In this document: in pieces, positions 1-47,633 of the stretch
Layout of the letters: every line of letters begins with the position of its first letter
Position numbering within the stretch: position 1 is the stretch's first letter
Origin: Acidobacteriota bacterium
GTDB taxonomy: Bacteria; Acidobacteriota; Thermoanaerobaculia; Gp7-AA8
Length of the DNA stretch: 47,633 bases
NCBI GenBank assembly: GCA_016184115.1
Contig: JACPDH010000033.1
Span: 1-47,633 of the forward strand
Direction of reading: 5' to 3'
The notes under the pieces: generated by a model
Databases searched by the model: none
Told to the model about the DNA's origin: nothing
The model's input: only the letters and a program-made list of their open reading frames with translations
Program-made: the position numbers and the translations under genes

Positions 1-52
1 CCAGTCAGTAACTTACGCGTAGTCTACGCTCAGGCGCTTAACTTAAGGCCAT

Positions 53-123
53 TGGGTCTGACCCCCAACTTGCTTGCAACACTTGAAACTGTGGGTCTGA
101 CCCCAGCATTGACCCCAGCATTG
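53..123. repeat. GGGTCTGACCCC short palindromic repeats upstream of fmt
   Basis: The palindrome GGGTCTGACCCC occurs twice (about 54-65 and 93-104), and ACCCCAGCATTG occurs twice in tandem (about 100-111 and 112-123), ending two bases before the fmt start codon. The block replaces any obvious Shine-Dalgarno sequence for fmt. The preceding 52 bases end in AAGGCCATTG, which resembles the right terminus (TTCAGGCCATTG) of the 153-bp elements at 40.9 and 43.5 kb, so they may be a decayed copy. No gene is seen in 1-124. Confidence 0.6.
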
Positions 124-124
124 T

Positions 125-1063
125 ATGATCCGCGCCGTGCGGATCGTGTTTTTCGGTACCCCCGATTTCGCGGCTGCGTCGCTCGAGGCGCTTCTCGCGT
201 CGCGCCACGATGTCGTGGGTGTCGTGGCACAACCCGACCGGCCCGCGGGACGAGGGATGAAGCTGCACAAGCCACCCGTTGCCGCGGTCGCGGAGCGCGA
301 GGCAATCCCTCTTCTTCAACCGGCGAAGATTCGCAGTGTCGAGTTTCTCGCTTCGATCCGCGGCTTCTCGGCCGATATTGCTGTGGTCGTCGCGTATGGC
401 CGGATACTCCCGAAGCCCCTGCTCGAAGCGATACCGCGTGGCTTTTTGAACGTGCACGGCTCGATCCTGCCGAAATACCGAGGCGCAGCGCCAATCCAGC
501 GCGCGATCGAGGCGGGAGAGACCGAAACCGGCGTATCGATCATGTTGCTCGACGAGGAGCTCGATCACGGACCGGTCTACTCGATCGCACGAACGCCGAT
601 CGGTCCCGACGAGCGTTCGCCCGACATCTTTTCGCGCCTCGCGCAGATCGGCGGCCGCGAGATCGTGTCGGTGCTCGACGCGATCGAGTCGGGAACGGCA
701 CGCGCGGTCGAGCAGGATCACGGCGCTGCAACTTTCGCCGCGAAGATCGAGAAGGACGAAGGAGATGTCGCCTGGACGTTGTCGGCGAAGTCGATCTACG
801 ACCGTTTCCGCGCTTACGATCCATGGCCCGGCATCCGCGCGACGATCGAGGGCGAGCCCGTGAAGCTGATTGACGTTAGGCCAGAAGTGGCCGTGAGCGC
901 CGCTCCCGGAACCGTCGTCGTGGTCGACCGCGAGTCGTTCGTCGTGGCGACTGCGAACGGATCCTTGCGCGTCCTCGTCGCGCAGCGCCCGGGCAAACCG
1001 CGCGTCAGCGGAGGCGACTTCGCTCGAGGCGCGCGGTTCGCAGCCGGGACGAGGCTTTCGTGA
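125..1063 (+). CDS. fmt: methionyl-tRNA formyltransferase
   Basis: Transfers a formyl group from 10-formyl-tetrahydrofolate to Met-tRNA(fMet) in the cytoplasm, making the initiator for translation. The protein has 312 residues, the usual length. The N-terminal formyltransferase fold starts with FGTPDFA (10-16). The folate-site and catalytic region reads NVHGSILPKYRGAAP, giving Asn109 and His111, with Asp147 in LDHG; these match the Asn-His-Asp triad of the E. coli enzyme. The C-terminal OB-like domain follows from about residue 210. The start at 125 puts FGTPDF at the expected place, but no Shine-Dalgarno is seen. The stop overlaps the GTG of rsmB by four bases (GTGA), so the two are probably translationally coupled. 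The usual upstream partner def is not in the window. Confidence 0.95.
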   Translation: MIRAVRIVFFGTPDFAAASLEALLASRHDVVGVVAQPDRPAGRGMKLHKPPVAAVAEREAIPLLQPAKIRSVEFLASIRGFSADIAVVVAYGRILPKPLLEAIPRGFLNVHGSILPKYRGAAPIQRAIEAGETETGVSIMLLDEELDHGPVYSIARTPIGPDERSPDIFSRLAQIGGREIVSVLDAIESGTARAVEQDHGAATFAAKIEKDEGDVAWTLSAKSIYDRFRAYDPWPGIRATIEGEPVKLIDVRPEVAVSAAPGTVVVVDRESFVVATANGSLRVLVAQRPGKPRVSGGDFARGARFAAGTRLS

Positions 1064-2370
1064 GCGATCGGGAACGTACCTATCGCATCCTCGCGCGCCT
1101 CGACGAGCGGCCCACCGCGGCGCAGCTCGCAATCGATCACGAAGCGGGGATCGAAGATCGCGACTTCGTCCGGACTCTCGTCCTCGGCGTCTTGCGCTGG
1201 CGTCTGCGTCTCGACCATGCGATCGAAGCGCTTGCGGGCCGCGCGATCGCTTCGATCGATCCACCGGTGGTTCATCTCCTCCGGCTCGGCTGCTGCCAGA
1301 TCTGGTTCACGAACGTTGCCGGCTATGCTGCGGTCTCAGAGACTGTCTCACTCGCCGGGCGGCTGACGCCGCGCGCGAAGGGGTTCGTGAACGCAGTGCT
1401 GCGTCGTGCGACGGAACGGCCGATCGCGTCGCTCGATCCGGAAGGCGACTCGATCACCGCGGTGTCGATCCGAACCGCGCATCCTACATGGCTACTCGAA
1501 CGATGGGCGGCGACGTTCGGCGCTGCGCGCGCGGCGGCAATCGCGGAAGCCGATCAGGAGCTGTCGTATCCCGATCTGCTGGTCAACGTGATGCGATGGA
1601 GTGTCGACGACGCAGCGCAGGAGCTGACGAACCGCGGCATCGTCTTTGAGCGGTCGCTGCTCGAGCCGGCGATGTTTCGATTGCGCGAGTCGACCGCGCG
1701 CGTCGCCGATCTCGTCCGCCACGGCCGCGCGTATGCGATGGACGAAGGGAGCGCGGCTATCGCCTCGCTCCTCCCGCGCGGTTGCGGACGCGTGATCGAT
1801 CTCGCCGCCGCACCGGGCGGTAAGAGCATCGCGCTCGCCCTCGCGGGACACCGCGTGGTGAGCCACGACATTTCAATCGGACGGATCCAACCGCTCGTCC
1901 GCGCGAACGCAAAGATGTTCGGCCGTGCAGCACGCGTTGTGATCGGCGATGGTGCACACGCTCCGTTCCGCCGAGGAGTCGATGCGGTGCTCGTCGATGC
2001 GCCATGCAGCGCGACGGGAACACTACGCAAGAACCCCGAGGCGCGCTGGCGACTGACGCCTCAGCGCATTGCAGCGATGACCACGACACAGGCATCGATG
2101 CTCGACGCGGCGCTTTCGCTCGAGCCAGACTTCTGTCTCTATGCGACTTGCTCGCTCGAGCCGGAGGAAAACGACGCCGTCGTCGACGGCGTGCTGGCAA
2201 CGCACGCTGGTTATGAGCGCTTCGATCTCGCGACGCTCGCCGAGGGACCGATCGCGGACTGGATCGAGTCGGGGACGTTGCGACTGACTCCCGAATCGGG
2301 CGCCGATGGATTCACAGCGATCGGGATCGCGCGAAAGAATTCACGAGCACAAGGAGCGATCGTCCGTTGA
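1060..2370 (+). CDS. rsmB: 16S rRNA (cytosine-967-C5) methyltransferase
   Basis: SAM-dependent methyltransferase that makes m5C967 in 16S rRNA. The protein has 436 residues. The first ~140 form the NusB-like RNA-binding domain (ending around the segment RAKGFVNAVLRR). The catalytic domain has SAM motif I DLAAAPGGK (about 247-255). Two cysteines are present as in RNA m5C methyltransferases: DAPCSATG (about Cys316, motif IV) and YATCSLEPEEN (about Cys364, motif VI, the nucleophile). The GTG start overlaps the fmt stop, and fmt-rsmB is a conserved bacterial pair. The stop codon TGA overlaps the -35 hexamer of the HU promoter. Confidence 0.93.
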   Translation: MSDRERTYRILARLDERPTAAQLAIDHEAGIEDRDFVRTLVLGVLRWRLRLDHAIEALAGRAIASIDPPVVHLLRLGCCQIWFTNVAGYAAVSETVSLAGRLTPRAKGFVNAVLRRATERPIASLDPEGDSITAVSIRTAHPTWLLERWAATFGAARAAAIAEADQELSYPDLLVNVMRWSVDDAAQELTNRGIVFERSLLEPAMFRLRESTARVADLVRHGRAYAMDEGSAAIASLLPRGCGRVIDLAAAPGGKSIALALAGHRVVSHDISIGRIQPLVRANAKMFGRAARVVIGDGAHAPFRRGVDAVLVDAPCSATGTLRKNPEARWRLTPQRIAAMTTTQASMLDAALSLEPDFCLYATCSLEPEENDAVVDGVLATHAGYERFDLATLAEGPIADWIESGTLRLTPESGADGFTAIGIARKNSRAQGAIVR

Positions 2371-2396
2371 CATTCGCGGTCCGTGGCACATAGATT
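2367..2396 (+). promoter_or_regulatory. sigma70-type promoter of the HU gene
   Basis: A perfect -35 hexamer TTGACA (2367-2372) is followed by an 18-base spacer and the -10 hexamer TAGATT (2391-2396). Transcription would begin near 2403, leaving a leader of about 50 bases before the HU ATG. The -35 overlaps the rsmB stop, so HU can be expressed independently of fmt-rsmB. This rests on motif match only. Confidence 0.65.
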
Positions 2397-2454
2397 GAGC
2401 GGGCCGCAAACATCCTAATGCTCCGGGAAGGCTGTGCAAGGAGGTTCTCCCACC

Positions 2455-2748
2455 ATGGCAGGTAAAGCAGACATCATCAACACGATGGCCGAGAAGGCCG
2501 GGATTTCCAAGAAGGAAGCGGAGGCCGCGTACAACGCCTTCGTCGATCACCTCACCGCCGCATGTCTCGAAGAGAGCCGCTGCGCCGTTCCTGGACTCGG
2601 AATCTTCAGCGTAAGCGAGCGCGCCGCGCGGACCGGCCGCAACCCGAAGACGAACGAGGCCATCGAGATTCCGGCCAGCCGCTCCGTGAAGTTCAAAGCC
2701 GGCAAGGACCTCAAGACCTCGATCAACACGAAGAAGGCGAAGAAGTAA
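2455..2748 (+). CDS. hup: HU/IHF-family DNA-binding protein
   Basis: Small basic nucleoid protein that bends and compacts DNA as a dimer. It has 97 residues, the usual size. The family signature is clear: the beta-arm region GRNPKTNEAIEIPASRSVKF followed by KAGKDLK. The C-terminus is Lys-rich (NTKKAKK). The ATG at 2455 was chosen because AAGGAGG lies 11 bases upstream; a longer open frame begins upstream but would include the ribosome binding site. It has its own promoter at 2367-2396. The stop is one base from the stop of the convergent dNTPase gene, leaving no room for a separate terminator. Confidence 0.93.
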   Translation: MAGKADIINTMAEKAGISKKEAEAAYNAFVDHLTAACLEESRCAVPGLGIFSVSERAARTGRNPKTNEAIEIPASRSVKFKAGKDLKTSINTKKAKK

Positions 2749-2749
2749 C

Positions 2750-3778
2750 TCAAGAGAACCACGGCTTCGGCACGAATACTTTCTCGTAGAGGGAGATCGC
2801 ATAGCGGTCGGTCATACCGGCGATGAAGTCGATCGCGAGCCGCTCGATCGTCTCGTCGCTCGTCATGTCGAGGTAGCGATCGGGGTTCGCAACGACGTGC
2901 TCGAACAGCATCACGAGCATTCGTTGCGCCTTGTTGAACTCGTCGCGAACCTTGGGGATCAGGTACATGTTCTCGAACATGTACTTGCGGAGCTCCTCGA
3001 GCGCCTGGTAGACGTCGGGCGACATCATGATCGCATCGTAGTCGCACGCGATCGTCTGCTCGATCACGTCGCGCACCATGCGGTCGATCCTTTGATTCCC
3101 GGTGGCGCCGATCACCTCGCGGATCGACAACGGAATGTCCTCGGGCGCGAGGAGCCCTGCGCGGATTCCATCGTCGATGTCGTGATTCACGTAGGCGATG
3201 ATGTCGGAGATGCGCACGACGTCGCCTTCGAGAGTGAGTGCGCGCGATTTCCTGCGCGTCCGCAACAGTTCGCCGTGCTGGCCCTTCGAGTGCTTCAGAA
3301 TTCCGTCGCGAACTTCGATCGTCAGGTTGAGACCCGCGCCATCCTTCTCGAGCGTCTCGACCACGCGGACCGACTGCCGGTAGTGATCGAAGCCTCCCTT
3401 GACGAGTTTGTTGAGCGCCGCTTCGCCGGCATGGCCGAACGGCGAGTGGCCGAGGTCGTGGCCGAGCCCGATCGCTTCGGTGAGGACCTCGTTCAGGCGG
3501 AGCGACTTCGAGATCGTTCGTGCAATTTGCGTCACTTCGAGGACGTGCGTTAGGCGGGTCCGGTAGTGATCGCCCTCCGGCGCGAGGAAGACTTGTGTCT
3601 TGTGCTTGAGGCGGCGGAACGCCTTGCAGTGGATGATCCGGTCGCGGTCGCGCTGGTACGACGGCCGGATGTCGTCTTCAGGCTCCGCGCGCTCGCGGCC
3701 GCGCGTTCGCGCGCTGCGCGCCGCCTGCCGCACGAGGGTCTCGTCTTCGATCCTCTCCAGGGTCTCTCTGATCGTCAT
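2750..3778 (-). CDS. dGTPase-like deoxynucleotide triphosphohydrolase (HD superfamily)
   Basis: Probably hydrolyses dNTPs to deoxynucleosides and tripolyphosphate. It has 342 residues, the length of the shorter dGTPase-like proteins. The metal-binding HD signature is intact: RLTHVLEV (His78), GHDLGHSPFGHAGE (His107-Asp108) and a later Asp in RISDIIAYVNHD (about Asp192). The segment HCKAFRRLKHKTQVF before the HD motif is also typical. Residues 20-35 are Arg/Glu-rich. The gene converges on HU with a one-base gap. The substrate preference cannot be read from sequence. Confidence 0.88.
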   Translation of the reverse strand: MTIRETLERIEDETLVRQAARSARTRGRERAEPEDDIRPSYQRDRDRIIHCKAFRRLKHKTQVFLAPEGDHYRTRLTHVLEVTQIARTISKSLRLNEVLTEAIGLGHDLGHSPFGHAGEAALNKLVKGGFDHYRQSVRVVETLEKDGAGLNLTIEVRDGILKHSKGQHGELLRTRRKSRALTLEGDVVRISDIIAYVNHDIDDGIRAGLLAPEDIPLSIREVIGATGNQRIDRMVRDVIEQTIACDYDAIMMSPDVYQALEELRKYMFENMYLIPKVRDEFNKAQRMLVMLFEHVVANPDRYLDMTSDETIERLAIDFIAGMTDRYAISLYEKVFVPKPWFS

Positions 3779-4066
3779 GGCACGATTCTAGGCTGGCGGA
3801 GTGCGAAGCGTTTCCGTCTGGTGTTGACCAGTTTGGCAAACCCCAAGATCTGGTGGTCGGGACGTGGTCGGGATGGCTCCCTCCACGAGAGGTGGAGCCG
3901 AGATGAAGTGCGAGGGAGCCGCAGCTGTGAATGCAACAAAGGATTCTCAGCGAGGGGGAGCGAGCCAGAGCTGTTCGCTAGCCACATTCTTCCGTTCAGC
4001 ATGCTGTTGCGGAAGGCTCGACTTGGTTTCGGGGTGCTCGCATCCCGAAGGGAAGCGAGATGATAG

Positions 4067-4224
4067 CCGGGGGTCGCCGCAGGCGACCCCCGGACTCGCA
4101 ATGCGGCACAGTTCGCACCCAGGAGGGGTGCCAGAGGGCGCAGGACCCGTTTGCTTCCGGCACCCCTCCCGGGTGCGAACCATGTCTCGAACATCCACCC
4201 CGGGTCGCCTGCGGCGACCCGGGG
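4067..4224. repeat. composite palindromic element in the 3779-4311 gap
   Basis: Three nested symmetries are visible. A 12-bp stem palindrome with a GCA loop lies at 4067-4093 and a related 12-bp palindrome with a TGC loop at 4198-4224. Between them, 22-base arms at 4111-4132 and 4159-4180 are inverted copies with one mismatch (GTTCGCACCC...GGGGTGCC). The element is therefore nearly mirror-symmetrical over about 158 bp. A 9-bp inverted pair, GGCTCCCTC/GAGGGAGCC, lies at 3875-3920. No gene is supported in this 533-bp gap; open frames here follow the repeats and match no family I recognise. Confidence 0.75.
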
Positions 4225-4311
4225 CTACCTTCTCTCACGCCTCCGGCGTGCGCCTTCTGGTGCTTTGGTCATCGCTGGTCGGCCAGCGCCGGTGGGGCCT
4301 GCGTTCAACGA

Positions 4312-4962
4312 TCACTGTTCTCTTCGGCGCAGATAGATCTCGCGCGCTGCCGCGACCGCGTCTTTCGGAAGAAGAACCGGCTCCCCCGCGGCGAGTGCAG
4401 CAAGATACGCGGCCGCGGCCGACTCCATAATCATCGCGACGTGGAGCGCGTCGGCGACGCGAGGCGCGACGCAGAGATCGCCGTGGCTCGCGAGAATCAC
4501 CGCCGCGCGGTCGCCTAACGCGGCGACGGCATTGGTCGCGAGGGCCTCGGTGCCCGAGAACGCGTACTCGGCCACCTCGACCTGACCGCCAAACCAGGCA
4601 ACGACTTCGTCGATCACAGCGGGCAGAGGCCTGCGAAGCAGCGAAAGAGCGGTGACGCTCGTGCTGTGTGCGTGGACGACGCCTCCGGCGTCGGGGCGCG
4701 CCGCGTAGACGGCGAGATGGAGCGGTAATTCTGCGCTCGGTCGCAGAGGAGCGTCGACGAGACGCCCGTCGATGCCGACGATCGCAATGCCATTCGCCTC
4801 GAGCGCTTCCCAGGGGATTGACGATGGCGTGATCGCGATTGCGGCCTCACCCTCGATGCGGCAGCTCACGTTTCCCGACGAAACGGAGACGAGCCCGGCC
4901 GCATGCATCGCGCGCGCGGCATCGAACACTTCATGACGGGCCCGGTCCCGCGATTCGCTCAT
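4312..4962 (-). CDS. class II aldolase/adducin family protein
   Basis: A zinc-dependent aldolase of the fuculose-phosphate aldolase superfamily, 216 residues. The active-site elements are readable: substrate loop SSGNVS (28-33), catalytic Glu78 in SAELPLH, zinc ligands His97 and His99 in HAHS, and the third His160 in SHGDL. The start at 4962 (MSESRDRARHEV) leaves a four-base gap after the sixA stop; an upstream in-frame ATG would overlap sixA. It is the last gene of the minus-strand group ppx-sixA-aldolase. The sugar-phosphate substrate is not predictable; methylthioribulose-phosphate dehydratase is a family alternative. Confidence 0.8.
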   Translation of the reverse strand: MSESRDRARHEVFDAARAMHAAGLVSVSSGNVSCRIEGEAAIAITPSSIPWEALEANGIAIVGIDGRLVDAPLRPSAELPLHLAVYAARPDAGGVVHAHSTSVTALSLLRRPLPAVIDEVVAWFGGQVEVAEYAFSGTEALATNAVAALGDRAAVILASHGDLCVAPRVADALHVAMIMESAAAAYLAALAAGEPVLLPKDAVAAAREIYLRRREQ

Positions 4963-4966
4963 CGCC

Positions 4967-5659
4967 TTAGTCGAGCCTGCGGAGCATGCGAGGCGAGAGC
5001 ATGAACTCGAGCGTGCCCTGTCCTCGCTCATCGAGGCGGATGCCGATGCATCCCGCCTTCTTCAGGTCGGCACGCAAGGAGCGGGAGATGCCGACGAAGT
5101 GCGCGAAGGCCTCCGTCAAGTGGGGCTCGTGCCCTACGACGATGATGTTGCGTCCATCCTGCTCCGCGATGAGGTCGGCGAGTTTCTTTGGATCGGCGTC
5201 GGGGAGCAGGGCGTCGGTCACCTGCACCCGGAGCTTGTCGCGATAGGCTTTCGTAAGCCAAAGCGCGGTCTGCATCGCGCGAACGAGCGGGCTCGAGAAG
5301 AGCGTGTCGGCCTCGGGGAAGATCTCTTCGAGGCCGCGCGCCGCACGCTTCGTTTTCGCGTGACCATCGGCCGTTAGGGAGCGATCGGCGTCAAGTTTTT
5401 CTGGTGCACGATCTTCGGCGAGGCCGTGTCGGAAGAGGACGATGAACCGTGCGACGCGGGCGCGCCGAGGAGAGGCCGGCTTCTTCTTCGACCCCCTCGT
5501 GGCGGCGGCAATCGGCTTTTTCGCGCGCGTACGCTTCTTCGTGGTTGCGCGTCTCGTGCGTGCTGTCGGAATCGCTTCGTTCGCGGATTCTGTGGCCGGT
5601 GACGCGCTCTCGGCCGCGGGCGGCGCAGTGTCGTTTGAGACGTCAGTCGACTCGGACAT
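4967..5659 (-). CDS. sixA: SixA-type histidine phosphatase with a long basic N-terminal tail
   Basis: Histidine-phosphatase superfamily member of the phosphohistidine phosphatase SixA type, 230 residues. The phosphatase domain starts at about residue 72, with RHG at 77-79 (catalytic His78), then SSPLVRAMQTA and the second histidine in VVGHEPH. The unusual part is the first ~72 residues. Residues 1-35 are rich in Thr, Ala, Ser and Glu, and 36-72 are very basic (RATTKKRTRAKKP, RGSKKKPASPRRAR), like a histone H1-type tail. The start at 5659 has GGAGG seven bases upstream and overlaps the ppx 3' end by 17 bases. SixA and Ppx/GppA genes commonly lie together. The target phosphohistidine protein is unknown. 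Confidence 0.85.
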   Translation of the reverse strand: MSESTDVSNDTAPPAAESASPATESANEAIPTARTRRATTKKRTRAKKPIAAATRGSKKKPASPRRARVARFIVLFRHGLAEDRAPEKLDADRSLTADGHAKTKRAARGLEEIFPEADTLFSSPLVRAMQTALWLTKAYRDKLRVQVTDALLPDADPKKLADLIAEQDGRNIIVVGHEPHLTEAFAHFVGISRSLRADLKKAGCIGIRLDERGQGTLEFMLSPRMLRRLD

Positions 5660-7184
5660 CGGGTCCTCCATGGAGCTCCACCTTTCGTTCAAACAGCTCG
5701 GAGAAGTAGCGGGCGCGTTTTCGCGCGCTGTCGAGCTCGACGTCGGGGTCGAGCCTGGGACGTACATGGAAGCGGACGACTCGTCCTGCGACGTCGACGC
5801 CGACATCGCGAATCGCCTGGCGCCGCCCGCGGTCGAGCGCGGCCGCGATGCGGAGGATCGCAGCGAGACGCTGAACCGTCCTGCGCAGGTCGGGAGTCAG
5901 CTCCTGAATATTCTCGTCGGAAGGATCAGGCGGCGCCTTGCGGTAGTAGCGCGCCACGTTTGCGATCACGAGCACCTGGTCGTGCGTGAAACCGCGGAGC
6001 CCAGCGTGGCGGATCAGATAGTAGGTGTGCCGGTGGTGTGCCTTGAAAGAGACGTGCATGCCGACTTCGTGGAGCATCGCGGCCGCTTCGAGCAGTTCGC
6101 GCGCGTCGTCGTCGAGTTTGTGGATGCCGCGTGTCTGCTCGAAGATTCGGAGCGCCAGCCTCGCGACATGGCTCGCATGGACGCGGTCGCACTCGCTCCG
6201 GTCGGCGAGCTCCGCGATCGCCGACTGCCGCACCCCGCCCGCGCGATCCCGCGGTGTCGCGCTCTCGGCGAGCCATGTTTCGACGATCCCTTCGCGCAGC
6301 GCAGCGGTGCAGGCTCGCATCCGGCGCCGATCGACGGCGATGAGCAGCTCGTGCAACGCGAGTCCTCCCGAGAGGATCGATTCGGCACGCTTCGGATCGA
6401 TGCCGAACGTCTCGATGCGCTTCGACGCGCTCACGGGGGCGAGACGATCGAGAAGCGTCGCGAGCTCATCGCGCTCGAGCCAGCGAAGCCCCGAGGCCAC
6501 GGCATCCTCGGTTTGGCGTCCCGCGAGCTCAGCGAGCGCGTTGATCGTCCCCGAGGAGCCGATGCAGAAATCGAAGCCGATCGTTGCGATCGTGTTGAGC
6601 GTTTTCCGCAACGACTTGCGCACGTGCTTGCGGCATGCGGCGATTTGCTCCGCCGTCGGCGGGTCGGAGCGCAGGAAACGCTCTGCGAGACGGATGGCGC
6701 CGAGTGGCGCGCTATGCGCAAAGTAGACCTCCGAATCGGTGCCGACCACGAGCTCGATCGAGCCGCCGCCGATGTCGATGCAGAGCGCGGTCCCCCCCTT
6801 GAAGTCGACGGCGGAACGGATCGCGCGGTAGATGAGGTCGGCTTCCTGTTCGCCCGAGACGATATCGACGCGGATGCCGCTCGCTGCCTCGGCGCGCTCG
6901 ACGAATTCGCGTCCGTTAGGCGCCTCGCGCACCGCGCTCGTGGCGACCGCTACGATATCGGCCGCCTCCCAGCGGCGCGCGATCTCTCCCATCTTCTCGA
7001 GCGCCGCCACCCCGCGAAAGATCGCTTCGGCTGTGAGCGGCTCGCCGCCCAGGCTTCCGCGTGCGAGCTGCACCATCTCCTTCTCTTTGTCGAGCACGCG
7101 GTAGCCGTCGCCACGATCCTCGACGATGATCATGTGGATCGAGTTGCTTCCAACGTCGATCGCGGCCATGCGACGGGGCGGCAT
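5643..7184 (-). CDS. ppx: exopolyphosphatase / pppGpp phosphohydrolase family protein
   Basis: Ppx/GppA-family phosphatase acting on polyphosphate or pppGpp, 513 residues. The ASKHA-fold N-terminus has the phosphate-binding AAIDVGSNSIHMIIVE (7-22) and the second phosphate loop IDIGGGSIELVVG. The C-terminal domain (from about residue 330) is HD-like, with LHEVGMHVSFKAHHRHTYYL and the nearby HAS...HVARLALRIF helix, the arrangement of full-length Ppx. A second possible start at residue 6 (MAAIDVG) is nearer the family norm. It heads a minus-strand operon with sixA and an aldolase. Ppx and GppA cannot be told apart from this sequence alone. Confidence 0.88.
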   Translation of the reverse strand: MPPRRMAAIDVGSNSIHMIIVEDRGDGYRVLDKEKEMVQLARGSLGGEPLTAEAIFRGVAALEKMGEIARRWEAADIVAVATSAVREAPNGREFVERAEAASGIRVDIVSGEQEADLIYRAIRSAVDFKGGTALCIDIGGGSIELVVGTDSEVYFAHSAPLGAIRLAERFLRSDPPTAEQIAACRKHVRKSLRKTLNTIATIGFDFCIGSSGTINALAELAGRQTEDAVASGLRWLERDELATLLDRLAPVSASKRIETFGIDPKRAESILSGGLALHELLIAVDRRRMRACTAALREGIVETWLAESATPRDRAGGVRQSAIAELADRSECDRVHASHVARLALRIFEQTRGIHKLDDDARELLEAAAMLHEVGMHVSFKAHHRHTYYLIRHAGLRGFTHDQVLVIANVARYYRKAPPDPSDENIQELTPDLRRTVQRLAAILRIAAALDRGRRQAIRDVGVDVAGRVVRFHVRPRLDPDVELDSARKRARYFSELFERKVELHGGPDVRVD

Positions 7185-7314
7185 ACCGGAATTGTATGCC
7201 AGCGATGGAAGGGGCGCGGTGAAGGGGGATCGTGCAGTCTCACACGGAATTCACACTATTTCGCCACGCCTCGTTGAGCCGGTATCATCAGGCACCGCTC
7301 TGGCGGTGCGCTTG

Positions 7315-8262
7315 ATGACGAACGAAGAACGAGAACCAACGGAGCTGGTCGAGAACAGGCGCGAGCCGACGCCGCGGCACTACGCGGAATACGGCCTTTA
7401 TCTCGTCGTCGCATGGCTCGCCCGGGTGCTCGGCGAGCGCAATCTCGGCAGGCTCGCTCGCCTGCTCGCCGCGATCTCGGGACGCGTCGTCGAGCGTCGC
7501 ACCGCGCTCGCGACCCGAAACCTCGAGCTCGCCATGCCCGAGCTGACGCCTCACGAACGGAAAAAGGTCGTCGACCGCTGCTGGACCCACTTCGTCAGGA
7601 TGTCGCTCGACTATGTGCGAACGTCGTCGATCCCATTCGACCGGATCGCTGGAGAGTTCGACGTCCGCAATCGCGAGTTCATGGAGCGTGCGGTCGCGCT
7701 CGACAAGGCCGTCCTTCTCGTCAGCGGCCACTTCGGCGCATGGGAGAGTGCGCTCAGCATCGCGCTACAGTTTGGCAGGCGAGTCACCGTCGTCGGACGT
7801 CGCCTCGACAACCCACTTCTGCACCGGCGCATCTACGAGGGCAGAACGCGCGGAGGGATCTCGCTGCTCGATCGTCGCGTTGCCACGCGCGGTCTCGTTG
7901 GCGCGATCGGTGAGAAGCACATTGTCGTCCTGCTCGTCGACCAGGCGGTGCAGCCATCGCACGGCGAGATCATTCCATTCATGGGGCACCCCGCATGGAC
8001 GACTGTCGGTCCCGCACGCCTTGCCGTGAAATATGACCTCCCGATCGTACCGGTCTTCACCTATCCCTCCGATGGAGCGCGTAGCCCCTGGCTCGAGTTC
8101 GACCCGATCATCATGCCGAGCGAAGCGCCGGAGGCCAGCCGTACGCCCGCGGGAATCATGGCGCTGATCAACGAACGGATCGCGGGACGCATCCGGCGCG
8201 ACCCTCACCTCTGGCTTTGGTTTCACGACCGATGGAAGGGAGTGGAGCACGGTGGGGGCTGA
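7315..8262 (+). CDS. lysophospholipid acyltransferase of the LpxL/HtrB family
   Basis: Probably a membrane-associated acyltransferase that adds a secondary acyl chain to lipid A or a related glycolipid, 315 residues. The catalytic HX4(D/E) motif is SGHFGAWES (His139, Glu144). The downstream glycine/proline segment LVDQAVQ...IIPFMG...WTTVGPARLA is also typical. A hydrophobic stretch YGLYLVVAWLARVLG (26-40) anchors the N-terminus. The start at 7315 was taken by similarity to family N-termini; there is no good Shine-Dalgarno, and the frame is open further upstream into the region divergent with ppx. If it acts on lipid A, the organism has a lipopolysaccharide-type outer membrane. Confidence 0.85.
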   Translation: MTNEEREPTELVENRREPTPRHYAEYGLYLVVAWLARVLGERNLGRLARLLAAISGRVVERRTALATRNLELAMPELTPHERKKVVDRCWTHFVRMSLDYVRTSSIPFDRIAGEFDVRNREFMERAVALDKAVLLVSGHFGAWESALSIALQFGRRVTVVGRRLDNPLLHRRIYEGRTRGGISLLDRRVATRGLVGAIGEKHIVVLLVDQAVQPSHGEIIPFMGHPAWTTVGPARLAVKYDLPIVPVFTYPSDGARSPWLEFDPIIMPSEAPEASRTPAGIMALINERIAGRIRRDPHLWLWFHDRWKGVEHGGG

Positions 8263-8270
8263 GCGCGAGT

Positions 8271-8403
8271 GCGGAATGCGGAATGCGGAATGCGGAATGC
8301 GGAGGCTGATTGCCGAACGCTGCTTCGGTGACCCATTCCGTCTCGCCCGTGTCGCGGCCGCTGCTCCTTCACTTCGCATTCCGCACTCCGCATTCCGCAT
8401 TTC
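8271..8403. repeat. heptamer inverted repeat, GCGGAAT type (locus H1)
   Basis: The left arm has about four tandem copies of the 7-mer GCGGAAT (8271-8300). After a spacer of about 70 bases, the right arm carries the reverse-complement heptamer (ATTCCGC) with small variations up to about 8403. The element fills the gap between the acyltransferase stop and the glycosyltransferase start, ending three bases before the ATG. The same unit recurs at 18.2 and 33.4 kb. Confidence 0.85.
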
Positions 8404-8406
8404 GAC

Positions 8407-9126
8407 ATGACGATCTCCGTCGTAATCCCCGCCTACAACGAGTCGGCCCGCCTTCCGGAGACGCTGCGGAAGATCGCCGAATATGCGCCGCATTGTCCGC
8501 GGCGCATCGTCGAGGTGATCGTGGTCGACGATGGGAGCGGCGACGAGACGGCAAATGTTGCTTCGAGCGCGCCTGTCGCGCTCCAGGTCCGGACGATCTC
8601 TTACTCGCGCAATTCGGGTAAGGGGTACGCGGTCCGCCGCGGGGTGATCGAAGCGAGGGGTGAGCTCGTTTTGATCAGCGACGCCGATCTCTCGACGCCG
8701 ATCTCCGAGGTGGCGAAGCTCCTCGAGGCGCTGGAGACACACGATATTGCGATCGGTTCGCGCTTCGATCGTGCGCTCATCAAGCGGAGGCAGGCGTGGC
8801 TGCGCGAGCGGGTTGGACGCGTAGGGAATCACCTCATGCGCGCGATCACCGGCATGCCGTTCCGCGACACGCAGTGCGGATTCAAGCTGCTGCGCGCCGA
8901 TCGGGCGCGCGAGATCTTTCGCGTGGCTGTCATCGACCGATTCGCCTGGGACGTGGAGCTCCTTCTTCTCGCCGGATTGCACGGATGCTCGATCGCCGAG
9001 GTTCCCGTACTCTGGTTCAACGCGGAAGGGTCGAGGGTGAACGTTCTTCGCGACGCGCCGAAGGTGCTCTGGGACATCGGGCGGTTGCGCCTGCGCTACG
9101 GCAGCTTCCGTGATGTCACGCGCTGA
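8407..9126 (+). CDS. family 2 glycosyltransferase, polyprenyl-phosphate sugar transferase type
   Basis: GT2 glycosyltransferase of 239 residues, most like dolichyl/polyprenyl-phosphate beta-glucosyl- or mannosyltransferases. The N-terminus is ISVVIPAYNESARL, the nucleotide-binding VVDDGSGDET lies at 39-48, and the metal/UDP-binding DAD is in LISDADLSTP. TQCGFKLLRADRAREIF and the FAWDVELLLLAG segment are typical of the ALG5-like subgroup. No membrane helices are seen, so the acceptor lipid would be met at the membrane surface. No Shine-Dalgarno is visible; the start abuts repeat H1. The 3' end overlaps the convergent MerR gene by 11 bases. The sugar donor is not determined. Confidence 0.85.
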   Translation: MTISVVIPAYNESARLPETLRKIAEYAPHCPRRIVEVIVVDDGSGDETANVASSAPVALQVRTISYSRNSGKGYAVRRGVIEARGELVLISDADLSTPISEVAKLLEALETHDIAIGSRFDRALIKRRQAWLRERVGRVGNHLMRAITGMPFRDTQCGFKLLRADRAREIFRVAVIDRFAWDVELLLLAGLHGCSIAEVPVLWFNAEGSRVNVLRDAPKVLWDIGRLRLRYGSFRDVTR

Positions 9127-9553
9127 GCATCTCGAGCAAGGCGCGGAGCTCGTCCCTCGTCTCGGCGAGGATCTTCTGCTGACGAGCTGTTAGGCCGCGC
9201 TCGATGATCACCGACGGCGCCGGCTCAGGTGCAGGCCCGGCGTCCGCAGCCGGCGCGCCCCCCGCTGAAGCCTTGGCCGCAGGCTTCGCTGCAGTTGCCG
9301 GCTCCACTCCATCGCGCAGTTCGCCTTCGAGCTTCTTCTTGGCCCCCGCGATCGTGAACCCTTCGGTATAGAGGAGCTCCTTAATCCGGAGGATCACGCT
9401 GATGTCACGCTGCGTATAGGTGCGTTGGCCTCCCCCCGTCTTGTCGGGAGCGAGTGCAGGGAATTCGGTTTCCCAGTATCGAAGGACGTACGGTTGCACG
9501 TCGGCCTGCTTGCAGACGTCTCCGATCTTGAAGCGTTTCTCGTTCGCGGCCAT
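9116..9553 (-). CDS. MerR-family transcriptional regulator
   Basis: DNA-binding regulator of 145 residues. The N-terminal winged helix is clear: FKIGDVCKQADVQPYVLRYWETEFP (8-32), then GGGQRTYTQRDISVILRIKELLYTEGFTIAGAKKKL. A flexible Ala/Pro-rich linker (about 80-115) precedes a short C-terminal coiled coil that would dimerise (LTARQQKILAETRDELRALLEML). There is no effector-binding domain and no cysteine pattern of metal sensors, so the inducer, if any, is unknown. This HTH-plus-short-helix form is widespread in acidobacteria and deltaproteobacteria. It lies downstream of the MEMO gene on the same strand, separated by an inverted repeat. Confidence 0.85.
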   Translation of the reverse strand: MAANEKRFKIGDVCKQADVQPYVLRYWETEFPALAPDKTGGGQRTYTQRDISVILRIKELLYTEGFTIAGAKKKLEGELRDGVEPATAAKPAAKASAGGAPAADAGPAPEPAPSVIIERGLTARQQKILAETRDELRALLEMLSA

Positions 9554-9574
9554 GGAACTGGGGGAGATTATGAA

Positions 9575-9620
9575 GCAGGCCAGAGGTCAAAGGCCATAAC
9601 ACCTTTGAGCTTTGGCCTGC
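9575..9620 (-). terminator. inverted repeat just after the MEMO gene
   Basis: Arms of 19 bases at 9575-9593 and 9602-9620 (GCAGGCCA...CAAAGG against CCTTTG...TGGCCTGC) pair with three mismatches around an 8-base loop. On the minus strand the hairpin starts one base after the MEMO stop and precedes the MerR gene. No T-run follows, so it may be an attenuating or stabilising hairpin rather than a strong intrinsic terminator. Confidence 0.5.
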
Positions 9621-9621
9621 C

Positions 9622-10449
9622 TCAATGGATGACGATCGACGCATAGCCCACGACGTAGCCATAGTCGCCGCTGACGTCGCCCGAGGTTGCATGGCGGATG
9701 AGCGTGGCGCGCGTCGCGCCGAGCTCGCGTGCTGCGATGAGCATCGTCGTCGCCGGGATGTAGCCGCACATCGAGATTTCCTCGTGATGGACGACATTCC
9801 AGAGCGCCTTCGGGTCGAGGCGGAGAATCTCGTCGATCGCGCGCTGATCTTTCATGAGCGTCGTGCTCTGGTCGAGGTAGTGGTTCATGTCGGAGCTGGC
9901 GATGATGCCAATCGTCTCGCCTCGCTTGCGGTGTTCCGTGATCGTGTGAGCGATTGCCCGCGCCGCCTCGGCGCAGACGGCGTATGACGGCGTCATCATG
10001 CAGACCGGCACGAAGGTGAAGCGGTCGCCGAGCAGGTGCTGCAACAGCGGGAGCTGCACTTCGAGCGAGTGCTCGCGCGCATGCGCGGCGCTGTCCTCTT
10101 CGAACAGAGGAGAGGCGGTGCGGAGCTCGGCCGCGAGCGGCTCGTCGACGCGCACCTTTCCGAGCGGGGTGATCCACGACCCTTCGGAATTGATCGCGAC
10201 GCCGCGCCCTCGACCCGTGTGGTTGGGGCAGAGGATGACGAAGCGCGAGGGGAGTGCGACGCTCGCGTAAAGCTCCGCGGCAACGTGGCCACTGTAGATG
10301 AATCCGGCGTGAGGGACGATTGCCCCAATCATCGGGAGTTTCGTGTCGCTCAGCACGGAAGCCTTCTCGAAGCACGCAGCGACCTGCGCCGTGAGGCGTG
10401 CGGCGCTCCCTTCGTAAAACGTTCCGGCGACGGCGGGTTGACGCTCCAT
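9622..10449 (-). CDS. amrB: MEMO1-like protein (AmmeMemoRadiSam system protein B family)
   Basis: Member of the MEMO family, related to LigB-type dioxygenases, 275 residues. Conserved features: PAVAGTFYEG at the N-terminus, VPHAGFIYSGH (46-55, His47), CPNHTGRG, the REHSLEVQLP block, SSDMNHY, and Cys-Gly in SMCGYIPA. In human MEMO1 two histidines and a cysteine of these motifs bind metal. The start at 10449 has AAGGAGG in good position; the longer open frame upstream is not supported. The radical-SAM AmrS and AMMECR1 (AmrA) partners are not in the window, so participation in that three-part system cannot be confirmed. The reaction is unknown. Confidence 0.88.
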   Translation of the reverse strand: MERQPAVAGTFYEGSAARLTAQVAACFEKASVLSDTKLPMIGAIVPHAGFIYSGHVAAELYASVALPSRFVILCPNHTGRGRGVAINSEGSWITPLGKVRVDEPLAAELRTASPLFEEDSAAHAREHSLEVQLPLLQHLLGDRFTFVPVCMMTPSYAVCAEAARAIAHTITEHRKRGETIGIIASSDMNHYLDQSTTLMKDQRAIDEILRLDPKALWNVVHHEEISMCGYIPATTMLIAARELGATRATLIRHATSGDVSGDYGYVVGYASIVIH

Positions 10450-10482
10450 GGCGGCCTCCTTACGATATCGTGCCTCAAAACA

Positions 10483-10508
10483 CCGAACGCCGCGTTTGCG
10501 GCGTTCGG
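10483..10508. promoter_or_regulatory. perfect hairpin in the MEMO/GTPase divergent region
   Basis: An 11-bp perfect stem (CCGAACGCCGC / GCGGCGTTCGG) encloses a GTTT loop. It lies 33 bases upstream of the MEMO start codon on the minus strand, so it could form in that gene's 5' leader or terminate antisense transcription. The rest of the 338-bp divergent gap (10450-10787) shows nothing I can assign. Confidence 0.5.
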
Positions 10509-10787
10509 GCCCGGGCGGGAAGCCTTGTGCTTGAAGGCGTGCGGGTTGAACTAACCCCGTTCGGGTCGGCGCATTTTGTGAGGGTCGTCTTCTGCCTCGG
10601 CGTGGAGGGAAGATTCGCCTCGCTCCTGCCCGGGTAACTGCTCCGGCGGTCACTATGACACCGCAACAGCCGGGATTCAACCCTATCCAGAATCGTGCGG
10701 ACGCGATGGATGGGCCTGCCGGTCCGCGTGCGCAGCGATGGTGCTAAGCTTGGCCCTCAAGCCACGGTTTTCGATGCGGGAGGCGCG

Positions 10788-11951
10788 ATGGTTCTCATCA
10801 ACAAGGCCATCAATGAGATCACGGTCAAGCTCGTCTACTACGGTCCTGGCCTCTGCGGGAAGACCACGAATCTCGAGAAGATCTACCAGAACCCCAAGAT
10901 GTCGAACAAGGGGAAGATGATCTCGATGGCGACCGAGACCGACCGGACTCTGTTCTTCGATTTCATGCCAATGGAGCTCGGCACGATCGGAGGGCAGAAA
11001 GTCCGAGTGCAGCTCTACACGGTACCGGGCCAGGTCTTCTACGACGCGACGAGGAAACTCGTTCTGCGCGGAGCCGACGGTGTGATTTTCGTCGCCGACT
11101 CGCAGTCGTCGATGCGCGAGTCGAACATCGACAGCCTCGAGAATCTCAAGACGAACCTCCGCATCAACCGGCTCGACCCGAACAAGATCCCGATCGTCTA
11201 CCAGGCGAACAAACGCGATCTGCCGAGCGTCTCGTCTCCTGACGAGATGAGAATCTACCTGAACATCGGGAACGCTCCGATCGTCGAGGCTTCGGCAATC
11301 AGCGGCGTCGGCGTGACGCAGACGCTGCGTGCGGCGATCGGCCTCATGCTCGAGAACATCAAGGGAAACGTCGACATCACTCTTTACGAAGGCCCGGAAC
11401 TGCGGAAGCCCGATCTAAAGGTCGGCTCCGGGGTGACCCAGGGTTCTGCCGGCGTCCCGAAGGTCGGCGTCGGCGCGACGTCCGCGCCGGTGGTGAGGCA
11501 GCCTGTCGCAGTTCCGGCGCCTCCTCCTGCTCCACCGGCAGCGGAGCCACCGCCGTCCGCGGCGATCGCGGCGAGCCCGTTCCAGGTTCCCGATGCTTCC
11601 GCGTTCGCGGAGATCGACGACGATCTCGACGAGGAGCAAACGCCGGTTCCGTTCGTTGCGACAGCGGAGGCGGAACCGTTCGGAGACGGGATCGATGCGA
11701 CAGCGATCGCGGAGGTGGACGAGTCGCCGTTCGGCGATGTGACGCCGGTCGTCGCGGCCGATTCGAACGCGAGCCCGTTCGACGCTGCAGTCGTCGAGCA
11801 TGTCGCGCCGGTCGAAGTCGCTGCGCCGCAGGACGACATGCTTCTGTTCGCGATGCTCGAGAGTGCGCGCGCCGTCGTCCACCAGCTCGAGGAGGCGCTC
11901 GAAGCGGCACGCCGCCACGAGCAGGAAATTCTCCGAAGGCTCGGACACTGA
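10788..11951 (+). CDS. MglA-like small GTPase with long C-terminal extension
   Basis: Ras-like bacterial GTPase of the MglA type, 387 residues; the GTPase itself ends near residue 195. The P-loop is GPGLCGKTT (19-27), switch II reads TVPGQ (78-82) instead of DTAGQ as in other MglA proteins, and the base-specificity motif is NKRD (141-144). The rest is an Ala/Pro-rich region with four scattered Pro-Phe motifs (SPFQV, EPFGD, SPFGD, SPFDA) among acidic stretches, ending in a coiled coil (LESARAVVHQLEEALEAARR). The start at 10788 has GGGAGG upstream. MglA normally sets cell polarity or motility with the Roadblock protein MglB, which is absent here. The gene runs into the methyltransferase and bsh genes with a ten-base gap; a link to thiol synthesis is not obvious. 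Confidence 0.88.
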   Translation: MVLINKAINEITVKLVYYGPGLCGKTTNLEKIYQNPKMSNKGKMISMATETDRTLFFDFMPMELGTIGGQKVRVQLYTVPGQVFYDATRKLVLRGADGVIFVADSQSSMRESNIDSLENLKTNLRINRLDPNKIPIVYQANKRDLPSVSSPDEMRIYLNIGNAPIVEASAISGVGVTQTLRAAIGLMLENIKGNVDITLYEGPELRKPDLKVGSGVTQGSAGVPKVGVGATSAPVVRQPVAVPAPPPAPPAAEPPPSAAIAASPFQVPDASAFAEIDDDLDEEQTPVPFVATAEAEPFGDGIDATAIAEVDESPFGDVTPVVAADSNASPFDAAVVEHVAPVEVAAPQDDMLLFAMLESARAVVHQLEEALEAARRHEQEILRRLGH

Positions 11952-11961
11952 CGGTGCCGCA

Positions 11962-12675
11962 TTGACTTGGTATCGCGAGTGGTTTGGCGAGGATTACCTC
12001 GAGCTCTATTCGTATCGCGACGCCGACGAAGCGAGGGGGCAGGCGTCGTTCGTTCGCGAGATCTTCGGCGCGGTGGACGGTACGTTGCTCGACCTCGCGA
12101 GCGGGATGGGGCGTCACATCGACGAGCTTCGGCGCCTTGGTTATTCGGTAACCGGCTGCGACCTCTCCTATGTACTTCTCCGGCACGGCCTCGGAAAGCA
12201 CGGCGACATGCCTGTGGTGAGGGCCGATATGCGATCGCTCCCGTTCCGTGCGGAGTCGTTTGCAGGTCTCGTCAATTTCTTCACGAGCTTCGGCTACTTC
12301 GACTCGGCCGAGGAGGACGCGGACGCGCTCGGCGAGATGCGACGTGTCCTCCGGCCGGGGGCGCCGGTTCTCTTCGACTACCTCAACGTGAGGCGCGAGC
12401 TCGAGCGGCTCGTCGAGAGGGAGGAGCGCGAGATCGACGGCGAGCATGTCGCGATCGAGCGCTGGTTCGACGCCGCATCGAGCACGTTTAACAAAAGAAT
12501 CACAATCGGCGGGAGGCGTTTCATCGAGCGTGTGCGAGGATACGACCTCGACGAGATGTCCCGCCTGTTCGTGGGTGCGGGGTTCGCGATCCGCGACGTC
12601 TACGGCGATTTTTCGGGTGCTCCTTTCTCGGACGGCAGCCCGCGGCTGATTCTCGCGGGAACTCGACAGGCATGA
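11962..12675 (+). CDS. class I SAM-dependent methyltransferase, head of the bsh genes
   Basis: About 237 residues. Motif I is LLDLASGMGRHIDELRRLGYSVTGCDLS, with an acidic post-I residue; LPFRAESFAGLVNFFTSFGYF and the EMRRVLRPGAPVLFDY segment are standard class I methyltransferase blocks. The start is uncertain: the frame is open back into the GTPase gene, but the family-like sequence begins at TWYREWFG, so a TTG at 11962 is proposed; no clear Shine-Dalgarno. Its stop overlaps the bshC ATG (ATGA), so the two are likely coupled. A SAM methyltransferase (NmbA) makes N-methyl-bacillithiol in green sulfur bacteria; by context this gene is a candidate for that role. Another small-molecule substrate remains possible. 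Confidence 0.75.
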   Translation: MTWYREWFGEDYLELYSYRDADEARGQASFVREIFGAVDGTLLDLASGMGRHIDELRRLGYSVTGCDLSYVLLRHGLGKHGDMPVVRADMRSLPFRAESFAGLVNFFTSFGYFDSAEEDADALGEMRRVLRPGAPVLFDYLNVRRELERLVEREEREIDGEHVAIERWFDAASSTFNKRITIGGRRFIERVRGYDLDEMSRLFVGAGFAIRDVYGDFSGAPFSDGSPRLILAGTRQA

Positions 12676-14240
12676 CCGAAGCGATCCGCACGCTCCTCGA
12701 GCTTCCTCTTGCACGCTACCCCGGGATGAAGGGGTACGCGCTCGATCTCGTGCTCGGCAGTGGCGAGGCGCGCCGCCTCGGCTCGCGGCGCGATCCGATC
12801 GTTCAACGCCCTCCGTTACGCGACCGTGAGGCGCTTGCCGCTTCGCTCGCAGCGTCGAACCGCGCGTGGGGGAACGACGTGGCGAAGGAGCTCGCCGAGT
12901 GGAGCGCGGGACGGAGCGTATCGATCATCGCGGGGCAGCAGGTCGGGTTCGCCGGCGGGCCGCTTCTGACGATCTCGAAGATCGCGTCGCTCCTCAACCT
13001 CCGTGCATCGCTAGCCTCACGTGGAGTGCGCGCGACGGCGTTCTTCTGGATGGCGACGGAAGACCATGACTTCGGCGAGATCGCGACGCTCGACTGGCCG
13101 GAGCGCGACCTCATCGCGAAGATTCGATGTCCTCATCCGGCGGGCGCTCCGAAGAGCGTCGGCGGCCTCGATGTTCCCTACTCGCTCCGCGCGCGCCTGG
13201 GTGAGCTGTCGGGACTCGTCGACTCTCGCTGGCAGCGCGACGGAATCAGCTTCCGCGATTCGTTCGCGGCACTCGTTTCCGAAGCATTTGCCGGACGGGG
13301 ACTCGTGCTGGTCGACGCGCTCGACCCCGCGCTGCGGCGCACAGGCGCCCCGCTTTTGCGGGCGATGATTGATGCGGCCGAGGAGATCGAGACGACGGTC
13401 GCGGCCCGAAGCGCGGTCGTCGCGGGCGCGGGGTATGCGCCGCAGGTCGTTCCGGGCCCCGACGGACGCTACGCGCTTCTTTATCTCGTGCAGCACGACG
13501 GCACGCGCGACGCACTGCGGTGTGAGAACGGCGCGTGGCGAGCAGGTGACCGGCCGATCGAGCTGTCCGAGCTTTTGCGGATTCTCGACGAGCGGCCCGA
13601 GCGGATATCGACCGGGGCGCTGATGCGACCGCTGCTTCAGGATTACGCCTTCGAGCCTGCGGTGTTCGTCGGTGGGCCCGCCGAGGTCTCGTACTACGCG
13701 CAGATCGTTCCACTGCATGCCCGCTTCGGCATCGAGCCGCCGCATGTCGCGCTGCGCGCGCACGTGCTCGCGGCGGAGGAGAAGGTGCTCCGTGCGATCG
13801 AGCGATACGCGATCGCCGACGAGGAGCTGACATTGCCGGCCGACGCGATTCTCGCGCGCCGCGAGAGTGGTGCGATCGACGCGTTGCGGCGCGACGTCGA
13901 TGCGCTTGCGGCGGCGATCAACCGTTCCGCACAGCCGGTCGTCGATGACATCCTGAAGGCAGATGCATCGATGGAGCGCTCGTTGCGTCGGACGCTCCGC
14001 CGGCTGGAGTTCCACGCGCGGCGGCTCGAGACCCGAGGGACGCGCGCGCTCGCGCGGCGCGACGCCGATCGCCATCGCGCCGTGGCGCGGCTCGCGAACG
14101 CCCTCTTCCCTGACGGTGTTCCTCACGATAGGAGGGTCTCGTGGCTCCGCCTCTGGCTCGACCATGGCGAAGCCCTGATTGACCGGCTCGTCGATCTCGC
14201 GGAGCCCGACAGCGCCGTCTACCGGATCACAGGAGTGTGA
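12672..14240 (+). CDS. bshC: bacillithiol biosynthesis cysteine-adding enzyme
   Basis: Adds cysteine to glucosaminyl-malate in the last step of bacillithiol synthesis. It has 522 residues, close to the family length. Signatures: IIAGQQVGFAGGPLLTISKIAS (85-106), a nucleotide-binding-like block, and FFWMATEDHDFGEIA (124-138). The C-terminal third is Arg/Ala-rich and probably forms the family's coiled coil (RRTLRRLEFHARRLETRG). The ATG overlaps the methyltransferase stop (ATGA) and the bshB1 start follows the stop by one base. Having bshC, bshB1 and bshA side by side is strong support for the assignment. Confidence 0.93.
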   Translation: MTEAIRTLLELPLARYPGMKGYALDLVLGSGEARRLGSRRDPIVQRPPLRDREALAASLAASNRAWGNDVAKELAEWSAGRSVSIIAGQQVGFAGGPLLTISKIASLLNLRASLASRGVRATAFFWMATEDHDFGEIATLDWPERDLIAKIRCPHPAGAPKSVGGLDVPYSLRARLGELSGLVDSRWQRDGISFRDSFAALVSEAFAGRGLVLVDALDPALRRTGAPLLRAMIDAAEEIETTVAARSAVVAGAGYAPQVVPGPDGRYALLYLVQHDGTRDALRCENGAWRAGDRPIELSELLRILDERPERISTGALMRPLLQDYAFEPAVFVGGPAEVSYYAQIVPLHARFGIEPPHVALRAHVLAAEEKVLRAIERYAIADEELTLPADAILARRESGAIDALRRDVDALAAAINRSAQPVVDDILKADASMERSLRRTLRRLEFHARRLETRGTRALARRDADRHRAVARLANALFPDGVPHDRRVSWLRLWLDHGEALIDRLVDLAEPDSAVYRITGV

Positions 14241-14241
14241 G

Positions 14242-14967
14242 ATGAAGAACGCGAAGGTCGATTACCTCTTCTTCGGTGCGCATCCGGACGATGCGGAGAT
14301 CGGCTGCGGTGGAACGATGCTCGATTCGGTCGCAAACGGGAAGAAGATCGGGCTCGTCGACCTGACGCGCGGTGAGATGGGAACGCGCGGCACTGCCGAA
14401 ACGCGGCTTCGCGAGTCGCTCGCGGCGGCGCGGGTGCTTGGCGCGCTCTTTCGCGTCCAGCTCGATCTTGGCGATGGCAACCTCCGCACCGGGCGCGAGG
14501 AAGAGCTCGACGTGATCTCGGTCATTCGCAAGCACCGGCCGTCGATCGTCTTCGCGCCGTTTCCTGACGATCGGCATCCCGACCATACGCGCGCGGGACA
14601 GCTCGTCACCGAAGCGAGCTTCTACGCGGGGCTCGCGAAGATCGACACCGACCAGGCGCCTCATCGGCCGCAGACGGTGGTCTACTACATGCAGAACTAC
14701 GTGAATCAGCCGACGTTCGTCGTCGACACGACGGCGCAGCAGAAGACGAAGATGGACGCGCTGCGCTGCTACAAGTCGCAGTTCTACAACCCGAAGTCGA
14801 AAGAGCGGATGACTGCCATCGCAAAGAAGTCGTTCATCGACATGATCGAGGCGCGTGCGCGACATTTCGGCGCGATGATCGGAGCTGAATTCGGCGAAGG
14901 CTTCGTGACGAAGCTGCCACCGCGCGTCGACGACGTCACCGCGGCGTTCCGCGGACGGGAAGTCTGA
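14242..14967 (+). CDS. bshB1: N-acetyl-glucosaminyl-malate deacetylase
   Basis: LmbE/PIG-L-type zinc deacetylase, 241 residues, that removes acetyl from GlcNAc-malate in bacillithiol synthesis. Zinc ligands are in AHPDDAEIGCGG (His14, Asp17) and the RHPDHTRAG block (112-115). The RGEMGTRG segment is typical of BshB1 and of related mycothiol deacetylases. The start at 14242 directly follows the bshC stop; a longer open frame upstream overlaps bshC and is not needed. BshB1 and MshB-like enzymes can be confused by sequence, but the flanking bshC and bshA settle the call. Confidence 0.92.
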   Translation: MKNAKVDYLFFGAHPDDAEIGCGGTMLDSVANGKKIGLVDLTRGEMGTRGTAETRLRESLAAARVLGALFRVQLDLGDGNLRTGREEELDVISVIRKHRPSIVFAPFPDDRHPDHTRAGQLVTEASFYAGLAKIDTDQAPHRPQTVVYYMQNYVNQPTFVVDTTAQQKTKMDALRCYKSQFYNPKSKERMTAIAKKSFIDMIEARARHFGAMIGAEFGEGFVTKLPPRVDDVTAAFRGREV

Positions 14968-14968
14968 C

Positions 14969-16084
14969 GTGAACATCGGGATCACCTGTTACCCGACCGT
15001 CGGCGGCTCCGGCTTCGTTGCCACCGAGCTCGGAATCGACCTCGCACGGCGCGGGCACTCGGTCCATTTCATCAGCTACGCGCTTCCGACGCGCCTGACG
15101 TTGCTTCATGAGAAGCTCCGCTTTCACGAAGTCGCGACGACCGCCTATCCGCTCTTCGGCGACTATCGGCCTTACACGCTTGCGCTTGCGTCGAAGATGG
15201 TCGAGGTGGCGCAGCACGAGAAGCTCGACGTGCTGCACGTCCACTACGCGATCCCGCATGCGATCTCGGCGTTCCTCGCAACGCAGATCCTCAACGGGAT
15301 CGGCCCGAAGGTGATCACGACGCTGCACGGCACGGACATCACGATCGTGGGTCGCGATCCGAGCTACCTGCCGATCACGAAGTACGGAATCGACGTCTCC
15401 GACGGAGTGACCGCCGTGTCGAGATCGCTCCGCGACGAGACGATTGCGAACTTCGCGACGACGAAGCCGATCGAGGTAATCCCTAACTTTGTCGATCCAT
15501 CGCGGTTTCAACGCCACGAGGGACAAGGACCGTTCTTCTCCTGCGGAAGGAAGATCGTCTGCCACGCGTCGAACTTCCGAAAGGTCAAGCGAATCGAAGA
15601 CGTGCTGGGGATTTTCCTGCGCGTGCAAAGGAAGGTACGGGCCCGCCTCGTGATGCTCGGCGACGGCCCGGAGCGCCCGATGGCGGAGGCCTTCGTCCGG
15701 GAGCACGGGCTCGAAGAGAGCGTCTACTTCATCGGACATGTCGCGAACATCGAGGAGGCGTTCGGGTCGGTCGACCTCTTTCTGCTCCCTTCGGAGACAG
15801 AGTCATTCGGGGTCGCAGCGCTCGAAGCACTCGCGTCGGAGGTCCCGGTTATCGCATCGCATTCCGGAGGACTGCCGGAAGTCGTCGTCGACGGCGAGAT
15901 GGGCTACCTGCGTCCAGTCGGAGACGTCGAAGGGATGGCGGATCGAGCGATCGAGATCCTGTCCAATGACGAGTTGCGACGGCAGATGGGTAAGGCGGGG
16001 CGGGCCTGGGCGATCGAACAGTTCGACACCGCGAAGATCATTCCGCGCTACCTGGCGTACTACGAGAAGGTGCTGGGCGGGTAG
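14969..16084 (+). CDS. bshA: N-acetyl-alpha-D-glucosaminyl L-malate synthase
   Basis: GT4-fold glycosyltransferase, 371 residues, that joins UDP-GlcNAc to L-malate in the first step of bacillithiol synthesis. The N-terminus MNIGITCYPTVGGSGFVATELG is the BshA signature. HVHYAIPHAISA and TLHGTDITIVG follow, and the donor-site block is SETESFGVAALEALASEVPVIAS with the EX7E glutamates. It starts with GTG one base after the bshB1 stop. It is the last gene of the operon; the next 375 bases hold a palindromic repeat. Confidence 0.94.
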   Translation: MNIGITCYPTVGGSGFVATELGIDLARRGHSVHFISYALPTRLTLLHEKLRFHEVATTAYPLFGDYRPYTLALASKMVEVAQHEKLDVLHVHYAIPHAISAFLATQILNGIGPKVITTLHGTDITIVGRDPSYLPITKYGIDVSDGVTAVSRSLRDETIANFATTKPIEVIPNFVDPSRFQRHEGQGPFFSCGRKIVCHASNFRKVKRIEDVLGIFLRVQRKVRARLVMLGDGPERPMAEAFVREHGLEESVYFIGHVANIEEAFGSVDLFLLPSETESFGVAALEALASEVPVIASHSGGLPEVVVDGEMGYLRPVGDVEGMADRAIEILSNDELRRQMGKAGRAWAIEQFDTAKIIPRYLAYYEKVLGG

Positions 16085-16179
16085 AGAGCGACATGGCGTC
16101 CGGGGGCGAGAAGGCAGAGGTTGGAACGTAGGCCCCATCGGCAGCTCATGACCATCAACGACGAATGCTCGTGCGGTTT

Positions 16180-16305
16180 GTCATCCCGACAAGCGAAGCG
16201 AGGAGGGATCTCGCAGGTTTGAACTCTCCTGAAGGTTTCCACGTCGCCCGTGGCACGTGGGTCCCAGCTTGAGAGGTCCCTCCTCGCTGCGCTCGTCGGG
16301 ACGAC
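16180..16305. repeat. dispersed palindrome family R1, copy 1
   Basis: The left arm begins GTCATCCCGAC and continues AGCGAAGCGAGGAGGGATCT; the right arm is its near reverse complement, ending GTCGGGACGAC. The centre (about 16221-16266) is not conserved with other copies, but its edges CGCAGG and GAGAGG are. Related copies occur at 24265, 46787, 47001 and 47462. The preceding words GTGCGGTTT are shared with the copy at 47001. The rest of the 16085-16459 gap shows no gene. Confidence 0.85.
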
Positions 16306-16459
16306 GTCACGCCCCGGCGTGGCCCCTGTCAGGGACTTTCGTAGCAGGACGATCGATGAATGACCCGGAATCGACCGCGGTCGTTTTCTCTGCATTCAGA
16401 AATTATCGGTCTACGCTCTACCCTCGGCCTCTGAACTCCAGCCATACCAGACGCGAAGC

Positions 16460-17305
16460 TCATTTCCGCCTGAACGCGCCCGTAACGAACTCCTGCGAGT
16501 AGCCTGGCGCGACGCGCTGCTCGGTCGCATAGACGTACAGCGCGGCCCGGTAGATCCCGCCTAACGCCGACGAGATGCAGGCGAGGACGAGCCACCAGAG
16601 CGCGGCGATCGCGATGCCTCCGATCACGGCGCCGGCATTTCCGAGGACGACGCCGAGGACGATCGGGATGATCCCGGGAATCGCGAGCAGGAAGATGAAG
16701 AGACCGATGCCGCCGCTTCCGACGAGCGACTCGCCCCAGGTTTTCCTCATGAGATTCCACGACTGCTTCACCGAGTCGATGAGCGGACGCTCCTCGAAGA
16801 TCATCACCGGAACGATGAAGAAGGTCGCGATGCCCCACGCCGCCTCACCGACCGATACGAAGATGCGCGTCAGTCCCTTCAGCTTGTCGCGCAGGATCGA
16901 CGCGAGCAGGCCGACCGTCGCGGAGATCGCCGCCCACGCCGCGATGCGACCGATGTGCCGCATCGACGCCGAGATGCCGTCGGAGATCGTCGGATCGCCG
17001 CCGTCGAGTCTGATCTTCGCGCAGTGAATCACAGCGACGTTGAAGAAGAGACCGACGAACCAGCTGAGGAAGTACCAGACGAACAGAACCGCGTATCCGA
17101 TGATCTCGCTCGTCGAGCCCTGGCCCGCTGATTCGAGGATCGCCCGAAAGAGCCCCATGAAAAAGCCGCCCCCGATCATGAGGGCGAAAACGAAGAGCAT
17201 CGCGATTCCGGAGAGAACCGGGAAGATCAGAATCTCCTTGTCGGCCGAGAGGATGGCGAGCGACTGGCGGAAGATCCCGTAGCTGCGGCGAAAGACGTCG
17301 AACAT
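16460..17305 (-). CDS. multi-pass membrane protein, DUF6159-like
   Basis: Integral membrane protein of 281 residues with about six hydrophobic helices: for example FPVLSGIAMLFVFALMIGG, IIGYAVLFVWYFLSWFVGLF, AAWAAISATVGLLASIL, GLFIFLLAIPGIIPIVLGVV and GGIAIAALWWLVLACIS. The N-terminus MFDVFRRSYGIFRQSLAILSADKEIL and the VGEAAWGIATFFIVPVMIFE block resemble the uncharacterised DUF6159 family; that name is from memory of the pattern. The start at 17305 has GAGGAG nearby; the longer upstream frame is not supported. It is transcribed divergently from hsp20. Function unknown. Confidence 0.75.
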   Translation of the reverse strand: MFDVFRRSYGIFRQSLAILSADKEILIFPVLSGIAMLFVFALMIGGGFFMGLFRAILESAGQGSTSEIIGYAVLFVWYFLSWFVGLFFNVAVIHCAKIRLDGGDPTISDGISASMRHIGRIAAWAAISATVGLLASILRDKLKGLTRIFVSVGEAAWGIATFFIVPVMIFEERPLIDSVKQSWNLMRKTWGESLVGSGGIGLFIFLLAIPGIIPIVLGVVLGNAGAVIGGIAIAALWWLVLACISSALGGIYRAALYVYATEQRVAPGYSQEFVTGAFRRK

Positions 17306-17613
17306 ACGATCGATTCTCCTCGTGCTCCCGCCTGTGATGGTGCGTCGCTTCGCGGCTGACCGGCAGCCAGCGTTTCGCCTTACCTCTTCGGGAACCGGAA
17401 AAGTGTACGCCAAGAGTGGCTCGGCGCTGACGATCGGTTCGGGGTGCGGCGTACGGAGGTTCGAGAGGTGGCTCGGGAGTTGACGCTCATACGCTCGGAG
17501 CTCGTCGAGGGTCGCTGGCGCGGCGGACAGCGAATCGTGCTCGCGGCAGCCTCGGTCCGCAAGTTGCCATTAGTGGTCGTTGCATGCAGCGATTTGCGTT
17601 CTATCGGCTGGAA

Positions 17614-17663
17614 TATGAGTCAAGTGCGCTTATGTTTTTAGGCATGAGTGCAAGAGACTCATA
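17614..17663 (+). promoter_or_regulatory. inverted repeat in the hsp20 leader
   Basis: TATGAGTC (17614-17621) and GACTCATA (17656-17663) are perfect 8-bp inverted arms around 34 bases, ending 9 bases before the AAGGAGG ribosome binding site of hsp20. It could be an operator or the base of an RNA hairpin. No CIRCE element and no clear sigma32 promoter were found. The remainder of 17306-17613 shows nothing assignable. Confidence 0.35.
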
Positions 17664-17686
17664 CCTGTAGCAAGGAGGAAACAACC

Positions 17687-18166
17687 ATGGTGAGCACACT
17701 TGTCCGTTTGAATCCCATTGCCGAGATGCGCCGGCTCCAGGACGAAATGAATCGGATGTTCGATCCTGGCTTCCCGTTTGAGACTGGCGAGCTCGCGTCG
17801 GCGAGCTGGGTGCCGGCAGTCGACATCGAGGAGACCGCCGAGACCCTTCGCGTGGTCGCGGAGCTCCCCGGCATGAAGCGCGAAGACATCCAGGTCGAAT
17901 TCGAGAACGGGATGCTGACGATCCGCGGTACGCGCTCGCGCGAAGACGAGACGAAGGAGAAGAACTTCCATCGCGTCGAGCGATCGTTCGGCAGTTTCGT
18001 CCGCGCGTTCCGACTCCCTGCGACGGTCGAAGCCGACAAGATCACGGCATCCTACGAGGATGGCGTATTGAAACTCGAGATGCCGAAGCGTGAAGAGTCG
18101 AAGGCACGCCGCATTACGATCGGCGGAAGCTCGAAGCAGATCGAAGCAGACGTGAAGAAGGGATAG
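17687..18166 (+). CDS. hsp20: small heat-shock protein, Hsp20/alpha-crystallin family
   Basis: ATP-independent holdase chaperone, 159 residues. The N-terminal arm (LNPIAEMRRLQDEMNRMFDPGF) is followed by the alpha-crystallin domain from about residue 45: VPAVDIEETAETLRVVAELPGM, the NGMLTIRGTR strand, and GVLKLEMPK. The C-terminal tail has RRITIGG, with an I-X-I anchor (ITI) as in oligomerising small Hsps. The start at 17687 has AAGGAGG nine bases upstream. It is a single-gene unit with an intrinsic terminator at 18194-18213. Confidence 0.95.
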   Translation: MVSTLVRLNPIAEMRRLQDEMNRMFDPGFPFETGELASASWVPAVDIEETAETLRVVAELPGMKREDIQVEFENGMLTIRGTRSREDETKEKNFHRVERSFGSFVRAFRLPATVEADKITASYEDGVLKLEMPKREESKARRITIGGSSKQIEADVKKG

Positions 18167-18193
18167 GTCCCGCGCTTCGCGCGACCCGCAAAA

Positions 18194-18213
18194 GGCTCCC
18201 CGCGAGGGGAGCC
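18194..18213 (+). terminator. intrinsic terminator of hsp20
   Basis: A perfect 8-bp stem GGCTCCCC / GGGGAGCC with a GCGA loop lies 27 bases after the hsp20 stop and is followed by GTTTGCTTTG. The T-run is weak but the hairpin is GC-rich. Confidence 0.7.
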
Positions 18214-18221
18214 GTTTGCTT

Positions 18222-18415
18222 TGAATGCGAAATGCGGAAGTCGGAATGCGGAATGGTGAGGCTCTTCTGAATTGGAGGGCGGCGCTCGAGTTGCTGTCCG
18301 GAAATCCGCCACCTATACAGCGGGTCCGCAGGTCCGCTCCCCGTTCCGCATTCCGGCTTCCGCAATCATTTCGCGTTCACTCCGCGTTCCGCATTCCGCA
18401 ATCCGCATTTAAACT
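18222..18415. repeat. heptamer inverted repeat, GCGGAAT type (locus H2)
   Basis: The left arm (about 18222-18255) has degenerate GCGGAAT-type heptamers; the right arm (about 18340-18415) has the reverse complement (ATTCCGC, ATCCGC forms). The unique core of about 85 bases between them includes ATCCGCCACC and two GGTCCGC words. The element spans nearly all of the hsp20-lipid kinase gap. Confidence 0.8.
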
Positions 18416-18424
18416 ATCGGCCTC

Positions 18425-19297
18425 ATGCGTCTCGCGGTTCTTTACAACCCCGCCGCAGGCAGGGGCCGGGCACGTCTGCACGTCGGTGAGGCGGAAGGGA
18501 TGCTTCGTGCCGCCGGAGCCGAAGTGCTGCACTACGAGAGCAAGAGCCGCGAGCACATGATCGAGATGGCGCGGCAGCTCACGCCGGAGAACTGCGACCG
18601 CGCGGTCGTCTGTGGCGGCGACGGGAGTTTCCACCTCGCGTTGCGCGGGCTCGACCTTCGCATTCCGCTCGCTGTTCTGCCTCTCGGATCGGGAGATGAT
18701 TTTGCGAAGACGATCGGCGTTCCCTCGCGTCTCGAGCTCGCCTGCGACACGGTGGTGAACGGCGTCATCCGCGAGATCGACGTCGGCGTCGCGAACGGGC
18801 TCCGCTACATCGGCGTTGCGGGGGTCGGATTCGACTCGGTCGTCGCCGCCCGCGCGAATCGAGTCAAGTATCTCCGTGGCTCGCTCGTCTATCTCTACTC
18901 GATCTTCAGCGTCCTCCCGTCGTTCAAGGCTGTACCGATGACGATCGCAATCGACGGCGTCGCGGAGACCGAAGAGGTGATGTTCGCCGTCGTCGGCAAC
19001 ACGCATCGCTACGGCGCGGGTGTACTGATCGCACCGGCAGCGAAGGTTGACGATGGGTTGCTCGATCTCTACGTCATCGGAAAGTGCGGCATGTGGGATC
19101 TGCTGACCACGCTTCCCAAGGCGTACACGGGGAAGCACGTGAACAGTCCCTTCGTTCGTTCCGCGCGCGGCCGCGCAATGCGAATCGAGACGGCGACGCC
19201 GATGGAGGTCTACGCCGACGGTGAGCCGCTTACGTCGACTCCCGTCGAGATCTCGATCGCCCCCGAGAAGCTAAAGATCATCGTGCCGCGGGGGTGA
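18425..19297 (+). CDS. diacylglycerol/sphingosine kinase-family lipid kinase
   Basis: DAGK-catalytic-domain lipid kinase of the YegS/LCB5 type, 290 residues, probably phosphorylating diacylglycerol or a related lipid at the inner membrane. The N-terminus is AVLYNPAAGRGRA; the nucleotide-binding VVCGGDGSFHLALRG has the GGDGS motif at 64-68. The next motif reads LPLGSGDDFAKTIGVP where most members have GTGNDFA, a conservative variation. YADGEPL near the C-terminus is also conserved. The ATG follows repeat H2 by nine bases and has no Shine-Dalgarno. Confidence 0.87.
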   Translation: MRLAVLYNPAAGRGRARLHVGEAEGMLRAAGAEVLHYESKSREHMIEMARQLTPENCDRAVVCGGDGSFHLALRGLDLRIPLAVLPLGSGDDFAKTIGVPSRLELACDTVVNGVIREIDVGVANGLRYIGVAGVGFDSVVAARANRVKYLRGSLVYLYSIFSVLPSFKAVPMTIAIDGVAETEEVMFAVVGNTHRYGAGVLIAPAAKVDDGLLDLYVIGKCGMWDLLTTLPKAYTGKHVNSPFVRSARGRAMRIETATPMEVYADGEPLTSTPVEISIAPEKLKIIVPRG

Positions 19298-19416
19298 CGG
19301 GCGTCGCCTGCGCCTAACGTGGCGACCGCCCGACAGGCTGACCTCGGGGTGGCGACGGCGCGAGATTGCCGGTTCGCCTCCCTTCCCCCGAAGCGCAATG
19401 ACTGTATCGTCCCTCC

Positions 19417-19446
19417 TTGACAACCCGCAGGCCTCGCCCCTATCCT
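19417..19446 (+). promoter_or_regulatory. histidine operon promoter
   Basis: A perfect -35 TTGACA (19417-19422), an 18-base spacer and the -10 TATCCT (19441-19446). The expected start point (about 19453-19455) falls on or next to the ATG of the His-rich leader peptide, so the leader message may be leaderless. The first 120 bases of this gap (19298-19416) show nothing assignable. Confidence 0.65.
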
Positions 19447-19454
19447 CGCCGGCG

Positions 19455-19514
19455 ATGAGCAGCTTCACAGTCGTCCGTCAGCACCACCATCTCGCCTGGC
19501 ATCACAGGCCGTAG
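19455..19514 (+). CDS. hisL: histidine operon leader peptide
   Basis: A 19-residue open frame, MSSFTVVRQHHHLAWHHRP, with five histidines packed as HHH-LAW-HH, then TAG. It lies between the TTGACA/TATCCT promoter and a set of alternative hairpins ending in an intrinsic terminator, 132 bases before hisZ. This is the layout of the his leader of enterobacteria, where ribosome stalling at His codons under histidine starvation allows read-through. No Shine-Dalgarno is present; the ATG lies nine bases after the -10, so initiation may be leaderless. Too short to be picked by gene finders. The regulatory role is inferred from layout, not tested. Confidence 0.85.
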   Translation: MSSFTVVRQHHHLAWHHRP

Positions 19515-19527
19515 GGGAGCTGCACGT

Positions 19528-19557
19528 GTCGGCGCCCCGGCGGTAAGGGGCGCTGAC
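19528..19557 (+). promoter_or_regulatory. his attenuator hairpin 1:2 and antiterminator strand
   Basis: GTCGGCGCCCC (19528-19538) pairs with GGGGCGCTGAC (19547-19557) over 11 bp with one G-U, around an 8-base loop. It starts 13 bases after the leader peptide stop. The bases AAGGGGCG (19545-19552) can instead pair perfectly with CGCCCCTT (19586-19593), the left side of the terminator stem, forming the antiterminator. The two pairings are mutually exclusive. Confidence 0.8.
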
Positions 19558-19584
19558 GTCGACCACTCGTACCCGACCGATCTC

Positions 19585-19616
19585 ACGCCCCTTCCCGCTC
19601 AGGGAAGGGGCGTTTT
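19585..19616 (+). terminator. his operon attenuator terminator
   Basis: A perfect 12-bp stem, ACGCCCCTTCCC (19585-19596) with GGGAAGGGGCGT (19602-19613), and a GCTCA loop, followed by T residues (19613-19616). It lies 31 bases before the hisZ ATG. Its left arm is sequestered when the antiterminator 19545-19552/19586-19593 forms. Confidence 0.88.
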
Positions 19617-19646
19617 GCATTTCAGGTCGAGATCGCGAGGAAACGA

Positions 19647-20528
19647 ATGTTGCAGCGAAGAGATGTCGAACGCGGGACGGAGGCGACGCCGGCGCTCCCG
19701 TTTCCCGCCGGAGTGAGAGTGCTGCTCCCCGACGAGGCGGCGCGACGTCGCGCCGTCGAGGGGCGGATCGTGACGCTCCTGGAGAGTTTCGGATATCGCG
19801 AGGTGATCCTCCCGATCCTCGACTTCGCCGGCTGCTACGACGACCGCGGGAGCTCGGTGCCGAACCGTTCGAGCTATCGCCTCGTCGACCGAGACGGCGA
19901 GCTCCTGACGCTCCGCTCCGACTTCACGCCGATGGTGGCCCGCGCGCTCGCGCCTGCGCTCGCTACGGCGGCCCGCACTCGCGTGCTCTACCGCGGCGAC
20001 GTCGTCCGCTGCGAGTCGGCGCGTCTCGGTGGGAGCCGCGAGTACTTTCAGATCGGCGCCGAGCTGATCGGCGACGCGTCGTTCGACGCGGACCTGGAGA
20101 TCGCGCGCCTCGCGATCGCCGCGGCGGGAGGTGACGTGACCTTCAGCTGCGGCGACGCGGCCCTGCCTCCGCTACTCGAATCGGAAGCCGCGCGCGACCG
20201 CAACGCCTCGGGCCTTCTTGCGAAGCTTCGCCGAGGAACTCTCGAGGTCTCCGATCTCGAGACGTGTAGCGTCACCGCGCCAGTCGCCTCGCGCTTCACG
20301 AGTCTTGCGGCCGAGGTCGCCGCGACCGGCTCGCGGCTAGTCGTGGTCTTCGACCCCGACGATGCGGGCGGCTACTACAGCGGCATCCGGTTCAGGATCT
20401 ACCCGCGCGGCTCGAACATCCCCGTCGCGCGCGGAGGCCGATACGACGCGCTCTATCCGAAGTACGGGGCCGACCTACCTGCGGTGGGATTCACGCTGAG
20501 CGTCGACGGACTCGAGGTGGCGAAGTGA
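19647..20528 (+). CDS. hisZ: ATP phosphoribosyltransferase regulatory subunit
   Basis: Histidyl-tRNA synthetase paralogue that lacks aminoacylation and forms the active complex with short HisG. It has 293 residues, shorter than HisRS and without its anticodon domain. The class II core is visible: FGYREVILPILDFAGCY, the motif-2-like LRSDFTPMVARALA and RVLYRGDVVRCE, and a final GGRYDALYPKYGADLPAVGF. The ATG at 19647 follows GAGGAAACGA. The next gene encodes the short form of HisG, which needs HisZ, so the pair is consistent. First enzyme gene behind the attenuator. Confidence 0.9.
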   Translation: MLQRRDVERGTEATPALPFPAGVRVLLPDEAARRRAVEGRIVTLLESFGYREVILPILDFAGCYDDRGSSVPNRSSYRLVDRDGELLTLRSDFTPMVARALAPALATAARTRVLYRGDVVRCESARLGGSREYFQIGAELIGDASFDADLEIARLAIAAAGGDVTFSCGDAALPPLLESEAARDRNASGLLAKLRRGTLEVSDLETCSVTAPVASRFTSLAAEVAATGSRLVVVFDPDDAGGYYSGIRFRIYPRGSNIPVARGGRYDALYPKYGADLPAVGFTLSVDGLEVAK

Positions 20529-21187
20529 GCCGCCCCCTTCGCATCGCGTTGCCGAAAGGACGGCTGCTCGAGCCGCTGCTCGAGCGCCTGCGTGCCGCGG
20601 GCTTCGACGCGCCCGCCGGAGCTGACCTCGCGTCGAGACGGCTCGTCTTCGATCGCGGCGGCTTCGAATGGATTCTCGTGAAGGACGCCGACGTGCCGGT
20701 CTACGTCGAGCAGGGCGCGGCCGACGCGGGGGTCGCGGGGCTCGACCAGCTCCTCGAGCAGACTCCCGACGTGCTCGAGCCATTCGCGCTCGACGTCGGC
20801 AGGTGCCGGCTGATGCTGATCGCCGCAAAGGGCGTCGCTCCTCTCGCGAGCCTGACAAGGCCCGTCGTCGCGACGAAGTACCCGCGCTTCACGCGCGGCT
20901 GGCTGCTCCGACGGCGCGTCTCCGCCGAAGTCGTGGCGCTCGCCGGATCGGTGGAGCTTGCCGCGGTGCTCGGCCTCGCGCCGTACATCGTCGATCTCGT
21001 CGAGACCGGAACGACGATCCGCGTGCACGAGCTCGAGGCGGTCGAGACGATCGCCGAGATCGCGCCGCGCCTCATCGTCAATCGCGAGTCGTTCCGGCTC
21101 GCTCCAGCGCGCGTGCGGGAGCTCGTCTCCCTCGTCGCGTCGCTCGCGATTCCCGAGAACCAGGAGGCAGTGGTATGCGAGTCATAG
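20525..21187 (+). CDS. hisG: ATP phosphoribosyltransferase, short form
   Basis: Catalyses the committed step of histidine synthesis, PRPP plus ATP to phosphoribosyl-ATP. At 220 residues it lacks the C-terminal regulatory domain of long HisG, so feedback control must come through HisZ. Signatures: RIALPKGRLLEPLLERL at the N-terminus, DAGVAGLDQLLEQ, TKYPRFTRGWL, GSVELAAVLGLAPYIVDLVETGTT with the PRPP-binding ETGTT loop. It starts with GTG overlapping the hisZ stop (GTGA). Confidence 0.94.
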   Translation: MSRPLRIALPKGRLLEPLLERLRAAGFDAPAGADLASRRLVFDRGGFEWILVKDADVPVYVEQGAADAGVAGLDQLLEQTPDVLEPFALDVGRCRLMLIAAKGVAPLASLTRPVVATKYPRFTRGWLLRRRVSAEVVALAGSVELAAVLGLAPYIVDLVETGTTIRVHELEAVETIAEIAPRLIVNRESFRLAPARVRELVSLVASLAIPENQEAVVCES

Positions 21188-22476
21188 AGCTGAGTGAGAC
21201 GGCGCGCCGCGCGTGGCTCGCGTCGATCGAGCGCGAGCGGTCGCGGAGCGCGGAAGAAGCGAAGGAGATTGCCGCGGCGATCATCGTGCGCGTCCGCGCC
21301 GGAGGCGACGCCGAGGTGTCGAAGATCCTTCGTGAGCTCGACGGAATCGAGCTCGCGGAGGATTCGATCGCCTGCTGCCCCGAAGGTGGGAGCGCGGCGC
21401 TGGAGCTGGAGACGGCCATCGATCTGGCGATCGCGCGGCTCGCGACGTTCCACCAGCTGCAGAAGCCCGCGTCCGCTCGCATCGTCGACGGCGGCGAGCT
21501 CCGCCAGGAATCGCGCCCGATCCGCCGCGTCGGCGTCTACGTTCCGGGAGGCGCCGCCGTCTACCTCTCGACGCTGATCATGTGCGCGATCCCGGCGCGC
21601 ATTGCAGGAGTCGAGGAGATCGTCGTCGCGACGACGCCGCGCGTCGCGGAGCGCGACGAATTCAAGCTCGTCTGCACGCGGCTCGGGATCTCCGAGGTCT
21701 ATCGCTGCGGCGGCGCGGTGGGGATAGCGGCGATGGCGTACGGGACGGAATCGCTTCGCCGCGTCGACAAGATCGTCGGCCCGGGCAACCGCTTCGTCGC
21801 GGCGGCGAAGGAGCTCGTGCGGGGCGACGTCGGCATCGACCTCCCCGCGGGGCCGAGCGAGATCGTCGTCATCGCCGACGAGACGGCCGACGCCGGGCTC
21901 GTCGCCGCCGACCTCGTCGCGCAGGGAGAGCACGGCGCCGACTCGCTCGCCGTCTGCGTGACGACGAGCGACGCGACCGCACGCGCCGTTGCCGCGGAAG
22001 TCGACCGGAGAATTGACGCAGGCGGAGCCGCCGCGCGCGCGGCGATCGAGAGACTCGGAGCGGTGATCGTCGTGCCGACGATGGACGCCGCAGTTGCGCT
22101 CGCCGATGCGCTCGCCCCCGAGCACCTCAGCGTGCAGTTGCGCGACGCGGGGGAGATCGTCAACCGCATCCGCAATTGCGCCGCGATCTTCGTCGGCCCG
22201 TGGTCGGCGGTTGCGTTAGGCGATTACGTGGCCGGATCGAATCACGTTCTCCCAACGGCCGGCGCGGCGCGCTACGCGTCGTCGCTCGGCGTCGCCGACT
22301 TCATGCGTCGAAGGACCATCGTCACGCTCTCGCGCGAGACCGCGGAGGCGATCGGGCCGGCGGCCGTGACGCTCGCGACCTTCGAGGGGCTTCCGCTGCA
22401 CGCGCAATCGGTGAGGGCGCGACTCGGGCGTGACGGCTCGCCGAGACTGTCGAACCGGGAGGAGGCGGTCCGATGA
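21175..22476 (+). CDS. hisD: histidinol dehydrogenase
   Basis: NAD- and zinc-dependent four-electron oxidation of L-histidinol to L-histidine, the last step of the pathway. It has 433 residues. Motifs: VPGGAAVYLSTLIMCAIPA, VGPGNRFVAAAKELV, LPAGPSEIVVIADE, the zinc ligands Gln and His in AQGEHGADS, Asp in LGDYVAGSNHVLPT, and His in GLPLHAQSV. The ATG at 21175 has AGGAGG seven bases upstream and overlaps hisG by 13 bases; the open frame continues upstream into hisG but that part is not HisD-like. The word GTTAGGC at 22215 supplies a rare TTA leucine codon. Confidence 0.95.
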   Translation: MRVIELSETARRAWLASIERERSRSAEEAKEIAAAIIVRVRAGGDAEVSKILRELDGIELAEDSIACCPEGGSAALELETAIDLAIARLATFHQLQKPASARIVDGGELRQESRPIRRVGVYVPGGAAVYLSTLIMCAIPARIAGVEEIVVATTPRVAERDEFKLVCTRLGISEVYRCGGAVGIAAMAYGTESLRRVDKIVGPGNRFVAAAKELVRGDVGIDLPAGPSEIVVIADETADAGLVAADLVAQGEHGADSLAVCVTTSDATARAVAAEVDRRIDAGGAAARAAIERLGAVIVVPTMDAAVALADALAPEHLSVQLRDAGEIVNRIRNCAAIFVGPWSAVALGDYVAGSNHVLPTAGAARYASSLGVADFMRRRTIVTLSRETAEAIGPAAVTLATFEGLPLHAQSVRARLGRDGSPRLSNREEAVR

Positions 22477-23600
22477 CCACGAAATCAATCGGCTCGGAAC
22501 CGATCGCGAACAACGGTGTCGACTTCGTGCGGAAGGCGATCCGGGCGATCTCGGCGTACACACTCGAGCCGCGAATAGCGCCCGACAAGCTCGACCAGAA
22601 CGAAGGGGCGCTCGATTTTCCCGACGCGCTCAAGCGGGAAGTCGTGACGCGGATCATGCGGCGCCGGTGGAACGTCTACCCCGACTTCGAGGCGGTGGAG
22701 CTGCGCGACGCGATCGCGCGCCGTGGAGGAATCGCGCGGGAGAACGTGCTGGTCGGAAACGGATCGAACGAGCTGCTGATGGTCGCGATGGCGACGCTCG
22801 TCGCTCCCGGCCGCCGTGTCGTCGTCCCGACGCCGACGTTTCCTCTCTACGAAAAGCTCGCGACGATCTTCGGTGGTGAGGTCGTCCCGGTCGACGTCGA
22901 TCCGCACAGCGGGGCGCTCCCCGTCGAGGCGATGATCGGCGCCGCGTCGGGGCCCGATCCCGCCCTCGTCGTGGCCTGCTCGCCAAACAACCCGACGGGC
23001 GGCGTTCTCTCGCTCGGCGATCTCGACGCGCTGCTCGGATCGGGAGCCTTCGTCCTTCTCGATCGCGCGTACGGCGAGTTCTGGGACGACGGATCGCCCC
23101 GGCCGGTCGATCGTCTCGTCACCCTCTCGACCTTTTCCAAGGCGTGGGGTCTCGCATCGCTGCGCATCGGCTGGCTCGAGTCGACGCCGGAGCTCTGTTC
23201 CGAGATGCGCAAGGTGAAGCTGCCGTACAACCTGAACGTCTTCAGTCTGGAGGCGGCGCTCGTAGCGATTGAGAACGAGGCGCTCATGCGGGCGCGCGTC
23301 GCCGACACGATCCGCGAGCGGGCGAAGGTTGCCGCTGCGCTCGCGGCGCTGCCGGGCGTCGAGGTCTTTCCGACGCAGTCGAACTTCGTCGCGTTCCGCG
23401 TCGAGGGGAGCGCCGACGCGCTCTTCGAGCAGCTCATCGCCCGCGGCACGCTCGTAAGGAACATCTCGCGCTATCTGCGATTGGAACGCTGCCTCCGGGT
23501 CTCGATCGGAGAGCCGGCCGAGAACGACAGGTTCCTCGCGTCGATCGCGGCGCTGCTCGGCGCGGAATCCGCTGTGCAGTCGAAAGGAGAGGGCGCATGA
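22473..23600 (+). CDS. hisC: histidinol-phosphate aminotransferase
   Basis: PLP-dependent class I/II aminotransferase, 375 residues, converting imidazole-acetol phosphate to histidinol phosphate. The PLP lysine is Lys223 in TFSKAWGLASLRIGW. Other class features are YPDFEAVELRDAIA, GNGSNELL, PTPTFPLYEKLA, and CSPNNPTGG. The aspartate that contacts the PLP ring nitrogen is in LLDRAYGEF, where DEAY is more usual. The ATG overlaps the hisD stop (ATGA). Confidence 0.93.
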   Translation: MTTKSIGSEPIANNGVDFVRKAIRAISAYTLEPRIAPDKLDQNEGALDFPDALKREVVTRIMRRRWNVYPDFEAVELRDAIARRGGIARENVLVGNGSNELLMVAMATLVAPGRRVVVPTPTFPLYEKLATIFGGEVVPVDVDPHSGALPVEAMIGAASGPDPALVVACSPNNPTGGVLSLGDLDALLGSGAFVLLDRAYGEFWDDGSPRPVDRLVTLSTFSKAWGLASLRIGWLESTPELCSEMRKVKLPYNLNVFSLEAALVAIENEALMRARVADTIRERAKVAAALAALPGVEVFPTQSNFVAFRVEGSADALFEQLIARGTLVRNISRYLRLERCLRVSIGEPAENDRFLASIAALLGAESAVQSKGEGA

Positions 23601-24187
23601 GCAGGATGGCATCGGCCAGTCGGAAGACGAAGGAGACCGAGGTCTCGGTCGCGATCGACCTCGACGGCAGCGGAGCGTCATCGATCGAGACACCGGTCGG
23701 CTTTCTCACGCACATGCTCGATGTGATCTCGCGTCACGGCCGCGTCGAGATGCAGGTCGCGGCGACGGGCGACGTGCACATCGACTACCACCACACCGTC
23801 GAGGACGTCGGTCTCGTGCTTGGCGAGGCGTTTCGCGCGGCGCTCGGCGACAAGCTCGGCATCCGTCGATTCGGGCACGCCTACGTGCCGCTCGACGAAG
23901 CGCTCGCGCGCGTCGTCGTCGACTTCGCGGGCCGGCCGTTCCTCGTCTTCGAGGCGCCGATCGACAAGGAGATGCTGCTCGTTCACCGCGACTTTCCGTT
24001 CGCGCTCGTCGAGGAGTTCTTCAAATCGTTCGCGAACACGTGCGCATGCAACATCCACGTCGACCTGATTCGCGGCCGCAACGGTCACCACGCGGCGGAG
24101 GCGATCTTCAAAGCGTTCGCGATCGCGTTGCGCGAGGCAAAGGAAGTGGTGGGCGGGGGCGTGCCGAGCACGAAGGGGGTGTTGTGA
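23597..24187 (+). CDS. hisB: imidazoleglycerol-phosphate dehydratase
   Basis: Manganese enzyme that dehydrates imidazole-glycerol phosphate, 196 residues, the monofunctional form. Metal and substrate motifs are present: THMLDVISRHG, DYHHTVEDVG, GRNGHHAAEAIFKAFA and the closing STKGVL. It carries no histidinol-phosphatase domain, and no such phosphatase is found in this operon, so that step must be encoded elsewhere. ATGA overlap with hisC. It is followed by a 364-bp gap of repeats before hisH. Confidence 0.95.
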   Translation: MSRMASASRKTKETEVSVAIDLDGSGASSIETPVGFLTHMLDVISRHGRVEMQVAATGDVHIDYHHTVEDVGLVLGEAFRAALGDKLGIRRFGHAYVPLDEALARVVVDFAGRPFLVFEAPIDKEMLLVHRDFPFALVEEFFKSFANTCACNIHVDLIRGRNGHHAAEAIFKAFAIALREAKEVVGGGVPSTKGVL

Positions 24188-24217
24188 GGGGCGCGGCGTG
24201 CAGGTCGCGTTACGCGA

Positions 24218-24543
24218 GTTGTCAGTCGTTGGTTGTTGGACAGGCAGCGAGAGACGATCGGATTGTCATCCCGACGAGCGAAGCGAGGAGGGATCTCGCA
24301 GGCTGGTACAGACATGCAACGAGCAGAGGTTCCCGGGCTGACGACGAAATCTGTACCAGCCTGAGAGGTCCCTCCTTCCGCTCCCGCTTCGCGGGATCGG
24401 TCGTCGGGACGACATCCCGGTCGAGCGGCGCGACAAACCACGAACGAGCAACAACGGGCGTCCCACAACCCACAACCAACAACTAACAACCAACAACCAG
24501 CAACTAACAACCAACAACTAACAACCAACAACTAACAACCACC
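24218..24543. repeat. heptamer inverted repeat, AACAACC type, inside the his operon (locus H3)
   Basis: A short left arm (about 24218-24239, GTTGGTTGTTGG) faces a long right arm (about 24464-24543) made of AACAACC/AACAACT/AACTAAC heptamers. A copy of palindrome family R1 (24265-24413) sits between the arms. The element occupies most of the hisB-hisH gap and ends nine bases before the hisH ATG, leaving no Shine-Dalgarno. Spurious Trp/Leu/Val-rich frames arise on the minus strand. Confidence 0.85.
24265..24413. repeat. dispersed palindrome family R1, copy 2, nested in H3
   Basis: It begins GTCATCCCGACGAGCGAAGC and ends GTCGGGACGAC. Inside, CAGGCTGGTACAGA and TCTGTACCAGCCTG form a second matching pair, and the right arm carries a small extra hairpin CCCGCTTCGCGGG. 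It lies between the two arms of heptamer locus H3. Confidence 0.85.
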
Positions 24544-24551
24544 CCCACACC

Positions 24552-25154
24552 ATGCGCACGACACTCATCGACTCTCCTTTTTCCAACCTCGACTCGATCG
24601 CGAGGGCGCTGCGCCATGTCGGGGCGGAGCTCGAGGTCTCGGCCGATCCGTCGGTACTCGCGGCGGCGCGGCGTATCGTGCTTCCCGGTGTCGGCAGCTT
24701 TGCGGCGGCCATCAAATGGCTCGAAGGAAGCGGCGTCGCTGCAGCGCTTCGCGATGCCGTCGCGTCGGGAGCCTCGCTGCTCGGCGTCTGCCTCGGGCAC
24801 CAGCTTCTCTTCGAGGAGTCGGACGAGATGGGGGAGTGGAAAGGGCTTGGATTCTGCAGCGGTCGCATCGAGAAGTTCGGCAGCGGCGTGCGCGTGCCGA
24901 AGATCGGCTGGAACCGCGTCGAGCTGACCGACGATCCGCTGTTCGACGGTATCCCGCGCGGGGCGTCGTTCTACTTCGTCCATTCGTACCGGGCGGTCGT
25001 CGTCGACCGCGCGCAGCAGATCGCGACGGCCGAGTACGGCGGCGTATTCAATGCCGCGGTCCGGAACGGTCGGGTCACGGGTGTGCAGTTCCACCCCGAG
25101 AAGTCGTCGACCGCGGGGCTGCGGCTGCTGCGGAACTACTGCGGAGGCGCGTGA
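24552..25154 (+). CDS. hisH: imidazole glycerol phosphate synthase glutaminase subunit
   Basis: Class I glutamine amidotransferase that supplies ammonia to HisF, 200 residues. The triad is Cys80 in GVCLGHQ (most HisH have GMQ), and His and Glu in FHPEKS. The oxyanion-strand region PGVGSF and the VPKIGWNRVEL and YFVHSYRAVV blocks are typical. It starts right after repeat H3 with no visible Shine-Dalgarno. The next gene, the HisA-HisF fusion, begins 13 bases after its stop. Confidence 0.93.
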   Translation: MRTTLIDSPFSNLDSIARALRHVGAELEVSADPSVLAAARRIVLPGVGSFAAAIKWLEGSGVAAALRDAVASGASLLGVCLGHQLLFEESDEMGEWKGLGFCSGRIEKFGSGVRVPKIGWNRVELTDDPLFDGIPRGASFYFVHSYRAVVVDRAQQIATAEYGGVFNAAVRNGRVTGVQFHPEKSSTAGLRLLRNYCGGA

Positions 25155-25167
25155 GGCGAATCCGATC

Positions 25168-26676
25168 ATGAGCGAGACCAGCAGAGCAGTCACCGCGCGC
25201 GCCTTCGACGTTGTCCCCTCGATCGACATCCTCGGGGGTGAGGTCGTTAGGCTGTTTCGCGGCAGCTACGATCACGTGACGCGCTACGGCTCCGCCGATG
25301 AAGTCGTCGCGTCGTGGAACGCGCCGGCCGGGACCCGCATCCACGTCGTCGATCTCGAAGGCGCGCGCGACGGGACATTCGCGCTCACGGATCTCGTGGC
25401 GCGCCTCGCACGGAGGTACCGCTTACAGGTGGGCGGAGGCATTCGCTGCTCTGACGACGTCGAGCGCGCGGTTGCGGCAGGAGCGTCGCGGGTCGTTACC
25501 GGCACGATGGCTGTGCGCGATCCGCTCGAGCTCCGTCGCGCGATCGAACGCGTCGGCGCGTCGCGCGTCGTCGTCGCGCTCGATCTCCTCGAAGGGGAGA
25601 TTCGCGTTGCCGGATGGCGGAGCACGCACCGGGCCGATCTCGACGCCGTGCTGCTCGATCTCGAAGCCGCGGGCGTCGAGGAGATTCTCGTCACCGACGT
25701 CGGCCGCGACGGCGCGATGACGGGCCCGGCGTTCGATCTCTATCGCGATCTCGGGTCGCGCACCTCGATGCGCATCCTGGCTTCCGGCGGGCTCGCGCGC
25801 CTCGACGACGTGACGATGCTCGCGCGCGGAGGCTCGGCGTGTGGTGTCATCGTCGGACGGGCGTTGCAGGATCGCGTCTTCAGCTTCCTCGAGGCGATTC
25901 AGGCCGCGGCGAGACGCCCATTGCCCGCGCGCGTCATCCCCTGTCTCGACGTGCGCGGAGGCCGGGTGGTCAAGGGCGTCCGCTTTCAGTCGATCCGCGA
26001 CGCAGGCGACGTCGTCGAATGCGCACGGCGATACGAAGCCGAGGGCGCCGACGAGATCGTTCTGCTCGACATCTCTGCGACGGCGGAGGAGCGTGAAGCG
26101 TCCCGCGAGACGGTGAGACGCGTCGCCGATCAGCTGTTCGTTCCGCTCACCGTGGGCGGTGGCGTCCGTTCGGTCGACGATTTCCGGCGCCTCCTGCGCG
26201 CGGGCGCTGACAGGGTGGCGATGAACTCCGCCGCCGTCGAGGACCCGTCGCTCGTGGAGCGCTGCGCGGGGGAGTTCGGCGTGCAGGCCGTGGTCGTCGC
26301 CTGCGACGCCAGACGGGTCTCCGGCGGATGGGAAGTGATGACGCGCGCGGGATCGGCGACGACCGGCCTCGACGCCGTCGCCTGGTCGCGCCGCGCGGCA
26401 GAGCTCGGCGCGGGGGAGATTCTCCTGACCTCGATCGATCGTGACGGAACGCAGACTGGCTTCGATTGTGCGCTCACACGCGCGGTGACCGGCGAGACCG
26501 GAATCGGTGTAATCGCCTCCGGCGGCGCTGGCCGCTTCGAGCACTTCCACGAAGCGATCGAGTCGGGCGGCGCGTCCGCGGTGCTCGCAGCGTCGCTCTT
26601 CCACGACGGCATCATGTCGATCGGTGCGCTCAAGGAGTATCTGGATAAGAGTGGGGTGGCGGTTCGGAGTTGTTAG
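25168..26676 (+). CDS. hisAF: bifunctional HisA-HisF fusion: ProFAR isomerase and imidazole glycerol phosphate synthase
   Basis: One uninterrupted frame of 502 residues encodes two full (beta-alpha)8 barrels for consecutive steps. Residues ~14-245 are HisA: catalytic Asp20 in VPSIDILGG and Asp139 in VVALDLLEG, with TDVGRDGAMTGP. A short linker (AAARRPLP, 247-254) leads to HisF (255-500): catalytic Asp261 in VIPCLDVRGG and Asp380 in VVACDARR, with LTSIDRDGTQTG and SGGAG. The ammonia-gate residues of Thermotoga HisF map to Arg255, Glu296, Arg349 (Lys in Thermotoga) and Glu417. The ATG at 25168 follows hisH. The last residues and the stop are encoded by the first units of heptamer repeat H4. All active-site residues I can check are present, so both activities are expected. 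Confidence 0.93.
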   Translation: MSETSRAVTARAFDVVPSIDILGGEVVRLFRGSYDHVTRYGSADEVVASWNAPAGTRIHVVDLEGARDGTFALTDLVARLARRYRLQVGGGIRCSDDVERAVAAGASRVVTGTMAVRDPLELRRAIERVGASRVVVALDLLEGEIRVAGWRSTHRADLDAVLLDLEAAGVEEILVTDVGRDGAMTGPAFDLYRDLGSRTSMRILASGGLARLDDVTMLARGGSACGVIVGRALQDRVFSFLEAIQAAARRPLPARVIPCLDVRGGRVVKGVRFQSIRDAGDVVECARRYEAEGADEIVLLDISATAEEREASRETVRRVADQLFVPLTVGGGVRSVDDFRRLLRAGADRVAMNSAAVEDPSLVERCAGEFGVQAVVVACDARRVSGGWEVMTRAGSATTGLDAVAWSRRAAELGAGEILLTSIDRDGTQTGFDCALTRAVTGETGIGVIASGGAGRFEHFHEAIESGGASAVLAASLFHDGIMSIGALKEYLDKSGVAVRSC

Positions 26677-26853
26677 TTGTTGGTTGTTAGTTGTTAGTTG
26701 TTAGTTGTTGAACGTTCTTTGGAACCAACCTGTATATCGACCCGGCGGGCAGTGCGCGAGACGATTCGTCATCCTGCCTCTTCCAACAACTAACAACTAA
26801 CAACCAACAACCACAACCAACAACCAACAACCAACAACCAACAACCAACAACT
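26669..26853. repeat. heptamer inverted repeat, AACAACC type (locus H4)
   Basis: The left arm (26669-26710) has GTTGTTA/GTTGTTG heptamers and includes the TAG stop of hisAF; the right arm (about 26783-26853) has the complementary AACAACC/AACAACT units. The core of about 70 bases is not repeated elsewhere in the window. The element fills the hisAF-hisIE gap. Confidence 0.88.
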
Positions 26854-26872
26854 ACCCACTCCCGAGGCAACC

Positions 26873-27463
26873 ATGCTCAACATCGAAAACCTCAGGTTCG
26901 GCGACTCGGGCCTTCTCCCCGCGATCGTGCGCGACGCGCGGAGCGGGGAGGTGCTGACGCTCGCCTACATGAGTGCGGAATCGCTGGCGAAGACGCTCGA
27001 GACGGGCGAAACCTGGTTCTGGAGCAGGAGCCGGCAGGAGCTCTGGCACAAGGGGGCGACGTCCGGCAACACGCAGCGGGTCGTCAGCATCGCGCGCGAT
27101 TGCGATGGTGACGCGATTCTCGTCGACGTCGAGCCGCAGGGGCCGGCATGCCACACCGGCGCGCGCAGCTGTTTCGGGGAAGGGCGCTTCTCGATTGCGA
27201 CGCTCGAGGAGACGCTGCGGTCGCGCAAGCGCGAGATGCCCGAAGGGTCGTACACGGCGAAGCTTTTCCGCGGCGGCCAGGGAAAGATCCTGAAGAAGAT
27301 CGGGGAGGAGAGCGCCGAGGTGATCATCGCCGCGACGTCGGAAGGGCGCGAGCGTGTCGTCGCCGAGTCAGCGGACCTCCTCTTTCACCTGGTGATGCTC
27401 CTGGTGCACGAGGGGATCGCCTTCGACGAGGTGGTCGGCGAGCTCCGCGAGAGGAGTCGCTGA
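26873..27463 (+). CDS. hisIE: bifunctional phosphoribosyl-AMP cyclohydrolase / phosphoribosyl-ATP pyrophosphatase
   Basis: Two-domain enzyme of 196 residues for steps two and three of histidine synthesis. HisI (about 1-110) has [34 protein letters not shown], and the metal-binding cysteines in [11 protein letters not shown] and [10 protein letters not shown]. HisE (about 112-196) has [30 protein letters not shown] and [13 protein letters not shown]. The domain order is the usual HisI-HisE. It is the last gene of the his operon, and its stop is 39 bases before the oxidoreductase start. Confidence 0.95.
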
Positions 27464-27502
27464 ACCTGCGCTGCCTCGACCGGAGGCTCCTATACTTGGA
27501 GT

Positions 27503-28516
27503 ATGAACACGCAGATTCTGTTCCGGAGCCGTCCCGCCGGCGAGCCTCACGAGAGCAACTTCAGGCGCGTTCAGCATGGCATCCCGACACCGATTGGGGG
27601 AGAGATTCTCTGCCGCACGATCTGGCTCTCGCTCGATCCTTACATGCGCGGCCGGATGAGCGAGGGGAAGAGTTACGCCGATGCCGTCGACTTCGGCGAG
27701 GTGATGCCCGGAGCGACGGTGGGCCAGATCGTCGAGTCGCACATCGAGGGATTTGCACCAGGCGAGCTCGTCGTCGGATACGGCGGGTGGCAGTCGTACT
27801 GGATCGCGGACGGGCATGGGCTTCGGAAACTCGACCCCTCGAGCGCGCCGATCTCGACCGCGTTAGGCGTGCTCGGAATGCCAGGCTTCACCGCGTACGT
27901 GGCTGTAATCGACATGACGGGGGCGACGAGCGGGGAGACGGTCGTCGTTTCAGCCGCCGCCGGCGCGGTTGGGTCCGCCGCGGGGCAGATCGCGAAGATC
28001 CGTGGCTGCAGGGTCGTCGGGATCGCGGGCTCCGACGAGAAGTGCCGATGGGCGACCGGCGAGCTCGGCTTCGACGCCTGCATCAACTACAAGACGGCGA
28101 CCGATCTCGACGCCGCGCTGGCGAAAGCCTGCCCCGACGGGAGCGAGATCTACATCGAGAACGTCGGCGGAGTCGTCGGAGAGGCGGCGTTTCGCAATCT
28201 CAAAGTTGGAGCACGCGTTGCGCTCGTCGGGTTGATCGCGCATTACAACGAGCGCAAGCACCATCACGGACTCGACATCGCGCCGATTCTCTGGAAGAGA
28301 GCCACGATGCGCGGGATGATCATCAGCGACCACGCGAAGCGAATGCCGGAGTTCCTGCGCGACGCAGGCGCGTGGCTGCGCGAAGGGCGCCTCAAATATC
28401 GAGAAACGATCGTCGACGGTCTCGACAATGCCCCGCAGGCATTCCTCAAACTCTTCCACGGCGAGAACATCGGCAAGCTGCTCGTGCGCGTCGCAGACGA
28501 TCCGACGAGGCCTTAG
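27503..28516 (+). CDS. NADP-dependent oxidoreductase, zinc-independent MDR family
   Basis: Medium-chain reductase of 337 residues, most like the CurA/leukotriene B4 dehydrogenase and 2-alkenal reductase group. The catalytic N-terminal domain has SLDPYMRGRMSEGKSY, and the Rossmann fold has VVVSAAAGAVGSAAGQIAKIRGCRVVGIAGS. The middle block EIYIENVGG and the terminal GENIGKLLVRV are typical. No zinc ligands are seen. It follows hisIE on the same strand but is unrelated to histidine. The TAG stop touches the first unit of repeat H5. The likely role is reduction of reactive enones; the natural substrate is not known. Confidence 0.88.
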   Translation: MNTQILFRSRPAGEPHESNFRRVQHGIPTPIGGEILCRTIWLSLDPYMRGRMSEGKSYADAVDFGEVMPGATVGQIVESHIEGFAPGELVVGYGGWQSYWIADGHGLRKLDPSSAPISTALGVLGMPGFTAYVAVIDMTGATSGETVVVSAAAGAVGSAAGQIAKIRGCRVVGIAGSDEKCRWATGELGFDACINYKTATDLDAALAKACPDGSEIYIENVGGVVGEAAFRNLKVGARVALVGLIAHYNERKHHHGLDIAPILWKRATMRGMIISDHAKRMPEFLRDAGAWLREGRLKYRETIVDGLDNAPQAFLKLFHGENIGKLLVRVADDPTRP

Positions 28517-28762
28517 GAGTCCTCAGTCCTGAGTCCTGAGTCCTGAGTCCTAAGTCCTGAGTCCTCAGTCCTGAGTCCTGAGTCCTGAGTCCTGAGTCCT
28601 CAGTCCTCAGGACTGAGCACTGAGCACTGAGGACTGAGCACTGAGGACTGAGGACTGAGCACTGAGCACTCAGGACTGAGGACTGAGGACTGAGGACTGA
28701 GCACTGAGCACTCAGGACTGAGGACTGAGCACTGAGCACTCAGGACTGAGGACTCAGGACTG
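28517..28762. repeat. heptamer inverted repeat, GAGTCCT type (locus H5)
   Basis: About 13 tandem heptamers of GAGTCCT/CAGTCCT form (28517-28607) switch at a central CAGTCCTCAGGACTG to about 22 heptamers of the complementary AGGACTG/AGCACTG form (28608-28762). There is almost no unique core, so the sequence could fold into a hairpin of about 90 bp. It fills the entire space between two convergent genes, one base from the S9 peptidase stop, and may serve both as terminator. Confidence 0.93.
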
Positions 28763-28763
28763 C

Positions 28764-30854
28764 CTACTTGAGCCACTTCTCCAACCAGCCGTGGACTTCC
28801 TCGTAGAACCGCCGGCTGTCTTCGCCCTTCGTGATCCAGTGGTTCGTGTCGGGCCAGACGAGCAGACGGCTCGGAACCTTCTGACGCTGAAGTAGCGCAT
28901 ACATCTCGAGTGCGTTGTTGAGCGGGACGCGGTAATCGTTCTCGCCGACGGAGACGAGCATCGGCGTCTTGAATTTCTTAGCGTAGTTCGCCGGGCTCTG
29001 GTCGAGCCATGCCTCCGGTTTCTCCCAGAAGGGGCCACTCATCATCAGTTCGCGGTGATAGATGGCGTCGCTCGTCGCCCACTGCGCGTAAAGGCTTGCG
29101 AGTCCCGCGTGACTGATGAGGCACTTGTAACGGTCAGTCGAGGCCTCCATCCAGTTCGCGAGATGTCCGCCATAACTCGCACCCGCCGCGCATTGGCGCG
29201 AGCCGTCGATGAAGGGGAAGAGACGGATCGCCTCGTCCGCTGCCTCGTTCACATCGTTCGCGGGACCGCGGAGCGGGTCGCCATCGATGTCGAGCGTGAA
29301 CTGCTCGCCATACCCGGTCGAGCCGCGATAGTCGGTGGCGATGACGACGTAGCCCGGCTTTGCGAGCAGGTGGTAGTTCCACCGTTTGGAGATGACGTCG
29401 GTCCATTGGTTCGCGTGTCCGCCATGGATGAGGACGAGGAGAGGGTACGTCTTACTTTCGTCGAACGCGGGAGGGAGCGCGACGAAGCTGTGGATTCTGC
29501 GGCCGCTTTTCGCCGTGAACCAGAACTCGCGCAGCGGCTGCCAGTCGATCGCCGCGGCGTTCTCCGCGTTGAACGCCGTCAACGTCGTTTTCGTTCGCGT
29601 GCCGAGGTCGATTCTCACGACCTCCCCTGGACTGACTGCGCTTTCCCAGATCGCAAAGAGCGTGGGCGGCTTCAACATCTCGGGAATCGAGATGCCGCGG
29701 AATGCACCCTGAGGTGCGTCGATCGTGAGTTTCGGCTCTCCTCCCGCGACGGGAACCGACCAGATCCGAATATGCCCGCCATCTTCGGCGGTGAAGTAGA
29801 TCGTCCTGGAGTCGGGGGTGAAGGCGAACGATCCGACGGAGCGATCGAACTTCGGCGCGATCTGTCGCGGCGAAGCAATCCAGGGCCACGCAGCGCACGC
29901 GAGGCGGTCGTGCGCATAGATGACTGCGGCGCCGGCGTTTGTCGTGAAGCAGAGGCTCTTGCCGTCAGGGCTGAACGACGGGCCGGCGTGCGAGATGTCT
30001 CCCGAGCTGAGCGCTTTAGGCTCGCCGCCGGCGAGAGACACCTCGAAGAGGTGAAACGCCGGTTCGCCATAGGCAGCGATGTCGAGATTCGTCGTCGCGT
30101 TGATCACGATCGACTTGGAGTCGGGAGCCCAGTCGGGATCGAGGCTGTCGCTCGAGCCTCCACTTCCCGCGCCGCGGAAGCCCTTCGCTTCGACGAGCTT
30201 CGTGCCGGCAAGGAGGTCGCGTGGCGCCGAAGAACCGTCGGCGGGGACGACGAAGAGATGCGTCTGTTTGTCGTCGAGCCACTTGTCCCACTGGCGGATG
30301 GGAAAGCCGTCGTAGGCGCGGACCTTCGACTTCGCGTCTTTCCTCTCGTCGTTCGCCTTCTTGTTCGCGTCCTCGTCGGCGACGCCGCGCCAGACCGCGC
30401 TCTGAACGAGGATCAGCTTCCCGTCGGGGCTCCACTTCGGCGCTCGCGCGCCTAACGTCAACTTCGTGATGCGCTGGGCCTCGCCGCCGGAGAGATCGAG
30501 GACGTAGAGTTGGTTCGCCTCGTCCCCGTCGCGCTTTGCAGTGAACGCGATCCTCTTGCTGTCGGGGCTCCACGCTGCGCCACTCTCGCCTCCCTTTCCG
30601 GCCGTGAGGCGGCGCGGCTTCGCGCTGCCGTCGGCTGGAACGATCCAGATGTCGGAAACCTCGTCCTTCTCGTCATATGCCGACTCGGTCACCGAGGTGA
30701 GCACCCACCGGCCGTCGGGAGACGGAGTTGGAGAGCCGACCGATTTGAAGAGAAAAAGGGTCTCGTGGTCGATCGGCTTCTTGTCTGCAGCGTGGAGCAC
30801 CGCGGCCGTGATCAGTGTGAGCGACAGGGCGAGGGCGAGGCGAGCGATGGGCAT
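28764..30854 (-). CDS. secreted S9-family prolyl oligopeptidase-type peptidase
   Basis: Serine peptidase of 696 residues with a signal peptide (RLALALSLTLITAAVLHA, cleaved near residue 22). Residues ~30-430 form a beta-propeller of PD40/WD40-like repeats (SPDGRWVL, SPDSKRIAFT, SPDGKLILV, SPDGKSLCFT, TPDSRTIYFT). The alpha/beta-hydrolase domain has LVLIHGGHANQW, the nucleophile Ser560 in GASYGGHLANWM, the aspartate in GENDYRVP, and the histidine in DTNHWI. It resembles S9C acylaminoacyl peptidases. GGAGGAG precedes the ATG. Acts on short peptides in the periplasm or outside. A 466-aa antisense frame is a shadow. Confidence 0.92.
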   Translation of the reverse strand: MPIARLALALSLTLITAAVLHAADKKPIDHETLFLFKSVGSPTPSPDGRWVLTSVTESAYDEKDEVSDIWIVPADGSAKPRRLTAGKGGESGAAWSPDSKRIAFTAKRDGDEANQLYVLDLSGGEAQRITKLTLGARAPKWSPDGKLILVQSAVWRGVADEDANKKANDERKDAKSKVRAYDGFPIRQWDKWLDDKQTHLFVVPADGSSAPRDLLAGTKLVEAKGFRGAGSGGSSDSLDPDWAPDSKSIVINATTNLDIAAYGEPAFHLFEVSLAGGEPKALSSGDISHAGPSFSPDGKSLCFTTNAGAAVIYAHDRLACAAWPWIASPRQIAPKFDRSVGSFAFTPDSRTIYFTAEDGGHIRIWSVPVAGGEPKLTIDAPQGAFRGISIPEMLKPPTLFAIWESAVSPGEVVRIDLGTRTKTTLTAFNAENAAAIDWQPLREFWFTAKSGRRIHSFVALPPAFDESKTYPLLVLIHGGHANQWTDVISKRWNYHLLAKPGYVVIATDYRGSTGYGEQFTLDIDGDPLRGPANDVNEAADEAIRLFPFIDGSRQCAAGASYGGHLANWMEASTDRYKCLISHAGLASLYAQWATSDAIYHRELMMSGPFWEKPEAWLDQSPANYAKKFKTPMLVSVGENDYRVPLNNALEMYALLQRQKVPSRLLVWPDTNHWITKGEDSRRFYEEVHGWLEKWLK

Positions 30855-30997
30855 GGAGCTCCTCCGGAGTGAGGGTTGGCGCCCGCATGCGAAGGGCCGC
30901 GCGGGACGCGGAGAATTCTACAGTGTGAATGCTCAGAGGCCGAGCAGATAGCCTGCGTAGAGGATCATGTTGCCCTCGGTTCGGACGTCGGCTTCGT

Positions 30998-32071
30998 TTA
31001 ACCCTTCGGTGCCGCCCGCCGCCGCTCAGTGCGGCCGCGCAGTTGCCCACAGGCCGCGGCAATCTCGTTCCCTTTCGAGCGACGAACGGTAACAGGAACG
31101 CCATGGCGCATGAGGGCTGAGGCGAAACGGTCGATCGCGGCGTCCGTCGGGCGCTTCATCCAGGAGGGGAGCGCCGGGTCGGGATTGAACGGGATCGCGT
31201 TGACCTTGAACCGGCCGCCGCGGAGGAGCTTCGCGAGCGTGGCCGCGTCGGCGACCGAATCGTTCCAGCCGGCGAGAAGGACGTACTCCGCGGTGATGTC
31301 GCGCCCCGTCTCGAGCGGGAAGCGGCGAAGGCTCGCGATCAGCTCCTCGAGCGGGTATTTCTTCGTGATCGGCATGATCTCTTCGCGCCGCTCGCGGTCG
31401 GGGGCGTTGATCGAGACGGCGAGGTTAGGTCGCCGCTCGAGCTTCGCAAGCTCCTCGATCCCCGGGATGATTCCGGCGGTCGATACCGTGACGCGCTTCA
31501 GTGAGATCGACTGCTCCATGATCTCGAGTGACGTTGCCACGTGCTCGAAGTTGAGCATCGGCTCGCCCATCCCCATGAACACCACGTTGAGCGCCTCGTT
31601 CGCGACACCCTGCTCGTGCCGGACGCGGTGGATCTGGCCGACGATCTCGGCCGGCGTCAGGTTCCTCCCTGCGCCGAAGAAGCCGGTGACGCAGAACGTG
31701 CAGCCGACGGCGCAACCCGCCTGCGAGGAGAGGCAAAGCGTCGTCCGCGATCCCATCGGCATGTAGACCGCCTCGATGAGTGCGCCATCCTCGAGCGTAA
31801 AGAGGTACTTGACGCTGCCGTCGTGGGCAGGCTCGGTGCGCTCGCGGGCGACCGGAAAGGCGAGTGAAAAGCGTGCCGCGAGATCGGCGCGTGCCTCCCG
31901 GGAGAGGTTCGACATCGACTCGAACGAATCGACGCCGCGCGCGTAGATCCATTCCTGGACCTGGCGAATCCGGAACGATGGAGCGACGAATGGAGCGAGC
32001 GCCGAGGCGACGTCGCCGGGCGCCAGGTCGTAGAGGTTAACCCTCCGAGTCGTCGTGTGCGGTCGTTCCAT
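30998..32071 (-). CDS. rlmN: dual-specificity 23S rRNA/tRNA adenine-C2 methyltransferase
   Basis: Radical-SAM enzyme that makes m2A2503 in 23S rRNA and m2A37 in some tRNAs, 357 residues. The iron-sulfur cluster cysteines are Cys120, Cys124 and Cys127 in CAVGCTFC. VVFMGMGEPMLNFEHV, STAGIIPGI and LAVSINAPDRERREEIMPI are diagnostic. The methyl-carrying cysteine near the C-terminus is in AACGQL. The start overlaps the 3' end of the upstream small gene by 35 bases in another frame. The final residues are Arg-rich (RGRTERRRAAPKG). Gap 30855-30997 shows no feature. Confidence 0.94.
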   Translation of the reverse strand: MERPHTTTRRVNLYDLAPGDVASALAPFVAPSFRIRQVQEWIYARGVDSFESMSNLSREARADLAARFSLAFPVARERTEPAHDGSVKYLFTLEDGALIEAVYMPMGSRTTLCLSSQAGCAVGCTFCVTGFFGAGRNLTPAEIVGQIHRVRHEQGVANEALNVVFMGMGEPMLNFEHVATSLEIMEQSISLKRVTVSTAGIIPGIEELAKLERRPNLAVSINAPDRERREEIMPITKKYPLEELIASLRRFPLETGRDITAEYVLLAGWNDSVADAATLAKLLRGGRFKVNAIPFNPDPALPSWMKRPTDAAIDRFASALMRHGVPVTVRRSKGNEIAAACGQLRGRTERRRAAPKG

Positions 32072-32387
32072 TGAGGCGCTTCGGCGCTTTCACCTTCCTC
32101 GTCGGGTCGATCCCGACCGAGCGGAGAAAGCGAAGATCGTTCAGATTGATCCGAAACTGGGCGCCACCCGAAAGATTCCCCTGAGACTTGGCGACGGTCT
32201 GGCCATGCGTGACCGTCTCGGCTTCGCCGTCGCGACCGACCCCGATCGTGGCGTCGAGGAACACGTAGAGGTCGAACCCCTCGTCGCGCATTTTCTGGAT
32301 CTGTGCATTCACTGCCTCGGAGCTCGAGATCGACTCATTGATCGCGTCCCCCAGCTCCTTGATCAGCTGCTTCAGTCGGTCGTCCAC
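32037..32387 (-). CDS. conserved hypothetical protein upstream of rlmN
   Basis: A 116-residue cytoplasmic protein without membrane segment. The N-terminal half is helical (DDRLKQLIKELGDAINESISSSEAVNAQIQKMRDEG), then a strand-rich part FDLYVFLDATIGVG, and a C-terminal region LNDLRFLRSVGIDPTRKVK ending in an acidic tail. The GTG start at 32387 is chosen because GAGGAG lies just upstream and the longer frame crosses the next gene's region without family-like sequence. It overlaps rlmN by 35 bases and is probably co-transcribed. I do not recognise a named family; the helix-plus-LDATIG pattern seems familiar from acidobacterial hypotheticals. Confidence 0.65.
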   Translation of the reverse strand: MDDRLKQLIKELGDAINESISSSEAVNAQIQKMRDEGFDLYVFLDATIGVGRDGEAETVTHGQTVAKSQGNLSGGAQFRINLNDLRFLRSVGIDPTRKVKAPKRLNGTTAHDDSEG

Positions 32388-32464
32388 GAGCTCTCCTCTC
32401 CCAATCGTTATCGCATCCGCCCGTGGATCGCGCAAGATATCGCCTGAGGCTAGACCGGAGTACA

Positions 32465-33373
32465 CTATTTGCGCTTCGTCCCGCCCGACTCCACCTTGCG
32501 TCTCAGGTCGAACCAGAGCTCCGACCAGTAGCCCATGTACTTCCACCGTCCCCAGCGCTCGTAAAGCGCGAGCATCTCGTTGTCGCTCGCCTCGGCGCCG
32601 CGGAGATGGCGCCGCCGGACGTGGGCGCGAAACTCGGTGTCGACGGCGATGCGATCGTGCCGTCCGTCCATCGCGAGGAGGTGTGCCGAACCGTAAGGGC
32701 CGATGCCTGGAAGCCTCCGGTACGACTTGAACAGCTCTTCGGTCGAGAGCGCTCCGTTCGCGATTTCAGCGAGGTCGAGCTCACCGCTGACGATCCCTTC
32801 GGCGAGCGCGCGCACGTAAGGCGCGCGATAACCCATACGGCAGCGCTCGCGAAGCTCGCTCTCGCCGAACGCCGCAACCTGCGCCGGGATCGGAAACGCG
32901 CGACCTCCCGATGCAGACGGCTCGCCACACGCCTCGACGAGGAGCGTGACCATCCGGACTGTCTGCGCCCAGACGGTGTTCGTCGTCGCGACGATCTTCA
33001 CCGCGTCTTCGAAGAGCGTGCTGCCGCAGAGAAGCCTGCCGAACTTCGCCTCGACGACGGCGCGATGCGACTTTCGCTTTCCGCAGAGCGCGTGAAACTC
33101 GCCCAGCTGCAGATCGAGCTGCAACATGCGCCGGATCCTCGTGCGGAGCTCCTCGCGCAGCGGCGCAATGTTGCGCTTGGACTCGACGACGAGTTTGCCC
33201 GAGTCGAAACGGATCGAAATCTCGATTGCGCCGACTCCCTCGAACGACTCGATTCGATGTAACACCCCTCGCTCGGCGTCCCAGCGGAACGGCGGCATGA
33301 CGTACCAGCCGTGCGAGACGACGGTCGACTCGAGTGAGAAATCGGCGGGGGCTGCGATGGTTAGGCGGCTCAT
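32465..33373 (-). CDS. HhH-GPD DNA glycosylase (AlkA/Ogg-like)
   Basis: Base-excision repair glycosylase of 302 residues. The helix-hairpin-helix is LPGIGPYGSAHLLAM, followed by the catalytic aspartate Asp245 in IAVDTEFRAHV. The N-terminal beta domain (residues 1-110) starts LTIAAPADFSLESTVVSHGW, as in AlkA/DNA-3-methyladenine glycosylases. There is no lysine before the catalytic aspartate hairpin like that of OGG1 that I can place, so a monofunctional alkyl-base glycosylase is favoured. The ATG at 33373 is preferred; the open frame runs 56 codons further upstream into repeat H6 and would add meaningless heptad peptide. Confidence 0.82.
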   Translation of the reverse strand: MSRLTIAAPADFSLESTVVSHGWYVMPPFRWDAERGVLHRIESFEGVGAIEISIRFDSGKLVVESKRNIAPLREELRTRIRRMLQLDLQLGEFHALCGKRKSHRAVVEAKFGRLLCGSTLFEDAVKIVATTNTVWAQTVRMVTLLVEACGEPSASGGRAFPIPAQVAAFGESELRERCRMGYRAPYVRALAEGIVSGELDLAEIANGALSTEELFKSYRRLPGIGPYGSAHLLAMDGRHDRIAVDTEFRAHVRRRHLRGAEASDNEMLALYERWGRWKYMGYWSELWFDLRRKVESGGTKRK

Positions 33374-33376
33374 CGT

Positions 33377-33556
33377 GAACGCGAAATGCGGATTGCGGAG
33401 TGCGGAATGCCGCATGAATACGAAATGCGGATTGCGGAGTGCGGAATGGAGTGCGGAATGGAGTGCGGAATGCCGAGGCGCGCGTGCCGAGGGCATGCGA
33501 CTGTTGCCTTGAGTCTCGATTCCACAATCCACATTCCGCAATCCGCAATCCGCATT
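33377..33556. repeat. heptamer inverted repeat, GCGGAAT type (locus H6)
   Basis: The left arm (33381-33475) has GCGGATT/GCGGAGT/GCGGAAT heptamers, including a direct duplication of a 28-base block (33382-33409 and 33421-33448). After a core of about 45 bases, the right arm (about 33520-33556) has ATTCCGC/ATCCGC units. It fills the gap between the glycosylase start and the phosphoesterase stop. Confidence 0.87.
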
Positions 33557-33558
33557 CG

Positions 33559-34695
33559 CTACTTCAGCTCGATCATCACGACCTCGGGCGACATTCCGAA
33601 GCGCACCGGCACGAGCCAGTATCCGGCTCCGGTCGTCACGTACATCTGTGTCGCCTCCTTCTGGAAAAGTCCCATGTCATACGGAATGAAGACGCCGGCG
33701 AGCGACCAGCCGAGCCAGCGGATTCCGAACTGGCCGCCGTGCGAGTGTCCTGCGAGAACGAGTGGGATCCGCCGCGCCACCGCTTCGGGAAAGACGCGCG
33801 GCTGATGCGAGATGACGATGACCGGCGCGCCATCGGGGCGGCCACGCAACGCCGCGTCGATGTCAGGCTTCAGCGCGTCGCGCCCCGCATAGTCCGAAAC
33901 GCCGGCGAGCCAAAGCACGGTCTGCCCGCGCAGCACGCCGGTCCCCTCGTTCACGAGCAGACGCACCCGCGTCCGCTTGAGCTGACGTATGACCGAGCGC
34001 GGCTCACCATACATTTCGTGGTTGCCGAGGACGGCAGTAATCGGCGTGCCCGCGCCGATCGGCTCGAGCCCTCGGAGGAACTTCGGCACGAAGTAAGGGT
34101 CGTCATCGAGGAAATCGCCCGCGACGACGACATGGTCGGGTCTCTGTTCCATGACGGCGCGGCTGATTCTCGCGAGCCTCCCCGGACGGCTAAAGAGACC
34201 GACGTGAAGGTCGGAGATCAGCGCAATCCGCATGCCGCGCAGCTCGGGAGGCAGCCCCGCGAGCGTGACCGGAACCCGCTCGACGCTGATTGGGACGAGA
34301 GCCTGGACGAAGCCGACGACGGTGATGATCCCGAACGCAACGAAGAAGAGCTCGGAGACGATCCGCCCGAACTGTGCGAGCCGTTCCTTCTTCCGCGCCA
34401 CGAAGAACCAGACGATTGCGACGAGCGCGATGACCGAGACGTGGAGGAGCGAGAAGGTGATCCAGTAGAACCAGGGAGGGGCAAGGATGCTCCGCGTCAC
34501 GCGGAACCAGCCGGAGAGACGGCTCGTGACGATGAACGGGAGGACGAGCCAGAAGAGGTTCGAGCCGATCGCGATCGCGGCGAAGATGCGCCGCCCGCCG
34601 CGGTGGAAAAGGCAGTAGCACTTCCAGCTCGCCCAGCTGATTCCGACGAAGACGAGCGTCACTAGAGCGAGGATCGCGATGCCGGCGGCGCTCAT
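33559..34695 (-). CDS. membrane-bound calcineurin-like metallophosphoesterase
   Basis: Protein of 378 residues with four N-terminal membrane helices (ILALVTLVFVGISWASW, IAIGSNLFWLVLPFIV, ITFSLLHVSVIALVAIVWFF, VSELFFVAFGIITVVGF) and a phosphoesterase domain from about residue 150. The two-metal site is complete: ISDLHVG, VAGDFLDD, LGNHEMY, ISHQPR and LAGHSHGGQ. This resembles the YkuE/YaeI type. The substrate may be a phospholipid or lipid-linked phosphate, which would suit the membrane anchor, but this is inference. Upstream is tRNA-Cys on the same strand. Confidence 0.88.
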   Translation of the reverse strand: MSAAGIAILALVTLVFVGISWASWKCYCLFHRGGRRIFAAIAIGSNLFWLVLPFIVTSRLSGWFRVTRSILAPPWFYWITFSLLHVSVIALVAIVWFFVARKKERLAQFGRIVSELFFVAFGIITVVGFVQALVPISVERVPVTLAGLPPELRGMRIALISDLHVGLFSRPGRLARISRAVMEQRPDHVVVAGDFLDDDPYFVPKFLRGLEPIGAGTPITAVLGNHEMYGEPRSVIRQLKRTRVRLLVNEGTGVLRGQTVLWLAGVSDYAGRDALKPDIDAALRGRPDGAPVIVISHQPRVFPEAVARRIPLVLAGHSHGGQFGIRWLGWSLAGVFIPYDMGLFQKEATQMYVTTGAGYWLVPVRFGMSPEVVMIELK

Positions 34696-34772
34696 CGATT
34701 CGTTCTACGTGTGGGAGTGCTTCTCGTTCTCGCCCCGGGCGCGCAGACGCCGCGGTGGCCGGATGCTGTAGT

Positions 34773-34847
34773 TGGAGGCGACGGTCGGGATCGAACCGAC
34801 GAATGAGGGTTTTGCAGACCCTTGCCTTACCACTTGGCTACGTCGCC
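34773..34847 (-). tRNA. trnC: tRNA-Cys (GCA)
   Basis: A complete 75-base cloverleaf. The acceptor stem GGCGACG pairs with CGTCGCC; the discriminator is T and the 3' CCA is encoded. The D arm contains AGCCAAGTGGTAAGGC. The anticodon stem AGGGT/ACCCT holds loop CTGCAAA with anticodon GCA. The T arm is CGGTTCGATCCCG. A promoter-like TTGACC-17-TACACT lies just upstream at 34868-34896. Confidence 0.96.
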
Positions 34848-34867
34848 CCTCCGGCACAGGGGGAGTA

Positions 34868-34896
34868 AGTGTAGTGAACCGGGGGGGAAGGGTCAA
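34868..34896 (-). promoter_or_regulatory. promoter of tRNA-Cys
   Basis: On the minus strand TTGACC (34891-34896) and TACACT (34868-34873) are separated by 17 bases, a near-consensus sigma70-like promoter whose start point would lie about 10-15 bases before the tRNA. It sits directly after the 3' end of the RNB gene. Confidence 0.6.
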
Positions 34897-34902
34897 TATT
34901 CG

Positions 34903-36378
34903 CTACCTTTTCACCTTCTCGAAATCGATGAAGCCGCGTTCGACGTCGACGGAAACGAGTCGGACGCGGACGAGCTGGCCGACCTCGAGTTTCCTGAAAC
35001 CTGTCGTTAGGCGCCCCTCGACCGGAGGATGGAGCACGCGCACCCACGTTCCCTTGTTCGAGGCGCCGGTGACGAGCGCGTCGAAGCTCTTGCCGACGTG
35101 AGGCAGCAGCAGCTGCGCTGCCGCCGATTTGTAGACGCGGCGCTCGACCTTGTTCGCTGCGTTCTCCTGGTCGGAGCAGTGCTGCGCGAGCGAGACGATC
35201 TCGTCGTTGCCATACGGCGACGGCCTCCCCGCGAGGGCGGCCTTCAGAAGTCGCTGCGTGATGATGTCGGGGTAGCGCCGGTTGGGTGCGGTCGAGTGCG
35301 AGTAGTCCCTGACCGCGAGACCAAAATGCCCGATCCCAGGCTTCCCTGGCAGCTGGACCGCATACTCGCCGCGACCCATCAGCTTGACGATCGACAGGGA
35401 GAGGTCGGGGAAGCGGAGCGGATCGGCTTCGCGCCTGCGGATCAGGAACGCTTCGAGCGCCTTCGAGTCGGGGAATTCGGGGAGTCTCTCATCGAGCTCG
35501 CGGGCGAGAGCGACGATTCGGAGCCAGCGTTCCGGCTCGCGGACGACGCGCCGGAATGTCGGGAAGCCCTTTGACATCAGGAAGCGTGCGGTGGCTCCAT
35601 TCGCGGCGATCATGAAGTCCTCGATCAACTCGTGCGCGCGGTTTTTCCGCGAAGCCTGGAGGTCGACGACTTTGCCGTTTGCGAGCACGGCGCGCGCCTC
35701 GATCGTCTCGAGGTCGAGAGCGCCCTCCTCGACGCGACGCGCCCGCAGCTTCTGCGCGACTTTGTCCTGCGCGATGAGTTGCTCCTGGAGTCCCGCCGCC
35801 GCGACCTTCTCCGGAACCGCGCCGCGGCCCTCGAGCCATGCGCCGACCGCCGAGTAGGTGAGCTTCGCCTTGTTCTTGACGCGTGCGCGGTAGTGGGACG
35901 ACGCCTTGACCACGCCTCCTCGACCGACCTCCATGTCGGTGACGATCGCGAAGCGATCCTCTCCCTCGTTGAGTGACGTCAGGCCGTACGAGAGCTTCTC
36001 GGGAAGCATGTTGAAGATCACGGTGGGGCAGTAGACGCTCGTCGTGTTGTGTTTCGCGCGGCCGTCGACCTTCGAGCCCTTGCGCACGTGCGAGTCGACA
36101 TCGGCGATCGCGATGAGAATTCGCGTCGAGTCCTTCGATACTGGCTGCGAGACGCTCAGCTGGTCGAGATCGCGGCTGTCGTCGTTGTCGATCGAGCACC
36201 ATGGGAGCTCGCGGAGGTCACGGACCTCGCCGTCCGACGCATCGACCGGTCCGCTGATCTGATTCAACTCGCGGACGACATCGGCTGGAAAGGCGTGAAG
36301 CAGTCCGTATTCGGTCATCGCCTCCCGTGCGATCGCGGTGAGCTGCATCTCGGGCGTCTGCAACGGAGTCTTCGGCAT
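34903..36378 (-). CDS. RNB-domain exoribonuclease (RNase II/R family)
   Basis: 3'-to-5' exoribonuclease-like protein of about 491 residues, shorter than RNase R because the N-terminal cold-shock domains are missing. The RNB catalytic centre has the metal-binding aspartates in SIDNDDSRDLDQLSVS and ADVDSHVRKGS. The product-end motif is YSHSTAPNRRYPDIITQRLL. The C-terminus has an S1-like fold (SFDALVTGASNKGTWVRVL...LVRVRLVSVDVERGFIDFEKVKR). The start at 36378 (MPKTPLQT) has GGGAGA upstream; an in-frame ATG ten codons earlier is possible. Function in RNA turnover is inferred from family. Confidence 0.87.
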   Translation of the reverse strand: MPKTPLQTPEMQLTAIAREAMTEYGLLHAFPADVVRELNQISGPVDASDGEVRDLRELPWCSIDNDDSRDLDQLSVSQPVSKDSTRILIAIADVDSHVRKGSKVDGRAKHNTTSVYCPTVIFNMLPEKLSYGLTSLNEGEDRFAIVTDMEVGRGGVVKASSHYRARVKNKAKLTYSAVGAWLEGRGAVPEKVAAAGLQEQLIAQDKVAQKLRARRVEEGALDLETIEARAVLANGKVVDLQASRKNRAHELIEDFMIAANGATARFLMSKGFPTFRRVVREPERWLRIVALARELDERLPEFPDSKALEAFLIRRREADPLRFPDLSLSIVKLMGRGEYAVQLPGKPGIGHFGLAVRDYSHSTAPNRRYPDIITQRLLKAALAGRPSPYGNDEIVSLAQHCSDQENAANKVERRVYKSAAAQLLLPHVGKSFDALVTGASNKGTWVRVLHPPVEGRLTTGFRKLEVGQLVRVRLVSVDVERGFIDFEKVKR

Positions 36379-36438
36379 CGTGCGGTTCTCCCTTCGCGGG
36401 GAGATCATACCCGCTCCGGGAGCTCGGTACTGCTCCCC

Positions 36439-36685
36439 GGAAATAGGTGGCCAGTCGCTGGTAGCGCTTGCCCGGGAGATCGAGGAGCGAGGAGGAGGCG
36501 ATGCGGGGCCATCGCTGACGACGAGCGACGATGAGGTCGCGGGGCAACCGCTACCAGCCCGGAGGGTTGTGGCGCGACGGCCTCGCTCGCATTGTCGCTC
36601 CTCCTCGACGATGTCCCAGCATCGCCTCGTCGTCGCTTCGCGCGATCGAGGCCGTCGCGCTCACAACGACTGGCCACGTATTTCC
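36439..36685. repeat. palindromic element R7 at the start of pxpBC
   Basis: Arms GGAAATAGGTGGCCAGTCG (36439-36457) and CGACTGGCCACGTATTTCC (36667-36685) are inverted with one mismatch. The interior includes TTGTCGCTCCTC...CGATGTCCCAGCATCGCC, also found with small changes at about 47315-47350 in element R8. The right end is immediately followed by the first recognisable codons of the PxpB domain. Confidence 0.8.
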
Positions 36686-38229
36686 TCCGGTTCGCCTCGT
36701 CCGCGGATGACGGGATCCTCGTGTCGTTCGAGTCGATCGGCTTCGATGACCTTCACGCGCTGGCGGAAGCGGCCCGCGCGCTCGACGGAGTCGTCGCCGC
36801 GATTCCAGGTCATGCGTCTGTTCTCGTCCTCGCGCGTGACAGCGCGCTGACGGGAGCGATCGAGGCGGCGATCAAGGGCGTCATCGACCGCGGCCTTACC
36901 GCGCGGAGCCTAACCGAGTTGGAACGCCACGAGCTCGAGGTCGATTTCGCGGACGAGCACGCGCCCGACATGCAGCTTCTGCTCGCGCGGGCCGGTCTCT
37001 CGAAAGCGGATCTCCTCGCCCGCATCGCGTCACTCGAGCTCCGCGCGCGCTATCTCGGGTTTCTCCCCGGCTTCGCGTACCTCGAAGGATGGCCCGAGGA
37101 CTGGTCGCTTCCGCGACGGGCAACCGTGCGGGAGCGCGTACCCGCGGGTTCGTTCGGCATCGCGGGAGCGATGGCGGGCTTCTATCCGGGGGAGAGCCCT
37201 GGGGGATGGAACATCATCGGCAGAACGTCCGCAACTTTGTGGGATCCGTCTGGCGTGCGGCCTAACACCATTGCCGCGGGTGATTTCGTCACGATCCGAG
37301 CGGGTCGTTTCATTGCGGCTCAAGACGCCGCGCCGACGCCGGCATTCGGCGCTGAAGCGCTCGCGGAGGTCGTGGCGCCGGGTGTCGCGACGATCGTCGC
37401 GGGTGAGCCCGACATGGAGCGATACGAGCATGGAATCGCGCCGGGAGGCGTCTTCGACGAGGCGGCGTTGCGACTCGCGAACTGGCTCGTGGGCAATGGA
37501 AACGGGGCGATGGCGCTCGAGTGCGCGGCGCTCGGGCCGAGACTGCGCTTTCATGTGCCTTGTACGATTGCGATTGCGGGAGCGGAGGTCGACGCGACGG
37601 TCGACGGCGCGCGCGTGCCGATGCGGGCGAGGATCGAAGTCGCTACCGGGACGATGCTCGAGGCCGGCCCGGTGCGTGGCGGCATGCGCGCGGTCATCGC
37701 GTTCCGTGGCGGACTCGTCGCGGGCGAGCCGCGATGGAGCCCCCGTCCCGCGCGGCTCGCTCGGGGCGATCGGATATTCGGCGCAGGAGTTGAGGCGCGC
37801 ACGCTTCCGCTCATCCCTCCGCCGTCGGGCGATCGGTTCGCGATCACGGCCCACGCCGGTCCTCACGACCTCGACGTTGCGCTTCTCGAGCACATCACGA
37901 GTCGTGCGTGGAAGGTGACGCCGTCACTCGACCGGACGGGAATCAGGCTCGCGGCTGGTGCGCCTCCCGCAGAGATCCCCGCGCTTCTCCCGTCATGCGG
38001 CATGCGCGCCGGCTCAGTCCAGTGGCACCCAGGAGGCGAACTGGTCGTGATGGGACCAGACCACCCGATCACCGGTGGCTACCTGCAGCCGCTCACCGTT
38101 CCTGGGCGGGAGCTGTGGAAGGTTGCGCAGCTTGCACCGGGCGACGAGGTGCGATTCGTCCTGGAGACGCAGCCCCTCGCCCGTCCTACATACCCTTGCG
38201 CGACGACACTTCGAACTCGGGGTTCCTGA
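36592..38229 (+). CDS. fused 5-oxoprolinase subunits B and C (PxpB-PxpC)
   Basis: AHS1/KipI plus AHS2/KipA fusion; with PxpA such proteins cleave 5-oxoproline using ATP. The PxpB half (to about residue 225) has YLGFLPGFAYLEGWPEDWSLPRR, VPAGSFGIAGAMAGFYPGESPGGW and NIIGRTS. The PxpC half (from about 240) has GGVFDEAALRLANWLVGNGNGA, a GPRLRFHVP block and the HPGGELVVMGPDHPITGGY end. The usual TTVQDLGR near the PxpC start reads ATIVAGEPDMERYE, a marked divergence. The start is doubtful: the only upstream initiation codons lie inside palindrome R7 (TTG 36592), and GTG 36721 would cut the first strand. PxpA is not in the window. The 3' end overlaps the convergent VWFA gene by 44 bases. Confidence 0.82.
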   Translation: MSLLLDDVPASPRRRFARSRPSRSQRLATYFLRFASSADDGILVSFESIGFDDLHALAEAARALDGVVAAIPGHASVLVLARDSALTGAIEAAIKGVIDRGLTARSLTELERHELEVDFADEHAPDMQLLLARAGLSKADLLARIASLELRARYLGFLPGFAYLEGWPEDWSLPRRATVRERVPAGSFGIAGAMAGFYPGESPGGWNIIGRTSATLWDPSGVRPNTIAAGDFVTIRAGRFIAAQDAAPTPAFGAEALAEVVAPGVATIVAGEPDMERYEHGIAPGGVFDEAALRLANWLVGNGNGAMALECAALGPRLRFHVPCTIAIAGAEVDATVDGARVPMRARIEVATGTMLEAGPVRGGMRAVIAFRGGLVAGEPRWSPRPARLARGDRIFGAGVEARTLPLIPPPSGDRFAITAHAGPHDLDVALLEHITSRAWKVTPSLDRTGIRLAAGAPPAEIPALLPSCGMRAGSVQWHPGGELVVMGPDHPITGGYLQPLTVPGRELWKVAQLAPGDEVRFVLETQPLARPTYPCATTLRTRGS

Positions 38230-39238
38230 GGGTGACGGCGACTTTGGCCAGTCTCTCGTCCATCGACTTCGTGCCGGTGTAAAGGCCGAGCAGGTAATAG
38301 CCGTTGTTCTTGTTCTCGATCATCTTCAGCGGAATCTCGAAGCTGGTCGCCTGGCGGTAGTACTCGCCCCCGGTGTCCTCCGCGAGCCGCACGAGGTTCT
38401 GCTCGCTCGCGTGGAAGCGTACGTTTCGCATCAGGTGCATTGGATACACGGTGACGTTCGCGCGCTGGATCGCGACGAGCATCGGATCGAACCAGACCGC
38501 GTCGTTCTCGGGGATCTGTGCCGAGAAGTCGGACGCTTCGCCGATTCCGGGTGAAAAGAGAAGCAGCGCCTTACGTGCCGGGATCGTCTTCGTCGCATCG
38601 GCGAGCAACTCGAGCCCGTCGTAGATGCGTCCCGTTTCGTTGATCATTGCCCGGAGATTGAGATGGCTGAGGATCGCATCGTCCGCCGGTTTCTCGGGAT
38701 AGCTCGTGATTCCGTTGGAGAACGTCGCCGCTTCTTCGATCGCCTTCTTCAGTACCGGCTTGTCGGAAGTGAAGTCGGCGTAGAGCTTGAGGCGGAGGTC
38801 ATAGCCCGCGACCGCGACCTTGTCTTCCGGGCGGATCCGCTTCTCGACGAATTCGAGTGAGGCGCGTCGCGCGGCGATGAGGTCGTTCTGGAAGCGTGTG
38901 CGGAACGAGGGATCGGGATAGGTGTGAAAGAAGAGGACGAAGTAACGGATGTCCTTGACCCGCTCGACTTTGAACTCCGCCTTCGCCTCGGGGACGGTCA
39001 GCAGCCTGCGGTTCGTGAAGTACTCCATCGACTCGACCGGCTTCTGTTCGCCGTCGATCTTGACGACGAAGTCGTCCTTCGTTAGGCCCAGAATCTGGTT
39101 TCCCTTGCGGTCGGTTACGGTGACGTCGAGGAGAACGAGATTGACGTCGAGCTTCTCTTCGTACTTTGGCGCGTCCTGCGCCATCGCGGGCAGGGCAAGC
39201 GCGAGCGTCAGCGCCGCCGCGGCAATCGTGGATCTCAT
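38186..39238 (-). CDS. secreted VWFA-related protein, acidobacterial type
   Basis: Exported protein of 350 residues with a signal peptide (RSTIAAAALTLALALPAMA, cleaved after residue ~20). It continues VNLVLLDVTVTDRKGNQILGLTKDDFVVKIDGEQKPV, the hallmark of the VWFA-related domain proteins abundant in Acidobacteriota. The von Willebrand A-like fold follows (FVLFFHTYP, ALLLFSPGIGEAS), without a clear MIDAS Asp-X-Ser-X-Ser. The C-terminus has GGEYYRQA and a NNGYYLLGLYTG strand. Start at 39238 chosen by the signal peptide; a 539-aa frame upstream is not supported. Function is unknown in this family. Confidence 0.85.
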   Translation of the reverse strand: MRSTIAAAALTLALALPAMAQDAPKYEEKLDVNLVLLDVTVTDRKGNQILGLTKDDFVVKIDGEQKPVESMEYFTNRRLLTVPEAKAEFKVERVKDIRYFVLFFHTYPDPSFRTRFQNDLIAARRASLEFVEKRIRPEDKVAVAGYDLRLKLYADFTSDKPVLKKAIEEAATFSNGITSYPEKPADDAILSHLNLRAMINETGRIYDGLELLADATKTIPARKALLLFSPGIGEASDFSAQIPENDAVWFDPMLVAIQRANVTVYPMHLMRNVRFHASEQNLVRLAEDTGGEYYRQATSFEIPLKMIENKNNGYYLLGLYTGTKSMDERLAKVAVTLRNPEFEVSSRKGM

Positions 39239-39421
39239 GTTCGTTGTCCTCCGTGGTGTGGCAACGGGTAGCGTATCGCGCCGATTTCGACTTGCCGAAA
39301 CATAGGTGTGAACTCGAAACACTCGCCTCTCAGCTCGGTTACAGCTCGTTTCCAGAGGATGAGCCCCGTCCCGCGGCGCACGGGAAACCTCGCAGCCCCT
39401 TCGATCGTTAGAATCTTTGCC

Positions 39422-40798
39422 ATGAACCGCAAAGCTCTCGCTCTCGCCATCGTCGTCATCCTCGGTTGCCGCGAACATGCTTCCCCGACTCTGGCCGCGG
39501 AGCGCGCCGGCGGCGCGGGCGACTCGGGTGTCCGAAAGCAATCGGCGCCGATTCCCGCGAGTGTGGGTGAGGCGCGCAAGACGCCGGTCGTCCGGGTCAC
39601 CCACGACATCATGCCCGCCGTCGTCAACATCCAGACCGAGTCGGTCATCCGGCAGCGGCAGTTCGACATCTTCTTCGGTACGCCGCGCCAGCGGTCGTTC
39701 AAGACGCAGTCGGTCGGATCGGGCTTCGTCTGGGCTTCCGACGGAATCATCGTCACGAACGCACACGTGATCGAAGGAGCGTCGACGATCACCGCGATCT
39801 TCCACGACGGGACGGAGAGCGAGGCAACGGTGATCGGCGTCGATCCCGACAGCGACCTCGCGGTGCTCCGCGTCGAGGCTCGGGACTTGCCGTCAGCGCC
39901 GATCGGCACGTCGTCCGACCTGCAGATCGGTGAACCGGTGATTGCGATCGGCAATCCATTCGGCCTCAGCGGCACGGTGACCACCGGAGTGCTCTCGGCG
40001 ACGGGGCGCTCGGTCCCTTCGCGCGAGCAGGCGCGCACCTTCACGGACTTCATCCAGACCGACGCCTCGATCAATCCTGGCAATTCGGGCGGCCCTCTCG
40101 TGAACATCGAAGGGAAAGTCATCGGTATCAATACCGCGATTTATGCCGACGCGCAGAACATCGGCTTCGCGATCCCGGTCGACCGCGCGAAGAAAATCGT
40201 CGAGGATCTCCGGCAGTACGGCGAAGTGCATCGCGTCTGGATCGGGCTGGGTACCGCGACGCTGACTCCGGAGGAGGCGCGGCGCGTCGGCATGCCGCCG
40301 ATGCGCGGTGCGCTCGTCACGCGCGTCTTCGGCTCCTCTCCCGCAGACAAGGCGGGGATCAGGCCGGGAGACGTGATCATCGCCGTGAACCGGTTGCCGA
40401 TCGAATCGCGTGAGGCGTTCTCGACGTCGACGGCCACGGCAACCGCGGGGCAGCGCATCGCGGTTCGCATCCGCCGTGAAGACGACACGGTCGAACTTCA
40501 TCTCGTGCCGGTTGATCCTCCCGCCGACCTGGGGCTCGTATTGCTACGCGACATCAGTGGACTCGGCGTGCGCGAGGCCGCGGGCACACTGCTCGTGAAC
40601 GACGTGGAGCAGGGCTCCCGAGCGGCGGAAGTTGGGCTGCGTGGGGGCGACACGATCGTCGGCGTCAACGGCGTGAGGGTCGACAGCGTGAAGGCGCTCA
40701 ACCAGGAGGTCACGCGTGGCGCCGATCGCTCGTCGATCGTCCTTGCAGTCGCGCGCGGCCGGTACGTCTACACGCTCACGTTCCCGACGGGCAACTGA
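39422..40798 (+). CDS. HtrA/Deg-type serine protease, putative lipoprotein
   Basis: Trypsin-like S1C protease of 458 residues. The N-terminus KALALAIVVILGC has a lipobox-like ILGC at residues 13-16, so it is probably a lipoprotein. The catalytic triad is His115 in TNAHVIEGA, Asp145 in DSDLAVLRV and Ser222 in NPGNSGGPLVN. Two PDZ domains follow (GALVTRVFGSSPADKAGIRPGDVIIAVN and LLVNDVEQGSRAAEVGLRGGDTIVGVNG). It is likely a periplasmic protein-quality protease. The frame is open upstream of the chosen ATG, but the signal sequence fixes the start. It is transcribed divergently from the VWFA gene. Confidence 0.92.
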   Translation: MNRKALALAIVVILGCREHASPTLAAERAGGAGDSGVRKQSAPIPASVGEARKTPVVRVTHDIMPAVVNIQTESVIRQRQFDIFFGTPRQRSFKTQSVGSGFVWASDGIIVTNAHVIEGASTITAIFHDGTESEATVIGVDPDSDLAVLRVEARDLPSAPIGTSSDLQIGEPVIAIGNPFGLSGTVTTGVLSATGRSVPSREQARTFTDFIQTDASINPGNSGGPLVNIEGKVIGINTAIYADAQNIGFAIPVDRAKKIVEDLRQYGEVHRVWIGLGTATLTPEEARRVGMPPMRGALVTRVFGSSPADKAGIRPGDVIIAVNRLPIESREAFSTSTATATAGQRIAVRIRREDDTVELHLVPVDPPADLGLVLLRDISGLGVREAAGTLLVNDVEQGSRAAEVGLRGGDTIVGVNGVRVDSVKALNQEVTRGADRSSIVLAVARGRYVYTLTFPTGN

Positions 40799-40863
40799 GT
40801 GCGATTCAGATCCAGGCGGTAAGAACGCGCACGCCGAGAGGGGTGCAATAGGGCCCGTAGCCA

Positions 40864-41016
40864 CAATGGCCTGAACATAAGAGGAAGAGGCCGAAGTTAG
40901 AACGATGAACGATGAAGTTTGAACCCAGAAACGGGCCCCGGGCGGGGGGGTCAGGGTTCAGCATTCAAACTTCTACGTTCTAACTTCGAGACTTTCGTCC
41001 CTAGTTCAGGCCATTG
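40864..41016 (+). mobile_element. 153-bp MITE-like element, copy 1, with 9-bp flanking direct repeat
   Basis: Ends CAATGGCCTGAAC and GTTCAGGCCATTG are perfect 13-bp terminal inverted repeats. The interior is an imperfect palindrome of 7-bp units (AGAACGA, TGAACGA, TGAAGTT, TGAACCC) around a GC-rich centre GGGCCCCGGGCGGG. CCCGTAGCC occurs immediately outside both ends (40854-40862 with one extra base, and 41017-41025), as a 9-bp target duplication would. The second copy at 43485-43637 has the same length in the opposite orientation. No transposase is encoded. Confidence 0.85.
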
Positions 41017-41353
41017 CCCGTAGCCCTCATTCGCCGCAACCCTTCCAGAAAATTTCGTGCAGCTTCGCAGTTCAAGGGTAGGGAATCGGGCTGGGCAGAC
41101 ACTCCATACATGAAGGAGGGGCTCTCGTGGCCCCGAGATGGCGAAGCCGGCTTCGTCGAGGTAGCGCTGATCCGTCTCCGTGTCGCACGACAAACATCGT
41201 TGGGGCACGGAACGTTCTTTGCAGCGCCTCGTCGGCGAGCCGGGCGACGTCAATGAAACCCCTGCTGGTTGCCGGAATGATGCGAAGCAAGTTCGCACTG
41301 ATGCGCAGCAGCATGGCAGGGGTGTCTGTTTCGTTGTCTCGCATCGAACGATC
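41017..41353. other. 337-bp gap before the histidine kinase
   Basis: No gene, RNA or terminator is supported here. The frame of the kinase is open back to about 41180, but that stretch (rich in Arg, Gly and Asn, with Cys and Trp) matches no sensor domain and lacks a ribosome binding site. A GAAGGAGGGG sequence at about 41112 is not followed by a convincing gene. Confidence 0.5.
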
Positions 41354-43345
41354 ATGAGCGACGAGTTGATTGAGCTGCCCATGGCCGAGACCGAAGATCC
41401 TTCCCACGAACTGAGGGCCTTGCGCCGCAAGGTCGCGGAGCTCGAAGAGAGGCTCGAACGCTCGAGTTTCGAGATGTGCATGCGCGGTCTCTTCGATGAT
41501 CTCTTCGAAGGGATCCAGCTCGTTGACCAGGAGTATCGTTACCTCTACGTCAACGACACCGCGGCGCGCCAGGGGAGGCGCTCGCGGGACGAGCTCGTCG
41601 GGCGTCGCATGGTCGATGTCTATCCTGGGATCGACACGACAGAAATGTTTCAGCGACTGCGACGCTGCATGATCGACCGTGCGCCGCAGCAGATGACGAA
41701 CCACTTCGAGCACGCCGACGGCCACCGGGCCTGGTTCGAGCTCCGATTCCGGCCCGTGGCGATGGGTGTCCTCGTTCTCTCGGCCGACATCTCGGCGGAG
41801 AAGGCTGTGGCGGCAGAGCTTCGAGGGAGCAAGGAGCATCTGGCCGCGACGCTCGAGTGCATGACGGACGGCGTCATCTCCACGGGAGTCGGCGGACGCG
41901 TGCGGATGCTCAATCACGCCGCGGAGCGCTTGACGGGGTGGAGCGCGGACGAAGCGAGAGGCCGGGAGCTCGACGACGTCGTCCGGATTCTCGACAGCCA
42001 GTCGCTCGAGCGCGTCGAGCAGGTCGCCGAGCGGGTTCTTCACGACGCACTCCGCGTCGGAACGATGAGGGGCACGTTGCTCGAGGCGCGCGATGGAGCG
42101 CGTACGCCCGTCGCCTGCTCCGGCGCTCCGATCCGCGACGCGGCCGGGGCGATTCGCGGCGTCGTCATCGCCTTGCGCGACGTGAAGGAGGAGCATGCTC
42201 TCACCGAGATGCTCCAGCGGGCGCAGAAGATGGAGGCGTTAGGCCGTCTCGCGGCCGGCGTCGCGCACGACTTCAACAACCTGCTCACCGTGATCGCCGG
42301 CTACAGCGACATCGTGCTCGGCAGGCTTCCCGCGAACGATCCGTCGCGCGCCCCGGTCGGGCAGATCCGCAAGGCCGGAGAGCAGGCGGCCGTCCTCACG
42401 CGACAGCTCCTCGCCTTCAGCCGCCAGCAGGTCATGGAGCCTGCCGTCGTCGACCTCAACGCCATCGTCACGGAGACGCACGCGATGCTCGAGCGGGTGC
42501 TCGGCGAGGACATCGCCATCGCTACAGCCTGTGCTCCGGAGCTCGCCGGCGTGCTCGCCGATCCCGGAAAGATCGCGCAGGTGATCATGAACCTCGCGGT
42601 GAACTCGCGCGACGCGATGCCTATCGGAGGACGCCTGACGATACAGACCGCGAATGTCGAGCTCGACGAGGCATACGTCAATGCCCACGCCGAAGTGAGG
42701 CCGGGTCCTTACGTGCTGCTTGCGGTCAGCGACACCGGCTGCGGCATGGACGCCTCGACACAGGCGCGGATCTTCGAACCGTTCTTCACGACGAAAGAGG
42801 CGGGCAAGGGGACGGGGCTCGGCCTCGCGACCGTCTTTGGAATCGTGAAGCAGAGTGGAGGGCACATCTGGCTTTACAGCGAGCCCGGCCACGGCACGAC
42901 CTTCAGAATCTACCTCCCGATTGCTGGCGCCAGGCCGCCGGCAAAGCGTCCGGCGGTTGCCGGCAAGGAGCTCGGTGGACGTGAGACGATTCTCGTCGTC
43001 GAGGACGACGATGCCGTGCGCGAGATCGTCGTCGAAGGCCTCCGCGGCTTCGGGTATCACGTACTCGAAGCGCGAGACGGCAACGAGGCGATCGCGATCG
43101 CGGAAACGCACGAGACGCGGATCGACCTTCTGATGACCGACGCGGTGATGCCTGGCCTCCCTGGGCGGGTCGTCGCGGAGCGCGTCGCCGCCTTGCGTCC
43201 AGGCGTCCGAATCCTCTTCGTCTCCGGCTATACGGAGGATGCCGTCGTGCGCCATGGCCTCCTCGACGAGAAAGTCGCATTCCTGCAGAAGCCATTCATG
43301 CCCGCCTCGCTCGCGCGGAAAATCAGGGAGCTGTTCGCGCAGTAA
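41354..43345 (+). CDS. hybrid sensor histidine kinase with PAS domains and receiver
   Basis: Cytoplasmic hybrid kinase of 663 residues. A coiled coil (SHELRALRRKVAELEERLER) precedes PAS 1 (FEGIQLVDQEYRYLYVNDTAARQGRR) and PAS 2 (MTDGVISTGVGGRVRMLNHAAERLTGW). HisKA has the phospho-acceptor His305 in GVAHDFNNLLTVIAG; the ATPase has N-box NLAVNSRDAM, DTGCGMD, FEPFFTTK and GKGTGLGLATVFGIV. The C-terminal receiver has VVEDDDAVRE, the phosphorylatable Asp596 in LLMTDAVMPG and the lysine in LQKPF. No membrane helix is seen, so the signal is internal. It is flanked by two inverted MITE-like elements. No DNA-binding partner is adjacent. Confidence 0.92.
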   Translation: MSDELIELPMAETEDPSHELRALRRKVAELEERLERSSFEMCMRGLFDDLFEGIQLVDQEYRYLYVNDTAARQGRRSRDELVGRRMVDVYPGIDTTEMFQRLRRCMIDRAPQQMTNHFEHADGHRAWFELRFRPVAMGVLVLSADISAEKAVAAELRGSKEHLAATLECMTDGVISTGVGGRVRMLNHAAERLTGWSADEARGRELDDVVRILDSQSLERVEQVAERVLHDALRVGTMRGTLLEARDGARTPVACSGAPIRDAAGAIRGVVIALRDVKEEHALTEMLQRAQKMEALGRLAAGVAHDFNNLLTVIAGYSDIVLGRLPANDPSRAPVGQIRKAGEQAAVLTRQLLAFSRQQVMEPAVVDLNAIVTETHAMLERVLGEDIAIATACAPELAGVLADPGKIAQVIMNLAVNSRDAMPIGGRLTIQTANVELDEAYVNAHAEVRPGPYVLLAVSDTGCGMDASTQARIFEPFFTTKEAGKGTGLGLATVFGIVKQSGGHIWLYSEPGHGTTFRIYLPIAGARPPAKRPAVAGKELGGRETILVVEDDDAVREIVVEGLRGFGYHVLEARDGNEAIAIAETHETRIDLLMTDAVMPGLPGRVVAERVAALRPGVRILFVSGYTEDAVVRHGLLDEKVAFLQKPFMPASLARKIRELFAQ

Positions 43346-43355
43346 GAAACGCGGG

Positions 43356-43481
43356 CTAGGAGCCTGCGCGGTAGAAAACCGCCCGGCTGCGAACGTGGTG
43401 TCGGCGGCCCAGATTCGGTCGAATCTGGGCTCGCCGCTCCACGTTCTCGCTGTCGGGCGTTTCTACCGCGCAGACTCCTAG
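43356..43481. repeat. palindromic element R6 after the histidine kinase
   Basis: The left end CTAGGAGCCTGCGCGGTAGA and the right end TCTACCGCGCAGACTCCTAG are inverted with one mismatch. Inner arms (CGAACGTGG / CCACGTTCTCG; GCCCAGATTCG / CGAATCTGGGC) continue the symmetry to a GT centre. It starts 11 bases after the kinase stop and may terminate its transcript. The second MITE copy begins four bases after it. Confidence 0.85.
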
Positions 43482-43484
43482 GTC

Positions 43485-43637
43485 CAATGGCCTGAACTTA
43501 GGGACGTAACTCTCGAAGTTAGAACGTAGAACGATGAATGCTGAACCCTGAATCCCCGCCCGGGGCTCTTTTCTGGGTTCAAACTTCATCGTTCATCGTT
43601 CTAACTTCAGCCTCTTCATCTGATGTTCAGGCCATTG
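43485..43637 (-). mobile_element. 153-bp MITE-like element, copy 2
   Basis: It has the same 13-bp termini (CAATGGCCTGAAC / GTTCAGGCCATTG) and the same length as the copy at 40864, and most bases match when reverse-complemented, including AAGTTAGAACGATGAACGAT and the CCCCGGGCGGGG centre. It therefore lies in opposite orientation. I see no flanking direct repeat here. Confidence 0.85.
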
Positions 43638-43733
43638 GGGCGATGTCCTCCATCCGCGTTGACGCCCGGCACCGGGGCGCTTAGCATCCCGATGCGCGGT
43701 ATATGGAAGTCGCTTTGAAGGCTGGGCGAGCGA

Positions 43734-46226
<2,493 letters not shown>

Positions 46227-46263
46227 ACATCAACCCCGATCTTGAATTAACTTGGAGGTGCTG

Positions 46264-46596
46264 ATGGCGAACATCCCGATCACCGTGACTATCGACCCTA
46301 ACAACAACGTGCGCTGCAATCCGGACAGCGCGAAGGCGCATCTCGGCGACAATACGATCGTCTGGCGGGCTGGCACACCAGGCATGTCGATCGACTCGGT
46401 GACGATCGAGCCGTCGTCAGGGCAGCCAGCATGGCCCGGTTCGTCGCCGGCGAAGCAGCCCGACGGAACGGTCTCGGCGACCGACCCGGTGGCGTCCGCG
46501 CCAGGCCGACAGCGCTACAAATACTCGGTCTCCGTAACAAAGAACGGGCAGAGTTTTTCGGTCGACCCGGAAGTCGACAACGATCCGACCCCCTAG
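46264..46596 (+). CDS. small beta-rich hypothetical protein
   Basis: A 110-residue protein without signal peptide or membrane segment. The ATG at 46264 has TTGGAGGTG in place. The pattern VTIDPNNNVRCNPDSAKAHLGDNTIVWRAG ... SIDSVTIEPS ... YKYSVSVTKNGQSFSVDPEVDNDP suggests alternating strands, like an immunoglobulin- or cupredoxin-type sandwich; copper ligands are not apparent. It lies 37 bases after the kinase-TPR gene and could be a partner or substrate; there is no direct evidence. I do not recognise a named family. Confidence 0.75.
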   Translation: MANIPITVTIDPNNNVRCNPDSAKAHLGDNTIVWRAGTPGMSIDSVTIEPSSGQPAWPGSSPAKQPDGTVSATDPVASAPGRQRYKYSVSVTKNGQSFSVDPEVDNDPTP

Positions 46597-46627
46597 CGCG
46601 ACCCGAACGCGGAACTTCCTTCCTTGC

Positions 46628-46652
46628 GGCGCTCCGGATCTTCCGGAGCGCC
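46628..46652 (+). terminator. hairpin after the small beta-rich gene
   Basis: A perfect 11-bp stem, GGCGCTCCGGA / TCCGGAGCGCC, with a TCT loop, lies 31 bases after the stop. No T-run follows. Beyond it no coding sequence is supported up to the window end. Confidence 0.6.
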
Positions 46653-46786
46653 GTGGTCGTCTCGGGCGAACACCTTCGGTCCGTCGTCAGCTTTGCCCCG
46701 GCCTCGCATGGGCAAGAGAGAGTTACTGACAAGTCGGCGGTTTGTGCTACAGCGGACCGAGCATCGATTGCGAGCACGGGCCAGTT

Positions 46787-46896
46787 GTCATCCCGACGAG
46801 CGAAGCGAGGAGGGATCTCGCAGGCTGGTACAAGCGAGGTATGTTTGGTCGAATGTTCGTCCGAACCTGAGAGGTCCCTCGCTCCGCTCGGGACGT
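46787..46896. repeat. dispersed palindrome family R1, copy 3
   Basis: It starts GTCATCCCGACGAGCGAAGC and the right arm reads GAGAGGTCCCTCGCTCCGCTCGGGACG. Just before it, GACAAGTCGGCGGTTTGTGCTACA (46728-46751) recurs with two changes at 47427-47450. Confidence 0.82.
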
Positions 46897-47000
46897 CTAC
46901 CACAGCCTAACTCACCCGCTCCCGGCGCTCCATTGCCAACTCGGCCTCGAGGCTTTCGCGATCGCGAAGCGCTGTCGTATGACTAAAGCACGTGCGGTTT

Positions 47001-47142
47001 GTCATCCGGACGATCCCGCGAAGCGGGAGAGGAGGGATCTCGCAGGTTGGTACTCTCCTGCAGCCTGCCGCTTCTCCCGTGGCGAGAGTGCCCTAACATG
47101 AAGAGTCCATCCATTCCCGTATCGGGGGACCGTCGGGACGAC
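47001..47142. repeat. dispersed palindrome family R1, copy 4 (mosaic)
   Basis: It opens GTCATCCGGACGATCCCGCG, with an extra small hairpin CCCGCGAAGCGGG, and ends GTCGGGACGAC. The right arm is disturbed by unrelated sequence (about 47090-47127), so the copy looks decayed or recombined. The word GTGCGGTTT precedes it as in copy 1. Confidence 0.7.
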
Positions 47143-47257
47143 ATCGGTTTCCAGCGTGGCGTGATACGAAAGACTTTCGCAGCAGAAAAGGGCTCGGGGC
47201 GGGGGTGTATGGCTTCGCAGTTCCTCGCTGATCGCTCTCACTGCAGCCTCTTCCCTT

Positions 47258-47422
47258 AGTGCCCCGTTCGCTACTTTCGACGACGCATTCCGTGGCGCCG
47301 CGGCGCCGTCTGTTTCGTTGTCGCTCCTCAGCGATGTCCCTGCATCGCCTGCGTCGCGACGCCTCGCATCCGACGCCTCGGCACTCACGGCCTGTGTAGC
47401 CGAATTTAGCGAACGGGGCACT
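47258..47422. repeat. palindromic element R8
   Basis: Perfect 16-bp inverted ends, AGTGCCCCGTTCGCTA (47258-47273) and TAGCGAACGGGGCACT (47407-47422). The interior shares TTGTCGCTCCTC..CGATGTCCC.GCATCGCC with element R7 at 36.6 kb, so the two belong to one superfamily with different ends. Confidence 0.82.
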
Positions 47423-47461
47423 TAGTGACAAGTCAGCGGTTTGCGCTACACCATCGGGCGT

Positions 47462-47493
47462 GTCGTCCCGAGCGAAGCGAGGGACCTCTCAGG
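47462..47493. repeat. half copy of palindrome family R1
   Basis: GTCGTCCCGAGCGAAGCGAG followed by GGACCTCTCAGG is the reverse complement of the right arm of R1 copies. The other arm is missing; the sequence that follows has group II intron features. Confidence 0.75.
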
Positions 47494-47494
47494 G

Positions 47495-47633
47495 GTGTGC
47501 CGAGCATGCTCGACAGCTCGGAAGTGAAAGTCTTCTACCCAACCTGATGGAGGTGAAGGGTTAGCGAAGCGCAAGGAGGACGCCGCGAGGCCAGTCTGAA
47601 AGAAGCGTGGAGCAAAGATGCGACCCGATGAAC
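47495..47633 (+). mobile_element. probable 5' end of a group II intron, cut by the window edge
   Basis: GTGTG at 47495 fits the group II intron 5' consensus GUGYG. It continues with a GCATG-centred hairpin (CGAGCATGCTCG), then GTGAAAGTC. Farther on come GCGAGGCCAGTCTGAAAGAA, GCAAA and GCGACCCGATGAAC. These follow the order of conserved domain I words in bacterial ORF-carrying introns (GUGAAAGUCC ... GAGG...UCUGAAGGAAGC ... GCAAA ... CUGAYGAAC), recalled from known introns. The intron-encoded reverse transcriptase would lie beyond the window. The insertion interrupts an R1 palindrome. Confidence 0.6.

Follow-up and report, generated by a model that had tools for sequence, protein, structure and literature searches.

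How is the histidine biosynthetic operon of a bacterium controlled when its first gene, hisZ, is preceded by a promoter, a short His-rich reading frame, and several RNA segments that could pair with one another in more than one way? This question is raised by positions 19417 to 19646 of a 47,633-nucleotide contig (called the window, which denotes that entire stretch of DNA) from a genome assembly that is 97% complete and is divided among 126 contigs. A preliminary description made from the DNA letters regarded the region as a classical his attenuator in what looked like an acidobacterium. The host assignment is correct, because same-family relatives of the HisZ protein belong to Thermoanaerobaculia or Acidobacteria gp7 AA8/AA10. 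Our computational analysis indicates that the element probably attenuates transcription of the his operon by means of a translating ribosome, a reading to which we assign a probability of roughly 0.92. The relevant features, all on the forward strand, are as follows.

19417–19446 (+), promoter read from the sequence: −35 element TTGACA (19417–19422), 18-nt spacer, −10 element TATCCT (19441–19446)
19455–19514 (+), leader peptide ORF MSSFTVVRQHHHLAWHHRP: ATG at 19455, TAG at 19512–19514, 19 codons including HHH-LAW-HH
19482–19505 (+), His codons of the leader, read from the sequence
19476–19488 (+), segment A, sharing positions with the first His codons; from the minimum-energy fold and from RNAalifold with ten His leaders
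19514–19526 (+), segment B (beginning GGGGAGCU), adjoining the stop codon and competing for C; from sequence, fold, and relatives
19528–19538 (+), segment C (GUCGGCGCCCC), the 5′ arm of the hairpin that the preliminary description called 1:2; from the sequence
19539–19557 (+), segment D, the loop and 3′ arm (19547–19557) of that hairpin; 19540–19552 is the antiterminator 5′ side
19585–19598 (+), segment E, the terminator 5′ arm and antiterminator 3′ side
19602–19616 (+), segment F, the terminator 3′ arm with its T-run
19637–19641 (+), Shine–Dalgarno motif GAGGA of hisZ, not part of the terminator; read from the sequence
19647–20528 (+), hisZ, for the regulatory subunit of ATP phosphoribosyltransferase (PF13393 passes its cut-off; TIGR00443 matches at E 1.3e-46 without reaching its curated cut-off)
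20525–21187 (+), hisG (TIGR00070)
21190–22476 (+), hisD (TIGR00069), start approximate within a frame open from 20668
22473–23600 (+), hisC
23597–24187 (+), hisB
24552–25154 (+), hisH-like glutamine amidotransferase
25051–26676 (+), hisA and hisF in one frame
26873–27463 (+), hisIE

The elements thus stand in the order originally claimed, and the his operon continues downstream of hisZ. Two peculiarities of the operon may be recorded here. The hisA and hisF domains share an uninterrupted frame of 541 amino acids (25051–26676, +), which could be a natural fusion or an assembly effect. Between hisB and hisH, positions 24218–24540 hold about 320 bp of nested inverted repeats together with AACAACCAACAACT repeats, possibly the remnant of a mobile element.

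Most of the anatomy in the preliminary description was accurate. The TTGACA-18-TATCCT promoter is the sole sigma-70-like site within 1 kb, where shuffled sequences are expected to yield 0.0, and the 19-codon leader with its HHH-LAW-HH run is present. The 11-bp hairpin pairs 19528–19538 with 19547–19557 at all 11 positions (one G-U in RNA), and the perfect antiterminator duplex of 19545–19552 with 19586–19593 extends to 19540–19552 with 19586–19598, where 12 of 13 positions pair. The terminator is perfect as well (19585–19596 with 19602–19613, 12/12), and its T-run consists only of TTTT followed by GCATTT. Although the leader ATG was rightly said to lie close to the −10 element, 8 nt rather than nine separate the two, and the ATG is preceded by no Shine–Dalgarno motif.

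A single genome would by itself permit the view that a constitutive promoter, a plain terminator, and a His-rich ORF came together by chance. We therefore consider the eleven loci of the same family in which both hisZ and its upstream region are present; the nearest relative (G001) falls outside this count, with hisB on another contig and no hisZ in the assembly. A His-rich leader ORF lies 160 to 190 nt 5′ of hisZ at ten of these eleven loci, the window included, and the His codons are kept in all ten leaders, one of the checks that had been proposed. The exception (L009/L031) has other, repeat-like sequence upstream of hisZ and no leader. The HisZ proteins of family members are only 41 to 58% identical to that of the window, so the preservation of His leader, promoter, and stems argues for an attenuator beyond chance. 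Moreover, the His run persists in all nine relatives despite divergence at other leader residues, and His leaders occur at 30 of 30 loci examined in another class (see below). We consider a chance assembly of these parts to be practically negligible.

The second proposed check, compensatory change within the stems, gave evidence for both the antiterminator (D:E) and the terminator (E:F). Across 30 leaders, cognate D:E duplexes average −16.98 kcal/mol, versus −14.98 (SD 0.43) for random partners. None of 5000 permutations was as good, nor was any of 5000 made within amino-acid type, in a test that ignores kinship among the sequences. When the hairpin loop alone was matched to the terminator arm, the partner-swap p value was 0.0004. 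Four terminator pairs (101–127, 103–125, 106–122, and 107–121 of alignment A4) have changed on both sides with pairing kept, and the T-run is conserved across the 30 leaders. Covariation says nothing in either direction about B:C and most of C:D, whose segments hardly vary. An equivalent of A:B was recovered by RNAalifold from the ten His leaders, with segment A mostly invariant and so without covariation support. The G-rich stretch 3′ of the leader stop codon, which is segment B, is likewise conserved in relatives.

Folding of the RNA brings out two competing states. The fold of the 191-nt leader region is more stable than that of any of 200 shuffled sequences (z −4.5), and its minimum-energy structure combines A:B, C:D, and E:F, which is the terminated state. 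As read from the sequence, the portion of B at 19514–19521 (GGGGAGCU) can pair with the portion of C at 19531–19538 (GGCGCCCC). Folding 19514–19600 by itself mimics the moment at which a ribosome has stalled, the RNA downstream of it is unoccupied, and the terminator 3′ arm has yet to be transcribed; the structure of lowest energy then contains B:C and D:E and corresponds to antitermination. Because 19540–19552 and 19602–19613 compete for 19586–19598, terminator and antiterminator are mutually exclusive.

Shifting a ribosome mask off the first regulatory codons and onto the stop codon reduced B:C in all 30 leaders (mean expected pairs fell from 5.4 to 0.04–0.3) and reduced D:E in 24 to 26 of the 30, a range set by the footprint assumed. 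Equilibrium folding of the full-length leader comes out in favour of the terminator in every state, including the stalled one. We infer from this that the decision would have to be kinetic, as it is in classical attenuators. For the window leader, D:E is strong enough to win with the ribosome at the stop codon too, unless C:D forms first.

This geometry also bears on the earlier scheme of three stems (1:2, 2:3, and 3:4). The stems exist, but the scheme lacks the competitor segment at 19514–19521. A ribosome covers about 12 nt further downstream, a figure given for a ribosome at a stop codon (PMC4833913), and with its A-site on the His codons at 19482–19505 it could not reach the C arm at 19528. 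The '1' arm being out of reach, the three-stem scheme cannot be complete; B:C pairing would be needed, which amounts to a multi-segment, his-type logic.

The mechanism we propose is as follows. Transcription would start at the leader AUG or a few bases from it, and ribosomes would bind directly at the 5′ end with no Shine–Dalgarno sequence involved. A shortage of charged tRNA-His would stall the ribosome at codons 10 to 12, and B could then pair with C, leaving D free to pair with E as E emerges. The terminator would thereby be blocked and hisZGDCBHAFI transcribed. With histidine plentiful, a ribosome that reaches the stop codon would cover B, so that C:D and E:F form and transcription stops; in the absence of translation, A:B would likewise lead to C:D and E:F. 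Two hallmarks of such a device are present in the leader, namely a short ORF containing successive codons for the operon's own amino acid and a mutually exclusive terminator and antiterminator whose cognate pairing is favoured.

The same hairpin could instead act mainly on hisZ translation by hiding its ribosome-binding site. In nine relatives (L002–L008, L010, and L011), about 11 nt separate the terminator 3′ arm GGGAAGAGG (GAAGAGG) from the hisZ ATG downstream, and the arm may act as the ribosome-binding site too, but the T-run conserved in 30 leaders speaks against translational attenuation, and in the window the GAGGA motif of hisZ (19637–19641) lies outside the hairpin. We regard translational control as the main function as improbable. 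As an observation in its own right, the terminator of those nine relatives could also hide the site GAAGAGG, a point in which the window differs.

Transcription attenuation is therefore retained as the preferred reading, and the position of the message 5′ end becomes the next point of concern. Among 31 leaders of the class, 30 have TANNNT 6 to 12 nt before the leader start (mode 10; 8 in the window), versus 1 and 0 in control windows of equal width; leader starts were picked partly by distance from the −10 element, which sharpens the peak somewhat, yet most leaders offer one reasonable start only. The −35 element matches TTGACA at six of six positions in 21 and five of six in 4 of the 30 leaders scored, with a spacing of 17 or 18. 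None of the 31 leaders carries AGGA, GGAG, or GAGG within 20 nt upstream of its start. Given that transcription starts about 7 nt past the −10 element in C. glutamicum (PMC3896937), the same distance here predicts a 5′ UTR of about 0 to 5 nt, and the window message would start at the leader AUG or 1 to 2 nt upstream of it. On the −10 spacing, a near-leaderless start is thus predicted to be a conserved property of these leaders.

Genes of this kind look ordinary in the organism, since most of the 23 matches to TTGAC-N17-20-TANNNT-N6-12-ATG in the window's genome (versus 2 for a reversed-pattern control) open long reading frames; leaderless genes were estimated at 13.3% in Acidobacteria by an earlier survey (PMC3160421). 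The attenuator could be real with a promoter further upstream and a normal 5′ UTR that carries a ribosome-binding site, and an in-frame ATG is indeed found upstream at 19398. We judge this unlikely in view of the promoter spacing and the lack of Shine–Dalgarno-like motifs just described (at least five of six −35 positions match in 25 leaders), and also because TTGAC and the −10 spacing both recur in 30 of 30 leaders of the other class.

A covariance model built from the His leaders only was used to search 149 genomes of the class. Besides his loci, it picked up additional sites within the family, mostly with E values of 1e-6 to 1e-13, whose architecture is the same but whose codons are different. 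Runs of Tyr/Phe codons (e.g., MNHTAPRYAYYYGYFT) precede genes for chorismate mutase and DAHP synthase, whereas runs of Trp codons (e.g., MNASLRLWWWPSSE) precede a dehydroquinase–shikimate dehydrogenase gene (aroDE) or, at L136 and L138, trpE, an assignment made by eye at L136. A Trp copy is also present in the genome to which the window belongs (G000:C85:492-683, minus strand; L130/L190), where the leader peptide MFSMHADRYLWWWRSRC comes with the shared RNA cassette and a gene for type I dehydroquinase lies downstream. Because codon type matches the downstream pathway in independent operons, these sites are strong evidence that ribosomes read the leaders. Together with the conserved His codons and the compensatory stem changes, this match supports the ribosome-controlled his attenuation suggested at the outset.

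The Gp7 cassette consists of the post-stop G-rich segment, the GCGCCCC/GGGGCGC hairpin, and the CCTCTTC terminator. To probe duplication within a genome as the origin of the His, Tyr, and Trp copies, identity across amino-acid types was compared and came out the same within genomes (0.624) as between genomes (0.625), and the nearest neighbour of a cassette has the same amino-acid type in 22 of 30 cases. Weak model matches outside the family (e.g., L107–L109, L111–L114, L116–L118, and L120–L123) have no matching leader and were dismissed as chance. His-rich ORFs also precede hisZ in three more families of the window's class (L105, L110, and L115), but their model scores are weak and they lack the usual −10 spacing.

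Two other near-leaderless small ORFs were noted in the same genome. One, MHRFAVPAMMMMRRPGASDVCRG (G000:C90:89873-89916, minus strand; L191), lies upstream of a gene for a PLP enzyme of Cys/Met metabolism (PF01053) and is a possible Met leader. The other, MTLVRFACRFACACCM (G000:C121:40626-40669, minus strand; L197), precedes a cysteine-synthase-like gene (PF00291), with a hairpin and its T-rich tail in between, and is a possible Cys attenuator.

Weak model matches also led to family f25, which belongs to a different class and is related to the window's family at the level of phylum only. At 30 of 30 hisI loci examined (L206–L235, from 71 genomes with a match), there is a leader with 5 to 9 His codons, TTGAC upstream, and TANNNT 6 to 12 nt before the start; one of these leaders (L234) has a Shine–Dalgarno-like tetramer. 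Like the window's leader, these are His-rich, near-leaderless, and followed by a terminator before a his operon. They differ in that the first gene is hisI and in a simpler RNA design, in which the antiterminator 5′ side, which pairs with the terminator arm, lies within the leader ORF (GTGTCGGCGG, encoding SVSAD in the recurrent peptide tail SVSAD..GL), so that a ribosome could mask this strand directly. The cognate antiterminator pairing scores −22.36 versus −19.61 (SD 0.50) for permuted partners, with 0 of 5000 permutations as good (29 loci).

Hence the near-leaderless device appears, from these comparisons of sequence, to recur in two distant branches of the phylum, with Tyr/Trp re-coding in one, and the phylum would hold two different RNA designs for his operon control. 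A broader view, which we put forward tentatively and at somewhat less than even odds, is that a phylum-wide set of near-leaderless attenuators exists, that a single Gp7 cassette serving His, Tyr/Phe, and Trp was copied and retargeted by codon changes only, and that the start at a 5′ AUG is functional, tying the first ribosome to RNA polymerase.

We also considered that a T-box or other riboswitch might take the place of a translated leader peptide. T-boxes control his genes in Firmicutes and Actinobacteria (PMC9413887, PMC3896937), but an Rfam scan of the region gave no T-box or riboswitch match, either at the gathering score or at E values up to 10. The parts that are conserved, namely the reading frame, the pathway-matching codon runs, and the stop-adjacent segment, also argue against a T-box. 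With the T-box covariance model unmatched, this identity was rejected, and we hold it to be very improbable. The Rfam His_leader family (RF00514, gathering threshold 49 bits) had no match in the window's genome and none over its cut-off in 199 Acidobacteriota genomes, whereas two of 14 control genomes matched, one of them over the cut-off; membership in this family was likewise rejected.

Nevertheless, the leader would follow the logic of the known his attenuators. The E. coli and Salmonella element uses segments whose pairings exclude one another and yield a terminated and an antiterminated state, as does the element described here. It also shares a leader with a His run, an intrinsic terminator, and a his operon downstream (PMC3896937), but the window leader differs from RF00514 in lacking a sequence–structure match, in having hisZ as the first gene, and in starting 8 nt from the −10 element with no Shine–Dalgarno motif. 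The label of a classical his attenuator thus holds for the his-type logic and understates the rest, since the element falls outside Rfam His_leader, is predicted to be near-leaderless, and belongs to a cassette that serves other amino acids.

Attenuators of his genes have been reported from Proteobacteria and from some Firmicutes (PMC9413887, PMC2965389). The Firmicutes elements resemble ours in having a His-rich peptide and a terminator/antiterminator before his genes or hisZ/hisS paralogues while remaining unmatched by RF00514; they belong to another phylum, and the text consulted does not describe their starts as leaderless. A search of the openly readable literature found no earlier acidobacterial his attenuator, and a survey of bacterial attenuators associated a function with almost none of those predicted in Acidobacteria (PMC2965389). 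For this major soil phylum, a function, a mechanism, and a family can now be proposed for attenuators of his, aromatic, and possibly sulfur amino-acid operons.

The near-leaderless start raises the question of whether loading of ribosomes on the 5′ end, with no Shine–Dalgarno step, makes the coupling of transcription and translation at attenuators reliable. The closest parallels in this respect are S. meliloti trpL (PMC10117765) and, among Actinobacteria, S. lividans leuL, metL, and thrL (PMC8079986), whose leader ORFs also lie at the very 5′ end of the message. These serve other amino acids in other phyla, and their 5′ ends were mapped, whereas ours are predicted from promoter spacing.
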